Position numbers and translations under genes: made by a program
Assembly (NCBI RefSeq): GCF_000422085.1
Contig: NC_021741.1
Coordinates: 2,790,001 to 2,854,000 of the forward strand
DNA length: 64,000 bases
DNA from: Serratia liquefaciens ATCC 27592
GTDB lineage: Bacteria > Pseudomonadota > Gammaproteobacteria > Enterobacterales > Enterobacteriaceae
Direction: 5' to 3'
In this document: in pieces, positions 1-64,000 of the stretch
Layout: every line of letters starts with the position of its first letter
How positions within the stretch are numbered: position 1 is the stretch's first letter
Notes under the pieces: model-generated
What the model was told of the DNA's origin: nothing
Database searches by the model: none
What the model saw: the letters and a program-made list of their open reading frames with translations, nothing else

Positions 1-1
1 G

Positions 2-124
2 CATCATGGCGAAATCGATAATCAGGGGATTGAGGAAGAAGTTGAGCAACCGCTGAATCAGAAAGAGTTGAAGAAGCTGCGTCAGCTGTTGAAAGGTAGC
101 GCGAAGACCGGCAAGAAAAAATAA
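2..124 (+). CDS. C-terminal fragment of an unidentified protein
   Basis: Reading frame 2 is open from the window edge to a TAA at 122-124. It encodes about 40 residues, acidic then lysine-rich, ending in GSAKTGKKK. The start lies outside the window. The gene converges on lapB and shares the hairpin that follows. In E. coli lapB is followed by pyrF on the same strand, so the context differs here. I do not recognise the family from this tail. Confidence 0.6.
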   Translation, partial: HHGEIDNQGIEEEVEQPLNQKELKKLRQLLKGSAKTGKKK

Positions 125-144
125 GTCGGTTTAGTGATCATAAG

Positions 145-174
145 AAAACGGGGCCTGATTAGGCCCCGTTTTTT
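145..174. terminator. Bidirectional Rho-independent terminator
   Basis: A perfect 10-bp stem AACGGGGCCT/AGGCCCCGTT with a GATT loop. It has a T-run on the right and an A-run on the left, so it can serve both the partial gene (+) and lapAB (-). Confidence 0.85.
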
Positions 175-184
175 ATTATTGTCG

Positions 185-1354
185 TTATTGTCCGTCCAAC
201 CCGCGGATCGGCTTAACCGATGACCAGGCCCGACATGACGGGCAATGCCAATACAGCGAGTGAGCGGTAAAACCGCATTTATGACAGCGGTAGCGCGGTT
301 TGGTACGAATTTGCTCACCGACCATATCGCGCAGCAGTAACAGACTCTCTTTGGCACGACCATCTTCCGCATCCGCCAGGTGATAATCCATCAGGCGGTA
401 AAATACTCGCATGGTCGGGTGGCGCTGTAGCTGCCGGTTGATATACACCTGCACCACGTCACGCCCTTCATGCTGCTCAATTATTTCCGCCAGCATCAGT
501 TCTGCAGTAGCGCCGGTATTCTCTTCCACGCAGCGCTTGAGAAAGTCCGCCCAACCCTGCTGCTGTTCCAGATGCTGGTAACACTCTTGCAGCATCGGCA
601 AGGTTTCGCTCACCAGTTCTTTATCCTGATTCAGCACGCGCTGTAGCGACTCAACCGCCTTGGCGTACTCACCCTGGGCCATATAAATACGTCCCACCAT
701 GATAGATACACGCGCACACTGATTGTCGGCGGAAGCCGCGCGTTTCAACAATCCCATCGCTTTATCGAGATCGTCGCTGCCCATCGCCTGCAAGGCCAGT
801 TCGCAATAGAAATGTGCGATCTCGACGCGCTGTTTGTCTTTGCCTAATTTGACCAGTTTTTCCGCCACGTCGATGGCTTTCAACCAGTCGCTGGTGGCCT
901 GATGGATAGCCAACAGCTGCTGTAGCGCAGAAAGACGGAAATCCTCTTCGCCAACCAGTTGGCCAAACATGTCTTCGGCACGATCGTACATGCCAGCGGC
1001 CATGTAGTCGCGGCCCAGCTGTTGCACGGCCAGCAAACGTTGTTCGAAGGTCAGGGAAGCGCTTTCCATCAGCGCCTGGTGGATGCGGATAGCGCGGTCG
1101 ACTTCACCACGCGAACGGAACAGGTTACCCAGCGTCAGGTGGGCTTCAACGGTGTTGCTGTCCTCTTTCAACATATCAAGGAACAGATCGACCGCTTTAT
1201 CCTGCTGGTTGGAGAGCAGGAAGTTAACCCCGGCCACGTACTCGCGCGACAGACGGTTGGCTTCCTGTTGTTTATCCTGTTGAGCACTTCTGCGCCCCAT
1301 GTACCATCCGTACGCGGCAGCCACGGGCAGCAACAGAAACAGCAGCTCTAACAT
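185..1354 (-). CDS. lapB: LapB (YciM), LPS assembly/LpxC turnover regulator
   Basis: 389 aa, the usual LapB length. An N-terminal membrane anchor (about residues 1-20) is followed by a long tandem TPR helical array. A C-terminal rubredoxin-like metal knuckle CHKCGF...CPSC lies at about residues 357-374. In E. coli, LapB sits at the inner membrane and promotes FtsH-dependent degradation of LpxC, balancing LPS with phospholipid synthesis. It lies 6 bp downstream of lapA in one transcription unit and ends at the bidirectional hairpin. The metal cysteines and anchor are intact. Confidence 0.97.
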   Translation of the reverse strand: MLELLFLLLPVAAAYGWYMGRRSAQQDKQQEANRLSREYVAGVNFLLSNQQDKAVDLFLDMLKEDSNTVEAHLTLGNLFRSRGEVDRAIRIHQALMESASLTFEQRLLAVQQLGRDYMAAGMYDRAEDMFGQLVGEEDFRLSALQQLLAIHQATSDWLKAIDVAEKLVKLGKDKQRVEIAHFYCELALQAMGSDDLDKAMGLLKRAASADNQCARVSIMVGRIYMAQGEYAKAVESLQRVLNQDKELVSETLPMLQECYQHLEQQQGWADFLKRCVEENTGATAELMLAEIIEQHEGRDVVQVYINRQLQRHPTMRVFYRLMDYHLADAEDGRAKESLLLLRDMVGEQIRTKPRYRCHKCGFTAHSLYWHCPSCRAWSSVKPIRGLDGQ

Positions 1355-1360
1355 AGAAGA

Positions 1361-1663
1361 TTATTCCTTGCTGACAACGGACTGAGCTGCCGGCTCAGCA
1401 GGTTGTTCAAGCTGCAGTTCCAGCCTTTTGATTTTGCGTTCGGCACGCCCCAGCGCAATGCGGGTACGCAGATAAAACAGGCCGCAAATGACCCAACCGA
1501 GAACAAAACCGGCGCCAAACAACGCCGCCAACAGGGTCGATACGCGATAGTCGCCCTGCGCAACCAGATAGTTAAAACTCACCACCTGATCGTTATGCGC
1601 GCCCAACGTGACAGAAATCACGAAGATCACCAGAACCAACAAAAAAATCAGCAAATATTTCAC
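1361..1663 (-). CDS. lapA: LapA (YciS), inner-membrane partner of LapB
   Basis: 100 aa (DUF1049). Two hydrophobic segments (about residues 1-20 and 42-66) are followed by a charged cytoplasmic tail with a short coiled-coil stretch. In E. coli lapA and lapB form one heat-shock-inducible operon and LapA helps recruit LapB. Here the gene directly precedes lapB, and a sigma-32-like promoter is visible about 190 bp upstream of the start. No anomaly is seen. Confidence 0.95.
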   Translation of the reverse strand: MKYLLIFLLVLVIFVISVTLGAHNDQVVSFNYLVAQGDYRVSTLLAALFGAGFVLGWVICGLFYLRTRIALGRAERKIKRLELQLEQPAEPAAQSVVSKE

Positions 1664-1859
1664 ATTCTTTCCCGCGATGCCGAGTTAATCGGATGAACTA
1701 TGCCAATACGTGGCGTCCCTAACTAATAAGTTAGCATTTCCCGTCGTAGCAGGGAAACCCTGCGGCACGATAAAACCATATATGCTGGCATATTCGACAG
1801 TAAACGGCACTCCCGAACAAATTAATGAGAAAGCTTCTCAAAATAATGGATTAATAAAG

Positions 1860-1887
1860 ATATGGGGGCGTTAATGCGAATTGCAAT
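1860..1887 (-). promoter_or_regulatory. Candidate sigma-32 (heat-shock) promoter of lapAB
   Basis: On the minus strand, ATTGCAA (1887-1881) is followed after about 13 bp by CCCCATAT (1867-1860). The second element matches the sigma-32 -10 consensus CCCCATNT exactly. The -35 element is a 5/7 match to CTTGAAA. The E. coli operon is known to be heat-shock controlled. Confidence 0.5.
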
Positions 1888-1910
1888 GAAGTGCTATGTA
1901 AGTGGTTAAT

Positions 1911-1931
1911 ACGGCGCCATGCTGACGCCGT
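1911..1931 (-). terminator. Weak hairpin after pgpB
   Basis: ACGGCG (1911-1916) pairs with CGCCGT (1926-1931) just past the pgpB stop. There is no clear T-run, so termination here may be weak. Confidence 0.35.
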
Positions 1932-1948
1932 AAAAGTGACACAGTCAC

Positions 1949-2719
1949 CTAGTTTTTGTCAGACAGAGTTCTTTCTGCGATTTCCTGTTGCTCTTGCGGT
2001 GGTGGCGTCAACGGCCCGAACCAGCGTTGCACCAGCCAACAGGCCAAGGTGACCAGCAACCAGCTAATCAAGGTCGCCACCGCCAGATCACGTGGCCAAT
2101 GCATCCCCAGCAACAAACGGCTCCCCATCACCCCTACTGCCCAAACCATCAGTATCGCCACGGTCTTGTAGTGCCTACGCGGCCACAGCAACCCCACGCC
2201 CAGCAGCGCCCAACTGGCGGCAAACATGGTATGGCCCGAAGGAAACGCAAAACCGGTCTCAAACTGCCAATGTTCGCGCAACCATACGGGCACCAGCGGC
2301 TGGTCCTGCAGTTGCTCTTTGACCAACGCCCCCCGCTCTTTGCGCTTGAGTGAGTAGAAGTACTTTTCATCAATCTGATGGGCTGATTCCAGCCACAGCA
2401 CGAAAGGCCGTGGCTCTTGTACCCGGTCCTTGATAAAGGACTTCACGCCCTGGCCAATCATTATCGACGCGCTGAGCAGCACCAGCAGGCCAATGGCCGG
2501 CTTGATGCGAAAGCGCAGGCACCACAGGAACCAGGCGCAGAGAATGATGTTGGTGATAATGCCCCATGGCGAAGTGACCGTTTCGGTCAACCAATACAGG
2601 CCTTTCAGAAGGCGTCCGTCGCCCCCCGGTTGCCATTGCCAGCCGGAAAGCCACACCGCCAAAGGCATCAGCAACAGAACTATGGCACCTGCCGCCGTGC
2701 GTTTTGCTATCTCAAACAT
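1949..2719 (-). CDS. pgpB: PgpB, phosphatidylglycerophosphatase B / undecaprenyl-PP phosphatase
   Basis: A PAP2-type multi-pass inner-membrane phosphatase of 256 aa. The three catalytic motifs are visible: KDRVQEPRPF, PSGHTMF and SRLLLGMHWPRD. The family dephosphorylates phosphatidylglycerophosphate and undecaprenyl pyrophosphate. A longer frame extends upstream, but the start chosen (MFEIAKRTAAG) matches the E. coli N-terminus and has an AGGA-type RBS. It is divergent from ribA, as in E. coli. Confidence 0.95.
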   Translation of the reverse strand: MFEIAKRTAAGAIVLLLMPLAVWLSGWQWQPGGDGRLLKGLYWLTETVTSPWGIITNIILCAWFLWCLRFRIKPAIGLLVLLSASIMIGQGVKSFIKDRVQEPRPFVLWLESAHQIDEKYFYSLKRKERGALVKEQLQDQPLVPVWLREHWQFETGFAFPSGHTMFAASWALLGVGLLWPRRHYKTVAILMVWAVGVMGSRLLLGMHWPRDLAVATLISWLLVTLACWLVQRWFGPLTPPPQEQQEIAERTLSDKN

Positions 2720-2997
2720 TCCTATCGTCCTTTGCTTAAGCCAATTTGCAGTGTAACAATCTTGTAATATCGATAACACTCTAAAAATTAAACAGATAAA
2801 AAACCTATCGCAATAATAGTTGGCTGAAAACGCCGGATGCTGGTTTGCTGAGCACCGCAGGGCAAGAAGTTATGGCAAAATAGCCGATAATTAACGAAAT
2901 GCCGATCGTCGTTGCGCATTTTAATACTGGTCAGTTCACCGTACCGGAAGTAGGATGCGCAACCATGATTGAATCGGATGTATTTGTGGAGAGCAAC

Positions 2998-3591
2998 ATG
3001 CAGCTTAAACGGGTGGCAGAGGCCAAATTGCCAACACCTTGGGGCGATTTCCTGATGGTAGGATTCGAAGAACTGGCTACCGGACACGACCATTTGGCGC
3101 TGGTGTTCGGTGATATTTCTGGCGCGACGCCGGTACTCTCACGCGTACATTCTGAGTGTCTGACCGGTGATGCATTATTCAGCCTGCGCTGCGACTGCGG
3201 TTTTCAATTGGAAGCGGCGCTGGAGCATATCGCAGAAGAAGGTCGCGGTATCCTGCTCTACCATCGTCAGGAAGGTCGCAATATCGGTTTGCTGAATAAA
3301 ATCCGTGCGTATGCCCTGCAGGACAAAGGCGCGGATACGGTAGAGGCCAATCATCAGTTGGGTTTTGCCGCCGATGAGCGCGACTTCACCCTGTGCGCCG
3401 ACATGTTCAAGCTATTGGGCGTCGATGCGGTACGCTTGCTGACCAACAACCCGAAAAAGGTTGAGATCCTGACGGAAGCCGGCATCAATATCACCGAGCG
3501 CGTGCCGCTGATCGTTGGCCGCAATCCGAAGAACGAACGTTACCTGGCCACCAAGGCAGCTAAAATGGGCCATTTGCTGGACCAGAAATAA
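2998..3591 (+). CDS. ribA: RibA, GTP cyclohydrolase II
   Basis: Converts GTP to the diaminopyrimidine precursor, the first step of riboflavin synthesis, in the cytosol. The protein is 197 aa, like E. coli RibA. The zinc ligands appear in [17 protein letters not shown] (three cysteines). The HRQEGRNIG and TNNPKK segments of the active and GTP-binding region are intact. The start [10 protein letters not shown] has a GGAGA RBS; the frame upstream (2899-2997) is untranslated leader. The gene stands alone and converges on acnA. Confidence 0.97.
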
Positions 3592-3611
3592 TTTTCCTGC
3601 GGGAAAAAATC

Positions 3612-3638
3612 AGGGCGCCGAATAAGGCGCCCTTTTTT
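3612..3638 (+). terminator. Rho-independent terminator of ribA
   Basis: Stem AGGGCGCC/GGCGCCCT with loop GAATAA, followed by T6. It lies between the convergent ribA and acnA stops. Confidence 0.9.
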
Positions 3639-3639
3639 A

Positions 3640-6312
3640 TTACAGCATTTTCCTGATTACATAGTGCAGGATACCGTCGTTTTCATAGTAAGTGAGCTCG
3701 TTGCCAGTATCGATACGACAACGGGTATTCACCACGTCCTTGCGCCCGTCGGCATAGGTGATATGTACCGGCACCGTCTGCCCCGGCTGCAGCGTTTGCA
3801 GCCCACTGACGCTGATCTGCTCGTCACCGCTCAACCCCAGCGTTTTGCGCGTCACGCCTGCCGGGAATTCCAGCGGCAGAATGCCCATCCCAATCAGGTT
3901 AGAACGGTGAATACGCTCAAAGGACTCGGCAATCACCACCCGAACACCCAGCAACCGCGGCCCCTTCGCCGCCCAGTCACGGCTGGAGCCTGAACCGTAT
4001 TCTTTACCGGCAATCACCGCCAACGGCACGCCTTCTTGTTGATATTGCATGGCGGCGTCATAGATCGACAGCTGATTCTGCGACGGAATATGGCGCGTGT
4101 AGCCCCCCTCAACACCCGGCACCATTTCGTTACGGATACGGATATTGGCAAAGGTGCCACGCATCATCACTTCGTGGTTACCACGGCGAGAGCCGTAGGA
4201 GTTAAAGTCCTGCGCCGCAACGCCATGATCGCTCAGATAACGTCCCGCTGGGCTGTCACGCTTGATATTCCCCGCTGGAGAGATATGGTCGGTGGTCACC
4301 GAGTCGGCCAGGATCGCCAGAATACGCGCATCTTTGATGTCCCGTACCGGGTCCGGCTTCACCTTCATGGTGCTGAAGAATGGCGGATGACGGATATAGG
4401 TGGAATCCGCCTGCCATTGATAAGTGGCCGAGCCGGTAACCTGAATCGACTGCCAGTTGGCGTCACCGTCAAATACCGCGCCGTATTCCTTATGGAACAT
4501 CTCAGTGCGAACTTCTTCCACCGCCTGGGCGATATCTTTGCTGCTCGGCCAGATATCCTTCAGATAGACCGGCTGCCCGTCGTGACCTTCGCCCAGTGGC
4601 TCTTTGGTCAGATCAATCTTCATGCTGCCGGCCAGCGCATAAGCGACCACCAGCGGCGGCGAAGCCAACCAGTTGGTTTTAACCAGCGGATGGATACGAC
4701 CTTCAAAGTTACGGTTGCCGGATAGCACCGCCCCTACGGTCAAATCACCCTCTTTAATCGCCTGCTCAATCGGATCAGGCAATGGCCCGGAGTTACCGAT
4801 ACAGGTGGTACAGCCGTAACCGACCAGATTAAAACCGAGTTCCTCCAGGTAGGCGGTCAGTTTGGCGCTGTCAAAATAGTCAGTCACCACTTTGGACCCC
4901 GGTGCCAACGAGGTTTTCACCCAAGGCTTGGTTCGCAAACCTTTGTTAACCGCGTTCTTCGCCAATAGGCCGGCTGCCATCATTACGCTGGGGTTCGAGG
5001 TATTGGTGCAAGAAGTAATGGCCGCGATAACCACCGCGCCGTTATGCAGCTCATGCTGCTGTTGGTTCAAAGTGAAGGTTTTGAATTCGGACTTGCGATG
5101 CTGATTGCCGATCTCGAGTTCGGTCGCGGCGTTGAACGCCTTAGGCACGTCCGGCAGCGCCACGCGATCCTGAGGGCGCTTCGGCCCTGCCAGGCTGGCG
5201 ACCACCGTCGACATATCCAACGCCAGCGTGCTGGTAAAGACCGGTTCATCGCCCGGGTTACGCCACATGCCTTGCGCTTTGGCATAGGCTTCTACCAGTG
5301 CGATTTGCTCGTCGCTACGGCCACTGAGTTTCATGTAACCCAGCGTCACTTCGTCCACAGGGAAGAAGCCGCAGGTTGCGCCAAACTCTGGCGACATGTT
5401 GGCAATGGTTGCCCGGTCGGCCAACGGCAGGTCTGCCAGGCCGTCACCGTAAAACTCGACAAATTTCCCCACCACGCCGTGTTTGCGCAGCATTTGGGTC
5501 ACGGTCAACACCAGATCGGTGGCGGTAATGCCTTCGCTCAGCTTACCGGTCAGTTTAAAGCCTACCACGTCAGGGATCAGCATAGACACCGGTTGACCCA
5601 ACATCGCCGCTTCGGCTTCAATACCGCCCACACCCCAGCCCAGAATGCCCAGACCGTTGATCATGGTGGTGTGAGAATCGGTACCGACCAGGGTATCAGG
5701 GTAAGCGATACGCTGCCCGCTCTCGTCCGTGTGCCATACGGTTTGGCCGAGATACTCCAGGTTGACCTGGTGGCAGATACCGGTGCCCGGCGGCACAACG
5801 CGGAAGCGGTTAAAGGCTTTTTGCCCCCAACGCAGAAAGGTGTAACGCTCGTGGTTGCGCTCCATTTCAATGCGCACATTTTCTTCAAAAGCATCGTCAT
5901 CGCCGAACTCATCAACGGTGACCGAGTGGTCAATCACCAAATCGACCGGTGACAGCGGGTTGACCTGGTCAACGTTCCCGCCTAAACGCTGCACCGCTTC
6001 ACGCATCGCAGCCAAATCCACGACCGCTGGCACACCGGTAAAATCCTGCATCAGCACGCGGGCCGGACGGTAGGCAATCTCACGATCGGCATGGCCCGTT
6101 TGCAACCAGCCAACAATAGCTTTCAGATCGTCAACCTGCACGGTGTCGCCATCCACATGGCGCAGCAAGTTTTCCAACAGTACTTTCATTGATTTTGGCA
6201 GTCGGTCGATGTTGCCCAACTGTTTTGCCGCCAATGGCAGGCTGTAATAGCCATACTCAGTATTGAGCGCCACCAGCTTATCCATACTCGTTTCACGAAG
6301 ATCGGACGACAT
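3640..6312 (-). CDS. acnA: AcnA, aconitate hydratase A
   Basis: Interconverts citrate and isocitrate in the TCA and glyoxylate cycles; cytosolic and carries a [4Fe-4S] cluster. 890 aa, close to E. coli AcnA (891). The cluster cysteines are in AAITSCTNTSNPS and VGYGCTTCIGNSGPL. The swivel-domain motif KEYGSGSSRDWAAKGP near the C-terminus is intact. The start MSSDLRETS aligns with E. coli. The stop lies 2 bp past the ribA terminator. In E. coli the stationary-phase form is SoxRS-, Fnr- and Cra-responsive; no such site was assigned here. Confidence 0.98.
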   Translation of the reverse strand: MSSDLRETSMDKLVALNTEYGYYSLPLAAKQLGNIDRLPKSMKVLLENLLRHVDGDTVQVDDLKAIVGWLQTGHADREIAYRPARVLMQDFTGVPAVVDLAAMREAVQRLGGNVDQVNPLSPVDLVIDHSVTVDEFGDDDAFEENVRIEMERNHERYTFLRWGQKAFNRFRVVPPGTGICHQVNLEYLGQTVWHTDESGQRIAYPDTLVGTDSHTTMINGLGILGWGVGGIEAEAAMLGQPVSMLIPDVVGFKLTGKLSEGITATDLVLTVTQMLRKHGVVGKFVEFYGDGLADLPLADRATIANMSPEFGATCGFFPVDEVTLGYMKLSGRSDEQIALVEAYAKAQGMWRNPGDEPVFTSTLALDMSTVVASLAGPKRPQDRVALPDVPKAFNAATELEIGNQHRKSEFKTFTLNQQQHELHNGAVVIAAITSCTNTSNPSVMMAAGLLAKNAVNKGLRTKPWVKTSLAPGSKVVTDYFDSAKLTAYLEELGFNLVGYGCTTCIGNSGPLPDPIEQAIKEGDLTVGAVLSGNRNFEGRIHPLVKTNWLASPPLVVAYALAGSMKIDLTKEPLGEGHDGQPVYLKDIWPSSKDIAQAVEEVRTEMFHKEYGAVFDGDANWQSIQVTGSATYQWQADSTYIRHPPFFSTMKVKPDPVRDIKDARILAILADSVTTDHISPAGNIKRDSPAGRYLSDHGVAAQDFNSYGSRRGNHEVMMRGTFANIRIRNEMVPGVEGGYTRHIPSQNQLSIYDAAMQYQQEGVPLAVIAGKEYGSGSSRDWAAKGPRLLGVRVVIAESFERIHRSNLIGMGILPLEFPAGVTRKTLGLSGDEQISVSGLQTLQPGQTVPVHITYADGRKDVVNTRCRIDTGNELTYYENDGILHYVIRKML

Positions 6313-6658
6313 AGCTCCTCCATTTCTTATTATGTCTAAAACAGGGTAATCACTGAGGTCTTATTTAAAGATAACACAAAGACGACGTAACGTTTTGATA
6401 ACAACACGTTTTGATCATAACGATAGGCAATAACAATCAATGAAGGTAAGTGCTTGTTAGGTCTGCGGATTAGTCTAAGAATGGCAGCTAACTGGTCGGA
6501 CATGCGTCTATGGCAGTGCAAAAGCAAAGGTTTCATCATCACACTAGTGGGAACATAGCGCGCAATGCCAGTATAGTATCGTTCGACAATGCCCCCGCGT
6601 CCCGACCTCCGTTGGCGCGGCGACGGATGGCTAACAACTTGAGCTTAAGGAGCGCGCA
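6313..6658. other. Divergent intergenic region acnA / DUF gene
   Basis: 346 bp with no gene I can support. The small ymiA/yciX genes found upstream of acnA in E. coli are not recognisable. The motif CGTTTTGAT occurs twice, at 6391-6399 and 6407-6415, 16 bp apart, in the acnA promoter area. An AAGG RBS precedes the GTG at 6659. Confidence 0.5.
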
Positions 6659-7261
6659 GTGGCATTTTTGGGGTTCGTCAGTGAACGGCAGTGTCGTGGC
6701 TGGCAAGATGCATCAGTTTACCTTCCCGCGTTCAGTTTTTATGAAAAACACCAGTCAGAACCTATCGACGCTGCCCCCGAAGCCATTATTCAAGCGGTGT
6801 TATCACTGGATATGGCGGAAGATCCGATCATCCGCAGGCTGCTGATGCTACGCCAACTGCCGGGCACGGTGCGCCAAAGGCTCTTCAAAACCGAGCTTAC
6901 TACGCCGCCAGCGGCCTTTGGCTTCGACACCTTTACCCTGCTCCATCAGGACAGCCATGAAGTCTCGCTGGGGCTGGCCGGGCGTTTTTGGCGGCCTATG
7001 TTGGGCGTCAATAAACTGGCAACTGCAGAGGATTTTCACCAATTTAACGACCAGAAAGCCGCAAAACTGGTGCTGCGTTTTAAGGTTATCCCGGAGGCTT
7101 CCGGGCTCGCTATGCTGCGTACCGAAACCTTTATCTGGTGCCCGACATCGCAGGTTAAAGCGCGGCTTGCCGGCTATTGGGCGATGATCCGTCCTGCCAG
7201 CGGGTGGATCCGACGGCGCACCCTGCTTTCAGTACAGCGTAAACTGGCAAAAGGCGGTTAA
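6659..7261 (+). CDS. Conserved hypothetical protein of unknown function
   Basis: 200 aa with a GTG start preceded by CTTAAGGAG. It has the pattern of a widespread hypothetical family: LRQLPGTVRQRLF, a GF..FTLL...EVSLGLAGRFWRP block (about residues 85-120), a central F.V....G.A.L.TET strand, and a C-terminal YWAMIRPASGWIRRRTL block. The fold is probably single-domain alpha/beta and cytosolic, with no signal peptide. It lies alone between acnA and cysB. I know no experimental function, so none is assigned. Confidence 0.75.
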   Translation: MAFLGFVSERQCRGWQDASVYLPAFSFYEKHQSEPIDAAPEAIIQAVLSLDMAEDPIIRRLLMLRQLPGTVRQRLFKTELTTPPAAFGFDTFTLLHQDSHEVSLGLAGRFWRPMLGVNKLATAEDFHQFNDQKAAKLVLRFKVIPEASGLAMLRTETFIWCPTSQVKARLAGYWAMIRPASGWIRRRTLLSVQRKLAKGG

Positions 7262-7305
7262 CAGAGGAACTAAAGCCTGAATGAAGGAAGTCAGTAAGAA
7301 GGGAA

Positions 7306-7332
7306 AGCAGGAGAGGAAACGCCTCTCCTGCT
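7306..7332. terminator. Hairpin between convergent genes
   Basis: A perfect 11-bp stem AGCAGGAGAGG/CCTCTCCTGCT with a 5-nt loop. It lies between the DUF gene and cysB. A CTTTTTG stretch follows about 9 nt later on the plus strand. Confidence 0.6.
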
Positions 7333-7367
7333 GCATAAATCTTTTTGTTAGTCGTTAGATTACCGGC

Positions 7368-8650
<1,283 letters not shown>

Positions 8651-8680
8651 AAAAAACCAGCCACGGGGGCTGGTTTTTTT
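8651..8680 (-). terminator. topA terminator
   Basis: AAAAACCAGCC and GGCTGGTTTTT form a strong stem with A/T tails on both sides, just past the topA stop on the minus strand. Confidence 0.9.
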
Positions 8681-8702
8681 ATGTTGCATTCAGGCTGCAA
8701 AT

Positions 8703-11300
8703 TTACTTTTTGCCTTCAACCCATTTGCCATCGATGTAGAAAGCGGACCAGCCGGTGGCTTTGCCGTCTTTCTCCGAAGAGACATACTGCTGTTTGGTTT
8801 TACGGCTGAAACGCACCATGGTTTTGTTGCCTTCCGCATCCGTTACCGGCGCATCTGCCAGATAACGCAGCTTTTCAGGCAGGCGATCCTTGAAGCGAGC
8901 CAGTTCTTCCACCAATGGCGCACGGGTTTCGCGCGATTTAGGGAAGGTATTGGCCGCCAGGAACACCCCGGCTGCGCCGTCACGCAGAACAAAGTAAGCA
9001 TCCGACTTTTCGCACGGCAGTTCCGGCAATGGAACCGGATCTTCCTTCGGCGGTGCAACATCACCGTTACGCAGGATCTTGCGGGTGTTTTTACAGTTCT
9101 CGTTGGTGCATCCCATGTACTTGCCGAAGCGCCCCATTTTCAGGTGCATTTCGGAACCACATTTATCGCACTCAACCACCGGGCCGTCATAGCCTTTCAG
9201 GCGGAATTCGCCCTCTTCGATCTCGTAGCCGTCACACGCTGGGTTATTACCGCATACGTGCAGCTTGCGCTGGTTATCGATCAGGTAGCTGTCCATCGCC
9301 GTGCCGCATTTCTGGCAACGACGGCGGGCACGCAATGCGTTGGTTTCCGCATCATCCCCTTCGAGAACGTTCAGCACTTCCGTTTCCGGCACCAGGTTAA
9401 TGGTGGTTTTGCAGCGTTCTTTCGGCGTCAGCGCATAGCCGGAACAGCCAAGGAAGACACCGGTGCTGGCGGTACGAATGCCCATCTTGCGACCGCAGGT
9501 CGGGCAGTCGATGCTGGTCATCACCATCTGATTCGGGCGCATACCGCCTTCTTCAGGATCTTTTTCCGCCGTTTCCAGCTGTTCGCTGAATTCGGCAAAG
9601 AATTCATCCAGCACCGCTTTCCACTCGGCATGGTTGTTCGCTACCTGGTCCAGGCCATCTTCCATGCGGGCGGTGAAGTCATAGTTCATCAGCTCGCGGA
9701 AGTTTTCTTCCAGACGGTCAGTAACGATCTCGCCCATTTTTTCGGCGTAGAAACGGCGGCTTTCAACCCGCACATAGCCACGATCCTGAATGGTTGAGAT
9801 AATCGAAGCGTAGGTAGATGGACGGCCGATACCGCGTTTTTCCAGCTCTTTGACCAACGAGGCTTCACTGTAACGTGCTGGCGGTTTGGTAAAGTGCTGG
9901 CTTGGGATCAGCTTTTGCAGTTCCAGCTCGCTGCCCACTTCTACATACGGCAAGGTGCGGTCTTCATCGCCCTTGCGCAGCGCAGGCATCACTTTGGTCC
10001 AGCCATCGAAACGCAGCGTACGGCCTTTGGCGCGCAACAGGTAATCAGCGGCTTTAACCGACAGCGTGGTGGAGTCGTACTGCGCCGGCGTCATCTGGCA
10101 GGCGACGAACTGGCGCCAAATCAGCTGATACAGTTTCTGCGCATCCGCTTCCATGTCTTTCAACTGTTCGGCCAGCACGTTCACATCCGAAGGTCGGATA
10201 GCTTCATGCGCTTCCTGCGAGTTTTCTTTGCTGCTGTACTGATTCGGCGCTTTCGGCAGGTACTTATCACCGAAGTTTTCGCCGATGTAACCACGCACCA
10301 TGTTGAGCGCATCCTGGCTCAGGTTGGTGGAGTCGGTACGCATATAGGTAATGTGACCGGCTTCATACAGACGCTGGGCCATCATCATAGTTTTCTTCAC
10401 GCCAAAGCTCAGACGGGTACTGGCTGCCTGCTGCAACGTGGAAGTAATGTAAGGCGCACCCGGTTTGCTGCTGGTCGGTTTGTCTTCGCGATCCAGTACC
10501 GTATAGCGGGCTTTTTCCAGCAGTTTAAGCGCGGCGTGAGTCTGCTCGCGGTTAACCGGCTTGAAAGGTTTGTCGTGGGCATGCGTAACTTCCATTTGCA
10601 GCGCGGTATCGCCCTTCGCTAACAAATCGGCGTGCAATTCCCAATATTCTTCCGGCACGAAGGCTTTGATATCGCGTTCACGCTCTACCACCAGCCGTAC
10701 CGCAACGGATTGCACACGCCCAGCCGACAGGCCACGGGCAATTTTCTTCCACAGCAGTGGCGAAACCATGTAACCCACAACGCGGTCCATAAAACGACGC
10801 GCCTGCTGTGCGTTAACACGATCAATATTCAGCTCACCCGGCTGTTTGAACGCATTTTGGATCGCGTTCTTGGTAATTTCGTTAAACACCACGCGGCTAA
10901 AGCGTTTGTCGTCCCCCCCGATCACTTCCCGCAGGTGCCAGGCAATGGCTTCCCCTTCGCGGTCAAGGTCGGTTGCGAGATAAATGTGGTCAGCGTTTTC
11001 CGCTAACGACTTTAACTCGGCGACAACTTTTTCTTTACCCGGCAGAATTTCATATTGCGCTTCCCAGCCATGGTAAGGATCGACGCCCATCCGATTTACC
11101 AGCGCCGTCTTCTCATCTTTTTTAACTTTCTTCTTGGCTTTGTTTTCGGTTGAGTCAGCGCTCTTTTTGCTGGCTGAGCCACTGGTCGGCAAATCACGGA
11201 TATGACCGACGCTGGACTTCACCACGTAGTCATTACCTAAGTATTTATTAATAGTTTTGGCTTTTGCCGGGGACTCAACTATTACGAGAGCTTTACCCAT
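8703..11300 (-). CDS. topA: TopA, DNA topoisomerase I
   Basis: A type IA topoisomerase that relaxes negative supercoils. 865 aa, identical in length to E. coli TopA. The N-terminal TOPRIM has [17 protein letters not shown] and the acidic [13 protein letters not shown]. The catalytic Tyr lies in [10 protein letters not shown] (about residue 319). Three C-terminal tetra-cysteine zinc-ribbon modules follow ([24 protein letters not shown]). A terminal basic domain is also present. Nothing is missing. Confidence 0.99.
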
Positions 11301-11726
11301 ATTTACCTTTACCTAATTTTATTTCTTCTAAAAAGAAGTCTTTTATCTCGCCGTGCCGCAGCGATTCATATCTCTTTTTTATATTGCGGCAGTCTGGCAA
11401 GAGATCAACATGTTTTTTTCTGTTGGCTGCTTAACTGCTCAACCTGAACGCAAGTTGTTGATCCTGCCTGCTATTCACCCATGCCCCAGAAGTATGGCTG
11501 TGTGAGACTCATTTATGGCGTAAACAAAACCTTCCACCCGACGCCGCAAAATCCCACACTGTACCTGATAAAAAGCGTCACGCAACCTAATTAGCACGGA
11601 AAGGCAGATTTCGCCAATCGGCAGATACCGCTAGCCATCCAGACGGCAAATAAACCTTAGTCTGTTTGCGGATAAATGCGAACTGACGTTAGAATATGAG
11701 CAGAATTTATGTCTGGAGTGTAATAA
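11301..11726. other. Divergent topA/yciN promoter region
   Basis: About 425 bp without a gene. E. coli topA has several supercoiling-sensitive promoters here. For yciN a possible promoter is TTGCGG (11666-11671), 18 bp, TAGAAT (11690-11695). No other structure was seen. Confidence 0.5.
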
Positions 11727-11978
11727 ATGCGCGCTAATACCTTACCCATTGATCGTGAAACCTTACTGCAAGAAGCAAATAACCTGATTCGCCAGCACGA
11801 TGATTATCTGCATGGCATGATTGCTACCGATGTTGAACAAAAAGGCAGCGTTTTAGTTTTTCGCGGAGAATTCTTTTTAGATCCGGATGGATTGCCAACG
11901 GCAAAAACTACCGCAGTATTTAATATGTTTAAACACTTGGCTCACGTGTTTTCTGAGAAATATCATTTGGTCGATTAA
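11727..11978 (+). CDS. yciN: YciN, conserved small protein
   Basis: 83 aa. The E. coli YciN signatures PIDRETLL near the N-terminus and [20 protein letters not shown] near the C-terminus are clear. It is a small soluble protein (DUF2498) of unknown function. It is monocistronic, divergent from topA and convergent with sohB, in the same order as E. coli. Confidence 0.95.
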
Positions 11979-11981
11979 GCA

Positions 11982-12007
11982 TAAAAAAAGGGGGGCCAAG
12001 CCCCCCT
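11982..12007 (-). terminator. sohB terminator
   Basis: Stem AGGGGGGC/GCCCCCCT with a 3-nt loop. The A-run on its left gives a U-run for minus-strand transcripts, so it ends sohB. Confidence 0.85.
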
Positions 12008-12025
12008 GCTATTTAATCGCTACGC

Positions 12026-13072
12026 TTAAAGCAGCGGTTTTTCCCCGCGCTGCCACCAACGTAACAGCAGACGATCGACACTTTCGGCCGCGCTGCCGGT
12101 AAAACGGTCCATCAGGCGTTTACGACGTGCATAGCGCACCCCCACCACCTCGTGATTTTCCATTTCAGCAATCAGCAGATCGTCACTGGTGCCAATTGCA
12201 TCAACCAACCCTTTTTCTTTCGCCTGGGTCCCGAACCAGTGTTCACCGGTCGCCACGCTGTCGATATCCAGCGATGGGCGCTGCTGATGCACAAACTCTT
12301 TAAACAGTTCGTGGGTTTCGTTCAGATCTTCACGGAACTTCTCACGCCCCTGCTCGGTGTTTTCGCCAAACAGCGTCAATGTGCGTTTGAACTCGCCGGC
12401 GGTGTGCAACTCCACATCAATATCATTCTTTTTCAGCAAGCGGTGGAAGTTCGGGATTTGCGCCACGACGCCGATCGAACCAATGATGGCAAAGGGCGCG
12501 GCCACAATGCGATCCGCCACGCAGGCCATCATGTAACCGCCGCTGGCGGCGACTTTGTCTACCGCGACCGTCAGGCGAATGCCGCCGGCACGCAAACGGG
12601 CCAACTGCGATGAGGCCAACCCGTAGCCATGAACCACCCCGCCCGGGCTTTCCAACCGCAGCAGAACTTCATCTTGCGGCGTCGCCACGGCCAGCACCGC
12701 GGAGACTTCCTCGCGCAGTGAAGTCACTTCATGGGCATCCATGCTGCCTTTGAAATCCAGCACGTAAAGACAAGGTTTGGTAGCTTCCACCGCCCCGGCT
12801 TTGGCACGTTGCTTCTTCAGTTTATCGTCGGCTTTGGTCTGCTTTTTAAACTGCTTGCTCCAGGCCTTTTGTTCCGCTTCGCCCATCCGCGCCAAACGCA
12901 TATCGCGCTGCATGTCCCGGTATTGTTCTCCGAGGTCGGTAAGCTGCAGTTCCCCTTTGTGTCGGGCTTTGCGTTGCCCAAGGCTGACCGCCAGCAACGC
13001 CAGCGCGGCGATGGCAATCACAACCGTCGCGACTTTGGCCAGAAACAGGCCGTAAACAGATATAAACTCCAC
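12026..13072 (-). CDS. sohB: SohB, inner-membrane S49-family peptidase
   Basis: 348 aa, the usual length. An N-terminal membrane segment (about residues 5-30) is followed by a basic coiled region, then the S49/SppA-type fold. The nucleophile serine is in ASGGYMMAC and the catalytic lysine in GEFKRTLTLFGEN. In E. coli, SohB was found as a suppressor of htrA loss and is thought to degrade abnormal envelope proteins. Its neighbours yciN and yciK match E. coli order. Confidence 0.95.
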   Translation of the reverse strand: MEFISVYGLFLAKVATVVIAIAALALLAVSLGQRKARHKGELQLTDLGEQYRDMQRDMRLARMGEAEQKAWSKQFKKQTKADDKLKKQRAKAGAVEATKPCLYVLDFKGSMDAHEVTSLREEVSAVLAVATPQDEVLLRLESPGGVVHGYGLASSQLARLRAGGIRLTVAVDKVAASGGYMMACVADRIVAAPFAIIGSIGVVAQIPNFHRLLKKNDIDVELHTAGEFKRTLTLFGENTEQGREKFREDLNETHELFKEFVHQQRPSLDIDSVATGEHWFGTQAKEKGLVDAIGTSDDLLIAEMENHEVVGVRYARRKRLMDRFTGSAAESVDRLLLRWWQRGEKPLL

Positions 13073-13295
13073 AGATTCCGCCTTTATTAACAGGTTGTTA
13101 GTACTATCTCATTCATTCTAGCCAACCGAAGCGGTGGCTGTCGCGACTAAATAAAAATTCCTTGTGCGGCCTCTTTACTATGTGGGCGGGTTTTGGCTTA
13201 ACCAAGCTGGCCCCCTGCCATTTTTGTTACAAAAGAATGCCGTTTCTGCCGCCTAATCATTGAAAATACGATCCATTTAAGGCATATAACACGGA

Positions 13296-13425
13296 TTATT
13301 CATCAAGATGATGATCCAAATTCGCTGCGGGGCCTGCATGCGGTCGAGCCTTTGCTCCTGTCATGGCCCCTCAATCCACCCCCTCCCCGATGCAAGCGGG
13401 AGACCAGCCACCAAGGCGCGAGGAA
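13296..13425 (+). promoter_or_regulatory. Candidate cobalamin riboswitch controlling yciK-btuR
   Basis: GCAAGCGGGAGACCAGCC at 13392-13409 closely resembles the conserved B12 box (AGCCAGGAGACCTGCC). It ends 11 nt before the RBS and 21 nt before the GTG start of yciK. Upstream, GATGATGATCC, GCTG and CCTGCATGCGGT loosely follow the riboswitch core order (GGTG...TCC, GCTG, CCGCAACTGT). The usual GGGAA element is not clear, so the element may be degenerate. The downstream gene btuR acts on cobalamin, which fits. Confidence 0.4.
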
Positions 13426-13430
13426 TTATT

Positions 13431-14192
13431 GTGCATTACCAACCCAAGCAGGATCTGTTGCAACAACGTATTATTCTGGTCACCGGCGCCGGTGACGGCA
13501 TCGGCCGCGAAGCCGCCCTCACTTATGCCAAATTTGGCGCGCAATTGGTGTTGCTGGGCCGTACCGAAAGCAAACTAAAGGCGGTACAGGCCGAAATCGC
13601 CAAACTCAGCGACGCCCCCACTTACACCATCACGCTGGACCTGCTGCATACTACGCAAGAGCAGTGCCAACAGGTGGCGAATGAGCTGGCAACCCGCGTC
13701 CCGCGTCTCGACGGCGTGTTGCACAATGCCGGCCTGCTGGGTGACATCGCCCCGATGGCCGAGCTGTCAATGACGATGTGGAACGAGGTGATGCAAGTGA
13801 ACGTCAATGCGACCTTTATGCTCACCCAGGCGCTACTGCCTTTGCTGTTGAAATCCCCCGCCGGATCGCTGGTGTTTACCAGTTCCAGCGTTGGCCGCAC
13901 CGGGCGTGCCAACTGGGGCGCCTACGCCGTGTCAAAATTCGCCACCGAAGGCATGATGCAGGTGCTGGCCGATGAATACAAAAATCGCAATCTGCGGGTA
14001 AATTGTATCAATCCGGGCGGAACTCGCACCCAAATGCGCGCATCTGCGTTTCCTGACGAAGACAAAAGCAAGCTAAAAACCCCGGCTGACATCATGCCGC
14101 TTTACCTCTATTTGATGGGGGATGACAGCCGCCGTAAAACCGGTATGAGTTTCGACGCTCAACCTAACCGTAAACCCGGCGCGGCCGAATAA
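13431..14192 (+). CDS. yciK: YciK, SDR-family oxidoreductase
   Basis: 253 aa short-chain dehydrogenase. The cofactor motif is ILVTGAGDGIGREAA, followed by HNAG, the catalytic serine region VFTSSSVGR and the YAVSK active-site Tyr/Lys. The physiological substrate is unknown. The GTG at 13431 was chosen because its peptide (HYQPKQDLL) aligns with E. coli YciK and an AGGAA RBS precedes it. The longer frame from 13308 would read through the B12-box-like region. It is probably co-transcribed with btuR (13-bp gap). Confidence 0.93.
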   Translation: MHYQPKQDLLQQRIILVTGAGDGIGREAALTYAKFGAQLVLLGRTESKLKAVQAEIAKLSDAPTYTITLDLLHTTQEQCQQVANELATRVPRLDGVLHNAGLLGDIAPMAELSMTMWNEVMQVNVNATFMLTQALLPLLLKSPAGSLVFTSSSVGRTGRANWGAYAVSKFATEGMMQVLADEYKNRNLRVNCINPGGTRTQMRASAFPDEDKSKLKTPADIMPLYLYLMGDDSRRKTGMSFDAQPNRKPGAAE

Positions 14193-14205
14193 AAGGGGCT
14201 TTATC

Positions 14206-14796
14206 ATGGCTGAAGATCGCCACCAACAACGACAACAGCGCCTTAAAGAGCAGGTGGATGCGCGCATTGCTGCTGCTCAGGAAGCGCGGGGGCTGCTGCT
14301 GGTATTCACCGGCAACGGTAAAGGTAAAACCACTGCGGCGTTTGGCACCGTGACCCGGGCCGTTGGCCACGGGATGAAAGCTGGCGTCATTCAGTTCATC
14401 AAGGGTGAATGGCCGAACGGTGAGAAAAATCTGCTGCACCAGCACGGCGTCGAGTTTCAGGTGATGGCGACCGGCTTTACCTGGGAAACACAGGATAAGG
14501 CCAGCGATACCGCCGCCTGTCAGGCCGTATGGCAACACGGCAAACGTATGCTGGCAGACAGCAGCCTGGATCTGGTGCTGCTGGACGAACTGACCTATAT
14601 GGTCAGCTACGGCTACCTTGAACTGGATGAGCTACTGGAAGCGCTACGACAACGTCCTGCGCGCCAGACGGTGATCATCACCGGGCGTGGCTGCCATCGT
14701 GATTTGTTGGAGCTGGCGGATACGGTGACCGAGATGCGGCCGGTGAAGCACGCGTTTGACGCGGGTATCAAGGCACAACAGGGAATTGACTGGTAA
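14206..14796 (+). CDS. btuR: BtuR (CobA), ATP:corrinoid adenosyltransferase
   Basis: 196 aa. Transfers the 5'-deoxyadenosyl group of ATP to reduced corrinoids, making coenzyme B12 from imported cobalamin. The P-loop is FTGNGKGKTTAAFG (about residues 30-43), followed by RAVGHGMKAGVIQFIKGEW. A LDLVLLDEL Walker-B-like strand lies mid-protein. It is the second gene after yciK. The candidate riboswitch upstream would give end-product control. Confidence 0.97.
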   Translation: MAEDRHQQRQQRLKEQVDARIAAAQEARGLLLVFTGNGKGKTTAAFGTVTRAVGHGMKAGVIQFIKGEWPNGEKNLLHQHGVEFQVMATGFTWETQDKASDTAACQAVWQHGKRMLADSSLDLVLLDELTYMVSYGYLELDELLEALRQRPARQTVIITGRGCHRDLLELADTVTEMRPVKHAFDAGIKAQQGIDW

Positions 14797-14807
14797 CGAA
14801 AAGAAAA

Positions 14808-14835
14808 ACGCCGCAGCCTGAATGGGCTACGGCGT
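14808..14835. terminator. btuR / rluB terminator
   Basis: ACGCCGCAGCC pairs with GGGCTACGGCGT (one bulge). The A-run on the left makes it a good minus-strand (rluB) terminator between the two convergent genes. Confidence 0.75.
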
Positions 14836-14840
14836 GATAA

Positions 14841-15737
14841 TCAGCTGCGTTTGCTCGGTTTACCCGGCTTGCTGCCCGCAGCACTGCGGCGACCGCTTCC
14901 AGCCACCTGGGTGTGACGCTTAACGGCACGACGGATCTGGTTAGCCTTCACACGGCGACGCTCGCGCTCAACAGGCATCTTGCTGACGGTTTCAGGCTTG
15001 AGGTCAACCAGTTCGCGCAGGTAGTTGATCGCCGGCAATTCCAGTTCGGTCCAACCGCCACGAGGAATGCCTTTTGGCAGGTCGATATCGCCGTAACGCA
15101 CGCGGATCAGGCGGCTAACCTGAACGCCAACGGCTTCCCACAGACGACGAACCTCGCGGTTACGCCCTTCGGTCAGGGTTACGTTGTACCACTGGTTTAT
15201 GCCTTCGCCACCCTGGAAAGTGATGGTGCGGAAAGCCGCCGGGCCATCTTCCAGTTGAACGCCTTTGCTCAGTTGCTTCACTTTTTCGTCGTCAATCTGG
15301 CCAAATACGCGCACGGCATATTCACGCTCAACTTCACGACTTGGGTGCATCAGGCGGTTAGCCAGTTCACCGTCGGTGGTGAACAACAACAGGCCTGAGG
15401 TATTGACGTCCAGGCGCCCTACCGCTACCCAGCGCGAACCACGCAGCTTGGGCAAGCGATCGAAGACCGTCGGGCGACCTTCTGGGTCGCTGCGAGTACA
15501 CAATTCGCCTTCCGGCTTGTAATAAGCCAGCACGCGGCAAACCGCTTCTTCAGATTCTTTAACCGAAACGACGTGACCATCCAGACGGATTTTCATTGAA
15601 GGGGTTACTTCAACGCGATCACCCAGTTTGGCAATTTTACCGTCGACGCTGACGCGCCCGGCTTCAATAATGGTTTCGATTTCACGACGCGAGCCATGAC
15701 CGGCGCGCGCTAAAACTTTCTGTAACTTTTCGCTCAT
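14841..15737 (-). CDS. rluB: RluB, 23S rRNA pseudouridine(2605) synthase
   Basis: 298 aa. An N-terminal S4 RNA-binding domain ([19 protein letters not shown]) is followed by a pseudouridine synthase domain with the catalytic Asp in [19 protein letters not shown]. The C-terminal tail is basic. The start has an AGAGGTT RBS. The left end of a genomic island begins 18 bp upstream of the ATG, so the native promoter now lies about 9.4 kb away; present expression must come from the island end. The ORF itself is intact. Confidence 0.97.
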
Positions 15738-15754
15738 TGAGCAACCTCTAGTGT

Positions 15755-15770
15755 CGCCTTCACAGACGTC
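15755..15770. repeat. Putative attL core of the island
   Basis: CGCCTTCACAGACGTC. It matches 25108-25123 at 15 of 16 positions in direct orientation. It lies between rluB and the integrase gene, where attachment sites are expected. Confidence 0.65.
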
Positions 15771-15848
15771 AACGTATACTATACTTTCAATCAGTTACGG
15801 CCGCTAACGCCATAACCCTATAATCTTGCAAACATTTTGGAACACAGC

Positions 15849-17492
15849 ATGTCAAACAAGGTGTCACACAAACTGTCACACACGATACAGCGTGGCCGGA
15901 CATTCTACACAAATTTCCGACTGAATGATTCTAAAAAGTTTGTTCGTTTATCACTCAATACTGACAGTTTGAAACAGGCCCAAGTTACCATGTCCAGAAT
16001 GACCCCTTACATCCCTTTGGTTCAATCTGGGGCAATGTCTGTAGATGAGTTCAAGGCAAGACTCAACGGTCTAAAAGACCTCACCAAACAAGATTTAGAT
16101 ACATTCCTGTTTCGCCACCTTGAAGGCGATTATGAAGAGGTCGAAAGACTGCCAAAACTCGGTGCACTAACGAAAGAATACTTTGGTGGGAGTATTGACC
16201 GTGAAGCGACGAAAAATGACGCTTCTGGCTATGCGAGAGCAACAATAGATAACATTCATTCCGGCTCAGATTTTGGCTTGGCCGCTATCAAACATTCCCT
16301 GCGTTACCGGGGGATTAATCCTGAGGGGCTACCGGAGGAAATGAGTGATGTCGTTAGCCAGATCGATATGTCCCTAGCTATGAAGTACCAAGCCTATGAG
16401 GCGTTCTATTCGGACGACTTCTTGAAGTATCGCCAAATTTTGGGATCACTTAAGGAACAGGTAAAGATCCTCTCAGATAAAAAGCCTATACAGAACCACA
16501 CCCCACAGCAGCAACCCTCCGCTTCGGCTATACGGTTGTCAGAGGCTTGGAAAATGTATGTTGCCGACAAGGGGCAGAAATGGCGGCGGTCAGTCGCTAG
16601 TGAGAATCAACGCTTCTATGAGGTTTTGCTCTATGTAGTGGGAGATATCTCAGTAGACGGCATCAGTAGGCAGCAGATCAGAGAGGCCCTGAGGGTAGCA
16701 GAAAATCTACCAACGAGAACCCGTAAACCTTACTCAAGCATGAGCCTTGCCGAATGTATCGCCTACGATGTCCCTGAGGAGGATTTGATCTCAAGTGAAC
16801 ACGTACACAAACATTTAAAAATTTGGCGTTCATTCTTCAAAACTTACCTTGTGGAGCGTGAGGACCTGCTCACTACCTCACCCACAAAAGGGATCAATTA
16901 CGAAACCAAACCTAACAGGGGCGGTAACTACAGCGCCAGTGAAATGAATAGTATTAAGCGCCACCTTGAGAATTTACCAGACCACGACTGGCGTAAATAC
17001 TATTTCCTGACCCTTATCTATACAGGTGCTCGCCGTGGCGAGATTGCCGATATTCGGAAACACCACATCAGACAAGATGATGAAACGAGTCGCTGGTACA
17101 TTTTCATCGAGGGTGGTAAGACAAACCATGCTAAACGCCAGATCCCAATCCACAAAAACTTAGAGGATGGACTGTTCGGACGTATTGCCCCAATGGCAGT
17201 AGATGACCTTGTGTTCGGCGATCTACCGGACTACACGACTATCACGAATAAATGGGTAGAAATAATGAGGGAACTATCCATGCCCGATTACACAGAGTTT
17301 GGGTTCAAAAGACGCATTCACAGCTTACGACATACATTTATCAGTAAAGCTCTACGCAGCATAGGCAATAGTACGCTAGTTAAATTTGCAGTTGGTCACA
17401 GTCATAAGAAAAATCTAGGAATAACTGACACATACAATCACACCCCTCCCCTCATTGATTTGCTCCCTGTTGTAGATTGTCAGCATGAATAA
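15849..17492 (+). CDS. Tyrosine-recombinase integrase of the island
   Basis: 547 aa from the ATG at 15849 (a TTG 12 bp upstream is possible). The N-terminal SAM-like region is long (about residues 1-240). The core-binding domain lies at about 235-350. The catalytic domain has R395 (TGARRGEI), H491 and R494 (HSLRHTF), H517 (VGHSHKK) and Tyr529 (DTYNH). All active-site residues are present, so it should be functional. A TATAAT at about 15819 may be its -10. It lies next to the attL-like repeat and reads into the island, as satellite integrases do. Confidence 0.93.
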   Translation: MSNKVSHKLSHTIQRGRTFYTNFRLNDSKKFVRLSLNTDSLKQAQVTMSRMTPYIPLVQSGAMSVDEFKARLNGLKDLTKQDLDTFLFRHLEGDYEEVERLPKLGALTKEYFGGSIDREATKNDASGYARATIDNIHSGSDFGLAAIKHSLRYRGINPEGLPEEMSDVVSQIDMSLAMKYQAYEAFYSDDFLKYRQILGSLKEQVKILSDKKPIQNHTPQQQPSASAIRLSEAWKMYVADKGQKWRRSVASENQRFYEVLLYVVGDISVDGISRQQIREALRVAENLPTRTRKPYSSMSLAECIAYDVPEEDLISSEHVHKHLKIWRSFFKTYLVEREDLLTTSPTKGINYETKPNRGGNYSASEMNSIKRHLENLPDHDWRKYYFLTLIYTGARRGEIADIRKHHIRQDDETSRWYIFIEGGKTNHAKRQIPIHKNLEDGLFGRIAPMAVDDLVFGDLPDYTTITNKWVEIMRELSMPDYTEFGFKRRIHSLRHTFISKALRSIGNSTLVKFAVGHSHKKNLGITDTYNHTPPLIDLLPVVDCQHE

Positions 17493-17522
17493 CACGATTT
17501 GTTATGAGGGCTTAACCTATGT

Positions 17523-17720
17523 TCAATGAAATATCCTCTTGCTGGGGCAACTGCCAGCTCCTTTCTTTACTGTTGTCTCAGTTCTGTGACCATCACTGTA
17601 GACGCAAACCTTCCCACCTCGAGTTGGATAGGAATCAATCAATGTGAGAGTGTTGACCGAAGCATAACTTTTCGACAGCATTAATAATCCACATAGTGCT
17701 AATATCTTCAGTAAATGCAT
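17523..17720 (-). CDS. Small putative exported protein
   Basis: 65 aa from the ATG at 17720 (TTG one codon upstream is possible). An N-terminal hydrophobic signal-like segment LLKILALCGLLMLSKSYA ends at a plausible signal peptidase site. The mature part is about 45 residues with two cysteines (KVCVYSDG, GSCPSK) and a basic tail. No family was recognised. It is oriented against the integrase gene and follows another small exported ORF. Confidence 0.5.
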   Translation of the reverse strand: MHLLKILALCGLLMLSKSYASVNTLTLIDSYPTRGGKVCVYSDGHRTETTVKKGAGSCPSKRIFH

Positions 17721-17825
17721 CAATGGTGTCTCGCCAAGAGTTTTAAGGATGTTAAAGCCCTGCCAGTTGTCCTCTACTGGCAGGTTTACTTCTCAATGCA
17801 TCAATGCTTTGTTATTTTTCATTGT

Positions 17826-18077
17826 TCAATCATTGACGATCACTATGTACCTACCGCCGCGATCTTTGATTGTGTAGTGATAGATATCATCACAGTAAAC
17901 CTCTACAGCACCGCCAGACCACTTGGCGTAGGCACCATTTACTACGTTGCATTTATAACCTGCTGACCTTATGACTGAACGTGCTTCGTCTTTTAACTCT
18001 TGGCTCCCCGTATCATTTGCAGACACCCCAAAGCTTGCGGCAAGCAAGATGCTACCCAGAAAGAGATTCGATTTCAT
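17826..18077 (-). CDS. Small putative periplasmic/secreted protein
   Basis: 83 aa. Clear signal peptide MKSNLFLGSILLAASFGVSA; the mature part has about 63 residues with two cysteines (YKCNVV, VYCDD) that could form a disulfide. The RBS AGGATTAAC precedes the ATG. It is divergent from the Fur-like gene across a palindrome-rich region. Family and function unknown. The downstream small ORF has the same general plan, so they may be a pair. Confidence 0.65.
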   Translation of the reverse strand: MKSNLFLGSILLAASFGVSANDTGSQELKDEARSVIRSAGYKCNVVNGAYAKWSGGAVEVYCDDIYHYTIKDRGGRYIVIVND

Positions 18078-18162
18078 GTTAATCCTAATTTTGTTATGTT
18101 TTACATATGGTTAAGAACAGGATAAAAAATATTCCAAACATTATTGATCTGTAGTAACTATC

Positions 18163-18193
18163 AATCAATTGATTTCGATCGTTTTTAACGATC
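18163..18193. promoter_or_regulatory. Two adjacent perfect palindromes, candidate operators
   Basis: AATCAATTGATT (18163-18174) is a perfect 12-bp palindrome. GATCGTT-TTT-AACGATC (18177-18193) is a perfect 7-bp inverted repeat. Both sit in the divergent control region between the small exported gene and the Fur-like gene. Confidence 0.5.
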
Positions 18194-18280
18194 AAAATGA
18201 TTGAGGTGTAGCACGTTGCCAAGGTAACTTATAAGGCTGCTAATAGTTGCCGTGGTGCTGGTTTATTGTTGATTTTTTTA

Positions 18281-18299
18281 AATGATAACTATTCTCATT
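18281..18299 (+). promoter_or_regulatory. Fur box upstream of the island's Fur-like gene
   Basis: AATGATAACTATTCTCATT. The inner 7-1-7 sequence TGATAAC-T-ATTCTCA matches 12 of 14 defined positions of TGATAATNATTATCA. It lies 58-76 bp before the TTG start and overlaps the likely -35 region; TAAAAT at 18315-18320 could be the -10. Confidence 0.75.
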
Positions 18300-18356
18300 T
18301 GCTGATTTGTATGGTAAAATATATACATGGCATAATTACAAATGGAGGCTGCTTAT

Positions 18357-18701
18357 TTGAGTTCACATAGCTACACCCCACCTGAGTTCTATAAACCTAC
18401 CGATATACAACGTAAAGAATTGAGCGGGATCTTAAATGACGTGGGGCAGATACTGACTGTTCAACGCATTAGCATACTGCACTATCTGGCATCCCTGCCG
18501 TTTCCGACAGGCGTTGATTTGATTGCTAAGAAGACAGATGTTCCATTATCTACCACATATCGCGTTTTGCAGATATTGGCAGAATGTGGCTTGGCTGACT
18601 TTATTGTTGATAAGGCATCTATTCAACGTTGGTTTCTTATCCATGATGGAAGCAATAATGCTTGTTCCTCATGTGGACAGGTCTACCACACCGGTTATTA
18701 A
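18357..18701 (+). CDS. Truncated Fur-family winged-helix regulator
   Basis: 114 aa from a TTG with a perfect GGAGG RBS 8 nt upstream; an in-frame ATG at 18342 has none. The winged-helix domain aligns with Fur: LTVQRISILHYL, the recognition segment VPLSTTYRVLQILAECGL, and a terminal ACSSCGQV (C103, C106) matching the first CXXC of Fur's dimerisation domain. The protein ends there, so the rest of the dimerisation and metal-sensing domain is absent, including the usual His-rich stretch. It is the first gene after the Fur box and probably heads the replication operon. It may be a DNA-binding antagonist or island regulator; this is inference. Confidence 0.75.
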   Translation: MSSHSYTPPEFYKPTDIQRKELSGILNDVGQILTVQRISILHYLASLPFPTGVDLIAKKTDVPLSTTYRVLQILAECGLADFIVDKASIQRWFLIHDGSNNACSSCGQVYHTGY

Positions 18702-18821
18702 AACAGCCGTTAATCTTAAACCTTTTGAAACACCATACCGTACCTGACACGGGTATTTTCCCCTGTGGGGTTTTGCGCGTTTGGCTGTTCGTTAAGTTAA
18801 TTAATGGAAGGAGAATTATCC

Positions 18822-19313
18822 ATGAGTACAAGAAATAAGGCAGTTATTCCTGAAGAGCTGAAAACATTCTTTGAGGAGATTAAGCAAGCATATCAGCCTG
18901 ACCCTAATGAGCTGCAACGACGGGTTGACGAAGCCTTAACTCGATACGATGCAACTCAGAAAGTACAGCGGTTTTCTGAAAGACCACCGATGTTAATGAC
19001 GAAACTGGAGGAACTGATTTTGAGTGGATGGCGCTTTGATATCAGTATTCCAAATCCAGTTCAAGCTAGTCCTACATTCATGAGCGTTGCGCTACGTAAG
19101 CCAACGGAACTTATTGAAAAGGAAATAGGTGTAGTTCGACAACAGGAGGTGGAACGGTATCAGGCGGAACTGTCGGTTGCTTTAGAGCATGAAATTGACG
19201 CTTTAACGGCGCAAGCGGCAAATGACGCAGAAGTGAAGGCTCAAGAACAGGCAATCATTGAACAGCATGCAATGCGTGAGAGGATCCGTGCTTTCCTAAC
19301 TAACCCCGCATGA
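18822..19313 (+). CDS. Unknown small island protein
   Basis: 163 aa from the ATG at 18822, preceded by AAGGAG. It is helical and rich in Glu/Gln and Ala, with a likely coiled-coil in the last 60 residues (RQQEVERYQAELSV onwards). No signal peptide or membrane segment, and no family recognised. Its stop region overlaps the next ORF's possible start, and it lies upstream of the helicase, so a role in replication or regulation of the element is plausible but unproven. Confidence 0.6.
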   Translation: MSTRNKAVIPEELKTFFEEIKQAYQPDPNELQRRVDEALTRYDATQKVQRFSERPPMLMTKLEELILSGWRFDISIPNPVQASPTFMSVALRKPTELIEKEIGVVRQQEVERYQAELSVALEHEIDALTAQAANDAEVKAQEQAIIEQHAMRERIRAFLTNPA

Positions 19314-19324
19314 AGGGTAATCCT

Positions 19325-19528
19325 ATGAAGTTGAATAATATTACCGTAAGTGCAAAAGTAGCCGATTGGATAACAGAGGCAAGGGGCGATGTTCCCTTGC
19401 CGAACTTTATCCGGCAGGTACTGACTCAGATTGCTTTAACACCTGAATTGCAAACAGCCTTATTAAATTTTATGTCTCCTGTGGAGGGAAAGAATGTCGA
19501 AGCAACAAAGCAAACAAGTAGCAACTGA
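19325..19528 (+). CDS. Very small island protein upstream of helicase
   Basis: 67 aa from the ATG at 19325 (another start at 19310 overlaps the previous stop). It contains NNITVSAKVADWI and PLPNFIRQVLTQIAL, a helix-rich layout that could suit a small DNA-binding protein. Its end overlaps the helicase gene by 35 bp, a sign of translational coupling. No family recognised. Confidence 0.5.
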   Translation: MKLNNITVSAKVADWITEARGDVPLPNFIRQVLTQIALTPELQTALLNFMSPVEGKNVEATKQTSSN

Positions 19529-20834
19529 AGATGCAGAAGATCGTGTACTTAATGCGTTTATTGATTATTTGAAAGGCGCTGGTTGGATGCTTAAATCAAC
19601 TCAAATGGGGATGGAACTGTCTAACTGTCTTGACGGTAGTGTATTAAATTACCACAGTATTTCAGGTCTTTTTGGACAATGGGTAAACAGGAACAATCGC
19701 ACAATTGATTCAGGAACACAGTACGATCCTTCGTGGTGGTATAAACTGAATGGGCGATTACCGTTCGTTACTCGTGATATATTTAGACCGGCATTTGAGG
19801 CGGAAATTTTTGTTCCTCTTGCTTCTGGTACGTTGGCTGTGAATACCTACAAGTGCTATAGAGCGGAAGAACCAGCGAACAACTTTGATCCCCATCCTGC
19901 ACCGTGGCTTGAGTATCTTGAACGTTTGTTCCCGGCAATTGATGACAGGGAGGTTGTGTCCGATTGGCTTGCTCATATGTTTCAGCGTCCAGATCAGCGT
20001 CCCTCTTGGCACTTGCTATTTTCGGGAGATACAGGCACAGGGAAAGGATTCTTGTTCGATAAAATCCTGTCCCCGCTTCTTTGTAAGCAGACCGCTTCAG
20101 TGAGTAGTTTTTCGCAAGTGACAGAGAAACATAGCCAGCTGTTTACTAAGAACATGCTTGTACACATGGATGATATGTACACAACCAACAGCAATCAGAT
20201 GAATAAGCTCAAATCTATTCTCTCCGAAGAGAGTGTTACGATCAGACCTCTGTACGAGGCTGAACGAACAGAGAGAGTTTATGCGAGAGTTATTTTTTCC
20301 AGTAATAAGATCTGCCCTCTAAAATTGGAGAGCAACGAAAGGCGATGGTATGCACCTGCTTTTATGGTTCACAAAGTCGATTTGTCCGAAACGCAAACAT
20401 TCATCCAAGAAGTCCTTGTACCTTGGATTGATAGCGGTGGCTTGAATGTAATCCATGAGTGGCTCTTGGGGCGGGATCTACAGAACTTCAATCATAAGTA
20501 CATATCTCAATCATCTACGTTGAAACAGATGGTCAATAATTCGGTTTCAGTATTGGATATAGAATTAGACTCTTGGTTAAGTCATACGCCTGTTTTCCAA
20601 TTTGATGCAATACGGCGAGCATTCCCAGGTACACATCAGGCAGTAGCTGATTCACTCACTGAAAGGGGATATGGAAAGTGTCAGCCATTCCAGAATGTCT
20701 CTCATCCAATAACAGGAGAGAGGTCTAAAGCCGTATGGTGGAGACCGAAGGGCTATAGTACTAGTGATGTTCGTAACTGCATTGCGCAAGAATATGCACC
20801 TGCTGTCTATGATTCATCGTCACCACCATTCTGA
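19494..20834 (+). CDS. SF3 (superfamily 3) helicase-like replication protein
   Basis: 446 aa. The AAA+ core has Walker A GDTGTGKG (residues 178-185), the Walker-B-like strand MLVHMDDMY (221-229), the sensor strand VIFSSN (266-271) and the arginine region NERRWY (281-286). This is the pattern of the helicase domain in phage and satellite replicases of the P4 alpha/DUF5906 type. The N-terminal 150 residues lack a recognisable primase active site. A WWRP-containing C-terminus may bind DNA. RBS GGAGGG precedes the ATG. It probably initiates replication of the excised element. Confidence 0.85.
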   Translation: MSKQQSKQVATEDAEDRVLNAFIDYLKGAGWMLKSTQMGMELSNCLDGSVLNYHSISGLFGQWVNRNNRTIDSGTQYDPSWWYKLNGRLPFVTRDIFRPAFEAEIFVPLASGTLAVNTYKCYRAEEPANNFDPHPAPWLEYLERLFPAIDDREVVSDWLAHMFQRPDQRPSWHLLFSGDTGTGKGFLFDKILSPLLCKQTASVSSFSQVTEKHSQLFTKNMLVHMDDMYTTNSNQMNKLKSILSEESVTIRPLYEAERTERVYARVIFSSNKICPLKLESNERRWYAPAFMVHKVDLSETQTFIQEVLVPWIDSGGLNVIHEWLLGRDLQNFNHKYISQSSTLKQMVNNSVSVLDIELDSWLSHTPVFQFDAIRRAFPGTHQAVADSLTERGYGKCQPFQNVSHPITGERSKAVWWRPKGYSTSDVRNCIAQEYAPAVYDSSSPPF

Positions 20835-20837
20835 GTA

Positions 20838-20851
20838 GGGGCTTCGGCCCC
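20838..20851 (+). terminator. GGGGC-UUCG-GCCCC hairpin after helicase gene
   Basis: A perfect 5-bp GC stem with a UUCG tetraloop four bases after the helicase stop. There is no T-run, so it may be an attenuating hairpin rather than a full terminator. Confidence 0.5.
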
Positions 20852-20854
20852 CTT

Positions 20855-20970
20855 CAACCCCAGCCTAGAGCTCAACAACCCCACACCAACCCCACCATCA
20901 ACCTTGCGGTTAATTTTTCACATCATGCTGAATTATAAGTTAATTTTAATTTAACCTGACAAACCCCACC
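20855..20970. other. Candidate replication origin: AACCCCA(C) iterons plus AT-rich stretch
   Basis: The motif occurs at 20855-20862, 20876-20884, 20887-20895 and 20963-20970, all in one orientation. The last two share AACCCCACCAT. An AT-rich block (about 20908-20957) lies between the third and fourth. The position immediately after a replicative helicase gene suits a satellite origin, but this is inference from layout. Confidence 0.4.
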
Positions 20971-21007
20971 ATGATTTACGCTTTTCCTAGGTATATACCA
21001 TATACAT

Positions 21008-21154
21008 GTGACGAACGTCGGTAAGTCACATGCTGTAGGCAATGGCTATGGCACAGCAAAGTTCGCCGAGCTGAAAGCATTTGGTGCCACAGTACCTAAT
21101 GTGAAGGAAGTTAAGCAGAAGGCATGCTTTACCGGATGGCTAAGGCCAGATTAA
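21008..21154 (+). pseudogene. Short coding remnant, possibly gene 3' end
   Basis: An open frame of 48 codons from a GTG with coding-like character, containing GKSHAVGNGYGTAKFAELKA and ending FTGWLRPD. There is no RBS. It may be the residue of a gene truncated by rearrangement next to the serine recombinase. I do not recognise the family. Confidence 0.3.
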
Positions 21155-21417
21155 AATTAATCTGCAATTCTCATTGATTACTCCCCATTGCCTGTGCTGT
21201 CTGGTCTGTCCGCGTTGAGCTCATACCGATTTTCTCAACTCAAATGGCAAGTAATCAGGATGAAGAAAGCGTTGACAGTGTAGTCTCAAAACCATCTCCT
21301 TTTGATACTGACAAAAGAGCATGTGAAACAGGGTGTTTCCATGTCCCAAAAGGTTGATTTGGCTATTTTGATACAATATAATTATGAGACTTACTTTTAA
21401 GACAATGAGTTTCCTAT

Positions 21418-21978
21418 ATGTCATCCGTCATCGGTTATGTCCGTGTATCAACTTCTGAGCAGACTATTGAGAATCAGAAGAAACAAATCAAAGAGGCTGG
21501 CTATCAGATTGGCAAGTGGTTCAGCGATGAAGCTGTTAGCGGCTCTGTAAAAGCGGTAGAGCGTAAAGGCTTCAGCGACCTGCTGAACTATGTCCGTGAA
21601 GGTGACACGCTAATTGTTATCGGTATAGACCGCTTAGGCCGTAACACGATTGATGTCCTCTCAACCGTTGAGATGCTACAGGCGAAAGGCGTGAAGGTTA
21701 TCAGCCTGAGGGAGGAGTTCGACCTGTCTACGTCCGTTGGTAAGGCCATGCTAACGATGATGGCTGGGTTAGCATCGCTCGAGAAAGATCTAATAGCAGA
21801 ACGCCGTACAGCAGGTATCAAGCGTGCTCAGAGTGAAGGTGTCCACTGCGGTAGACCGAGCAAGGCCACCAGCGAACAAGTTATGGTACTGCTAGCACAG
21901 GGGTTGTCACCTAAGCAGATCATGGCAGAGTTGAACATCAGTAAGGCTACATACTACCGGCTTAAAGTAGCCGCATAA
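21418..21978 (+). CDS. Serine recombinase (resolvase/invertase family)
   Basis: 186 aa, typical for small serine recombinases. The catalytic serine is S11 in GYVRVSTSEQ, with the conserved IDRLGRN segment (residues 75-81), the E-helix TMMAGLASLEKDLIAERRTAGI and a C-terminal HTH (SPKQIMAELNISKATYYRL). It could perform resolution or inversion within the island, or be a relic of a transposon. A possible promoter has AT-rich ACAATATAATTATG upstream at about 21373. No inverted target repeats were found. Confidence 0.9.
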   Translation: MSSVIGYVRVSTSEQTIENQKKQIKEAGYQIGKWFSDEAVSGSVKAVERKGFSDLLNYVREGDTLIVIGIDRLGRNTIDVLSTVEMLQAKGVKVISLREEFDLSTSVGKAMLTMMAGLASLEKDLIAERRTAGIKRAQSEGVHCGRPSKATSEQVMVLLAQGLSPKQIMAELNISKATYYRLKVAA

Positions 21979-22118
21979 CCCCCTATGATATTTCCCAAAT
22001 ATTAGCATCGTTCATGGGGGCGGGTTAAGACTGCTAAGCAACGCTTCTAATGTGCGGGATGATGATTAGATGAAAGTTTCACCGCTTTTTACGCATAACA
22101 TCGAGGAAGTAGCTGTAG

Positions 22119-23171
22119 TTACTTTTCTTCCTCCTCAGGGGCAGACTTTAATACAGGCGTTGTTGTTTTCCCTTTACGTATGCCAAGACTTAATCCTGAT
22201 GGAAGTTTCTCGAGAGCAATCAATGTCCCACTGTCTACAATGATCCTTTTGTCATCCAAAACTGTATAAGTGGGATACCATCGAAGAGACTCTTGATCCC
22301 ATTCATATGTTAGCTGTCGTGGTGGATTACCTCTAGATCTCAACGTTCCAATTAGCTGTTTTGCTTGTGCAGCGGCTTCTGGGAGGGCGTCATGAGCTGC
22401 ATAGAGAAGCTTCACATTTTTTCCCCTAAACAGGAAAGAAACCTGACAGCCATCTTGATATGAGCTGATGTCGAGCAATGGATTCTTTCTATCAGCTAAC
22501 TTTGTGAGTAACTTACGAACCCATTCATGAAGTGCTATATAGGTACGTTTGCCAGCTTCAGAAGCAATTGATGTTGTGAATGGATTCCATACTATCGCCA
22601 GAAAACTAATGCCGATTCTGATCAGTTCCTGTGTGACTTCCGCTGTGTTATGTGAAAGCTCTACGTATTTTATTTGTATTGGGGCACTGTTGGTAACCTG
22701 TTCTAACCACTTCGAATCAACTTCTCTTGGATCAGTTGCAAATTCAATCCAAGCGTTATCTGGTATCTCTGGAAGTTCCTCAGGGGATCGCTCGAATTTA
22801 TTAGTATCGATACCTAATTGATTGAATTCTAAAACATCTCCACCAGCATAGAACCCTAAAATAGCAACAACGAATTTTGAGCCATTTTCATGTACGAAGT
22901 TTGCACTTTCAATCGTCTGCCCTTTTGGTCTCCCCGGATCATGGTTATGCAAGAGGATGAAGGGATTTCTATTGATTTTTGCCACAAGCTCAGTAGGGTC
23001 TGCTGGCACTATGAGTTCACCATCATCACCTCTAGCGTCTGTCCAAAGCACCGCCGGTACAAGTTTTCCATAAATACCTTTTGAGTGGCGCTCAATAGCG
23101 CTGTTTACCCAATCACGAGCACTTTCTGTTTCCAACAGATTAGGCATAAGCAATTTCCCCGTACCTTGCAT
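22119..23171 (-). CDS. Unknown 350-aa island protein
   Basis: The AAGGA RBS supports the ATG at 23171. No signal peptide or transmembrane segment. Around residues 70-90, PFILLHNHDPGRPKGQ weakly recalls either the HxH...PxG metal motif of JAB/RadC-like domains or the NHDP..P.G motif of HK97-type prohead proteases. Neither could be confirmed by eye. The C-terminal half is mixed alpha/beta with an acidic tail ending EEEEK. It is the only large gene on the minus strand of the island and is divergent from the DarT-like pair. A defence or regulatory role is speculative. Confidence 0.7.
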   Translation of the reverse strand: MQGTGKLLMPNLLETESARDWVNSAIERHSKGIYGKLVPAVLWTDARGDDGELIVPADPTELVAKINRNPFILLHNHDPGRPKGQTIESANFVHENGSKFVVAILGFYAGGDVLEFNQLGIDTNKFERSPEELPEIPDNAWIEFATDPREVDSKWLEQVTNSAPIQIKYVELSHNTAEVTQELIRIGISFLAIVWNPFTTSIASEAGKRTYIALHEWVRKLLTKLADRKNPLLDISSYQDGCQVSFLFRGKNVKLLYAAHDALPEAAAQAKQLIGTLRSRGNPPRQLTYEWDQESLRWYPTYTVLDDKRIIVDSGTLIALEKLPSGLSLGIRKGKTTTPVLKSAPEEEEK

Positions 23172-23423
23172 TTTACTTTTCCTTCTAAATGACAGTGATG
23201 GCAGTTAGAAAACAAAGCTAACCAATTGATTAAAAATAACATTAACACAAAAACAACCAATAATGGTTAAGCACACGAATTTACATTGAATTATCAGTAA
23301 TAAAACCTAAAAAACCATCAAAAAGCATAAAGAAAGTCTTAATTTTAAAAAGTGAGGCCGTGTACGCTTTTATTTTTCTGAAAATCAATAAATTATAAGA
23401 AAAAATAATCATTAAGGTCAAAA

Positions 23424-24059
23424 ATGACACAGCAAATCCAACAAATCAGAGAGATTGTAGCTCAACGTGAGATCAAACAACTTGTGCATTTTACCCGCAT
23501 AGAGAACTTAGAAAGTATCATGCAGCATGGCATTGTTCCGATTGCCGATACAGCAGAAAAACAAATCACAGCAGCAATAAATGATCAAGCTAGGTGGGAT
23601 GGCCGGACCAAGGCATCTTGCCTGTCAATTACCCTTCCTAATTGCCAGATGTTCTTCAAGTATCGCCGAGAAAATCCAGATGTAAATTGGATTGTGTTAG
23701 GTGTTGACCCTTCAGTTTTATGGTTAAAAAACTGTGCATTCTGCCGCTACAACGCTGCTGATGCGAGAATCAGTGGTCAGTTACTAGAAGCATTGCAAAC
23801 TCCGGCGTCTTTATCTGGAATGTTCGATGAAACCGAAGGGCTGGCATCTAGACAAGAACAACGTTTGAAAACCTTCGATACTACAGATGTGCAAGCAGAG
23901 GTGTTAGTATTTGACGTTATAGAACCTCAATACATTTTTGCGGCTGCTTTTAACAATCTAGAAACCAAGAATAATTTCGAGAAATTACTTGGGGAGAGAC
24001 CAGCACAAATCAATCCTGTTGGCGGTGGATTCTTCGCCTCCCGTTCATACGTTCGTTAA
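23424..24059 (+). CDS. darT: DarT-like DNA ADP-ribosyltransferase toxin
   Basis: 211 aa, typical DarT (DUF4433) size. The NAD-binding H22 lies in VHFTRIENLESIMQHGI; the region ARWDGRTKASCLSIT corresponds to the DarT R...DG block; NAADAR follows; and the catalytic glutamate E159 sits in QAEVLVFDVI. DarT enzymes ADP-ribosylate bases in single-stranded DNA and act in abortive phage defence. The next gene starts 9 bp later and is the presumed antitoxin. The upstream AT-rich region (23172-23423) likely carries the promoter. Confidence 0.85.
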   Translation: MTQQIQQIREIVAQREIKQLVHFTRIENLESIMQHGIVPIADTAEKQITAAINDQARWDGRTKASCLSITLPNCQMFFKYRRENPDVNWIVLGVDPSVLWLKNCAFCRYNAADARISGQLLEALQTPASLSGMFDETEGLASRQEQRLKTFDTTDVQAEVLVFDVIEPQYIFAAAFNNLETKNNFEKLLGERPAQINPVGGGFFASRSYVR

Positions 24060-24068
24060 GGTTATTCA

Positions 24069-24776
24069 ATGGCACAAAGACCCGTATACATCCCTACTGG
24101 TGAAAAATCACTTTATGTCAAAACTGAGCTTATAGACTTCACTTGGTTTCCTGGCATGTCCGTTTCACAGAAGCAAAAGTCGATAGATTCTCTACACGAC
24201 GCGGCTATCGACTGCTTACCAAACGTGAACAAAGTTCTGGAAATTTCCAGCAAGTCACGTGATAACCTTGGCATTGCTCTAAGCGCTTTCAATCTATCGT
24301 TCACCACGTTGAAACAACAACGAACCTTGACTATTGAATGTGCATTTCAAGGAAGTAAGGTTTTTCAACATGGAGGCCCATACACAGACATGTATGATAT
24401 GCCCCCCCGCGAAGCAAAAAAAGATAAGCGCCTCTTAACTTCCGGACGGCTCAAAAACTTCAAGTTTTTTGGCACCGAATGGGAATTGGAACCACAAACA
24501 GCTTTTTATGACTGGCTCTACATTAGTGCATTGAGAAAACAGCCCCAACTTGCAGAGCAAATCATTGAATATGATGCATTTACAGATATCGAGTTTAATC
24601 CTGAGCGTTCAATCAATTGTCAGGCCTACTCTGCTGCGCTTTACGTCACACTGTGTAAATTAGGCAAACTAGATGAGGTTGTTTCTTCAAAGGAAAACTT
24701 CCTAGACGCTATTAAAAACGTGTCTATTAGTAACACACAACAAGATGAAACTACCCAATCAGGTTTCGGCTTCTAA
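24069..24776 (+). CDS. DarT-associated antitoxin, probably NADAR-type (DarG1-like)
   Basis: 235 aa directly downstream of darT, in the antitoxin position. The features LEISSKS, IECAFQGSKVFQHGGPYTD, FFGTEWELEPQTAFYDWLY and FTDIEFNPERSINCQA fit my memory of the NADAR-DarT1 associated family, which reverses DNA ADP-ribosylation. No macrodomain motif is seen, so this is not a DarG2-type antitoxin. Specificity cannot be stated from sequence. A GACTGA/TCAGTC hairpin follows at 24789-24806. Confidence 0.65.
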   Translation: MAQRPVYIPTGEKSLYVKTELIDFTWFPGMSVSQKQKSIDSLHDAAIDCLPNVNKVLEISSKSRDNLGIALSAFNLSFTTLKQQRTLTIECAFQGSKVFQHGGPYTDMYDMPPREAKKDKRLLTSGRLKNFKFFGTEWELEPQTAFYDWLYISALRKQPQLAEQIIEYDAFTDIEFNPERSINCQAYSAALYVTLCKLGKLDEVVSSKENFLDAIKNVSISNTQQDETTQSGFGF

Positions 24777-25107
24777 GACATATGCTCCGACTGAGGCATG
24801 TCAGTCTCATTATTCAGTGTGCAAACTTAGCACCCCATGCTACTGAGACATTGAATATTGCTCTTTCGTGTAGGGGTATAAAAGTGGGAACGAGCTAAAT
24901 CCTTCAACTGAACCCATCATCGTTCCCACACTTTCTGCTCTCTCCTACGAATAAAGATGAGTCTATTCCCGTGATACAAACCACTAATGTGCTCTGTAAC
25001 ACGTGTAGTGTTAAATGCTGGAATAGTTCATGTCATACAGCAAAGAGAATAGACTTGAAAATAGGTTTCAACACTTTGTTTTTTAACGTGAAATTAAAAT
25101 TCAGTTG
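24777..25107. other. Non-coding right end of the island
   Basis: About 330 bp without a supported gene. It holds a short hairpin (24789-24806), a long-armed inverted repeat (24884-24929) and the approach to the putative attR core. It may contain integrase arm sites or a small RNA. Confidence 0.5.
24884..24929. repeat. Perfect 10-bp inverted repeat
   Basis: GTGGGAACGA (24884-24893) and TCGTTCCCAC (24920-24929), 26-nt spacer. Farther out, GTAGG (about 24870-24874) and CCTAC (about 24944-24948) extend the symmetry imperfectly. Confidence 0.65.
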
Positions 25108-25123
25108 CGCCTTCACAGGCGTC
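25108..25123. repeat. Putative attR core of the island
   Basis: CGCCTTCACAGGCGTC, a 15/16 direct repeat of 15755-15770. Internally CGCCT-TCAC-AGGCG is a dyad, the layout expected of a tyrosine-recombinase core with inverted arm sites. Confidence 0.65.
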
Positions 25124-25191
25124 GGGGGGATGACCGTCGCGGCGTCAGGCGCCACAGCGGTAACAATACGTTTACTTGGATCGAACCGCGC

Positions 25192-25197
25192 ATTATA
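25192..25197 (-). promoter_or_regulatory. Likely native rluB -10 box, stranded by the island
   Basis: On the minus strand this reads TATAAT followed by GCGCGG. It lies between the Hod-like gene and the att core. With the island removed it would be about 100 bp upstream of rluB. The -35 is weak (GTTTCA-like). Confidence 0.45.
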
Positions 25198-25276
25198 CAG
25201 GCTTTCAATAGGGTTGAAACCCACTTTGTTGTCTGGTCGATTATCGAAAGCTATCGATTGCGTGAGAACTCGCTGA

Positions 25277-25298
25277 AAAGCGGGTCTGCCCCCGCTTT
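25277..25298 (-). terminator. Terminator of the Hod-like gene
   Basis: AAAGCGGG/CCCGCTTT stem with a 6-nt loop and T-rich minus-strand tail, 22 bp beyond the stop codon. Confidence 0.75.
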
Positions 25299-25319
25299 AT
25301 AACCTACTCGGAAAACGGA

Positions 25320-26117
25320 TTAATCATCGAGGAAATCGACTACCGCCCGATACACTGCCGCTGGCTGCTCAAGAATACCAAGGTGAGTACGGGCATTCTC
25401 CAGCCGCACGACCGAGAAAAATGGATGGTTGGCGGCAAAGCTCTGCTGTTGCCGCAAATAGTCTTCGCCACGATCCAGTGAGTAAATATGCCGGCAAGCA
25501 GGCGGTGAGGTCAATTCCCCCAGCCGGTTTAGCGGCGAACCGTATTGTCTGTAGGCTTGCTCAATCGCCACGCCGGCGGCCTGCCAAACGCGATAATCCT
25601 CCTGCGCCATTTCAACGGTCAAATGCTGTTTTACCTGTGGGTGTTCAATACCGCCCTGCCAGAATGTGAATAAATCATCACGCGCCGCTAGCCAGTGTTC
25701 AGGCCGCTGCATTTGCTGAACGGAATCGAAAAATGCAGGCTCAGGCTGGGTCATGATCCAATCGAGAAACACCATTCCCTGCATCTGCTGCGGCATGTTC
25801 TCGGCCAACGCCACCGCTATCCAACTGGCGTGCGCTACCGACAGAGTCACAAACCGCTCCACTTGCAACTCAAGCAGCAATTGCTGGAGATCTGCCAGCA
25901 GATCCTGTGCGCCAAGGGAGAGTCCGGCATCGCGATCAGACAGAGCGTGCCCCCGCCAGTCGAGGCTGATCACCCGATACTTTTGCGACGCCAGTGCGGT
26001 AAAGGGGGCAAATACGGTTTTTGGTTCACACCAACCGGGCAGCAGGACCAACGTCAGCGGGCCTGAACCGGAATCATGATAATCGAGAGAAAGGGTGCCA
26101 TGGCGAAACGCTGTCAT
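25320..26117 (-). CDS. Hod-like alpha/beta-hydrolase-fold cofactor-free dioxygenase homologue
   Basis: 265 aa. The segments FLDWIMTQPEPAFF, PEHWLAARDDLFTFW, QAYRQYGSPLNRL and CRHIYS...HPFFS match in order what I recall of bacterial 3-hydroxy-4(1H)-quinolone 2,4-dioxygenases (Hod/Qdo/AqdC). D119 and H245 occupy the expected Asp and catalytic His positions. The nucleophile position is Ala95 (SVAHASW), not Ser, which argues against ester hydrolysis. The inferred substrates are alkylquinolones or a related heterocycle. An AGGAGA RBS precedes the ATG. It is upstream of rluB in the island-free layout. Confidence 0.75.
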   Translation of the reverse strand: MTAFRHGTLSLDYHDSGSGPLTLVLLPGWCEPKTVFAPFTALASQKYRVISLDWRGHALSDRDAGLSLGAQDLLADLQQLLLELQVERFVTLSVAHASWIAVALAENMPQQMQGMVFLDWIMTQPEPAFFDSVQQMQRPEHWLAARDDLFTFWQGGIEHPQVKQHLTVEMAQEDYRVWQAAGVAIEQAYRQYGSPLNRLGELTSPPACRHIYSLDRGEDYLRQQQSFAANHPFFSVVRLENARTHLGILEQPAAVYRAVVDFLDD

Positions 26118-26264
26118 TTTGTCTCCTAAACGTCATATCCCCCACGATAAGGGGATTTGTGCATTAGCAGTAAAATGACAGCCTTCGTCAGTTTCATCTA
26201 TTGGAATAGATGCTAAATAAGGGGCTTCGCACCTAATGAAAAAATACGCACTAAAAAAACGCGA

Positions 26265-26624
26265 TTAATGCCGTTCACAGGGATAAGCGGCGGTTAATGC
26301 CAGCATAATCACCGAAGGCGCGGAATAGTGAAGCTGTTCCGGGTGTTCATTTAAATACTGCATCACCGCGTCCGCCGCCATCCCCACGCTCATCCCGGCA
26401 TCCGGACAAATGCTACGATTGCCCTGCATTGAGAAGGTATCGAATACGCCGGCCACATAGCCCATAAACATCCCGCCGTCGAGCGCTTCGGCGACGGTAG
26501 CTGCTCCGTTCTTATTTTTCACATAGCCGCTGGTTTCCGACAGCAAGGCGCTGCCGGAATAAAAACCCGCGCTGGCCGCAGAGGAAAACAATATGGCCAC
26601 CAAAAGAGAAATCCGCTTAATCAT
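26265..26624 (-). CDS. Rap1a/Tai-like periplasmic protein (T6SS immunity family)
   Basis: 119 aa. Signal peptide MIKRISLLVAILFSSAASA. The mature domain has the Rap1a/Tai layout: FYSGSALL, a GYVAGVFDTF helix, ICPD, an HPEQLHYSAPSVIMLAL helix and a terminal PC. The two cysteines could form the conserved disulfide. Rap1a proteins neutralise the T6SS amidase effector Ssp1 (Tae4) in Serratia. No effector gene is adjacent, so this is an orphan and may act elsewhere. Confidence 0.8.
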   Translation of the reverse strand: MIKRISLLVAILFSSAASAGFYSGSALLSETSGYVKNKNGAATVAEALDGGMFMGYVAGVFDTFSMQGNRSICPDAGMSVGMAADAVMQYLNEHPEQLHYSAPSVIMLALTAAYPCERH

Positions 26625-26742
26625 TGCTACGCATCCTGCCTATTATCAGTTTTTGATATTGTAGAATAGCGGCTTTACCGGCAAATGACGCCGTTACCGC
26701 CACTTTTCAGAAAATGAGCAAAAGCGGCAGCGTAATTATGCA

Positions 26743-27363
26743 TCAACGGAAAGGCGTTGCGTCGCCTGCCCCTTCACGCACCACTTCCGGCGCGGACTCG
26801 GTCAGATCAATCACCGTGGTCGGTTGCTGGCCCAGGAAGCCGCCGTGGATCACCAGATCCACCTGCTTGCCCAGATGATCGTTGATCTCTTCCGGATCGG
26901 ATTCGGCAAAATCATTGCCTGGCAGCATCAACGTGGTCGACATCATCGGCTCATTCAGCACTTCCAGCAGCGCCAACGCAATCGGGTTAGACGGCACGCG
27001 CAGACCGATGGTTTTACGCTTGTCGTTCATCAGGCGACGCGGGACTTCTTTGGTCGCTTTCAGAATGAACGTGTAGTTGCCGGGGGTGTTGTTCTTGATC
27101 AGTCGAAACGCGGTATTGTCGACATAAGCGTAAGTAGACAGCTCGGACAGATCGCGGCACATCAAGGTAAAATTATGATTGCTGTCCAATTGACGGATAC
27201 GGCAGATGCGTTCCATAGCCGTCTTGTCTTCCAGTTTGCAACCCAACGCGTAGCCGGAATCGGTAGGATAGACGATCACCCCACCTTTACGCAGCACATC
27301 CACCGCTTGGTTGATCAGGCGCGGTTGTGGGTTATCTGGATGGATATAAAAAAGCTGACTCAT
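26743..27363 (-). CDS. yciO: YciO, Sua5/YrdC-family protein
   Basis: 206 aa, the usual length. The YrdC-type fold has VYPTDSGYALGC (P-loop-like RNA/nucleotide site), KNNTPGNYTFIL and LRVPSNPIALALLE. It is related to TsaC, which makes threonylcarbamoyl-AMP, but YciO's own function is unsettled. It lies directly downstream of rnm on the same strand, as in E. coli. Confidence 0.95.
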   Translation of the reverse strand: MSQLFYIHPDNPQPRLINQAVDVLRKGGVIVYPTDSGYALGCKLEDKTAMERICRIRQLDSNHNFTLMCRDLSELSTYAYVDNTAFRLIKNNTPGNYTFILKATKEVPRRLMNDKRKTIGLRVPSNPIALALLEVLNEPMMSTTLMLPGNDFAESDPEEINDHLGKQVDLVIHGGFLGQQPTTVIDLTESAPEVVREGAGDATPFR

Positions 27364-27411
27364 GACTTGCTCCTAAAAATGATGCACGCGGGCGGCATCG
27401 CCCACGTTAAA

Positions 27412-28299
27412 TCAACTGACCTTGCCCTGCTGCGGTTGTGGCCAGTCACGCCACACGGGTTCAACCCCGCCGGGTAACCACAGTTTGCGGCCCAGTTCGA
27501 TCCACGAGCAGGGCTGATGAAAGTCAGAGCCCTGCGACGCCAATAATTGATATTCCTGCGCATACTTTGCCAGTTGCGAACGCTCATGCGGTGCCTGCTG
27601 ACACTGGGCAACCTCCATCGCATCCCCCCCTTGTTCGGCAAAGTGCGCCAACAACCGTTTCAGCCATTTGGCCGTCAGGTCGTAACGGCCCGGATGCGCT
27701 ATCACCGCCTGACCGCCGGATTGATGAATCACATCAATGGCTTGTTTTATTGTACACCACTGTGGCGGAACGTAGCCGGTTTTGCCTTTGGCCAGGTATT
27801 TCTTGAACACCTGAGCCATATTGTCTGCGATGCCAATCTGCACCAGATAACGGGCGAAGTGACCACGCGTCACCGCCCCACCGTCCGCCAACTTTTGCGC
27901 GCCTTCAAATGCACCGTCAATACGCGCTTTCGCCAGCCGGATGCCAATTTCCTGTGCGCGCAGGTTGCGGCGCTCAGTCTGCTCGGCCAACAATTGCACC
28001 ATCGCCGGATGTGCAGTTTCAATCCCCAGACCCACGATATGAATCTCATGATTTTCCCACAGCGTGGAGATCTCCACCCCGTTCACCAACTGCAGCGGTA
28101 ACGACAGCTCGGCAATGGTTGCGGCTGCGGCGGCTAAACCTTCGGTGGTGTCGTGGTCGGTAATCGCCAATACGCCTACCCGCATCTCGACGGCCCGCTG
28201 CACCAACTGCGCCGGCGTCAAATAGCCGTCAGAGGCGGTGGTATGGCTGTGGAGATCGTACAGGGTAAAGGCGGAAGGCTGGGGGCTGCTGTCTGTCAA
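27412..28299 (-). CDS. rnm: Rnm (TrpH/YciV), PHP-domain 5'-3' exoribonuclease
   Basis: 295 aa. The PHP metal motifs [14 protein letters not shown] (residues 16-29), ITDHDTT, GVEIST and GSDFHQP are intact. In E. coli, RNase AM matures the 5' ends of 5S, 16S and 23S rRNA and also hydrolyses pAp. It lies upstream of yciO and is divergent from the trp operon, in conserved order. Confidence 0.95.
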
Positions 28300-28437
28300 A
28301 AGAAATATCCGTCAAAGGTTTGGCCTTCTATCATACCCGCGTTCGCCCGCAGGACGGAAATCTATTCTGGCCGACGGCCTGTTCCTCTCGATGAAAATTA
28401 TTCACGCTTGCGGCTAAAACATTGTGTGAAAAGAGGG

Positions 28438-28473
28438 TTGACTTTATTCTCTCGAACCAGTTAACTAGTACAC
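28438..28473 (+). promoter_or_regulatory. trp promoter with overlapping TrpR operator
   Basis: TTGACT (28438-28443), 17-bp spacer, TTAACT (28461-28466), nearly as in E. coli. The operator AACCAGTTAACTAGTAC covers the -10 and has the TrpR half-site CTAGT, so tryptophan-bound TrpR should block RNA polymerase. Confidence 0.92.
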
Positions 28474-28521
28474 AAGTTCAGGGCGATACCCTGGTTGGAT
28501 GATAAACAAGAGAGCACAGAA

Positions 28522-28581
28522 ATGAATAAGCAAACTTCTCTTCTTCGTTGGTGGCGTACCTCCCTTTCGCGGGCGGTGTAA
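28522..28581 (+). CDS. trpL: TrpL, trp leader peptide
   Basis: 19 aa, MNKQTSLLRWWRTSLSRAV, with two adjacent tryptophan codons at positions 10-11. Ribosome stalling at these codons under Trp shortage is the classical sensor for attenuation. Upstream AGAG may serve as RBS. It is followed by the attenuator hairpin and trpE. Confidence 0.95.
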   Translation: MNKQTSLLRWWRTSLSRAV

Positions 28582-28617
28582 TCACGCATACCTGTCATCT
28601 GACACTGCAGATTCCCT

Positions 28618-28644
28618 AAGCCCGCTGGTAACGCGGGCTTTTTT
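28618..28644 (+). terminator. trp attenuator (3:4 terminator)
   Basis: AAGCCCGC/GCGGGCTT with a 7-nt loop, followed by T-run, located 36 bp after trpL and 30 bp before trpE. Confidence 0.93.
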
Positions 28645-28673
28645 ATGGACAAATTTTAACTGGAAGACCCAAG

Positions 28674-30233
28674 ATGAAAATCAAACCACAGCTTAAATTA
28701 CTGAAGGCGGAGGCCAGTTACCGGGGCGATCCGACCACCATTTTCCACCAGTTGTGTGGCGCGCGTCCGGCAACCTTGCTGTTGGAATCCGCTGAAATCA
28801 ACAGCAAGCAAAACCTGCAAAGCCTGCTGGTGATCGACAGTGCCCTGCGTATCACCGCACTGGGTCGTATCGTCACCCTGCAGGCGCTGACCGCCAACGG
28901 TGCGGCAATGCTGCCGCTGCTGGATGAGGCGCTGCCGCCTGAAGTACAGATTCAGGTGCGCCCTAACGGCCGGGAACTGACTTTCCCGCCGATTGACGCT
29001 ATCCAGGATGAAGACGCTCGCCTGCGGTCGCTGTCGGTATTTGATGCGCTGCGCACCCTGCTAACATTGGTGGATTCTCCCGCCGACGAACGTGAAGCCG
29101 TCATGTTTGGTGGCCTGTTTGCTTACGACTTGGTCGCCGGCTTCGAAGACCTGCCGGCACTGCGTCAGGATCAGCGCTGCCCGGACTTCTGCTTCTATTT
29201 GGCGGAAACCCTGTTGGTGCTGGATCACCAGCGCGGCGTCGCCCGTCTGCAGGCCAGCGTATTCACGGCCGACCCGACCGAGGAGCAACGCTTGCAACTG
29301 CGCCTGGAACAGCTGCAGGTTCAATTGAAACAGACGCCGCAACCCATCCCTCACCAGAAGCTGGAAAACATGCAGCTGAGCTGCAACCAGACCGATGAAG
29401 AATACGGTGCCGTGGTCAGCGAGCTGCAACAAGCCATTCGTCAGGGCGAAATTTTCCAGGTGGTGCCGTCGCGTCGTTTCTCGCTGCCCTGCCCGGCCCC
29501 GCTGGCCGCGTATCAGACGCTGAAAGACAACAATCCAAGCCCCTATATGTTCTTTATGCAGGATGACGAGTTCACCCTGTTCGGCGCGTCGCCGGAAAGT
29601 GCCTTGAAATACGACGCCAACAACCGCCAGATTGAAATCTACCCGATTGCCGGTACCCGCCCACGCGGTCGTCGTGCCGACGGTTCACTGGACCTGGATC
29701 TGGACAGCCGTATCGAGCTGGAAATGCGTACTGACCATAAAGAGCTGGCTGAGCACCTGATGCTGGTCGATCTGGCGCGAAACGATCTGGCGCGCATCTG
29801 CCAGGCCGGCAGCCGCTACGTAGCCGATCTGACCAAAGTGGACCGCTACTCTTTCGTGATGCACCTGGTTTCCCGTGTGATCGGCACCTTGCGCGCCGAC
29901 CTTGACGTGCTGCACGCCTATCAGGCCTGTATGAACATGGGCACGTTGAGCGGAGCACCTAAAGTGCGCGCCATGCAGCTGATCGCCGCTTCCGAAGGCA
30001 CCCGTCGTGGCAGCTACGGCGGCGCAGTGGGTTACTTCACCGCCACCGGTGATTTGGATACCTGTATTGTCATCCGTTCCGCGTATGTTGAAGACGGCAT
30101 TGCCACCGTGCAAGCCGGTGCCGGCGTAGTGCTGGATTCTGTACCACAGGCGGAAGCCGATGAAACCCGTAATAAGGCACGTGCCGTGCTGCGCGCCATT
30201 GCCAGTGCGCACCAGGCCAAGGAGGTGTTCTGA
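28674..30233 (+). CDS. trpE: TrpE, anthranilate synthase component I
   Basis: 519 aa. Converts chorismate plus NH3 to anthranilate, the first committed step of Trp synthesis. [11 protein letters not shown] carries the Trp feedback-binding LLES motif near residue 38. The chorismate-binding core includes [18 protein letters not shown] and the [12 protein letters not shown] block. It overlaps trpG by 1 bp (TGATG), which couples the two subunits' translation. Confidence 0.98.
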
Positions 30234-30814
30234 TGGCCGATATCTTACTGCTCGATAACGTTGATTCCTTTACCTACAACCTGGTCGATCAGCTGCGCGC
30301 CAGCGGCCACCAGGTGGTGATTTATCGCAACCAAATTTCTGCCGAGGTGATTATCGAGCGCCTTCAGCAGCTGGCCCAGCCGGTGCTGATGCTGTCTCCT
30401 GGCCCGGGTACACCGGCCGAAGCCGGCTGCATGCCGGAGCTGTTGCAGCGCCTGCGCGGCCAGTTACCCATTATCGGCATCTGTCTCGGCCATCAGGCAA
30501 TCGTCGAAGCCTATGGCGGGCACGTCGGCCAGGCCGGGGAAATCCTGCATGGCAAGGCGTCGGCCATCAGCCACGATGGCGAAGGGATGTTTGCCGGTAT
30601 GGTGAACCCACTGCCGGTAGCCCGTTATCATTCCCTGGTCGGCAGCAATATCCCGGCCGAACTCACCGTTAACGCCCACTTCGGCGACATGGTGATGGCA
30701 GTTCGTCATGACAAGCATCGCGTATGCGGTTTCCAGTTCCATCCGGAATCTATCCTGACCACTCACGGCGCGCGTTTGCTTGAGCAAACTCTGGCCTGGG
30801 CGCTGGCGAAATAA
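30233..30814 (+). CDS. trpG: TrpG, anthranilate synthase glutamine amidotransferase subunit
   Basis: 193 aa. Class I amidotransferase: catalytic Cys in GICLGHQAI and the His/Glu pair in FQFHPES. Supplies ammonia to TrpE. It ends at a proper stop and is separate from trpD, unlike the fused trpGD of E. coli; this separate arrangement is known in Serratia. It is 15 bp from trpD. Confidence 0.97.
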
Positions 30815-30829
30815 CGAGAGGAAACGACG

Positions 30830-31828
30830 ATGCAAACTATTCTTGAAAAACTGTACCGCTCAGAGTCGATGAACCAGCAGGAAAGCCAGCAGTTGTTCAG
30901 CGCCATTGTTCGCGGTGAGCTGGAGCCAAGCCAGTTGGCCGCGGCGCTGATCAGCATGAAAATTCGCGGCGAACGTCCGGAAGAGATCGCCGGCGCGGCT
31001 AAAGCGCTGCTGGCCGATGCCCTGCCGTTCCCGCGCCCGGACTACCCATTTGCCGATATCGTCGGCACCGGCGGGGACGGCACCAACAGCATTAATATTT
31101 CCACCGCCAGCGCCTTTGTGGCGGCCGCGTGCGGCGCCAAAGTGGCAAAACACGGTAACCGCAGCGTTTCCAGTCGGTCAGGATCATCCGATCTGCTGGC
31201 GGCGTTCGGCATTCGTCTGGATCTGCCAGCGGAACAGGCGCGCCAAGCGCTGGATGACCTGGGCGTATGCTTCCTGTTTGCGCCGCAGTATCACACCGGT
31301 TTCCGCCATGCGATGCCGGTACGTCAGCAGTTGAAAACCCGTACGGTATTCAACGTACTTGGCCCGCTGATCAACCCGGCGCGTCCGCCGCTGGCGCTGA
31401 TCGGCGTTTATAGCCCAGAATTGGTGCTGCCGATTGCCGAAACCCTGCGCGTGCTGGGTTACCAACGAGCCGCTGTTGTGCACGGCGGTGGCATGGATGA
31501 AGTGGCGATCCACACCGCGACCCACGTGGCCGAGCTGAACAACGGCGAAATTGAAAGCTATCAGCTGACGCCAGAATCCTTCGGGCTGCAACGCTACCCG
31601 CTGGAGGCCCTGCTGGGCGGTTCGCCGGAAGAAAATCGTGACATTCTGGCAAGGTTGTTACAAGGTAAAGGTGACCCGGCGCACGCCGCTGCGGTGGCCG
31701 CTAACGTGGCGCTGCTGCTGAAGTTATTCGGGCATGAAGACCTGCGCCAAAACGCACAGCAGGCACTGGACATGATTCACAGCGGGAAAGCTTACGAGCG
31801 CGTAACCGCACTGGCAGCAAGAGGATAA
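30830..31828 (+). CDS. trpD: TrpD, anthranilate phosphoribosyltransferase
   Basis: 332 aa. The PRPP-binding glycine-rich [15 protein letters not shown] and [17 protein letters not shown] loops are present. It transfers phosphoribose to anthranilate. The gene is free-standing with its own RBS (GAGAGG upstream) and abuts trpCF. Confidence 0.97.
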
Positions 31829-33193
31829 ATGATGCAGGAAACCGTGCTCAACAAGATTGTTCGTGATAAAGCGCAATGGGTCGCAGCACGACAGCAACAA
31901 CAGCCACTGGCCAGTTTTCAAAATGAAATCGTCCCCAGCGAGCGTGGCTTTTATCACGCGCTGCAGGGTGCCAGAACGGCGTTTATTCTTGAATGTAAAA
32001 AGGCATCCCCTTCCAAAGGATTAATCCGCGAGAATTTCGATCCCGTGGAAATTGCTTCGGTCTACAAAGATTTCGCCTCGGCGATCTCGGTGTTGACCGA
32101 TGAAAAATACTTCCAGGGCAGCTTCGACTTCCTGCCGCTGGTCAGCAAGACGGTGACACAGCCGGTGCTGTGCAAAGACTTTATTATCGACCCGTATCAG
32201 ATCTATCTGGCGCGCTTCTATCAGGCCGACGCCATTCTGCTGATGCTGTCCGTGCTGAACGACGATCAGTACCGTCAATTGGCTGCGGTAGCGCACAGCC
32301 TGAACATGGGCGTGCTGACCGAAGTGATCAGCGAAGAAGAGCTGCAACGGGCCATTGCTTTGGAAGCGCGCGTGGTCGGTATCAATAACCGCGATCTGCG
32401 TGACCTGAGTATCGATCTGGATCGCACTCGCCAGTTGGCGCCTCGCGTCCCACACGGGGTGACGGTGATCAGCGAGTCCGGCATCAACAATTACGGTCAG
32501 ATCCGCGAACTGAGCCACTTTGCCAACGGTTTCCTGATTGGCAGCGCATTAATGTCGGAAACCGATCTCCGTGCCGCCGTGCGCCGGGTGATCCTGGGCG
32601 ACAACAAAGTCTGCGGGCTGACCCGTCCGCAGGATGCCAGCGCGGCCTATCAGGCAGGTGCGGTGTATGGCGGACTGATTTTCGTCGGGCGTTCACCGCG
32701 CTATGTTGATATCAACCGCGCCCGTGAAGTTATCTCGGGTGCCCCCCTGAAATATGTCGGCGTATTCTGCGACGCGCAGGTAGAGACCCTGGTTAAAACC
32801 GTCGAACGCCTGGGGCTGAAAGCGGTGCAACTGCACGGTTCGGAAGATCAGGCCTATATCAGCGCCCTGCGCGCCGAACTGCCTGCCGAGTGCCAGATTT
32901 GGAAAGCCTTGAGCGTAAAAGACCATTTACCGCAGCGCGATTTGCAGCACGTTGACCGTTATCTGCTGGATAACGGCGCGGGTGGCACCGGGCAGCGTTT
33001 CGACTGGTCGGTACTGCACGGCGAAAACCTGGAAAACGTGATGCTGGCCGGTGGCCTGAGCGCAGACAACTGCGTTGACGCAGCCAAACTCGGCTGTGCC
33101 GGGTTGGACTTTAACTCCGGCGTAGAGAGCCAGCCCGGCATTAAGGATCCTGCCCGCCTGGCGGCGGTGTTCCAGACCCTGCGCGCTTACTAA
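31829..33193 (+). CDS. trpC: TrpCF, bifunctional IGP synthase / PRA isomerase
   Basis: 454 aa (ATGATG start; either codon is possible). The N-terminal indole-3-glycerol phosphate synthase barrel has ILECKKASPSKGLIR. The C-terminal phosphoribosylanthranilate isomerase begins VCGLTRPQDA (about residue 260) and contains VQLHGSED and LDFNSGVES. The fusion is normal for enterobacteria. It starts immediately after the trpD stop. Confidence 0.97.
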   Translation: MMQETVLNKIVRDKAQWVAARQQQQPLASFQNEIVPSERGFYHALQGARTAFILECKKASPSKGLIRENFDPVEIASVYKDFASAISVLTDEKYFQGSFDFLPLVSKTVTQPVLCKDFIIDPYQIYLARFYQADAILLMLSVLNDDQYRQLAAVAHSLNMGVLTEVISEEELQRAIALEARVVGINNRDLRDLSIDLDRTRQLAPRVPHGVTVISESGINNYGQIRELSHFANGFLIGSALMSETDLRAAVRRVILGDNKVCGLTRPQDASAAYQAGAVYGGLIFVGRSPRYVDINRAREVISGAPLKYVGVFCDAQVETLVKTVERLGLKAVQLHGSEDQAYISALRAELPAECQIWKALSVKDHLPQRDLQHVDRYLLDNGAGGTGQRFDWSVLHGENLENVMLAGGLSADNCVDAAKLGCAGLDFNSGVESQPGIKDPARLAAVFQTLRAY

Positions 33194-33224
33194 TTATGAT
33201 TAACGGATAATAACGGGAACTAAA

Positions 33225-34415
33225 ATGACGCTGCTTAACCCCTACTTCGGCGAATTTGGTGGCCAATATGTGCCGCAGATTCTGATGCCGGCCTTAAAAC
33301 AACTGGAAGAAGCCTTTGTCAGCGCCCAGCGCGATCCGGAATTCCAGGCTGAATTTATCGACCTGTTGAAAAACTACGCCGGTCGCCCGACGGCTTTGAC
33401 GCTGTGCAAAAACCTCACTGCCGGTACCAAAACCAAGCTGTATCTGAAGCGTGAAGACCTGCTGCACGGTGGCGCGCACAAAACTAACCAGGTATTGGGT
33501 CAGGCGCTGTTGGCCAAGCGCATGGGCAAAACCGAAATCATCGCCGAGACCGGTGCCGGTCAACACGGCGTTGCCTCCGCACTGGCCTGTGCCCTGCTCG
33601 GCCTGAAGTGCCGCATTTATATGGGCGCCAAAGATATCGAGCGCCAGTCACCCAACGTCTTCCGCATGCGCCTGATGGGAGCGGAAGTGATCCCGGTGCA
33701 CAGCGGTTCCTCCACGCTGAAAGATGCCTGTAACGAAGCGCTGCGCGACTGGTCCGGCAGCTACAAAACCGCCCACTATATGCTGGGTACCGCTGCAGGT
33801 CCGCACCCGTATCCGACGATTGTGCGTGAATTCCAGCGCATGATCGGCGAAGAAACCAAAGCACAAATGCTGGAACGTGAAGGCCGTCTGCCGGATGCCG
33901 TACTGGCCTGCGTTGGCGGTGGCTCGAACGCCATCGGTATGTTTGCCGACTTTATCGACGATACCAGCGTTGGGTTGATCGGCGTTGAACCTGCAGGTTT
34001 AGGGATTGAAACCGGCCAGCACGGCGCACCGCTCAAACACGGTCACGTGGGCATCTATTTCGGCATGAAGGCGCCGATGATGCAGACTTCCGAAGGCCAG
34101 ATCGAAGAGTCCTACTCGATTTCCGCCGGCTTGGACTTCCCTTCAGTCGGGCCGCAACACGCCTATCTGAACAGCATCGGTCGGGCTGAATACGTGTCTA
34201 TTACCGATGACGAAGCGCTGGACGCTTTCAAAGCGCTGTCGCGTAGCGAAGGGATTATCCCGGCGCTGGAGTCTTCCCATGCTCTGGCGCACGCGCTGAA
34301 AATGATCCGTGAAACGCCGCAAAAAGAACAGATTCTGGTGGTTAACCTGTCCGGCCGCGGCGACAAAGACATATTTACCGTTCACGACATTCTGAAAGCT
34401 CGGGGAGAAATCTGA
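33225..34415 (+). CDS. trpB: TrpB, tryptophan synthase beta subunit
   Basis: 396 aa. The PLP lysine is in [14 protein letters not shown] (about residue 87), the substrate loop is ETGAGQHG, and the phosphate-binding GGGSNAIG is present. It condenses indole with L-serine. The stop overlaps the trpA start by 1 bp. Confidence 0.98.
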
Positions 34416-35221
34416 TGGAACGTTACCAACAACTGTTCAACCGTCTGGCAGATAAGAAAGAAGGCGCGTTCGTCCCGTTCGTTACCCTCGGCGATCCGAA
34501 CCCGGCGCTTTCGTTGCAGATCGTCGATACCCTGGTGGAAGCCGGTGCCGACGCGCTGGAACTGGGCATTCCGTTCTCCGATCCGCTGGCCGATGGCCCA
34601 ACGATTCAAAGTGCTGCGCTGCGCGCCTTCGCCTCAGGCGTGACGCCAACCCAGTGCTTCGAAATGCTGGCGGCGATCCGCCAGAAACACCCGAGCATTC
34701 CTATCGGTCTGCTGATGTACGCCAACCTGGTGTTCCATAAAGGCATCGATGCGTTTTACCAACGCTGTGCCGAAGTCGGCGTTGATTCGGTACTGATTGC
34801 CGACGTGCCATATGAAGAGTCTGCGCCATTCCGTGCTGCAGCAACGCGCCATGGCATTGCACCTATCTTTATCTGCCCACCCAATGCAGACGACGATTTA
34901 CTGCGTGAAATATCCTCACACGGCCGCGGCTACACCTACCTGTTGTCGCGTGCAGGCGTCACCGGCACCGAAAGTCGCGCTGAATTGCCACTTCATCACC
35001 TGGTGAATAAATTGCGCGAATACCATGCGGCACCGCCGCTGCAAGGGTTTGGCATTTCCGAACCGGCGCAGGTTCGCGATGCGCTGCAGGCCGGTGCTGC
35101 CGGGGCGATATCCGGTTCGGCTATCGTTAAAATTATCGAGCAGAATCAAGCTAATCCGACAGAAATGCTGACGAAACTGGCGAGTTTTACGCGTGAAATG
35201 AAAGCGGCTACCCGGGCATAA
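34415..35221 (+). CDS. trpA: TrpA, tryptophan synthase alpha subunit
   Basis: 268 aa TIM barrel. The catalytic Glu and Asp are in [19 protein letters not shown], and the loop SRAGVTG binds substrate. Cleaves indole-3-glycerol phosphate to indole. Last gene of the trp operon, followed by a GC-rich hairpin. Confidence 0.98.
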
Positions 35222-35229
35222 GGCTTCAA

Positions 35230-35257
35230 CGGCGGGTGCAGAAGATTGCGCCCGCCG
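35230..35257 (+). terminator. trp operon terminator hairpin
   Basis: CGGCGGGTGC pairs with GCGCCCGCCG around an 8-nt loop, 9 bp after trpA. The downstream T content is modest. Confidence 0.7.
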
Positions 35258-35440
35258 ATAACATCTTGTTTACCCTCAAAGTTGTGCGATTTTTTTTACA
35301 TCTAAAGTTTGAACAAACCCAATTCTTGTCTCACACTTAGCGTTGCGCGTCGGGCATTTCTTTATTTTTAGGGGTGCACTACGTCTTCAGGTGAAAACCC
35401 GAATGTAGTTTCAACAATAACATTGCATGGAGAGTAATTT

Positions 35441-35755
35441 ATGAAGCTATTTAAAACCCTTTCAGTCTTATGCATGGCTGCCGTTGTGGCATTCGCAGTG
35501 AGTGCCTGCGCGCCAACAGCGAAATCTGAAGGGACTGGCGGTTATATTGATGACACGGTAGTGACGACCAAGGTGAAGTCAGCGCTGCTGGCGGATAAAA
35601 CCATCAAATCTACCGAAATCAGCGTCGAGACCTTTAAAGGTCGTGTGCAATTGAGTGGCTTTGTCACTTCGAGCGCCGATGCCAACCGTGCGGTGCAGGT
35701 AACTCGTGGCGTAGCGGGTGTGAAATCCGTCGAGAACGTCATGCAGATCAAGTAA
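35441..35755 (+). CDS. BON-domain lipoprotein
   Basis: 104 aa. Signal peptide with a VSAC lipobox (Cys at about residue 23), then one BON domain: DDTVVTTKVKSALL, STEISVETFKGRVQLSGFV and VAGVKSVENVMQIK. BON domains are thought to bind envelope surfaces; OsmY-type relatives are stress proteins. The RBS GGAGAG precedes the ATG. It lies between trpA and ompW, replacing the yciEFG genes found there in E. coli. Confidence 0.9.
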   Translation: MKLFKTLSVLCMAAVVAFAVSACAPTAKSEGTGGYIDDTVVTTKVKSALLADKTIKSTEISVETFKGRVQLSGFVTSSADANRAVQVTRGVAGVKSVENVMQIK

Positions 35756-35799
35756 AAATAAAACGGAGGCGCTGTATGCGCCTCCCTGTTCCACCGCTA

Positions 35800-36444
35800 T
35801 CAGAAACGATAACCTGCCCCGAACATAAATACCCACGGATCCAAACGCGTATCTATGCTGTGATGATTACCGGCCGCATCGTCAAAGCGTGTTTTGGTTT
35901 CGATGTTCATCCACCAGACTGACATGTTCAGCATCCAGTGCTCATCCAGGTTGTAATCCAGGCCCGCCTGCGCGGCCACACCCCAGGAGTCTTTCAAACT
36001 CAGGTTGCTCAATCCGGCATCTTTGCCGTTGTCGTTGAATTTTTCATCGAAGAAGGTGGTGTAGTTCACGCCCACGCCCAGATACGGACGCAGTTTGTCC
36101 TGCTTGTCGCCAAAGTAATACTGCGCCATCAGGCTCGGCGGCAAGTCGTGCACCGTAGCGATATCACCGTTCACGGCGGAACCGTTCAAGCCCACCTTGT
36201 GGCGAAACGGCGTTGCGGCCAGCAGTTCGACACCAATATTGTCCGTAACCATATAGCCGAAGGTCAGGCCAAGCTGGGTGTTATTATTGGCGCTGAATGA
36301 GCCCTGCCCAAGTACATCATCCGATCCGGCATTTGGTCGTACGGTCGCAGAACCTGCACGGAAAAGAAAATCGCCTGCCTGATGCGCACTTGCCAACATA
36401 GGGGCCATCATCGCCGCCAATACCACCAGAGTTGTCTTTTTCAT
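35800..36444 (-). CDS. ompW: OmpW, outer-membrane 8-stranded barrel protein
   Basis: 214 aa from MKKTTLVVLA. Signal peptide ends at ASAHQAGDF; the mature N-terminus matches OmpW. The porin-like barrel ends in GAGYRF with a terminal Phe for BAM recognition. It transports small hydrophobic compounds and is a colicin S4 receptor in E. coli. A perfect FNR box lies about 145 bp upstream, consistent with known anaerobic control. Confidence 0.95.
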   Translation of the reverse strand: MKKTTLVVLAAMMAPMLASAHQAGDFLFRAGSATVRPNAGSDDVLGQGSFSANNNTQLGLTFGYMVTDNIGVELLAATPFRHKVGLNGSAVNGDIATVHDLPPSLMAQYYFGDKQDKLRPYLGVGVNYTTFFDEKFNDNGKDAGLSNLSLKDSWGVAAQAGLDYNLDEHWMLNMSVWWMNIETKTRFDDAAGNHHSIDTRLDPWVFMFGAGYRF

Positions 36445-36588
36445 TATCCATTCCATTTGTGTGGTTATCATCCAAGGGGAATATACCTACTTACGGGTAT
36501 TTATGATCCCATCGAGATCACATCTTATGTGTAAAAATTTTAATTCCTACTAAAAACAAGGTTACCTAAGAGACTAATAAATCGAGAA

Positions 36589-36602
36589 TTGATCTGAATC
36601 AA
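36589..36602 (-). promoter_or_regulatory. FNR box upstream of ompW
   Basis: TTGATCTGAATCAA matches the FNR consensus TTGATNNNNATCAA exactly. It lies between ompW (-) and the YkgJ-type gene (+). Confidence 0.75.
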
Positions 36603-36727
36603 AAAACGCTTTTTGTTGCAAATTATTTACATGTTCAAATATCAGTTGCTAAAAAAAACGCCGCTGCGTAATTTCATCTTCCGTGTTGGTTTTGGTTGGT
36701 GTCGTAAGGAGTCGGCGGGCAATCAAG

Positions 36728-37168
36728 ATGAGCGAAATTCAAAATCCCTGTGTCAGTTGCGGCGCATGCTGCGGCTATTTTCGAGTGTCATTCTATTGGG
36801 CCGAAGCGGAAGATGGCGGCGGCGTGGTTCCTTTATCCCTAACAGAGCCGTTAACCCCCTTCCTGCGCTGTATGCAGGGGACCAACAGCAAGTCCCCACG
36901 CTGCACCGCACTCGACGGCGAAATCGGCAAAGCGGTTTCCTGTTCTATTTATCTTAATCGCCCCAGCCCCTGCCGTGAGTTCGATCAGTCCGGAGAGAAT
37001 GGCCTGCGTAACGAAGCGTGCGACCGCGCTCGCGAACGTTATGGCCTGCCGCCATTGCCGGTTCCGTTGCCACTTTCTTTACCGATCGCCAAGATCGACG
37101 AAGAAATAGCCGTAGTGCAATTCGCGGGGTGCCACAGCGACGTGGAACAGGGTACAATCGCCCACTGA
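36728..37168 (+). CDS. YkgJ-family cysteine-cluster protein
   Basis: 146 aa from [15 protein letters not shown]. The CXXCGXCC cluster, followed by CMQG, RCTA, SCSIY, PCREF and AGC, gives a cysteine pattern typical of the zinc/iron-chelating YkgJ family. The function is unproven. Longer frames start upstream without an RBS. It precedes yciC by 39 bp and may be co-transcribed. Confidence 0.85.
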
Positions 37169-37207
37169 TTTTGATTTATCTCTGTTTCTCGATGCCAAGG
37201 AGTCTGC

Positions 37208-37960
37208 ATGCCTATCACGGCCAACACGTTGTACCGTGACAGTTTTAATTTTTTCCGTAACCAACTCGCCAGTATTCTGATACTGGCGCTGTTGACAGCG
37301 TTCATCTCTGTGATGCTCAATCAGGTTTTCAGCCCTGACATCGAGCAGTTGAAGATTCTGAGCGCAACGGAAGGTGACTTTGCTGCGTCCGCCGGTATGG
37401 GGATCCAGGAAATCATTCAACAAATGACGCCTGAGCAGCAGATGGTGTTATTGAAGGTCTCAGCCGCCGCCACTTTCTCTGCGTTAGTGGGTAACGTGCT
37501 GCTGGTAGGCGGGATGTTGACGCTGGTTCGCCTGGTTTCTCAGGGGCAACGCCTGAGCGCCCTGCGCGCTATCGGGGCTTCCGCGCCGGAACTGCCGCGC
37601 TTGCTGCTGCTGCTGTTTATTTGCACGCTGCTGATCCAACTGGGGCTGACGCTGTTTGTCGTGCCGGGTGTGATTATGGCGATCGCCTTCTCGCTGGCCC
37701 CGGTAATCACCACCGCCGACAAGAAAGGCGTGTTCGCGTCGATCAAACTGAGCTGCAAACTGGCTTTCGCCAATGCGCGCGTGATTGTTCCGGCAATGAT
37801 GCTGTGGCTGGCAGCCAAGCTGCTGGTGCTGTTTATGGTGAGCCACCTGTCGGTGCTGACCCCGAACGTCGCCAGCGTGGTGCTGACGGCTCTGAGCAAC
37901 CTGGTTTCCGCTCTGTTGCTGATTTACCTGTTCCGCCTGTATATGCTGCTGCGCAGCTGA
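37208..37960 (+). CDS. yciC: YciC, inner-membrane protein of the UPF0259 family
   Basis: 250 aa, about six transmembrane segments: [75 protein letters not shown], a central [20 protein letters not shown] and a C-terminal segment. The family is widespread in enterobacteria with no settled function. Its order before yciB/yciA is conserved. Confidence 0.93.
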
Positions 37961-37978
37961 TCTTGCGACAGGATGCAA

Positions 37979-38005
37979 AAAAGGCACGCTTCTGCGTGCC
38001 TTTTT
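37979..38005. terminator. Bidirectional terminator yciC / SulP
   Basis: AAGGCACGC-TTCT-GCGTGCCTT with A-run and T-run on the two sides, between convergent genes. Confidence 0.9.
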
Positions 38006-38007
38006 GT

Positions 38008-39711
38008 TTATGGGGCCGCGGCTGGTTCCGCCTGCTCCTTGCTTTGAATCAGCTTCAGTGCCAGGTACAAATCCGGTACCAGTATTAATTCCCGATCGCG
38101 TCCTACCCGGTTGATGCGGAACCAGCGCGTCAATTCGGTGCGTCGCCCTGCCAACACCAATTTAACGTTACGCTGTAACAAATCACGTTTCAACTCATCA
38201 ATTGCCGCCAGCACGCTGATATCGGCATGGGTAAAGCTGGCCACGGCGTCCACCACCACCCAACGCGGTTGAAACGGCGTGCTATCCACCAGGTTCAGGA
38301 TCCGTCGTTTGAAATACGCCACGTTGAAATAGGTCAACGGCGAGTTGAAGCGATACATCATCACCCCAGGCACCGGCTTGATGCCGTTATTGTTGCCCAT
38401 CGAGTGGATCATGCCTTCGTCATTGACGCCCAACAGCTGCTCCGTCGGGCGGAATACCGTGCGCAAGAACTGCATCAACCCCAGTAATACCGCCAGGCCA
38501 ATACCGCTGATTACCCCCACCAGCAGTACACAAAGGAAGGTAAACATCGCCAGCCTGAAGGCCTGCGCATTGCGGCGCCGCATGATCCAGATACCGCGAA
38601 TATCCAACAGCGACCAGGCGGCATACATCAGTACTACCCCCAGTCCTGCCACCGGAATAAACTGCAACGGAGCCATCAGAAACAGCAACACAAAGGCAAT
38701 CACCCCTGCCGCAATAATCGACACCAGTTGGCTCTTGCCACCGTTGGCGTCATTGACAGCCGTGCGCGAGTCAGCCCCGCTGATGGCGAAACCCTGCGAT
38801 AACGCCGAGACGATGTTCACCAGCCCCAGTGCGCGAAACTCCGCGTCCGCATTCACCTCATAGCCGTTCTTGGCCGCAAAGCTGCGGGCGGTCAGCATCA
38901 TGCTGACGAAGCTCACGACCGCCAGGTTAAGCGCCGGGATCACCATATCGCGCAGCAAGCCTGGCTGAAAATCCGGCCACTGCACGATCGGCAATACGTC
39001 GCTAAAACCGCCTACCGTCACTACGCCGTGCTGCTGCAGCCCACCGGCCCAGGTAACAAATGCCGCCAAAACGATGGCAAACAGCGGCGCCGGCCAGTTA
39101 GGCCGCCATTTTTTGAACCCGATCAGCGTAACCAGGGTCAGCAGCGAAACCGCCATGGTCAATACATCGCTGTGCATCAGATTGCCCGGTAAAGCGTAGA
39201 TTCGCTCGATCAACTGCGCCGGATGCACGCCGAAACCCAGTACCTTGCCAATCTGATCGACCATGATGGTAATAGCCACCCCGTTGAGCAGCCCGCTGAG
39301 TATCGGTCTGGAGAGCAAGTCAGCAAGTGCGCCCAGCTTGAAACGGCTGGCTAACAGACACCAGGCGCCCATCATCGCCGTCATCATGATGGTGAGCTGC
39401 CAGTGGCGCTCCATGTTGCCCGCCGCCAGCGGCGTCACCACGGCGGCAATGACCGCACAGGTTGCTGCATCCGGCCCGACAATGAGCTGGCGTGAGGAAC
39501 CGAAGAAGGCATAGGCAACCATCGGCAAAATACAGGAATAAAGCCCCACCACCGGACTAACCCCGGCCAATTCGGCATAAGCGATCGCCACCGGCAAGGC
39601 AACGGCAGCCACGGAAAGGCCGGCACGAATGTCCGGTTTAAGCCAACTGCGTTGATACCCTAATAAATGCGTCAAACCGGGCGTTAGCGCCTGGAGAGAT
39701 TTCCACTGCAT
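38008..39711 (-). CDS. SulP-family anion transporter
   Basis: 567 aa from MQWKSLQALTPG. The SulP signature region is DIRAGLSVAAVALPVAIAYAELAGVSPVVGLYS, followed by about 10-12 membrane segments and the internal motif SGADSRTAVNDANGGKSQL. The C-terminal STAS domain (about residues 430-555) contains VDAVASFTHADISVL. The family transports sulfate, bicarbonate or dicarboxylates; the substrate is not predictable here. The longer frame upstream of the chosen start is not used by relatives. Confidence 0.9.
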   Translation of the reverse strand: MQWKSLQALTPGLTHLLGYQRSWLKPDIRAGLSVAAVALPVAIAYAELAGVSPVVGLYSCILPMVAYAFFGSSRQLIVGPDAATCAVIAAVVTPLAAGNMERHWQLTIMMTAMMGAWCLLASRFKLGALADLLSRPILSGLLNGVAITIMVDQIGKVLGFGVHPAQLIERIYALPGNLMHSDVLTMAVSLLTLVTLIGFKKWRPNWPAPLFAIVLAAFVTWAGGLQQHGVVTVGGFSDVLPIVQWPDFQPGLLRDMVIPALNLAVVSFVSMMLTARSFAAKNGYEVNADAEFRALGLVNIVSALSQGFAISGADSRTAVNDANGGKSQLVSIIAAGVIAFVLLFLMAPLQFIPVAGLGVVLMYAAWSLLDIRGIWIMRRRNAQAFRLAMFTFLCVLLVGVISGIGLAVLLGLMQFLRTVFRPTEQLLGVNDEGMIHSMGNNNGIKPVPGVMMYRFNSPLTYFNVAYFKRRILNLVDSTPFQPRWVVVDAVASFTHADISVLAAIDELKRDLLQRNVKLVLAGRRTELTRWFRINRVGRDRELILVPDLYLALKLIQSKEQAEPAAAP

Positions 39712-39945
39712 AACCTGTTTTCCGTTATAAATTATCCGGCTATTATTGGGCGTATCATGCGATGCCAATGCCGCGCTGGCAATCCACACGCCGCGAACTC
39801 GCGACTTCAATCGTAAGTTTATGCAAATTCCTGCTTTCATGGCGGAAATCCGTTGGCCAAACGCCGATAATCAGCGCTTCCCAGCGGTACACAGAACCCG
39901 CCAAATCCGGTATAGTCGGCCGATGAACAGATGATGGATTGATTT

Positions 39946-40485
39946 ATGAAGCAGTTTCTTGATTTCCTCCCGCTAATTGTCTTTTTCGCCTTTTATAAGC
40001 TCTACGATATTTACGTGGCCTCTGGCGCGCTGATTGTCGCCACCGCCCTGGCGCTGGTGTTCACGTGGTTCAAGTACCGCAAAATCGAGAAGATGACGCT
40101 GATCACCTTCCTGATGGTGCTGGTGTTCGGCACCCTGACGTTGGTGTTCCATAACGATTTGTTTATCAAATGGAAAGTGACCATCATCTACACGCTGTTC
40201 GCGCTGGCGCTGCTGATCAGCCAACTGGTGCTCAAGAAGCCGTTGGTGCAGCGCATGCTGGGGAAAGAGCTGACGCTGCCGGATAAAGTCTGGAACAACC
40301 TCAATCTGGCCTGGGCGGTGTTCTTCCTGGTCTGCGGCCTGGCGAACATCTACGTCGCTTTCTGGCTGCCTCAAAGCGTTTGGGTCAATTTTAAGGTGTT
40401 CGGCCTGACCGCGCTGACGCTGGTATTTACCCTGCTAAGCGGTATTTATATTTATCGGCACATGCCGGAAGAACAGAAAAAATAG
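39946..40485 (+). CDS. yciB: YciB, septation-associated inner-membrane protein
   Basis: 179 aa, five hydrophobic spans, beginning [22 protein letters not shown], the family signature. E. coli YciB (IspZ family) interacts with divisome and elongasome proteins and affects envelope and membrane homeostasis. It is followed by a strong hairpin, then yciA, as in E. coli. Confidence 0.96.
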
Positions 40486-40500
40486 TTACAAAATTGTTAA

Positions 40501-40524
40501 TGCCCGTAGCCTTTGCTACGGGCA
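40501..40524 (+). terminator. Hairpin between yciB and yciA
   Basis: A perfect 10-bp stem TGCCCGTAGC/GCTACGGGCA with a CTTT loop. There is no T-run, so it may protect or partly terminate the yciB transcript. Confidence 0.6.
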
Positions 40525-40560
40525 GTATAGTGAAATCCCTTCTTTGATAAGCAGACAGCT

Positions 40561-40989
40561 ATGACTCAACAACGACCTTTACCCAGTGGCGAAATGGTGC
40601 TGCGCACGCTGGCGATGCCGGCTGATACCAACGCCAACGGTGATATTTTTGGCGGCTGGCTGATGTCGCAGATGGACATCGGCGGCGCTATTCAGGCAAA
40701 AGAAATTGCCGAGGGACGCGTAGTAACAGTACGCGTCGATGGTATGACCTTCCTGAAACCTGTCGCCGTGGGTGATGTGGTATGTTGCTATGCGCACTGT
40801 ATCCGTACCGGGCGCAGTTCTATCACCATCAATATCGAAGTGTGGGTCAAGAAAGTGTCCTCCGCCCCGATAGGCCAGCGTTATCGCGCAACCGAGGCAG
40901 TATTTACCTATGTCGCGGTGGACGATGAGGGCAATTCACGGGCCCTGCCCGACGGAAAAATGAATTTCCGTGTAGGTTTCGATGAATAA
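40561..40989 (+). CDS. yciA: YciA, acyl-CoA thioesterase
   Basis: 142 aa hotdog-fold thioesterase. LAMPADTNANGDIFGGWLMSQMD carries the catalytic Asn/Asp region. The family hydrolyses a broad range of acyl-CoAs as a hexamer and is feedback-inhibited by CoA. Cytosolic. Ends at a strong terminator. Confidence 0.95.
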   Translation: MTQQRPLPSGEMVLRTLAMPADTNANGDIFGGWLMSQMDIGGAIQAKEIAEGRVVTVRVDGMTFLKPVAVGDVVCCYAHCIRTGRSSITINIEVWVKKVSSAPIGQRYRATEAVFTYVAVDDEGNSRALPDGKMNFRVGFDE

Positions 40990-41017
40990 GCCGTAGCGAC
41001 AAAATTCGTTTTCAATT

Positions 41018-41046
41018 AGCCCGATGCATCCCATCGGGCTTTTTTA
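41018..41046 (+). terminator. yciA terminator
   Basis: AGCCCGATG/CATCGGGCT with a 5-nt loop and T6. Confidence 0.92.
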
Positions 41047-41237
41047 TTGCTGCTGATTAATCAACGCGTTTCAATAACGCCTTTTGGCGGTTAAAGGCCT
41101 GTATCTTGATTTTGCTTGTGTATAATCAACCGGGTACCCTCACGACGTGGGACGCCAGAGTCGGCCTATCGCTATCTTGGTCAGTGCTCCGCCTATCAAT
41201 TCATCTTGTGGCATAAAACTGAGGTTATAAGTAGAGA

Positions 41238-42263
41238 ATGGCTACCCTTAAAGACGTTGCACGCCATGCCGGTGTCTCTGTAACAACCGTATCTAACTTT
41301 ATTAATAATAAAAAAAAGCTAAAAGATGATACCCGGCAGAGCATTCTGGAAGCCATTCAGGCTACCGGCTACCGACACAATGCCTTGGCCGCCTCACTCA
41401 AGAAAAACTCTGCCAGTTTAAAAAGCATTGGCATCATTTCGATCGTCGACCAAAACCCCTTTTTCTCCGAGCTGTTTTTCAAGCTTGAAAATGAATGCTT
41501 CAAGCAGGACTTTACCGTTATCTCCTGCTTCCGCCATGCCGATAAAGAGGATTTGCATACCTACATTAATTTAATGTCGGGCCGCGTGGACGGCATCATC
41601 CTCATATCGTTGAAGCGCGACAAAATTGATACCGTAATCAAACAGATCCATGCGGTGCCGGTGGTGGCTATCGCTTTCGATATCGGTGATGTGATGAGTT
41701 TGTGCGGGGGTACAGAGTTCAATTTACATAATGAGACTGGCGGCTATATAGCAGGACGGTTCTTGCTGTCCAAAGGGCACAAAAAAATTGCCTGTGTGAC
41801 CGGGCCCGAAGCGTTAAAGACCACAACAAACCGTATCGCGGGTCTGAAAAAAGCACTGGGGGAATTTAACCTGCCTGAAGACTCCGTCGACTATATCGAA
41901 GGAAACTACACCTATCAGAGCGGCGTTGACGCCATGTATCAACTTTTCTCCTCCGCAGCGTTACCAACGGCCATTATCTGTCATAACGATTTAATGGCCA
42001 TTGGCGTACAGAATGCGGCGAATGAACTGGGCTTGAAGATCCCCAGGGAGCTTTCAGTCATGGGTTACGATGATATAGAAATGTCCAAATTGTCTTTCCC
42101 GTCACTCTCCACGGTTAGAATTCCTTTGGACGACATTGCTTACCAAGCCCTGGAAGGCCTGACCATGAAAATGTCTCATCCAGGGAGTAAAGCCATAATA
42201 TCAATAACACCTAGTCTGGTCGTCCGGGGATCGGTCAGTGAACCCGTCGATTTCGGAAAATGA
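41238..42263 (+). CDS. LacI-family transcriptional regulator
   Basis: 341 aa. The N-terminal HTH MATLKDVARHAGVSVTTVSNFIN and hinge helix HNALAASLKK are followed by a periplasmic-binding-protein-like sensor (about 62-335). It is convergent with the nucleoside hydrolase/MFS operon, ending 10 bp away, and probably represses it through the paired sites upstream of the transporter. The likely inducer is a nucleoside or ribose derivative; this is inference. The whole cassette is absent between yciA and tonB in E. coli. Confidence 0.9.
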   Translation: MATLKDVARHAGVSVTTVSNFINNKKKLKDDTRQSILEAIQATGYRHNALAASLKKNSASLKSIGIISIVDQNPFFSELFFKLENECFKQDFTVISCFRHADKEDLHTYINLMSGRVDGIILISLKRDKIDTVIKQIHAVPVVAIAFDIGDVMSLCGGTEFNLHNETGGYIAGRFLLSKGHKKIACVTGPEALKTTTNRIAGLKKALGEFNLPEDSVDYIEGNYTYQSGVDAMYQLFSSAALPTAIICHNDLMAIGVQNAANELGLKIPRELSVMGYDDIEMSKLSFPSLSTVRIPLDDIAYQALEGLTMKMSHPGSKAIISITPSLVVRGSVSEPVDFGK

Positions 42264-42273
42264 CGTTCAGAAA

Positions 42274-43242
42274 CTAAACCGTCGCCTTCTCCACCATGGT
42301 CGCCATATAGAGGTCAAGCACCCCCTGGTGATCAACCTGAACGCAAACACGTTGCTTCGGTTTCCTGCTCCACTCATCAATCGGGTAACGTTTCCCCCCC
42401 TCTTTAAGCAGGGTATGCCCGATGGCCGGCCCTTCAGTAATCACCCGTATAGCGCCGACTTTGACGTCGAACAGCTCAGGGGCAATCGCATAGGCAATGG
42501 CCGAAGAGTCGTGCACATAAAACCCTTCCATACCCACTTCCCGTTGATGAAAGTCCGCATAAAAGCGCGTTATGCGATAAATGAACTCACCGTATCGGGC
42601 TGAATCCAGACGTAGTCGATCAATATATTCGCCGGTCATTACCGTTTGCTGAGTAACGTCCAGCCCAACGACAGTCACCGGCCAGTCAGCGGTAATGACC
42701 CTATCGGCCGCATGCGGGTCGCCGATGATATTGGCTTCCGCGAAGGGAGTCACATTGCCCGTATGGCCGTTATGGCCAAATGCTCCGCCCATCACAATCA
42801 CCTCTTTGACCTGGCCGGCAATGCTGGGATCCTTTTCAACCGCCAAGGCCAGATTGGTTAACCTGCCGACGGCGATTAAGGTAATCTCGCCCGGATGGGC
42901 TTTTACGCTATCGATAATGTAGTCATGAGCCGCTCGCTTATCGATGCCGTGATACTCCCCCGCAGGAATATCTATATCCCCCAATCCATTTAACCCATGG
43001 ACAAAAGTGGTTGGCTCACCCGCCGCGACGACCAGCGGAGTATCTGCACCCATCGCAACATCCGCAGTCAGACCAAACCGCTGCTTTAGATACAGCGCAT
43101 TTCTGGTGGCATTCTCGATAGTCGCATTGCCAAAAACGGTGGTAATCCCCATCAGCTCTATCTCTGAACTGGCATGTGCCAGCAGCATCGCCATGCTGTC
43201 GTCAATGCCGGGATCCGTATCAAAAATGACTTTTCTCTTCAT
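42274..43242 (-). CDS. Nucleoside hydrolase (inosine-uridine preferring type)
   Basis: 322 aa. The metal/ribose motif IFDTDPGIDDSMAML is at the N-terminus; VIVMGGAFGHNGHTGNVTPFAEANI and VHDSSAIAYAI complete the active site. Cleaves ribonucleosides to base and ribose. Its start overlaps the transporter stop by 4 bp (ATGA), so it is translationally coupled to uptake. Exact substrate unknown. Confidence 0.95.
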   Translation of the reverse strand: MKRKVIFDTDPGIDDSMAMLLAHASSEIELMGITTVFGNATIENATRNALYLKQRFGLTADVAMGADTPLVVAAGEPTTFVHGLNGLGDIDIPAGEYHGIDKRAAHDYIIDSVKAHPGEITLIAVGRLTNLALAVEKDPSIAGQVKEVIVMGGAFGHNGHTGNVTPFAEANIIGDPHAADRVITADWPVTVVGLDVTQQTVMTGEYIDRLRLDSARYGEFIYRITRFYADFHQREVGMEGFYVHDSSAIAYAIAPELFDVKVGAIRVITEGPAIGHTLLKEGGKRYPIDEWSRKPKQRVCVQVDHQGVLDLYMATMVEKATV

Positions 43243-44450
43243 GAATATATTTCCTTTGTGGATTTGGTGTTTTCAATCTTCTCGAGTATCAGACAGGCAA
43301 CAATGGCGATACAGACGGCGGTAAAGCCCAAGACGGTCATGACCATCGCGCTGGCCACCCCGAACCGATCAACGATGGCGGCAGACAAAGCCGGAGAAAT
43401 CGTGCTGCCCACGGTTCCGCACGTCAGTAAAAAGGTAACCAGCACGGCCGGAGAATTTTTCACCTGTTGAGAGCCAACGGAAATGCCTAATTTATAGACG
43501 CACGAGGTCAGAAAACCGAAGCCCAGGGTGAGAGTCAGGAATACCCTTGGGTTGTGAGTTATGCTCAAGTAAAAGGTCACCAGGATCGCAATGATAGAGA
43601 CCGCCACTAACATGACCCGTGCGGGGATTTTATTCACCAGTATGGCTGCGGTGATCAATCCAAACACGGATGGCCCCCAATAGTTGCCCACCGCCGCACC
43701 CGATTCCACCGCGGACAAACCAAACGCCTGCTGCAAGTAACTGGGCGACCAGGTCAGGAAAGTGCTCTGAGCAAACAGGTAAACACCGAGCGCAAACCCC
43801 ATTAAAACCACTCTGGGGGTCATCACCTCTTTCCAGTTAAACCTGGCGCCTGGGGTGTTTGCTTTATCGGCTTCGGCCAAATCCCCTTTCGGATATTTCA
43901 ATATAAAGGTGCTGATAAACACCAGCGCGGCAATCACACCCGCCAGTCCGTAGGCGGTAGTCCATTGCATATTGGCCGCAATGATCATTGTCGCCATCGA
44001 GGGAAAGATAAAACCGGAAGCGCTAAAGGCACAATCAGTGGCGATAAAGGCAGAAGCGCGTTTGTTTTCGTTGAAAACTTTGGAGATAAGCACTGCGCCG
44101 CCCGACAAACCGGTACCGCAACAGGTGCCCAAAACAAAAAGATAGAACGAAACAACAAACGGATTTCTGACATCCAGAAACACCAATGCGGCCAGAACAA
44201 CCAGGAAAATGGCATAGGTGACGCGCAGGATGTGACGGATCTCAAATCGAGAATACACCGCCATCGAGATGAACGTTCCCAAAAGCGTGCCACCGGTCAG
44301 GTAAGAAAACATCGCCGCGGCGTCCGTGATGCCCATACCCAGATAAACTGACATCGGTTTAATAACAATGCCTATCTGAGTGAGGAGACCCGCCATCACC
44401 ATATAGGTCATAAATGAGACAGACAGTAAGCTGGCTTGGTAAGAACTCAT
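43239..44450 (-). CDS. TsgA-like MFS transporter
   Basis: 403 aa with about 12 membrane segments. The C-terminal stretch LGFGFLTSCVYKLGISVGSQQ and LLTCGTVGSTISPAL resembles TsgA of the MFS. The pairing with a nucleoside hydrolase suggests nucleoside import, but that is inference. It is the first gene of the operon; twin LacI-type sites lie 13-35 bp and 208-230 bp upstream of its start. Confidence 0.88.
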   Translation of the reverse strand: MSSYQASLLSVSFMTYMVMAGLLTQIGIVIKPMSVYLGMGITDAAAMFSYLTGGTLLGTFISMAVYSRFEIRHILRVTYAIFLVVLAALVFLDVRNPFVVSFYLFVLGTCCGTGLSGGAVLISKVFNENKRASAFIATDCAFSASGFIFPSMATMIIAANMQWTTAYGLAGVIAALVFISTFILKYPKGDLAEADKANTPGARFNWKEVMTPRVVLMGFALGVYLFAQSTFLTWSPSYLQQAFGLSAVESGAAVGNYWGPSVFGLITAAILVNKIPARVMLVAVSIIAILVTFYLSITHNPRVFLTLTLGFGFLTSCVYKLGISVGSQQVKNSPAVLVTFLLTCGTVGSTISPALSAAIVDRFGVASAMVMTVLGFTAVCIAIVACLILEKIENTKSTKEIYS

Positions 44451-44462
44451 GGTTTTCCCCGA

Positions 44463-44485
44463 AAAGGTTTAACGTTACACCATTT
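44463..44485 (-). promoter_or_regulatory. LacI-type operator copy 1
   Basis: Contains the near-palindrome TTAACGTTA with central CG. Identical to 44658-44680 except one base, over 23 bp. Confidence 0.65.
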
Positions 44486-44657
44486 CATTTTGTTTTATGT
44501 GCCGAAAAGTTGAAGTGATCGGGTCCACAATTAAGTTAAATGAGCGTTAATGTTGCGTGAAGTGAGAGGGCGATCGGCTTTTGTTCAATAAATCAGGTTG
44601 AGGTGCGTGTTTCACTGTCAGGCGCAGTGAGGCAGGTTTTCTCTAGCAGAGACTTAT

Positions 44658-44680
44658 AAAGGTTTATCGTTACACCATTT
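44658..44680 (-). promoter_or_regulatory. LacI-type operator copy 2
   Basis: Second copy (TTATCGTTA core) 195 bp from the first, same orientation. Spacing suits looping by a tetrameric repressor. Between them lies the likely transporter promoter; no gene occupies 44451-44787. Confidence 0.6.
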
Positions 44681-44735
44681 AGCTTCAATAAGACGTATTG
44701 CAGGATTAAGGCAACGCATAGCGAATTTCAGGCAG

Positions 44736-44762
44736 CAAAAAGGGCCGCCGAAGCGACCCTTG
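44736..44762 (-). terminator. tonB terminator
   Basis: On the minus strand AAGGGTCGC-TTCG-GCGGCCCTT followed by T5; UUCG tetraloop. Confidence 0.88.
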
Positions 44763-44787
44763 TCTTTAATTAACCCTAACCTGTCGG

Positions 44788-45534
44788 TCAGTTCATTTCC
44801 GTGGTGCCGTTAATTTTAAAGCGAATATTCACGGTACGATCTTTCGCTTCTTTGGCTTCATAACGCCACTTACGCATTGCCTGCTTCACTTCACGCTCGA
44901 ACATATTGCGCGGTTCCGCAGACAGAATACGCACGTTGCTCACACGGCCGTCGCTGTCGATATCGAACTGTACCCGTACATTGCCTTCAATCTGCAATGC
45001 TCTGGCACGCGGCGGATAAATCGGATCGACACGGCTGAGCGCCCTCGGTGCCACATCACGCGAATTACCCGCCACCGGGGCTGACGGTGCCTGCTTAACT
45101 GGCGCTTTGTCGATAGGCTTGGCCGGCTGGTTATTTTCAAACGGCGAAGGCTCACGCGGCTCAGTTTTCTGCGGTTCACGCTTGACCGTTTTTTCAACCT
45201 TCGGCTTAGGTTTTGGCTTCGGTTTGGGTTTTACCGGCTCAGGTTTCAGTATTGCCTTCGGCGGCGGCTCCGGGATCGGTTCTGGTTCCGGCTCGGGTTC
45301 AGGCTCCACCTGCGGTTCTGGCTCCGGCTCGGCCGGCGCAGGAGGTGGCGGCTCCGCCATCGCGGCGGTATTGACCATCATGACGCTGATTGGCGCATCT
45401 TCAGGTTTCGGCAACTCCATCACTTCTTTGACAGAAGCATAGAGCAGACCCGCCACCAGGGCGCTATGTAAGCCAACGGACAGGACAATCGGCACGGACA
45501 AACGGCGATTAAGGAACATCTTTTTTAGCGGCAT
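44788..45534 (-). CDS. tonB: TonB, energy-transducing periplasm-spanning protein
   Basis: 248 aa. An N-terminal signal-anchor (about residues 13-32, with [11 protein letters not shown] including the functional Ser/His) is followed by a long Pro-Glu and Pro-Lys repeat (about residues 60-125) that spans the periplasm. The C-terminal domain contains [16 protein letters not shown] and the Q160-region-like PIYP motif that contacts TonB boxes. Couples proton motive force (with ExbBD) to outer-membrane receptors. A possible Fur site lies upstream. Confidence 0.97.
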
Positions 45535-45575
45535 AATGATTCTGTTTCCTCTGGTTCGCCAAGTTTAAATGCAAA

Positions 45576-45590
45576 TAGCAATCATATTCA
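45576..45590 (-). promoter_or_regulatory. Possible Fur site upstream of tonB
   Basis: TAGCAATCATATTCA matches about 10 of 14 positions of the 7-1-7 Fur motif. It lies about 45 bp upstream of the start. TonB is iron-repressed in relatives. Confidence 0.45.
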
Positions 45591-45772
45591 ATAACGAATG
45601 GCAAACTATCGCTCTAATCGTCGTTATTCATCGCTAAAACCTGCAAACTCATGGGGATATTAACCTTTCATTTGCCTTTTCACCGAGGCTTTTACACGCT
45701 TCATTAACCTGATTTACCGCCGCCAAGAAGCAAAAAACCCGCCGTAGCGGGTTATTCGTTATCAATGTGGTG

Positions 45773-46426
45773 TTATTCTTCATCGCCGTAATACAGCACG
45801 CCCAGTTTGATCAACGGCCGGCCCTGTGCTTTGCGGTGCAGGTTGGTGTCACGAAGTGAATAAACGCAACCGCAGTACTCCTGTTGATAGAAGCGCTCAC
45901 GCTTGCTGATGTCGATCATCCGCGAGGCACCGCCTTTTTTACGCCAGTTGTAATCCCAGTACTCAAGATCCGGGTATTTTTCTGCCGCACGCACGCCGCA
46001 GTCGGTGATTTGCTGCATATTCTTCCAGCGGGAGATGCCCAGCGAACTGGAAATGGTATCGTAGCCATTTTCGTGCGCATACAGCGCGGTACGTTCGAAA
46101 CGCATGTCGAAACACATGGTGCAACGGATGCCGCGCTCGGGTTCATGCTCCATCCCTTTGGCGCGAGCAAACCAGTTATCGGTATCGTAATCGGCGTCAA
46201 TAATGGGTACACCATGCTGCTCGGCAAAACGGATGTTCTCGTCTTTACGCAGCAGGTATTCCTTTTGCGGATGGATGTTCGGGTTATAGAAGAAAATGGC
46301 GTACTCGATGCCGGAGGCTTGAATGGCTTCCATCACCTCACCGGAACAGGGAGCACAGCAGGAGTGCAGCAGCAGTTTGCTTTTGCCCTCGGGCAAGTTG
46401 AGTTTCTCTCTAACCAGTTCCGTCAT
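45773..46426 (-). CDS. queH: QueH, epoxyqueuosine reductase (DUF208)
   Basis: 217 aa. The cysteine set [12 protein letters not shown] (N-terminus), [16 protein letters not shown] (middle) and [12 protein letters not shown] (C-terminus) is the pattern of QueH, which reduces epoxyqueuosine to queuosine in tRNA using a [4Fe-4S] cluster. It is a non-orthologous replacement for QueG. Monocistronic, between tonB and yciI; it is not in this position in E. coli. Confidence 0.9.
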
Positions 46427-46606
46427 TTCTCTACCTCACAAACCTTGTCCGATGAATCGCGCGGCCGCACTATACGAATAAACACTAGCGGCTTCAAGGC
46501 ATAAGCGCCAGCCGTGGCTAAATTCCAGCGGGCGGGCATTCCCTTGTATCGTCTTTTGCGCTACTTTAAATTTACCGTTCTATAGCAATGATTTTAAAGG
46601 TGAAAC

Positions 46607-46903
46607 ATGCTTTATCTGATCTACGCGCAAGACGTCCCCAACTCATTGGAAAACCGCCTGTCGGTACGCCCCGCGCACCTGGCGCGCCTGCAGGCACTGC
46701 GTGATGCGGGCCGTTTGGTGGTTGCCGGCCCCAACCCCGCCATCGACAGTAACGATCCGGGCAGCGCCGGTTTCAGCGGCTCCACTGTTATTGCGGAGTT
46801 CGCCTCGCTGGCGGACGCACAAGCCTGGGCTGAACAAGATCCCTACGTCGCCGCCGGCGTTTATGGTGACGTAACGGTCAAACCGTTCAAACAGGTGTTC
46901 TAG
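46607..46903 (+). CDS. yciI: YciI, YCII-family small protein
   Basis: 98 aa. [28 protein letters not shown] with His and the ferredoxin-like fold; [12 protein letters not shown] near the end. Related to muconolactone-isomerase-type folds; function unproven. Follows the E. coli tonB-yciI order. Ends with a CCCACTGA/TCAGTGGG hairpin (46916-46939). Confidence 0.95.
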
Positions 46904-46915
46904 CGCGAAGACAGC

Positions 46916-46939
46916 CCACTGAACTCCCCCTCAGTGGGT
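46916..46939 (+). terminator. Hairpin after yciI
   Basis: CCCACTGA pairs with TCAGTGGG (8-nt loop); weak T tail. Confidence 0.55.
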
Positions 46940-47077
46940 TGTGACCACAAAGCATGGCCGGCTACGCCGACGATTGGCCTTACGTATATATCTCCTTCTT
47001 GGTTTAGCCTTGACTGGCACAACGACCTTCACCTTTCACGCTATTGTGCATGATGCGATGCGCTCATAGACTCTGGT

Positions 47078-47097
47078 TACTGTATATAAATACAGTA
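47078..47097 (+). promoter_or_regulatory. LexA (SOS) box before tailspike-like gene
   Basis: TACTGTATATAAATACAGTA differs at one position from the ideal TACTGTATATATATACAGTA, and CTGT-N8-ACAG is exact. It lies 26 bp before the ATG. The only gene it could control directly is the following one. Confidence 0.88.
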
Positions 47098-47123
47098 ATT
47101 CCAATTTTCCCTATGAGGATCAA

Positions 47124-49016
47124 ATGATGAACACCTGCCCTGATATTGCCACATTGAGAAGCACCGTACCTACCCTTGCCGGTGAGCTGATCGCAGTAAC
47201 CGCCTATGATTCAAGCTGGAGCAGCAGTAACGGCCAACCTGCAGGTGGTGGCATCTTTGTCGCTAAAGCACAATCGACACCGGCAGACGACGGTGGCATG
47301 TTTATTCGCCCTAACTCGTCGTGGGTTTGGCTGCGTATATTGGAGGTGGCAGGTACAGTTTCACCTTATCTGTACGGTGCTAAAGGCGATGGTCTTGCTG
47401 ACGATACGGATGCGATCCAAAAAGCGCATGACTATGCCAGTTCGTTGGCCAGTGCCAGTGGCTCCCGCGTGTTGAAAAACGGCAACCTAATTTTTGGCAA
47501 TGGCCGTTTCAAGTGTACAAAGAAACTGATCTTTGACACCAAAACCGTCGATTATGATTTTTCCGGCGCATTGCTGGATTTCACGGATATGGCTCACGGC
47601 AGCCAAGATAAGCGTAATACCGCCATCGGATGGCAAAATGATGCCGGCTATGCTCAAGGCAATCTTAGTGTTAAAAATCTGCGTATGTTGGGTCCTGGGG
47701 CTGACACTTTTGTCGATGGGATGACATTTTCCACTTCGCTTTCGAAAAGTTACCCACGTAATTCTCTAACGTTCACCGGTGGTGGTCTTGAGGGGTTCGC
47801 CCATGGCCTGACAGGCACCACTAATTTCTATTTCCTACGCATGTATGCTTTTACCTTCAATCATTGCGACATCTGTTACTTCTTCCCAAACAACACTACA
47901 GACTCCGGTGAAGAGATGAACTTTCACAGCTGTGTCTTCGCGCAAAGTAACTGCGGCGTGAATCTTCAGGGAGGGTATAGCTATTTCTTCAACTGTTCCT
48001 TTGATTATATCTACGGAAAAAATGGGCAGCAGACATCGACGGACAGCCTGGGGAAATATATTCATATTGAAGGCGGACAGCACATTTTCCGCGATTGCCA
48101 CGTTGAAGGCTATGGCCCACAGAATTACATCGTCAACATTCCGGATAATAAAAGCTGCAAGGTTAACTTTATTGGCGGTCTGTTCACCTTTAAAGCAGGA
48201 GGTAGCCCATCTACCTATCCCACCACGAGTAATCCATTTTATTTTGGCAACCTGGCCCGTGTCGTGTTTGAGAAGGTCAATATTGGACAGATGCAGCAAG
48301 GTGGGGATGCGAACGTCAGCGGTTGGATTGATGGCGGCGGCTCGGCATCATTACATGATACTCAATTGCCTATTGCCTGGCCCTATTTGCTGACACAGGT
48401 TCGTACCGATAGCGGTATTCAGGACAACTGGCTCGACAGCACAACCTATACCAGTGGCACTGGCAATGAGAAATGGACCGAGGAGGTTTGGGTTCTTCCG
48501 CCAGGAGGGATTAACAGCGTGCGCAAATCTCGTTACGGCTGGGGAACCGCAAGCAGCACCAATTTTAGCCTCATCCGGCAGGCCGACTTTGTCTCACTGG
48601 GGCGTAACGTCTCCGCAGGCAGCGGCGTGTTTCAAGCCGTGTTAGGGACAATAAAGCTAAAAGGCTACGGCAGCGTCATTCATCATCTTCGCGCCAATAC
48701 TTTCGCTGGTGATGGACAAAGCTGCCAGGTAAAAATTGTATGGGCAAAACTGAACGAATTTGGTGCACAGCAAGATAAAGAGCCCCAAATACTGCTGCAG
48801 CAGACAGGTCACTCTTACACCTTTAATTTCAGTGGCGTTGAATCTGAACTGAAAACCGTGACTATACCTGGCCAAATGCAAGGTTACACCACTCAGCCGC
48901 CCAACTTTGAACGCGCCCCTGACTGGGCAACTCATGCTTTTCTACTGATTGATGTGTCAAAAATGAAAAGTAACTTCGACTTGCGCATCACCGATGTTTA
49001 TATGCGCCAGGTATAA
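47124..49016 (+). CDS. Orphan tailspike-like right-handed beta-helix protein
   Basis: 630 aa. Residues about 6-75 resemble the small N-terminal domain of phage tailspikes (IATLRSTVPTLAGELIAVTAYD, GGGIFVAK, DDGGMFIRP, WVWLRI). It is followed by the pectate-lyase-3 type YGAKGDGLADDTDAIQKAHDYA and a long repetitive helix. The C-terminal third is a beta-rich possible trimerisation domain. No signal peptide. No other phage gene is nearby, and base composition appears slightly lower in GC than the neighbours. A GAGG RBS precedes ATGATG. Enzyme activity (polysaccharide depolymerase) is inference. Confidence 0.82.
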   Translation: MMNTCPDIATLRSTVPTLAGELIAVTAYDSSWSSSNGQPAGGGIFVAKAQSTPADDGGMFIRPNSSWVWLRILEVAGTVSPYLYGAKGDGLADDTDAIQKAHDYASSLASASGSRVLKNGNLIFGNGRFKCTKKLIFDTKTVDYDFSGALLDFTDMAHGSQDKRNTAIGWQNDAGYAQGNLSVKNLRMLGPGADTFVDGMTFSTSLSKSYPRNSLTFTGGGLEGFAHGLTGTTNFYFLRMYAFTFNHCDICYFFPNNTTDSGEEMNFHSCVFAQSNCGVNLQGGYSYFFNCSFDYIYGKNGQQTSTDSLGKYIHIEGGQHIFRDCHVEGYGPQNYIVNIPDNKSCKVNFIGGLFTFKAGGSPSTYPTTSNPFYFGNLARVVFEKVNIGQMQQGGDANVSGWIDGGGSASLHDTQLPIAWPYLLTQVRTDSGIQDNWLDSTTYTSGTGNEKWTEEVWVLPPGGINSVRKSRYGWGTASSTNFSLIRQADFVSLGRNVSAGSGVFQAVLGTIKLKGYGSVIHHLRANTFAGDGQSCQVKIVWAKLNEFGAQQDKEPQILLQQTGHSYTFNFSGVESELKTVTIPGQMQGYTTQPPNFERAPDWATHAFLLIDVSKMKSNFDLRITDVYMRQV

Positions 49017-49035
49017 AGAATTTAACATTGACTAC

Positions 49036-49058
49036 AGCCGCGGAGGATCGCGGCTTTT
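49036..49058 (+). terminator. Tailspike-like gene terminator
   Basis: AGCCGCG/CGCGGCT stem with a 6-nt loop and T4, 17 bp after the stop. Confidence 0.75.
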
Positions 49059-49069
49059 CGTTGCGGACA

Positions 49070-49097
49070 AAAAAAAGCCAGCACGGAGTGGCTGGCT
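49070..49097 (-). terminator. Minus-strand terminator-like hairpin
   Basis: Stem AGCCAG/CTGGCT with a T-run on the minus strand; no minus-strand gene lies directly upstream of it. Confidence 0.5.
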
Positions 49098-49293
49098 AAA
49101 GGGTTCTTCGAGGGAATATCTTGTTCGATAAACATACTCTCTTCCCCATTTCATTCGCCATCTATCGGTGCGATAGGCACCGCCTGTACCGCTTATTTTT
49201 ACCACTGCATGGAAAACCTACAGCTGCGACCTACACTTAAGCCGTAGTCATGTTCGAACTTATCCATTCGTTCTCTACGTAAAAGGAATAGTG

Positions 49294-49557
49294 ATGAAAG
49301 CAACTAAATATCTGTTGGCTGTTCTGGTATTCGCCTCCTTCTCTTCCATGGCCGCCATTGAAATCACCAAGGAAGAAGCCGCAAAACACACCGAAATTGG
49401 CCCGGTGACCATCTCACAAGATGGCGATGATACCGTGGGCATCGATCACGCAAGATTGTCTAAAGCGGTCGATGAAAAAGGCGGGAAATACTATGTGATT
49501 ATCGGTCGCGAAGGGAAAACCTCCTTCGAAACCATCAATGCCGTGGCCTACAAATAA
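49294..49557 (+). CDS. BhsA/McbA-type DUF1471 small periplasmic protein
   Basis: 87 aa from the second of two adjacent start codons (AAGGA RBS 6 nt upstream). Signal peptide ending SSMAAIEIT; DUF1471 core EIGPVTISQDGDDTVGIDHARLSKAVDEKGGKYYVI. The family (YhcN, BhsA, McbA, YdgH relatives) is induced by stress and affects biofilm and envelope traits. Monocistronic; ends at an 11-bp perfect hairpin ATTAACGCGGC/GCCGCGTTAAT (49580-49611). Confidence 0.9.
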   Translation: MKATKYLLAVLVFASFSSMAAIEITKEEAAKHTEIGPVTISQDGDDTVGIDHARLSKAVDEKGGKYYVIIGREGKTSFETINAVAYK

Positions 49558-49579
49558 CGCCTGAAGACTCAAATGGCGT

Positions 49580-49611
49580 ATTAACGCGGCGGTGACTCGG
49601 GCCGCGTTAAT
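49580..49611. terminator. Hairpin between convergent genes
   Basis: Perfect 11-bp stem, 10-nt loop, no T-run; between the DUF1471 gene and the TetR gene. Confidence 0.5.
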
Positions 49612-49630
49612 CCTGATCCACTAATAATCT

Positions 49631-50185
49631 TCAGCGACTCTGCACATTTTGCAAAATCAATGTCTGCATATCCGCAAACATGGCATCCCACTCCGCCGGA
49701 TCAATCTCCATCAAGCCAAAGTAGCGCAGCATAAATGCTCCTTCGGTGGCCAAAAACGCCAACCGCGCACGCTTGCCTTCCTCAGTGGTTAAATCCAGTC
49801 CGGCAATCCGGCTGCGGTACCATTCACGCGTACTGTCCAGATGCTCCGGGGTTTGGATCAGGGTCGCCATCAGCCCGGCAGCCTTGGCGCTGGAGGCCTG
49901 ATCGGAGCTTCGGGTTGCCTGCAGATGCGCTTGCACACTCGTCGTGGCCGAGGGGTTTTCGCCGGCAATCTCATCGAATACTCGTTCATAGGCTTTACCC
50001 CAGCGATCGAACATCGCATCGATCATCGCGTCTTTGCTGCCAAAGCAATATTGCACGCCACCTTTTGAAATCCCCATCGCTCTGGCAACAGAATCAATGG
50101 TCAGCCCGGCGGCACCCTGCGTGGCGACAATCTCTTCCGCCACGTCCAGAACCTTGTCACGATCGATGCTGCGTTGACGTCCCAT
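49631..50185 (-). CDS. smvR: TetR-family repressor, SmvR-like
   Basis: 184 aa. The N-terminal HTH MGRQRSIDRDKVLDVAEEIV...GVQYCFGSKDAMID closely recalls SmvR, the local repressor of the SmvA efflux pump. The C-terminal ligand domain is all helical. It is divergent from the MFS pump across a 125-bp region with the palindrome CATACGTATG, its likely operator. Confidence 0.85.
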   Translation of the reverse strand: MGRQRSIDRDKVLDVAEEIVATQGAAGLTIDSVARAMGISKGGVQYCFGSKDAMIDAMFDRWGKAYERVFDEIAGENPSATTSVQAHLQATRSSDQASSAKAAGLMATLIQTPEHLDSTREWYRSRIAGLDLTTEEGKRARLAFLATEGAFMLRYFGLMEIDPAEWDAMFADMQTLILQNVQSR

Positions 50186-50206
50186 TGAGAAACCCTCTTT
50201 TCAATA

Positions 50207-50216
50207 CATACGTATG
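50207..50216. promoter_or_regulatory. Palindromic operator candidate
   Basis: CATACGTATG, a perfect 10-bp palindrome with outer ATA/GAT partial symmetry, between the TetR gene and the pump gene. Confidence 0.5.
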
Positions 50217-50310
50217 GATATATATTACGCCAGTATACCACCCGGCAATCCTGAGTGGTGACGATCTTATAGCTACGCCCCCGCGTAGCTTGTTTTTTTG
50301 GAATAATATT

Positions 50311-51783
50311 ATGCACGTAAACAACCGCTGGTTGATCCTGGCAATGATTTCCAGCGCGCTATTTTTGATTATTATCGACATGACGGTACTTTACACCGCT
50401 TTGCCACGGCTGACCCTGGCGCTGGATGCCAGCGCTTCGCAAAAATTATGGATCGTAAATGCCTATCCACTGGTGGTAGCGGGTTTACTGCCTGGTGCAG
50501 GCATGTTGAGCGATCGCATTGGTCATAAACGATTGTTTATAGCCGGGTTGCCGGTGTTTGCCGTCGCCTCGCTTTGCGCGGCCTTTTCCCCGTCGGCCGA
50601 ATGGCTGATCGCCGCCCGGGTATTCCTTGCGGTAGGTGCCGCGATGATGATGCCGGCTACCCTTTCCATTGTCCGTCATGTCTTTACTGATGAGCGTGAA
50701 CGCGCCTTGGCCATAGGCATCTGGGCAGCGGTGGCCTCTGGCGGCGCGGCTATTGGACCGGTGGTTGGCGGCGTGCTGCTGGAATATTTCTGGTGGGGCT
50801 CGGTGTTTTTGATCAACGTCCCTGTGGTGTTGGCAGTACTGCCGTTTGCATGGCGTTTGATTCCACACTGCGGCGGCGAAAACAAAAGCCCTTACGATAT
50901 CATCGGCTCGGTACAGATCATGGCCGGTCTGGTTGGTTGTATCTATGCGTTAAAGGAACTAAGCAAAGCGGCACCCTCCTTTACCGCGTTGGCGATTGCC
51001 GCCGCGATCGGCGTTGTCTCGCTCTGGCTGTTTGTTCGCCGCCAACGGCGGGCACGCTATCCGATGATCGACTTCTCGTTGTTCCAGAATCGGCTGTTTG
51101 CCGGTGGCGTCGGGGTAGCGTTAGTGTCGATGATTGCGTTAGTCGGCGTAGAGCTGGTACTGACTCAGCGGCTGCAGCTGGTGCTTGAACTTACCCCATT
51201 GCAGGCCGCGCTGTTTATTCTGCCGATCCCGCTGGCGTCAGCGCTGGCAGGCCCGTTAACCGGCTTACTGCTGCCGCGCTTCGGTGAGCGCAGCATGATA
51301 CTCGGCGGATTTACTCTGACCGGCTTGGGTATCGCAGGCCTGGCTCTGCTTTACCAAAGCAGCCTGGTATTGCAGCTGATTTGCCTGTTCATCGCCGGTT
51401 TTGGTCTTGGCGGCGTGATCACCGCAGCCTCCACCGCCATCATGCTTAACGCGCCGGAAGAGAAGTCAGGTATGGCAGCGTCGATCGAAGACGTTTCCTA
51501 TGAACTGGGCGGGGTTCTGGGCATCACCTTGCTTGGCGGATTGATGACCGCCATCTATAGCCACAGCCTGGCTCTGCCTGATAGCCTGCAGGTAAGTGAT
51601 ATCGCCTACGACAGCATCGATGAGGCGTTGAGGCTGGCCGCCAATCTGGCAGCCGATCAGGCTGAACAGCTTAAACAGCTGGCGCGCCTGGCATTCGACC
51701 GCGCATTTATCGTCGTGCTGATTGCAGCCGCTACGCTGATGGCACTGGGCGCCGGCGTGGCAAAAATGGCATTGCGCAAGTAA
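50311..51783 (+). CDS. smvA: SmvA-like MFS efflux pump (14-TMS DHA2 type)
   Basis: 490 aa from MHVNNRWLILAMI. D-rich first helix DMTVLYTALP, loop DRIGHKRLFI, motif GVWAAV-like GIWAAVASGGAAIGPVVGG and about 14 hydrophobic segments. SmvA exports quaternary ammonium compounds, methyl viologen and bisbiguanides in Salmonella and Klebsiella. Longer in-frame starts overlap the TetR gene and lack support. Paired with the SmvR-like gene. Confidence 0.88.
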   Translation: MHVNNRWLILAMISSALFLIIIDMTVLYTALPRLTLALDASASQKLWIVNAYPLVVAGLLPGAGMLSDRIGHKRLFIAGLPVFAVASLCAAFSPSAEWLIAARVFLAVGAAMMMPATLSIVRHVFTDERERALAIGIWAAVASGGAAIGPVVGGVLLEYFWWGSVFLINVPVVLAVLPFAWRLIPHCGGENKSPYDIIGSVQIMAGLVGCIYALKELSKAAPSFTALAIAAAIGVVSLWLFVRRQRRARYPMIDFSLFQNRLFAGGVGVALVSMIALVGVELVLTQRLQLVLELTPLQAALFILPIPLASALAGPLTGLLLPRFGERSMILGGFTLTGLGIAGLALLYQSSLVLQLICLFIAGFGLGGVITAASTAIMLNAPEEKSGMAASIEDVSYELGGVLGITLLGGLMTAIYSHSLALPDSLQVSDIAYDSIDEALRLAANLAADQAEQLKQLARLAFDRAFIVVLIAAATLMALGAGVAKMALRK

Positions 51784-51845
51784 TGGTCGAAAGCTGCTGT
51801 TGTTGTTAACGCATTCTGCTTAAACTGATTTGGCAATTTGCTTCG

Positions 51846-51916
51846 CGGATTTATCGATATTGGTTTTGACGATTGCATTGATGCTTTTGAACGTCTTTAA
51901 CCCTGCGATAAATCCG
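51846..51916. repeat. Long-armed inverted repeat after the pump gene
   Basis: CGGATTTATCG (51846-51856) and its exact reverse complement CGATAAATCCG (51906-51916), 49 bp apart, in the smvA-dps gap. Confidence 0.5.
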
Positions 51917-51979
51917 GTTACTGTGTTTGTTATGGATATTGTGTAAATCATCGAATCAAATAATCAGGAGAAGATTATT

Positions 51980-52471
51980 ATGGCAACGACGAAGAAAGCA
52001 GCAAAAAACCATATCGGCCTGGACAGCAAACAATCGGCAAAACTCTCGGAAGCCTTGAATGCGCTGCTGGCGAATTATCAGGTGCTGTATATGAACGTAC
52101 GCGGCTACCACTGGAACATTTCAGGCCCGCACTTCTTCGAGCTGCACGTCAAATTTGAAGAAACCTATAACGACCTGCTGACCAAAGTCGATGAATTGGC
52201 AGAGCGTATTTTGACCCTGGGTTCACAACCGCGTCATGCTTTTAGCGATTACCTGAAAACTTCCGACATCAAGGAAGACACCAACGTCACCGACGATAAA
52301 GGCACGCTAAGCGGTTTGTTGCACGGCTATTCGGTGCTGCTGCAACAGCAGCGTGAACTGCTGACGCTGGCCGCCGATGCCGGTGATGAAGGGACTGCTT
52401 CCCTGATGAGCGACTACATCAAAGAGCAGGAAAAACAGGTGTGGATGCTTAACGCCTATCTGGGTAAATAA
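51980..52471 (+). CDS. Dps-family DNA-binding ferritin
   Basis: 163 aa. A lysine-rich N-terminal tail (MATTKKAAKNHIG) precedes the four-helix bundle. The ferroxidase site residues are in MNVRGYHWNISGPHFFELHVKFEETY (H, H, E, E pattern). It stores iron and protects DNA from peroxides as a dodecamer. Its GGAGAA RBS is good. Ends with a terminator. The genome may also carry the main dps elsewhere. Confidence 0.92.
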   Translation: MATTKKAAKNHIGLDSKQSAKLSEALNALLANYQVLYMNVRGYHWNISGPHFFELHVKFEETYNDLLTKVDELAERILTLGSQPRHAFSDYLKTSDIKEDTNVTDDKGTLSGLLHGYSVLLQQQRELLTLAADAGDEGTASLMSDYIKEQEKQVWMLNAYLGK

Positions 52472-52489
52472 CCCCCAGTCTCCGCTAAC

Positions 52490-52515
52490 AAAACAGTCCC
52501 CTCAGGGACTGTTTT
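52490..52515 (+). terminator. Terminator after the Dps gene
   Basis: AAAACAGTCC/GGACTGTTTT-type stem with a T-rich tail. Confidence 0.85.
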
Positions 52516-52519
52516 CGTT

Positions 52520-52696
52520 TTACCACTCGTATGACACCACAAACAGCAACGAACGTCGGTGCTGATCGTCCAGGCGACGCCGCACCCGAATGATATGCCG
52601 ATTGCTGCATGACTGGCGTTCCAACCAGCGATGCCTGCGGCGCTGGCTCTGCCGCAACATCCGCCAGCGGCCCACTTCGTTTCTACTGCGTCTCAT
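52520..52696 (-). CDS. yciY: YciY, small basic protein
   Basis: 58 aa from MRRSRNEVGRWRMLRQ. It matches the E. coli YciY pattern (RSR.EVGRWRM.RQ..RR..RWLE.QS) and ends RRSLLFVV. Highly arginine-rich; function unknown. It is divergent from clsA as in E. coli. A start five codons upstream is possible but not supported by relatives. Confidence 0.85.
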   Translation of the reverse strand: MRRSRNEVGRWRMLRQSQRRRHRWLERQSCSNRHIIRVRRRLDDQHRRSLLFVVSYEW

Positions 52697-52949
52697 CGTT
52701 TCGTTACTCATTCGTCAAAAGCCAACGGCGGGCATTATAGCCCTTTCACCGTGCGATCCAAGCCACAGTTTTTCGTATTTTACTCTGGCCCGACAACGCT
52801 GCAGTTAGCCCAAAATGTCCTTTTCGTTTACAGCAAGTGCCTTAAGACAATCATATTTTTGCAACATAAGCGCGGAGAAAAGGTTTCCCCTTTACCATTC
52901 TGTGCGTACACTCATCGTTGGTGGTTTGCGAACGGGATTTTTCGCCTTT

Positions 52950-54410
52950 ATGACAACATTTTATACCGTAATCAGTTGGCTCATGGTGTTTGGTTACTGG
53001 CTGCTTATCGCCGGTGTGACCCTGCGTATTCTGATGAAACGCCGTGCCGTACCGTCAGCGATGGCCTGGCTGCTGGTTATCTACATTCTGCCGCTGTTCG
53101 GTATTGTGGCTTATTTATCTTTTGGCGAATTGCATCTGGGCAAACGCCGGGCCGAACGCGCCAAGGCCATGTGGCCCTCTACCGCACGCTGGCTGAGCGA
53201 ATTAAAAGAGAGCCAGCGGATCTTCGCTACGGAGTACAGCGAGGTTGCCAGACCGCTGTTCCAACTTTGCGATCGCCGTCAGGGCATTGATGGTGTCAAA
53301 GGCAACCAACTTCAGCTGCTGACCACGACGGATTCAACGCTGGAAGCGCTTATCCGCGATATTGAGCTGGCTCGCCATAATATAGAGATGGTGTTTTATA
53401 TCTGGCAGCCGGGCGGATTGGTGGATCAGGTCGCCGAGTCGCTGATGGCCGCTGCGCGCCGGGGCGTACACTGCCGCCTGATGCTGGATTCTGCCGGTAG
53501 CCTGCAATTCTTCCGCAGTCCCTATCCCGGCATGATGCGTAATGCCGGTATCGAAGTCGTGGAAGCACTCAAGGTCAACCTGTTCCGTGTGTTCCTTCGT
53601 CGAATGGATTTGCGTCAACACCGTAAAGTGGTACTTATCGACAACTATATTGCCTACACCGGCAGCATGAACATGGTGGACCCGCGCTATTTCAAACAGG
53701 ATGCCGGCGTCGGCCAATGGATCGATTTGATGGCACGCATGGAGGGCCCGGTCGCCAGCACCATGGGGATCGTTTATGCCTGTGATTGGGAGATTGAAAC
53801 CGGTAAACGCATCCTGCCGCCGCCGCCGGACGTCAATATCATGCCGTTCGAACAGGAAAGCGGCCACACGATCCAGGTTATCGCCTCCGGCCCCGGCTTC
53901 CCTGAAGAGATGATCCACCAGGCGCTGCTGACGGCCGTTTACTCTGCGCGCGAACAGCTGATCATGACCACGCCTTACTTTGTGCCAAGCGACGACCTGC
54001 TGCATGCTATCTGCACCGCTGCCCTGCGCGGGGTGGAAGTCAGCATTATTGTCCCACGCGACAACGACTCGACGATGGTACGCTGGGCCAGCCGCTCCTT
54101 CTTCTCCGAACTGCTGGAAGCGGGCGTGCGGATTTATCAGTTCGAAGGCGGTCTGCTGCATACCAAGAGCGTGTTGGTCGACGGTCAGCTCAGCCTGGTG
54201 GGTACGGTGAACCTGGACATGCGCAGCCTGTGGCTGAACTTCGAAATCACGCTGGTGATCGACGATGACGGTTTCGGCAGCGATCTGGCCTGTGTACAGG
54301 ATGATTATATTGCCCGATCGCAGTTGCTGAACGCACAGGAGTGGCAGAAACGGCCGTTCTGGCATCGGATTGTCGAGCGCCTGTTCTACTTTTTCAGCCC
54401 GCTGCTATAA
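52950..54410 (+). CDS. clsA: ClsA, cardiolipin synthase A
   Basis: 486 aa, the same as E. coli ClsA. Two N-terminal membrane segments (about residues 3-24 and 39-60) and two PLD HKD motifs: [20 protein letters not shown] and [19 protein letters not shown]. Condenses two phosphatidylglycerols to cardiolipin. The start [11 protein letters not shown] aligns with E. coli; the upstream in-frame extension is non-coding leader. Confidence 0.97.
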
Positions 54411-54466
54411 ATGCCGTGGCGGGCATGGTTTAATAACGCCAAATCATTTGTGATCAGGATTTAATT

Positions 54467-54790
54467 ATGGATTTGAATAACCGCCTTACTGAAGACGAAA
54501 CGCTGGAACAGGCTTACGACATCTTTCTGGAACTGGCCGGCGACAATCTGGATCCGGCGGATATTCTGCTGTTCAATCTGCAGTTTGAGGAGCGCGGTGG
54601 CGCAGAACTGTATGACCCTGCGGAAGACTGGTCGGAACATGTGGATTTTGACCTGAACCCGGATTTCTTTGCCGAGGTAGTGATTGGTCTGGCAGACAGC
54701 GATGGCGAGCCAATCAATGACGTTTTTGCCCGCGTGCTGCTGTGCCGCGAGAAAGACCACAAGCTTTGCCACATCCTGTGGAAAGAGTAA
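54467..54790 (+). CDS. yciU: YciU, DUF440 acidic DNA-mimic-like protein
   Basis: 107 aa, strongly acidic. [33 protein letters not shown] is typical. Its Haemophilus relative HI1450 has a fold resembling a double-stranded-DNA mimic; the cellular role is unproven. It follows clsA, as in E. coli, and ends before a strong hairpin. Confidence 0.95.
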
Positions 54791-54807
54791 CCTTCTGATG
54801 TTCATAT

Positions 54808-54838
54808 AACCCTGTCGGTCATCGCGACCGGCAGGGTT
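54808..54838. terminator. Hairpin yciU / DeoR gene
   Basis: AACCCTGTCGGTC pairs with GACCGGCAGGGTT (one G-U); between convergent genes. Confidence 0.65.
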
Positions 54839-54849
54839 GCTTACCCTCC

Positions 54850-55626
54850 TCAGGCCACAATCACCTGAAGATTCGCCGGGAAAACCAAGTTCTTCAGTTT
54901 CTTCTCCGGATCGCTGGTCACCAACCACGAGATATCTTTTAACTCTGCCACCAGCCCTGTCGCATGGTTATTCAACTTGTGCCCATCGGCAAGGACAATG
55001 GTTTTGTTGCTGTTTTTGATCATCTGACGGGCAATGGCGGCCTCGTTCAAATCCTGATCCATCACCCCTGCCTTTGGGCTCACCGCCCCGGCACCGATGA
55101 CCGCGTAATCCGCATAGAAAGCGCTGATCCCCTGCAATGCCACCGGGCCAATGCACTCCATTTTCGACAGGCCAAATTGGCCACCAATCAGGATCAGGTT
55201 AATCGTTGAATTGTCATGGAACAGATTGGCGATCACCGGAGAATTGGTGATGACGGTAAGCTGATTAATACCGGCAATCTGCTTGGCAAACTCCAGCGTC
55301 GTAGTCCCGAAGTCGATAAACAGCGAGTCCCCGGGCTTGATCAATTCGGCCGCCTTAATGGCAATGGCCTTTTTGTCGTCTTCAGCCAATTTGGCCCGCT
55401 GATTAAATTCCAGCTCAAACCCAAACTGAGCGATAACCGCCCCACCATGGATTTTCTTGATGTGTTTCAGCTCTTCAAGCTTATTCAGATCTCTGCGAAT
55501 GGTTTCCTGAGAAACATTAAAGTCATCAGCCAATTCATTGACGAACACCTGCCCACTATTTTTCAACTTATCGAGAATGATGTTCCTTCGTTCTAATGCG
55601 TTTGAGTAATCCATCTTCTGATCCAT
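54850..55626 (-). CDS. DeoR-family regulator of the kinase/permease locus
   Basis: 258 aa. The N-terminal HTH NALERRNIILDKLKNSGQVFVNELADDFNVSQETIRRDLNKLE and the sugar-phosphate-sensing C-terminus with DSLFIDFGTTTLEFA are characteristic. It is divergent from the FGGY kinase gene. Regulators of this type respond to phosphorylated sugars, which the kinase would produce. Presumed target: the TGTGGTTT repeats seen at this and at the downstream promoter. Confidence 0.92.
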   Translation of the reverse strand: MDQKMDYSNALERRNIILDKLKNSGQVFVNELADDFNVSQETIRRDLNKLEELKHIKKIHGGAVIAQFGFELEFNQRAKLAEDDKKAIAIKAAELIKPGDSLFIDFGTTTLEFAKQIAGINQLTVITNSPVIANLFHDNSTINLILIGGQFGLSKMECIGPVALQGISAFYADYAVIGAGAVSPKAGVMDQDLNEAAIARQMIKNSNKTIVLADGHKLNNHATGLVAELKDISWLVTSDPEKKLKNLVFPANLQVIVA

Positions 55627-55744
55627 TATGCTGTTTTTAACATTATAAAAAGTGTGGGTTTGCAGGGCGTTTTATTGCTTGGTCGACAATTGTTTACCAA
55701 CTCCTCACGTGAAGCAACTGCCCATTTCACTTTTCACAGGGCTA

Positions 55745-55763
55745 AAACCACAGCATAACCACA
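55745..55763 (+). promoter_or_regulatory. Paired regulator motifs in the kinase promoter
   Basis: AAACCACA (55745-55752) and the near copy TAACCACA (55756-55763). A further AAACCACA lies at 55882-55889. The same motif recurs three times upstream of the FAD oxidoreductase operon. Confidence 0.5.
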
Positions 55764-55911
55764 CTGCCAGAAGCCAAAACCAAGATATTGGTCACAATTA
55801 AATCGAAAATTGTGAGTTTGATGTTGATTTAATGTGTAGTGATGATACTAAATAATATAAACGGGCACAATGACAACATATAAACCACAAAATAGACCTG
55901 AGGGCTTTATG

Positions 55912-57351
55912 CTGAACCAACGCTATGCAGCCATTGACCAAGGAACAACAGGAACACGCGTCGTGGTGTTCGGCGAGGACGGAAAACATTTTTCCCCCGC
56001 CGCCATCGCGCACAAACAATTAACGCCCAATCCTGGTTGGGTTGAACATGATCCCATGGAGATCCTGCGCAATATTCGCACCTGTCTTAGCCAGTGTGGG
56101 GTGGTGGATGCCATTGGCCTGGCGCATCAGGGCGAAAGCGTCGTCGCCTGGGATGCCCAGAGCGGCCTGCCGCTCTATAACGCCATTATTTGGCAAGACC
56201 AGCGTACCGAATCCGTTATCCGTCAACTGCGCAATGAAGGTTTTGAAGAGACCATCAGGGCGAAGACCGGCTTGCCACTGGATACGTATTTTTCCGGAAG
56301 CAAGCTGGGATGGATCATGCGCAATGTGCCCGGTGCCCGTGAGCTTTCACGCCGCGGCCATTTGCGACTCGGTACGATGGACAGTTTTTTCATGTTCCAC
56401 CTGTGCGGGACACACATCACCGATTTCAACTCGGCTTCCCGAACCTCGTTATTCAATATTCATACCCTGCAATGGGACGAAGAACTGTGTCGGTTATTTG
56501 GCGTTCCAATCGAAGCATTGCCAAACATTCGCGACAATACCGGCCATTTTGGCGACGTGACCTATGCCGGCAATACCACGCCGCTGACAGCCTGCATTGT
56601 CGATCAGTTTGCCGGCACTTATGGTCATGGCTGCCTGCAGCCCGGTCAGATGAAAATCACTTTCGGCACCGGCGCGTTTTTGCAATCGATTACCGGTCCC
56701 AAGGTTCCCGACGCGCAAGGCTCAGGGCTGCTCCCGACATTATGCTGGAAATTACCGGGCGAGCCTCCGCTCTACGGCCTGGATGGCGGCGTCTATAACG
56801 CGGCATCAGCCATTAACTGGGCCAAAAAGATCGGCTTGTACAGCGATATCGAGGAGTTCTCCGATTTCCCGGATGAACCGGCCATCGCTCGCGGCTTGGC
56901 TTTTATCCCTGCACTCTCCGGCTTGGGTTGCCCCTATTGGGATCGCTCGGCAGCCGGATTATGGGCTGGGCTGTCGCTGGAAACCGAGCGCAAAGACATG
57001 CTGCAGTCCATTCTTGAAGGGATCGCCATGCGCTCGGCCGAGGTGATCTACGCCATGGACAAAGTTCGGCCCATTGGCGACACCATTTCGGTGGACGGTG
57101 GCTTATCGGCCAACCTCTACTTTAAGCAGTTCCTCGCCAGCCTGATCCAAAAACGCATCGTTACCCCTGCCAACCGGGAAATTACCGCGCAGGGTGTCGC
57201 TTTGCTGGCTCGCAAGGGCTTAGGCAACACCCACCCGATGAATGTCAGAACACAACACGTCACCACTGAGCCTGCAGAACGCGATCTGTCTCCTTATTTT
57301 GCAAAATATAAGGACATTATTTCCCGTTCCCGCAACCTGCGCGGCGAATAA
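55912..57351 (+). CDS. FGGY-family carbohydrate kinase, glycerol-kinase-like
   Basis: 479 aa from MLNQRYAAIDQGTTGTRVVVF. The ATP/phosphate motif DQGTTGTR and GWVEHDPMEIL closely follow GlpK; the C-terminal VDGGLSANLYFKQF segment is the second FGGY signature. It should phosphorylate glycerol or a related polyol. An earlier in-frame ATG at 55870 is possible but the downstream GAGGGC RBS favours 55912. Heads the operon with the EutH-like permease. Confidence 0.9.
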   Translation: MNQRYAAIDQGTTGTRVVVFGEDGKHFSPAAIAHKQLTPNPGWVEHDPMEILRNIRTCLSQCGVVDAIGLAHQGESVVAWDAQSGLPLYNAIIWQDQRTESVIRQLRNEGFEETIRAKTGLPLDTYFSGSKLGWIMRNVPGARELSRRGHLRLGTMDSFFMFHLCGTHITDFNSASRTSLFNIHTLQWDEELCRLFGVPIEALPNIRDNTGHFGDVTYAGNTTPLTACIVDQFAGTYGHGCLQPGQMKITFGTGAFLQSITGPKVPDAQGSGLLPTLCWKLPGEPPLYGLDGGVYNAASAINWAKKIGLYSDIEEFSDFPDEPAIARGLAFIPALSGLGCPYWDRSAAGLWAGLSLETERKDMLQSILEGIAMRSAEVIYAMDKVRPIGDTISVDGGLSANLYFKQFLASLIQKRIVTPANREITAQGVALLARKGLGNTHPMNVRTQHVTTEPAERDLSPYFAKYKDIISRSRNLRGE

Positions 57352-57374
57352 ATAATAAGAAAACGGAGGCAATT

Positions 57375-58622
57375 ATGTCTGAGATTGGCAACATCATTAT
57401 CTATATCATTATGGCCGGGACCCTGCTCGGCGCCATGGCTTCGGTGATCAAACCCGAAAGCGGATTGGGCAAAGAATTCGTCAATGGTATTCATTCCATT
57501 GGCCCGGTATTTCTGGCCCAGGCCGGTATTATGGCGGCGATCCCGATTCTTTCTTACGCTATTACCTACACCGTCGGCCCTCTGTTCCAATCAATGGGAT
57601 CGGATGCGTCCATTGCCGCTCTGTCGATTATCGCCGTTGATATGGGCGGCTATCAGTTGGCAGACGCGATCGCGGCTAACCGTGATCAATGGATCACAGC
57701 CATGTTGGTTGGCTACACCTCCGGTGCCAGTATCGTTTATTTAATTCCGGTCGGCCTGGTCATGCTGCAACAAAAAGACCACAAATATCTGGCGCTGGGC
57801 GCCATGGCGGGGTTAATCAGCATTCCGTTTGGCGTACTGATTTCATTGATGATCATCACGCTTAATAATATTCCGGTACGGGATATCATCTCCACGGCAT
57901 CCCCCGCCAACCACTATTTAAGCATCGACTTCTTCAATGCCTTGCAACTGCTTTCCCCCCTGTTCGTTTTTTGCATCCTGCTGGCGTTAGGGCTGAAATA
58001 CCGAACCCTATGGATGGTCAAATGCTTTCTGTTCTTTGGCAAGATTATGGATGCCTTTATCAAAATGGTGCTGGCCGCCTGTATTATTCAGCACTTCACC
58101 GGGGTCTTTAGCAAAGTCTTTGGCGGTTGGGTGTTCGATCCTCTTTTCGCCGACGAAAAAGAACTTTACCGGGCGATTGAGATTGCGGGCTATATCGGCA
58201 TCATGCTGGCGGGCACCTTCCCGATTTGCTACCTGTTCCAGAAGTACTGCCAGCGCCCGATGAAGTTTATCGGCCGACAACTTCGGCTCACGGATGCCGG
58301 GGCCATTGGCATGGTCATGGTGCTGGCCAACATCATCGCCGTTTATCACCTGTTCAAAGATATGCGTGCCCGTGACAAAGTGCTGTGCGTGGCCTTTGGT
58401 ATCTGCGCCCAGGCGACCTTAGGCGACCATTTGGCCTTTACCGCCAACTTCCAGCCCACCCTGGTCCTGCCGATTATGGTCGGTAAATTCCTTGCCGGTG
58501 CCATTGCCGTGACCATCGCAATCTTTATTTCCGTCCCGGAGGCGCAACGGATGGAGCAGCGCGACGCACGCGAAGAGGCGGCAGCGCAAAACGATCGGCC
58601 AACCGTTCCCCTGGCCGTTTAA
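57375..58622 (+). CDS. EutH-family permease
   Basis: 415 aa with about 11 membrane segments. It carries EutH landmarks: AAIPILSYAITYTVGPLF, AVDMGGYQLAD, GLKY, AIEIAGYIGIMLAG and GDHLAFTA. EutH assists ethanolamine entry across membranes; here no eut microcompartment genes are present, so the substrate is probably a different amino-alcohol or polyol. A GGAGGC RBS lies 23 bp after the kinase stop. Confidence 0.88.
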   Translation: MSEIGNIIIYIIMAGTLLGAMASVIKPESGLGKEFVNGIHSIGPVFLAQAGIMAAIPILSYAITYTVGPLFQSMGSDASIAALSIIAVDMGGYQLADAIAANRDQWITAMLVGYTSGASIVYLIPVGLVMLQQKDHKYLALGAMAGLISIPFGVLISLMIITLNNIPVRDIISTASPANHYLSIDFFNALQLLSPLFVFCILLALGLKYRTLWMVKCFLFFGKIMDAFIKMVLAACIIQHFTGVFSKVFGGWVFDPLFADEKELYRAIEIAGYIGIMLAGTFPICYLFQKYCQRPMKFIGRQLRLTDAGAIGMVMVLANIIAVYHLFKDMRARDKVLCVAFGICAQATLGDHLAFTANFQPTLVLPIMVGKFLAGAIAVTIAIFISVPEAQRMEQRDAREEAAAQNDRPTVPLAV

Positions 58623-58640
58623 TTTCCCGCTTAATTCCCC

Positions 58641-58670
58641 AGCAGTGCCTGGCAGCCAGGCACTGCTTTC
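58641..58670 (+). terminator. Strong hairpin after the permease gene
   Basis: A perfect 12-bp stem AGCAGTGCCTGG/CCAGGCACTGCT with a CAG loop and TTCTTT tail. It may reduce readthrough into the DUF1937 gene. Confidence 0.85.
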
Positions 58671-58695
58671 TTTATGTAATCCTATGAGGTTCACC

Positions 58696-59052
58696 ATGCG
58701 TAAGATATTCCTTGCCTGCCCCTACAGCCATGCCGATGAGAACGTGGTGCAGGAGCGATTTCTCGCCTGCAATAAAGTGGCAGCCAACATCATCGAGGCC
58801 GGTCATGCGGTTTTCAGCCAGGTCACCATGTCGCACCCAATTAATTTGCAGTTGCAACACACTGATAAAGCAGAGATTGGCAAAATGTGGGCGCCGGTGG
58901 ATGCGCTGTTTTTAGCCATGATGGAAGAGTTGATTATTTTGGACCTTCCCGGTTGGGATCAAAGCGCAGGCATTAAACGAGAGATTGAGTTCTATCAATC
59001 ACGCAATCAACGCGTAAGTCTGTGGTCAGAGGTTGAACACGAATTCAAATAG
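58696..59052 (+). CDS. DUF1937 protein, nucleoside 2-deoxyribosyltransferase-like fold
   Basis: 118 aa from MRKIFLACPYSHADENVVQERF. The pattern of a Rossmann-like DUF1937 domain, with LACPYSH near the start, IIEAGHAVFSQVTMSHP, MEELIILDLPGWDQSAGI and KREIEF. Members of the parent superfamily bind nucleotides or sugars; the activity here is unknown. It is separated from the permease by a strong terminator but is in the same orientation. Confidence 0.8.
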   Translation: MRKIFLACPYSHADENVVQERFLACNKVAANIIEAGHAVFSQVTMSHPINLQLQHTDKAEIGKMWAPVDALFLAMMEELIILDLPGWDQSAGIKREIEFYQSRNQRVSLWSEVEHEFK

Positions 59053-59075
59053 CTCTCTGGACATCAGAATAAACT

Positions 59076-59098
59076 AAGCCTGCATATGCAGGCTTTTT
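59076..59098. terminator. Bidirectional terminator
   Basis: AAGCCTGCA-TATG-style palindrome (AAGCCTGCATATGCAGGCTT) followed by T-run; between the DUF1937 gene and the oxidoreductase operon. Confidence 0.8.
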
Positions 59099-59122
59099 CA
59101 TTGTGCTAAGTGGGGAAAATCG

Positions 59123-60340
59123 CTATCGGGCGATAACGGTCAAGTGACTGTTCGGTGTGAGACCGGAAATATCGATATTTTTAAGAAGAATGCGACGTTC
59201 AGGCAAGCAGCGGTGCTTTCCGCGGTAAAGCTCTTTTTCACCGTCGCGTACGATGATTTCGCCTTTATGGTAACGGTTAACACGGACATTGAGCGTGACG
59301 CGATCGGCGGCCGGTGCTGACACGGAAACCCGATTTGGCGCAGCAAGACGGAATACCTCGTCCAGTTGAATAGGAATCTCAAATCGCACAGCGTCATCCT
59401 GTTGCAGAGATCGGGCAACTTGCCGACCTACGCGCAACCCTTCCTGGTAACACTGATCGCCCATATCGGCGGGGTGCGTCATATTACCTGCAACATAATA
59501 GGCCGGATCGGAACAGCGACCGTGCTGGTCGAACCATGGGCGGCCAGTCTCAGGCTCATAGGCCAAATGGCTGTTACGGATCAGCGTATACTCGCCGGTA
59601 AAGCGGCCGGTAAAAATAATGCTGTCGCAGGCCAATTGTTGTGAGCTGCCGTCCGCGGCGGTAAATTCGATACTTTCCACCCGCTCGCCGCCATTGATTT
59701 GAGTGATGTGCGCACCCAGATGGAGCTTAACGCCCATAATACGGGCATATAACGCGGCCACGCGGAACGCCGTTGGCCGGGGGTTTTCATCAATCAGAGC
59801 CAGCGCCTTGATGCCCGCATTGCGCAGCGTCCAGATAGTGGAAAAGCTGACCAGCTCAGACCCGACGATCACCGGCTTAAAGCCCGGCTTGAGTTTTTTC
59901 AGATAGATAAACTGCTGTAACGCCCCTGCGGTCAGAACACCCTGCGGCCTTACGCCGCTGACCAGCCTGGCATGGCGTGGCGTTTCGCGCACGCCCGTGG
60001 CAATAATCACGCGTTTGGCACGCAAGGTTTCAAGGCCCCGATCGCCAGAGATGATTACCTCACCGCCGGGCTTGATATCTACCACCGTGGTACCGGTTCT
60101 GATTTCACAATTGTTTTGCACCAGATTCAGAATGCGCTCGGCCCAGAGGTGCCCTTTCATCGGCCGGTAGAACGTCTGCATGCCGAACGTAGGATGACGG
60201 CAATGGCGCGGTACGCCACCCGCCTGTTTTTCTCTTTCCAACAGCAGAACGCGGTTTACGCCTTCATCCCATAAAGCGCGGGCTGCGGCCAAACCGGCCG
60301 GCCCGGCGCCAATAATAATCACGTCATATGACTGACTCAT
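59123..60340 (-). CDS. FAD/NAD(P)-dependent oxidoreductase, GlpB/HcnB-like
   Basis: 405 aa. Rossmann FAD motif MSQSYDVIIIGAGPAGLAAA, then RVIIATGVRETPRHARL and a second nucleotide fold VIVGSELVSFSTI, ending with YYVAGNMTHPADMGDQCYQEGLRVG. It resembles oxidoreductase partners of anaerobic glycerol-3-phosphate dehydrogenase. The gene overlaps the partner upstream by 4 bp (ATGA), so the pair is co-translated. Substrate unknown. Confidence 0.85.
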   Translation of the reverse strand: MSQSYDVIIIGAGPAGLAAARALWDEGVNRVLLLEREKQAGGVPRHCRHPTFGMQTFYRPMKGHLWAERILNLVQNNCEIRTGTTVVDIKPGGEVIISGDRGLETLRAKRVIIATGVRETPRHARLVSGVRPQGVLTAGALQQFIYLKKLKPGFKPVIVGSELVSFSTIWTLRNAGIKALALIDENPRPTAFRVAALYARIMGVKLHLGAHITQINGGERVESIEFTAADGSSQQLACDSIIFTGRFTGEYTLIRNSHLAYEPETGRPWFDQHGRCSDPAYYVAGNMTHPADMGDQCYQEGLRVGRQVARSLQQDDAVRFEIPIQLDEVFRLAAPNRVSVSAPAADRVTLNVRVNRYHKGEIIVRDGEKELYRGKHRCLPERRILLKNIDISGLTPNSHLTVIAR

Positions 60341-61734
60341 TCCACCCTCCCAACGACCAGCGCGTTGTCCAGACGATCGCCCACGATTTCGGCAACCTGA
60401 TTACTGCAGAAAAAGCCGTTGCAGCGTCCCATCATGACGCGGGTACGGCGACGCAAACCACCGATACATTCAGGCGGCACCGCCGAGTGGAATGCCGCCT
60501 CCAGCTCACGCCGCGTGACCAATTCGCAGTGACACACAATGCCGCCATTGCCCGAACAGGCATAATCACGCGGCTGATAATCAGACAGCATCGGCATCAC
60601 CGGCCACTGGAGCTCAGCAGGCGGTTGATCGGTAAAGAGCGGATTAAAATGGTCGCGATAAAGTGTTTCTACATGGGCGGCAATCCCCAACGCAGCCGTC
60701 AGCCCGGTGGAACGGATCCCGCCCACGCTGATCCAATTTTCCTGCGGATAGTGATAAATTCGGTACTCTTTCTTTTCCGTTGCCGGCCGTAGCCCGGCGT
60801 AGGTGGCGGTCACACTGTATTGCGTCAAAGTCGGCAACATCCGGCTGCCTTTTTCAATCAGCCCTTTGAGCACCGATTCATCGACATCGGCCCGGTTACG
60901 GTCGGTTTGCTCTTCAGCCGTCGGCCCCAGGATCATATTGCCGAAAATGGTTCGACACAGCAGAACGCCTTTGGTAGTGGGCGTCGGAACCGGCAGGATG
61001 ATGGCATTGATATCCGCCGCGGCGGCTTTGTCATAGACCAGAAACTGCCCTTTCCTTGGGCGGATTTCATAATCCGGTTTCCGCCACAGGCCATCGATCA
61101 AATCACCATGGTTACCCGCACAGTTGATCACCAACTTAGTACGCACGCTGCCCTGGTTAGTCTGCAATAACCAACCTTGCTCATCGCGTGTCGCCTTGGT
61201 CACTTCACAGTTAAAACGGTAAGCCCCACCGTGCATCACGGCCTGCGTAACGTAAGCGAGCGGCGCACTCCAGGGATCGATGACATATTCACCGGGGACT
61301 AATACCCCACCCAGCACGCCCTCCGCTAATTTTGGCTCTCTCTGGTATACTTCAGCGGCAGAAATTTGCGCCACGTCCGTCACCCCATTTTCATGTGCCT
61401 GTTTCACTATGCCAGGCAGCGCCGCGAGCTGTTCTTCGTTCCAGGCCACCACGATGGCCGTGGTCTGCAACAGCGGAAGGTTCATCTTTTCTCTGATCGC
61501 CAAATACTCGTCGTAACCCGCCTGCATGCATTGCAGCTCCAGGCTTCCCGTTGGCGCATCAAAACCGGTATGGAGGATCGCGCTGTTGGCCTTGCTGGCG
61601 CCGGACAAGATATCGCCGCCACGCTCCAGCAATAGCGTTTTCGCGCCCATCAGGGTGAAACGTCGGAAAACGGCGCATCCCACTACGCCGCCTCCGATAA
61701 CTACCACATCAACATTTTCATTTAGCTGTGTCAT
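60337..61734 (-). CDS. GlpA-like FAD-dependent glycerol-phosphate-type dehydrogenase
   Basis: 465 aa from MTQLNENVDVVVIGGGVVGC. FAD fold, DAPTGSLELQC, DPWSAPLAYVTQA; C-terminal cysteine-rich BFD-like domain IVCHCELVTRRELE...RRRTRVMMGRCNGFFC. This is the GlpA architecture. No glpC-like subunit is adjacent. The cluster of glycerol-kinase-like and GlpA-like genes suggests oxidation of a phosphorylated polyol. Three AAACCACA repeats lie 34-72 bp upstream. Confidence 0.87.
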   Translation of the reverse strand: MTQLNENVDVVVIGGGVVGCAVFRRFTLMGAKTLLLERGGDILSGASKANSAILHTGFDAPTGSLELQCMQAGYDEYLAIREKMNLPLLQTTAIVVAWNEEQLAALPGIVKQAHENGVTDVAQISAAEVYQREPKLAEGVLGGVLVPGEYVIDPWSAPLAYVTQAVMHGGAYRFNCEVTKATRDEQGWLLQTNQGSVRTKLVINCAGNHGDLIDGLWRKPDYEIRPRKGQFLVYDKAAAADINAIILPVPTPTTKGVLLCRTIFGNMILGPTAEEQTDRNRADVDESVLKGLIEKGSRMLPTLTQYSVTATYAGLRPATEKKEYRIYHYPQENWISVGGIRSTGLTAALGIAAHVETLYRDHFNPLFTDQPPAELQWPVMPMLSDYQPRDYACSGNGGIVCHCELVTRRELEAAFHSAVPPECIGGLRRRTRVMMGRCNGFFCSNQVAEIVGDRLDNALVVGRVE

Positions 61735-61767
61735 ACGCGTTTTCTCACCACGAAACATGTGATAATA

Positions 61768-61806
61768 AAACCACATAAACCACACCATTACAACATCAAA
61801 ACCACA
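61768..61806 (-). promoter_or_regulatory. Triple TGTGGTTT repeat before the FAD oxidoreductase operon
   Basis: AAACCACA occurs on the plus strand (TGTGGTTT on the minus strand) at 61768-61775, 61777-61784 and 61799-61806. A copy in the opposite orientation (TGTGGTTT on plus) lies at 61922-61929. Confidence 0.6.
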
Positions 61807-61960
61807 CTTTAAAATCGCAAAGGGGACAGCGAAAATCATAGAAAAATAGAATTACTCATTGAATTTTATTTATTATTTTAAATAAATACGATGAGCTTCA
61901 TTTTTAGCCGCGTGAGTTATTTGTGGTTTTTGTTGGTTTTCCCTTGTGGCGGGAATGCCA

Positions 61961-61992
61961 TAAAAAAAGGGTTCATGCAAACATGAACCCTT
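61961..61992 (-). terminator. opp operon terminator
   Basis: AAGGGTTCATG/CATGAACCCTT stem with 4-nt loop; A7 on the left becomes a U-run for minus-strand transcripts. Confidence 0.9.
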
Positions 61993-62021
61993 CAGGCAAC
62001 AAAATGGAATGAAATGGCCGT

Positions 62022-63019
62022 TTACAGCGGATCGACCTTCAGACAGGACACGGCATGGCGGAAGCTGCCTTCCAGCAGCGGACGCGTCTTGGCACATTCC
62101 GGCCCGGCGATCGGGCAGCGGGTGCGGAACACGCAGCCAGATGGCGGGTTGATCGGCGAAGGCAGTTCCCCTTCCAGTAACTGGATCTGCTTTTCCTTCT
62201 CCTTGTCCGGATCTGGGATCGGCACCGCCGACATCAACGCTTTGGTGTAAGGATGCTGTGGATTGTGGTACACCTCATCATACGTACCCAGCTCCACCGC
62301 ATGGCCCAGATACATCACCAACACACGGTCGGAGATGTGTTTGACCACCGCCAGATCGTGGGCGATAAAGATCAGCGACAGGCCCATTTCACGCTGCAGT
62401 TGCTGCAGCAGGTTCACCACCTGCGCCTGAATCGACACGTCTAACGCCGAGACCGGCTCATCACAGATCACCAACTTAGGTTCGAGGATCAAGGCGCGTG
62501 CAATCCCGATACGCTGGCACTGACCGCCAGAGAACTCGTGCGGATAGCGGTTGATCAGGTTAGGCAACAGACCAACCTTCAGCATCATCGCCTTTACCTT
62601 GTCTTTCACTTCCTGACGCGGCATTTTTGGGTAATAGGTACGCAGCGGTTCCGCGATAATTTCACCGATGGTCATGCGTGGGTTCAGCGAAGCCAGTGGA
62701 TCCTGGAAGATCATCTGGATATCACTGCGGGTTTTGCGCCAGTCGACGTCACTCATGCCAAGCAGGTCTTTACCCAACCAGGCCACGCGGCCGCTGGTAG
62801 CCTTCACCAGGCCGATAATGGCGCGGGCGAACGTCGATTTGCCACAGCCGGACTCGCCCACCACGCCCAGGGTTTCCCCTTCGAACAGGCGCAGCGTCAC
62901 GCCATCAACGGCCTTGAGCGTTTTTGGCGGCTGCCAGAACCACTGTTTGTCATCATGAATGTCGAAGTGCACTTTCAAATCGGCCACTTCGAGCAGCACT
63001 TTCTTGTCGGTTACCGCAG

Positions 63020-63023
<4 letters not shown>
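62022..63023 (-). CDS. oppF: OppF, oligopeptide ABC transporter ATPase
   Basis: 333 aa. Walker [18 protein letters not shown], signature [15 protein letters not shown], Walker [14 protein letters not shown] and the H-loop [11 protein letters not shown]. The C-terminal oligopeptide-transporter extension has a cysteine set ([19 protein letters not shown]). It powers oligopeptide uptake with OppBCD and overlaps oppD by 4 bp. Last gene of the operon. Confidence 0.97.

Positions 63024-64000
<977 letters not shown>

Follow-up and report, generated by a model that had tools for sequence, protein, structure and literature searches.

An integrated element in Serratia liquefaciens ATCC 27592 carries a candidate Fur box over the likely promoter of an operon that is opened by a short Fur-like gene, here called mini-fur, and that holds a replication gene. 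The box and the gene are proposed to form a control unit of this operon, in which host Fur would repress transcription according to iron and mini-Fur, blind to metals, would act at the shared operator. Judged from sequence, this reading has a probability of roughly 0.5. The DNA analyzed (64,000 nucleotides) is called the window below, and all positions refer to it.

The integrated element

The features considered are as follows.

15755..15770, no strand: attL core CGCCTTCACAGACGTC, 5' of rluB, a 16-bp direct repeat with one mismatch to 25108-25123
15837..17492, + strand: tyrosine integrase, 551 aa (Phage_integrase, PF00589, 30.8 bits, cut-off 27.1)
17826..18077, - strand: small protein of 83 aa with a signal-peptide-like N-terminus (by eye), no family
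18281..18299, + strand: candidate Fur box AATGATAACTATTCTCATT (motif score, own-genome search, family conservation)
18292..18320, + strand: likely promoter, TTCTCA-17 bp-TAAAAT with TG ahead of the -10 (geometry shared with relatives)
18357..18701, + strand: mini-Fur, 114 aa from a TTG start, predicted Fur winged helix that stops just past the CxxC (structure, profiles, family)
18822..19313, + strand: partner protein of 163 aa (169 aa from an upstream ATG), alpha/beta head and long C-terminal helix
19310..19528, + strand: small ORF of 72 aa (among the elements compared, relatives only in those with a DUF5906-type Rep)
19494..20834, + strand: DUF5906/VapE-like primase-helicase, presumed replication protein (PF19263, 56.8 bits; PF05272, 34.0 bits)
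21418..21978, + strand: serine recombinase/resolvase (PF00239, 140.9 bits)
22119..23171, - strand: orphan protein of 350 aa (no Pfam, PHROG or PADLOC match; NCBIfam at E 0.18 only)
23424..24059, + strand: DarT-type ADP-ribosyltransferase toxin, cargo (PF14487, 63.5 bits; PADLOC DarT)
24069..24776, + strand: DarT1-associated NADAR antitoxin, cargo (PF22397, 306.7 bits)
25108..25123, no strand: attR core CGCCTTCACAGGCGTC, direct repeat

The 16-bp att core reads CGCCTTCACAG[AG]CGTC at both ends. In 23 of the 29 congeners, similarity to the left flank stops precisely at 15770. In three congeners (L048, L050 and L051) the left flank continues through the core into the sequence found after 25108 in the window; the core pattern was not seen in a fourth (L053). 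The att repeats and the empty sites thus delimit an element of about 9.35 kb, inserted just upstream of rluB. With its integrase, its att repeats and the empty site in relatives, it belongs to the integrative mobile elements.

The right end of the element is occupied by the DarT/NADAR toxin-antitoxin pair; the DarT protein also gave a PHROG head match at chance level (E 0.17). No capsid, packaging, packaging-interference or AlpA gene was recognised among the 10 window ORFs scanned, and neither of two mini-Fur queries detected a relative in 50,697 phage records. The satellite-like island of the initial annotation is thereby retained as an integrated element with integrase, att repeats and empty sites, while neither the phage records nor the scanned ORFs speak for a phage satellite.

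The mini-Fur protein

The reading frame of mini-fur is taken from TTG 18357, which is preceded by GGAGG at 18344-18348; an alternative ORF of 119 aa begins at an ATG overlapping this GGAGG. A Fur-type winged-helix DNA-binding domain is supported by the predicted structure, by a profile search against the PDB and by hhalign.

In an alignment of 46 members with Fur, Arg19, Thr54, Arg57, Cys93 and Cys96 are kept in all 46, as is the first CxxC, and the Tyr56 column contains Tyr in 21 members and His in 25. At H33, E81, H90, E108, H125, C133 and C138, other residues or gaps are present in all 46, and the dimerisation domain with the second Cys pair is likewise absent from every member. The column of H88 holds His in 13 of the 46, the minor-groove lysine of Fur, K14, is kept in none, and five residues are deleted ahead of the recognition helix in comparison with Fur. 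The regulatory metal site (H33, E81, H88 and H90 in E. coli-type numbering) was accordingly not recovered as a site. Fur-DNA structures, in the excerpt of PMC4506495, have Arg57 reading a guanine (binding of R57A being undetected), Tyr56 packing on thymines and Lys15 reading the minor groove, and H33 and H90 form part of one Fur metal site. The residue pattern suggests that most of the DNA-reading half was retained and the sensor half lost. The early observation that the protein ends just after its first CxxC, without the metal-sensing and dimerisation parts, is confirmed by the alignment of the 46 members. Isolated Fur-type domains without the dimerisation domain would be expected to bind DNA weakly.

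Relatives in the protein database number 3 by single-sequence search and 146 by alignment search. Among the 120 of these 146 that were listed, the chain ends 8-9 residues past the CxxC in 108 (110 if the last CxxC is used), the motif CxxC[GNH][QN] is present in 116, the length is 105-124 aa in 114, and PF01475 is carried by 2. The identity of the window protein to the plasmid copies (36-40%) points to an old family. Judged by these predicted chains, mini-Fur is a family with a fixed end point and no one-off truncation. The "truncated Fur" proposed earlier therefore holds as regards the missing sensor and dimerisation half, and fails as regards a single truncation event.

Two other origins of the protein could be considered. 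It could belong to an IclR-type winged-helix family and not to Fur, which is improbable, though several profile results speak for it. In Pfam, FUR (PF01475) reaches 22.0 bits on the window protein, below its gathering cut-off of 23.1, and is outscored over the HTH by the best match, HTH_IclR (32.7 bits, cut-off 22). At E <= 0.01 the FUR profile matches 22 of the 46 members and HTH_IclR 44. By hhalign, with small sets (5 Fur and 9 IclR sequences), the HTH fits IclR slightly better (97.2% over 61 columns) than Fur (96.6% over 87 columns). The best non-member matches in the genome searches, about 250-300 aa long, were read as IclR type. The IclR C-terminal effector-binding domain has no match in the 114-aa window protein, and IclR membership was dropped on the predicted structure and the full-length match to Fur. 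Of the initial proposal, which named a Fur-type winged helix and a profile search against the Fur families to check it, the fold stands by structure and PDB profile, and Pfam withholds its support in the manner described. The other origin, a decayed fragment of host fur with a leftover Fur box, is suggested by the short length and is scarcely credible. The family data refute it, above all because 108 of the 120 listed relatives share the end point, and also through the length range (114 of 120) and the 36-40% identity to plasmid copies; moreover, an intact fur is present elsewhere in the host genome.

PADLOC gave only weak matches of mini-Fur to CARF/CasR/Csa3 models. Seventeen other ORFs from the genome searches were read by eye as Fur/Zur or IclR type.

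Distribution of mini-Fur

A tblastn search of 72,556 plasmid records revealed mini-Fur in 13, namely 10 Klebsiella plasmids (5.5-6.6 kb), one 11.6-kb Leclercia plasmid and two large plasmids. All nine Klebsiella plasmid records that were fetched are circular. The Leclercia plasmid (L014, NZ_CP088264) is an apparent tandem dimer of a unit of about 5.8 kb, possibly an assembly effect. Viral contigs contained no relative by single-sequence search and one, in a 26-kb contig, by alignment search.

Mini-Fur was found at 10 loci of the species-genome collection. The order sample gave matches in 10 of 394 genomes at E <= 1e-3, 4 of these (own genome included) at E < 1e-18. The family sample of 392 genomes had 11 with a match at E < 1e-20, the own genome among them, and in the class sample of 369 genomes the own genome alone matched at E <= 1e-10. 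By these genome samples, mini-Fur is an enterobacterial family.

In E. coli, mini-Fur is located on chromosomal elements at three places. Of the four E. coli chromosomal loci fetched, three (L099, L100 and L101) carry an interrupted gene; a Rep gene is still annotated there, so some lineages do without mini-Fur. These three elements lie near rnpB and msyB, with the broken mini-fur 5' of an annotated YagK/YfjJ gene.

Translation was taken to start at TTG in 29 of the 33 promoters, start codons being chosen by script from in-frame candidates with an RBS-like stretch; three of the other four are broken copies. The short length and the TTG start make mini-fur easily overlooked. The PLSDB gene table, itself incomplete, has no feature at mini-fur in 10 of the 13 plasmid records, and RefSeq annotates the gene in one of those.

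Predicted Fur box and promoter

The 7-1-7 motif and the 19-bp palindrome AATGATAATnATTATCATT are consensus forms of the Fur operator. Positions 18281-18299 match the former at 12 of 14 and the latter at 16 of 18 positions; the match to the older 19-bp consensus is 10/19 in register and at best 13/19, at +3 bases. This is the sole site with <=2 mismatches in the 64 kb. At <=3 mismatches the window holds 3 sites vs 2.3 expected from shuffles, which is no excess over chance.

A search of the own genome with the 19-mer (<=3 mismatches) gave 14 matches at 13 places, one palindromic place being counted on both strands, and 1 match with the reversed control. The most similar other host site (1 mismatch) precedes a TonB-dependent receptor gene. 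Among nine other host sites whose neighbouring ORFs were scanned, four adjoin metal-transport genes (two TonB receptors, a FecCD permease/MFS pair and MntP), one lies by an ECF sigma factor, and four are without a recognisable metal-related neighbour. By these matches and their metal-transport neighbours, the window box resembles the host's own Fur sites. A chance match, on which the window scan alone is indecisive, was ruled out by the own-genome search together with the promoters of the family. The strong box described at the outset directly 5' of the 114-aa protein was thus borne out by sequence, and it recurs across the family.

The -35 hexamer TTCTCA sits within the right half of the candidate box, where a bound protein would hide it. 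The same scan shows no general excess of promoter-like sites (5 vs 8.6 in shuffles); the promoter call consequently rests on conservation in relatives. With a 7-1-7 operator lying over the promoter, the site has the predicted layout of a Fur-regulated promoter. The box is unlikely to control the divergent 83-aa gene, whose relatives sit elsewhere in other elements.

No second Fur site of at least 12/14 was found within the window element. A half box AATTCTCATT is present at 21166-21175, about 240 bp 5' of the serine recombinase start, and a promoter-like site at 21354-21382 also precedes this gene. Rfam gave no match at the gathering score over 15500-25500.

Conservation of the box in related promoters

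The full set comprises 33 promoters from 32 loci (L014 is represented twice), reduced to 19 representatives less than 80% alike, 3 of which are broken E. coli copies. Within 130 bp, 13 of the 19 have a site scoring 11/14 or better (dinucleotide-shuffle mean 0.91), 9 have one of 12/14 or better (0.12) and 3 have one of 13/14 or better (0.01); none of 500 shuffle sets equals the observed counts at any cut-off. Two of the 13 promoters with at least 11/14 are broken E. coli copies, and after removal of all such copies 11 of 16 promoters retain a site at this cut-off.

The box starts 32 bp 5' of the -10 in 10 of the 15 representatives having both a -10 and a site of at least 10/14, and 44 bp in two. 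The spacing is 22 in the drifted Klebsiella group and in G440, which of all members read has diverged furthest (about 33% identical to the window protein) and whose box GTTGATAATTATTATCATT scores 14/14. The Klebsiella group bears the dyad GATGCGAAAGTTTCTCATC, a 9/14 site, in 5 of 23 loci and a 10/14 version in one more; this drifted dyad is near-perfect, with 8 of 9 pairs.

The box is absent from L022, L023 and L025 (chromosomal) and from L098 (E. coli), and the L031 and L062 promoters retain one half only. The existence of members with no box or a poor match indicates that iron control, if real, would not be universal. By sequence, the candidate Fur box travels with the mini-fur gene, some members being without it.

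A fixed-spacing table of boxes was compiled for 23 loci, with the spacing forced to 22, 32 or 44; for L028 a tied but worse-placed match was chosen. Through this forced spacing and the omission of 9 of the 33 promoters (L022, L023, L025, L031, L062, L098, L099, L100 and L101) the table is a selected set. In it, the right half of the box varies less than the left half; position 14 is C in 14 of 16 distinct boxes. The recognition helix STAYRTL is common to L093, with a drifted site, and L092, with a 13/14 site.

The replication operon and its neighbours

Comparison of 29 stretches yielded 22 distinct elements, among them integrated islands and 5.5-6.6 kb Klebsiella plasmids. The seven stretches left uncounted are six repeat loci (identity checked) and L091, which holds the integrase start only. 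Two unrelated types of replication protein are encoded 3' of mini-fur, one or the other in 18 of the 22 elements: a DUF5906 helicase in 6 and a Gp2/YagK-YfjJ Rep in 12. Neither type was seen in 3 elements, and 1 more is truncated where its sequence stretch ends. Two unrelated Rep types behind the same regulator suggest a control unit for replication. The window Rep (19494..20834) also matches phrog_1156 DNA primase. A serine recombinase accompanies 18 of the 22 elements.

Relatives of the 163-aa partner occur in 16 of the 22 elements and number 176 in the protein database. About 36 of the 120 relatives listed were seen by eye on a longest contig of 5.1-7.9 kb. Its model is confident (pLDDT 86.9) and has a C-terminal helix of 66 residues; it matched no solved fold at E <= 0.001. 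In PADLOC, the 169-aa ORF and the recombinase gave only weak matches to CARF or PbeC models. The 83-aa protein has relatives (about 50% identity) in 8 of the 22 elements, the window included; their presence near seven other distinct elements makes this a recurrent cargo or accessory gene.

Proposed mechanism and alternatives

Under the control-unit reading, host Fur with Fe2+ would occupy the box over the -35 and repress the operon of mini-fur, the 163-aa partner, the small ORF and Rep. In iron shortage the operon would open and the element would replicate more. Mini-Fur, as a predicted Fur DNA-binding domain that keeps most base-reading residues and has lost metal sensing and dimerisation, would bind the same operator regardless of metal; it could either damp its own operon as Rep dosage rises or displace host Fur. 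The retained CxxC may, speculatively, pair two chains round one zinc to give a small dimer. Against this reading stand the members with no box or a poor match, the K14 column, kept in none of the 46, the weak binding expected of isolated domains, and the E. coli elements with a broken mini-fur. A more extended version can be put forward only tentatively: this family of Enterobacterales elements would tie replication, perhaps also excision, to iron, and metal-blind mini-Fur, derived from Fur by loss of the sensor half, would take over the operator, so that after a fall in iron the switch would latch or be limited by dosage whatever iron does afterwards.

The main rival, which is less likely, is that the box is the operator of mini-Fur alone, an autoregulator with inherited Fur-like specificity, and that host Fur has no physiological role there. 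The site travels with the gene, the near-perfect Klebsiella dyad (8 of 9 pairs) has drifted from the Fur consensus as expected of a different reader, and in the selected set the left half varies more than the right, where C14 is shared by 14 of 16 distinct boxes. However, members sharing the STAYRTL helix carry both a drifted site (L093) and a 13/14 site (L092), the most divergent mini-Fur possesses the best host-type box (14/14), and a 12-14/14 site in a cell containing Fur would probably be bound by Fur. That one helix goes with sites both drifted and close to consensus, and that the most divergent mini-Fur has the site most like those of the host, tilts the balance in favour of host Fur being among the proteins that read the box. 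Mini-Fur might also act in trans, on Fur-regulated genes of the host, so that the cell takes up more iron; the kept base-reading residues and the Fur-type operator are compatible with this. Such action is rather unlikely, as the TTG start (29 of 33) and the box at its own promoter would suggest low, self-limited expression.

Should the control-unit reading hold, a group of small enterobacterial elements would take iron limitation as a signal to replicate or move, and the one in the window carries anti-phage-type cargo. Mini-Fur would then be a natural Fur DNA-binding domain that works without a sensor or dimerisation domain, and so would offer a test of which parts of Fur are required to recognise its box.

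Comparison with known systems

Mini-Fur shares with the Fur/PerR/Zur family (PF01475) the winged helix, the base-reading Arg and Thr, the first CxxC and, at many members, a Fur-type operator. It differs in lacking the regulatory metal ligands, apart from His in the H88 column (13 of 46), in lacking the dimerisation domain and second Cys pair, and in the 5-residue deletion.

Control of cargo genes on mobile elements by host Fur has long been known for the Stx1 phage toxin gene and for colicins. There too a mobile element borrows host Fur as an iron sensor; that control concerns cargo, whereas the present box lies ahead of a replication operon and has a Fur-like gene of the element itself as its partner. 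YdiV-SlyD (PMC7515728) and Fpa/YlaN (PMC11559061) relieve Fur repression, as mini-Fur might, but act on Fur itself, whereas mini-Fur is encoded by the element and would bind DNA. The pairing of a Fur box with a short Fur carried by an element was not found described in the open-access literature searched by title and start of abstract. Fur control of a replication operon together with a sensor-less Fur relative would be a new form of the control already known for cargo.

Phage satellites such as the P4-like and PICI elements are small integrated elements with an integrase, a replication protein and defence cargo. To these satellites and to I55-type islands (the latter according to the excerpt of PMC12595487), the window element is similar in being small and integrated, in its integrase and defence cargo, and in a primase-helicase or Gp2-like replication protein. 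AlpA, capsid and packaging genes went unrecognised among the 10 window ORFs scanned, and as a further difference the mini-Fur module is also found on free plasmids of 5.5-6.6 kb.
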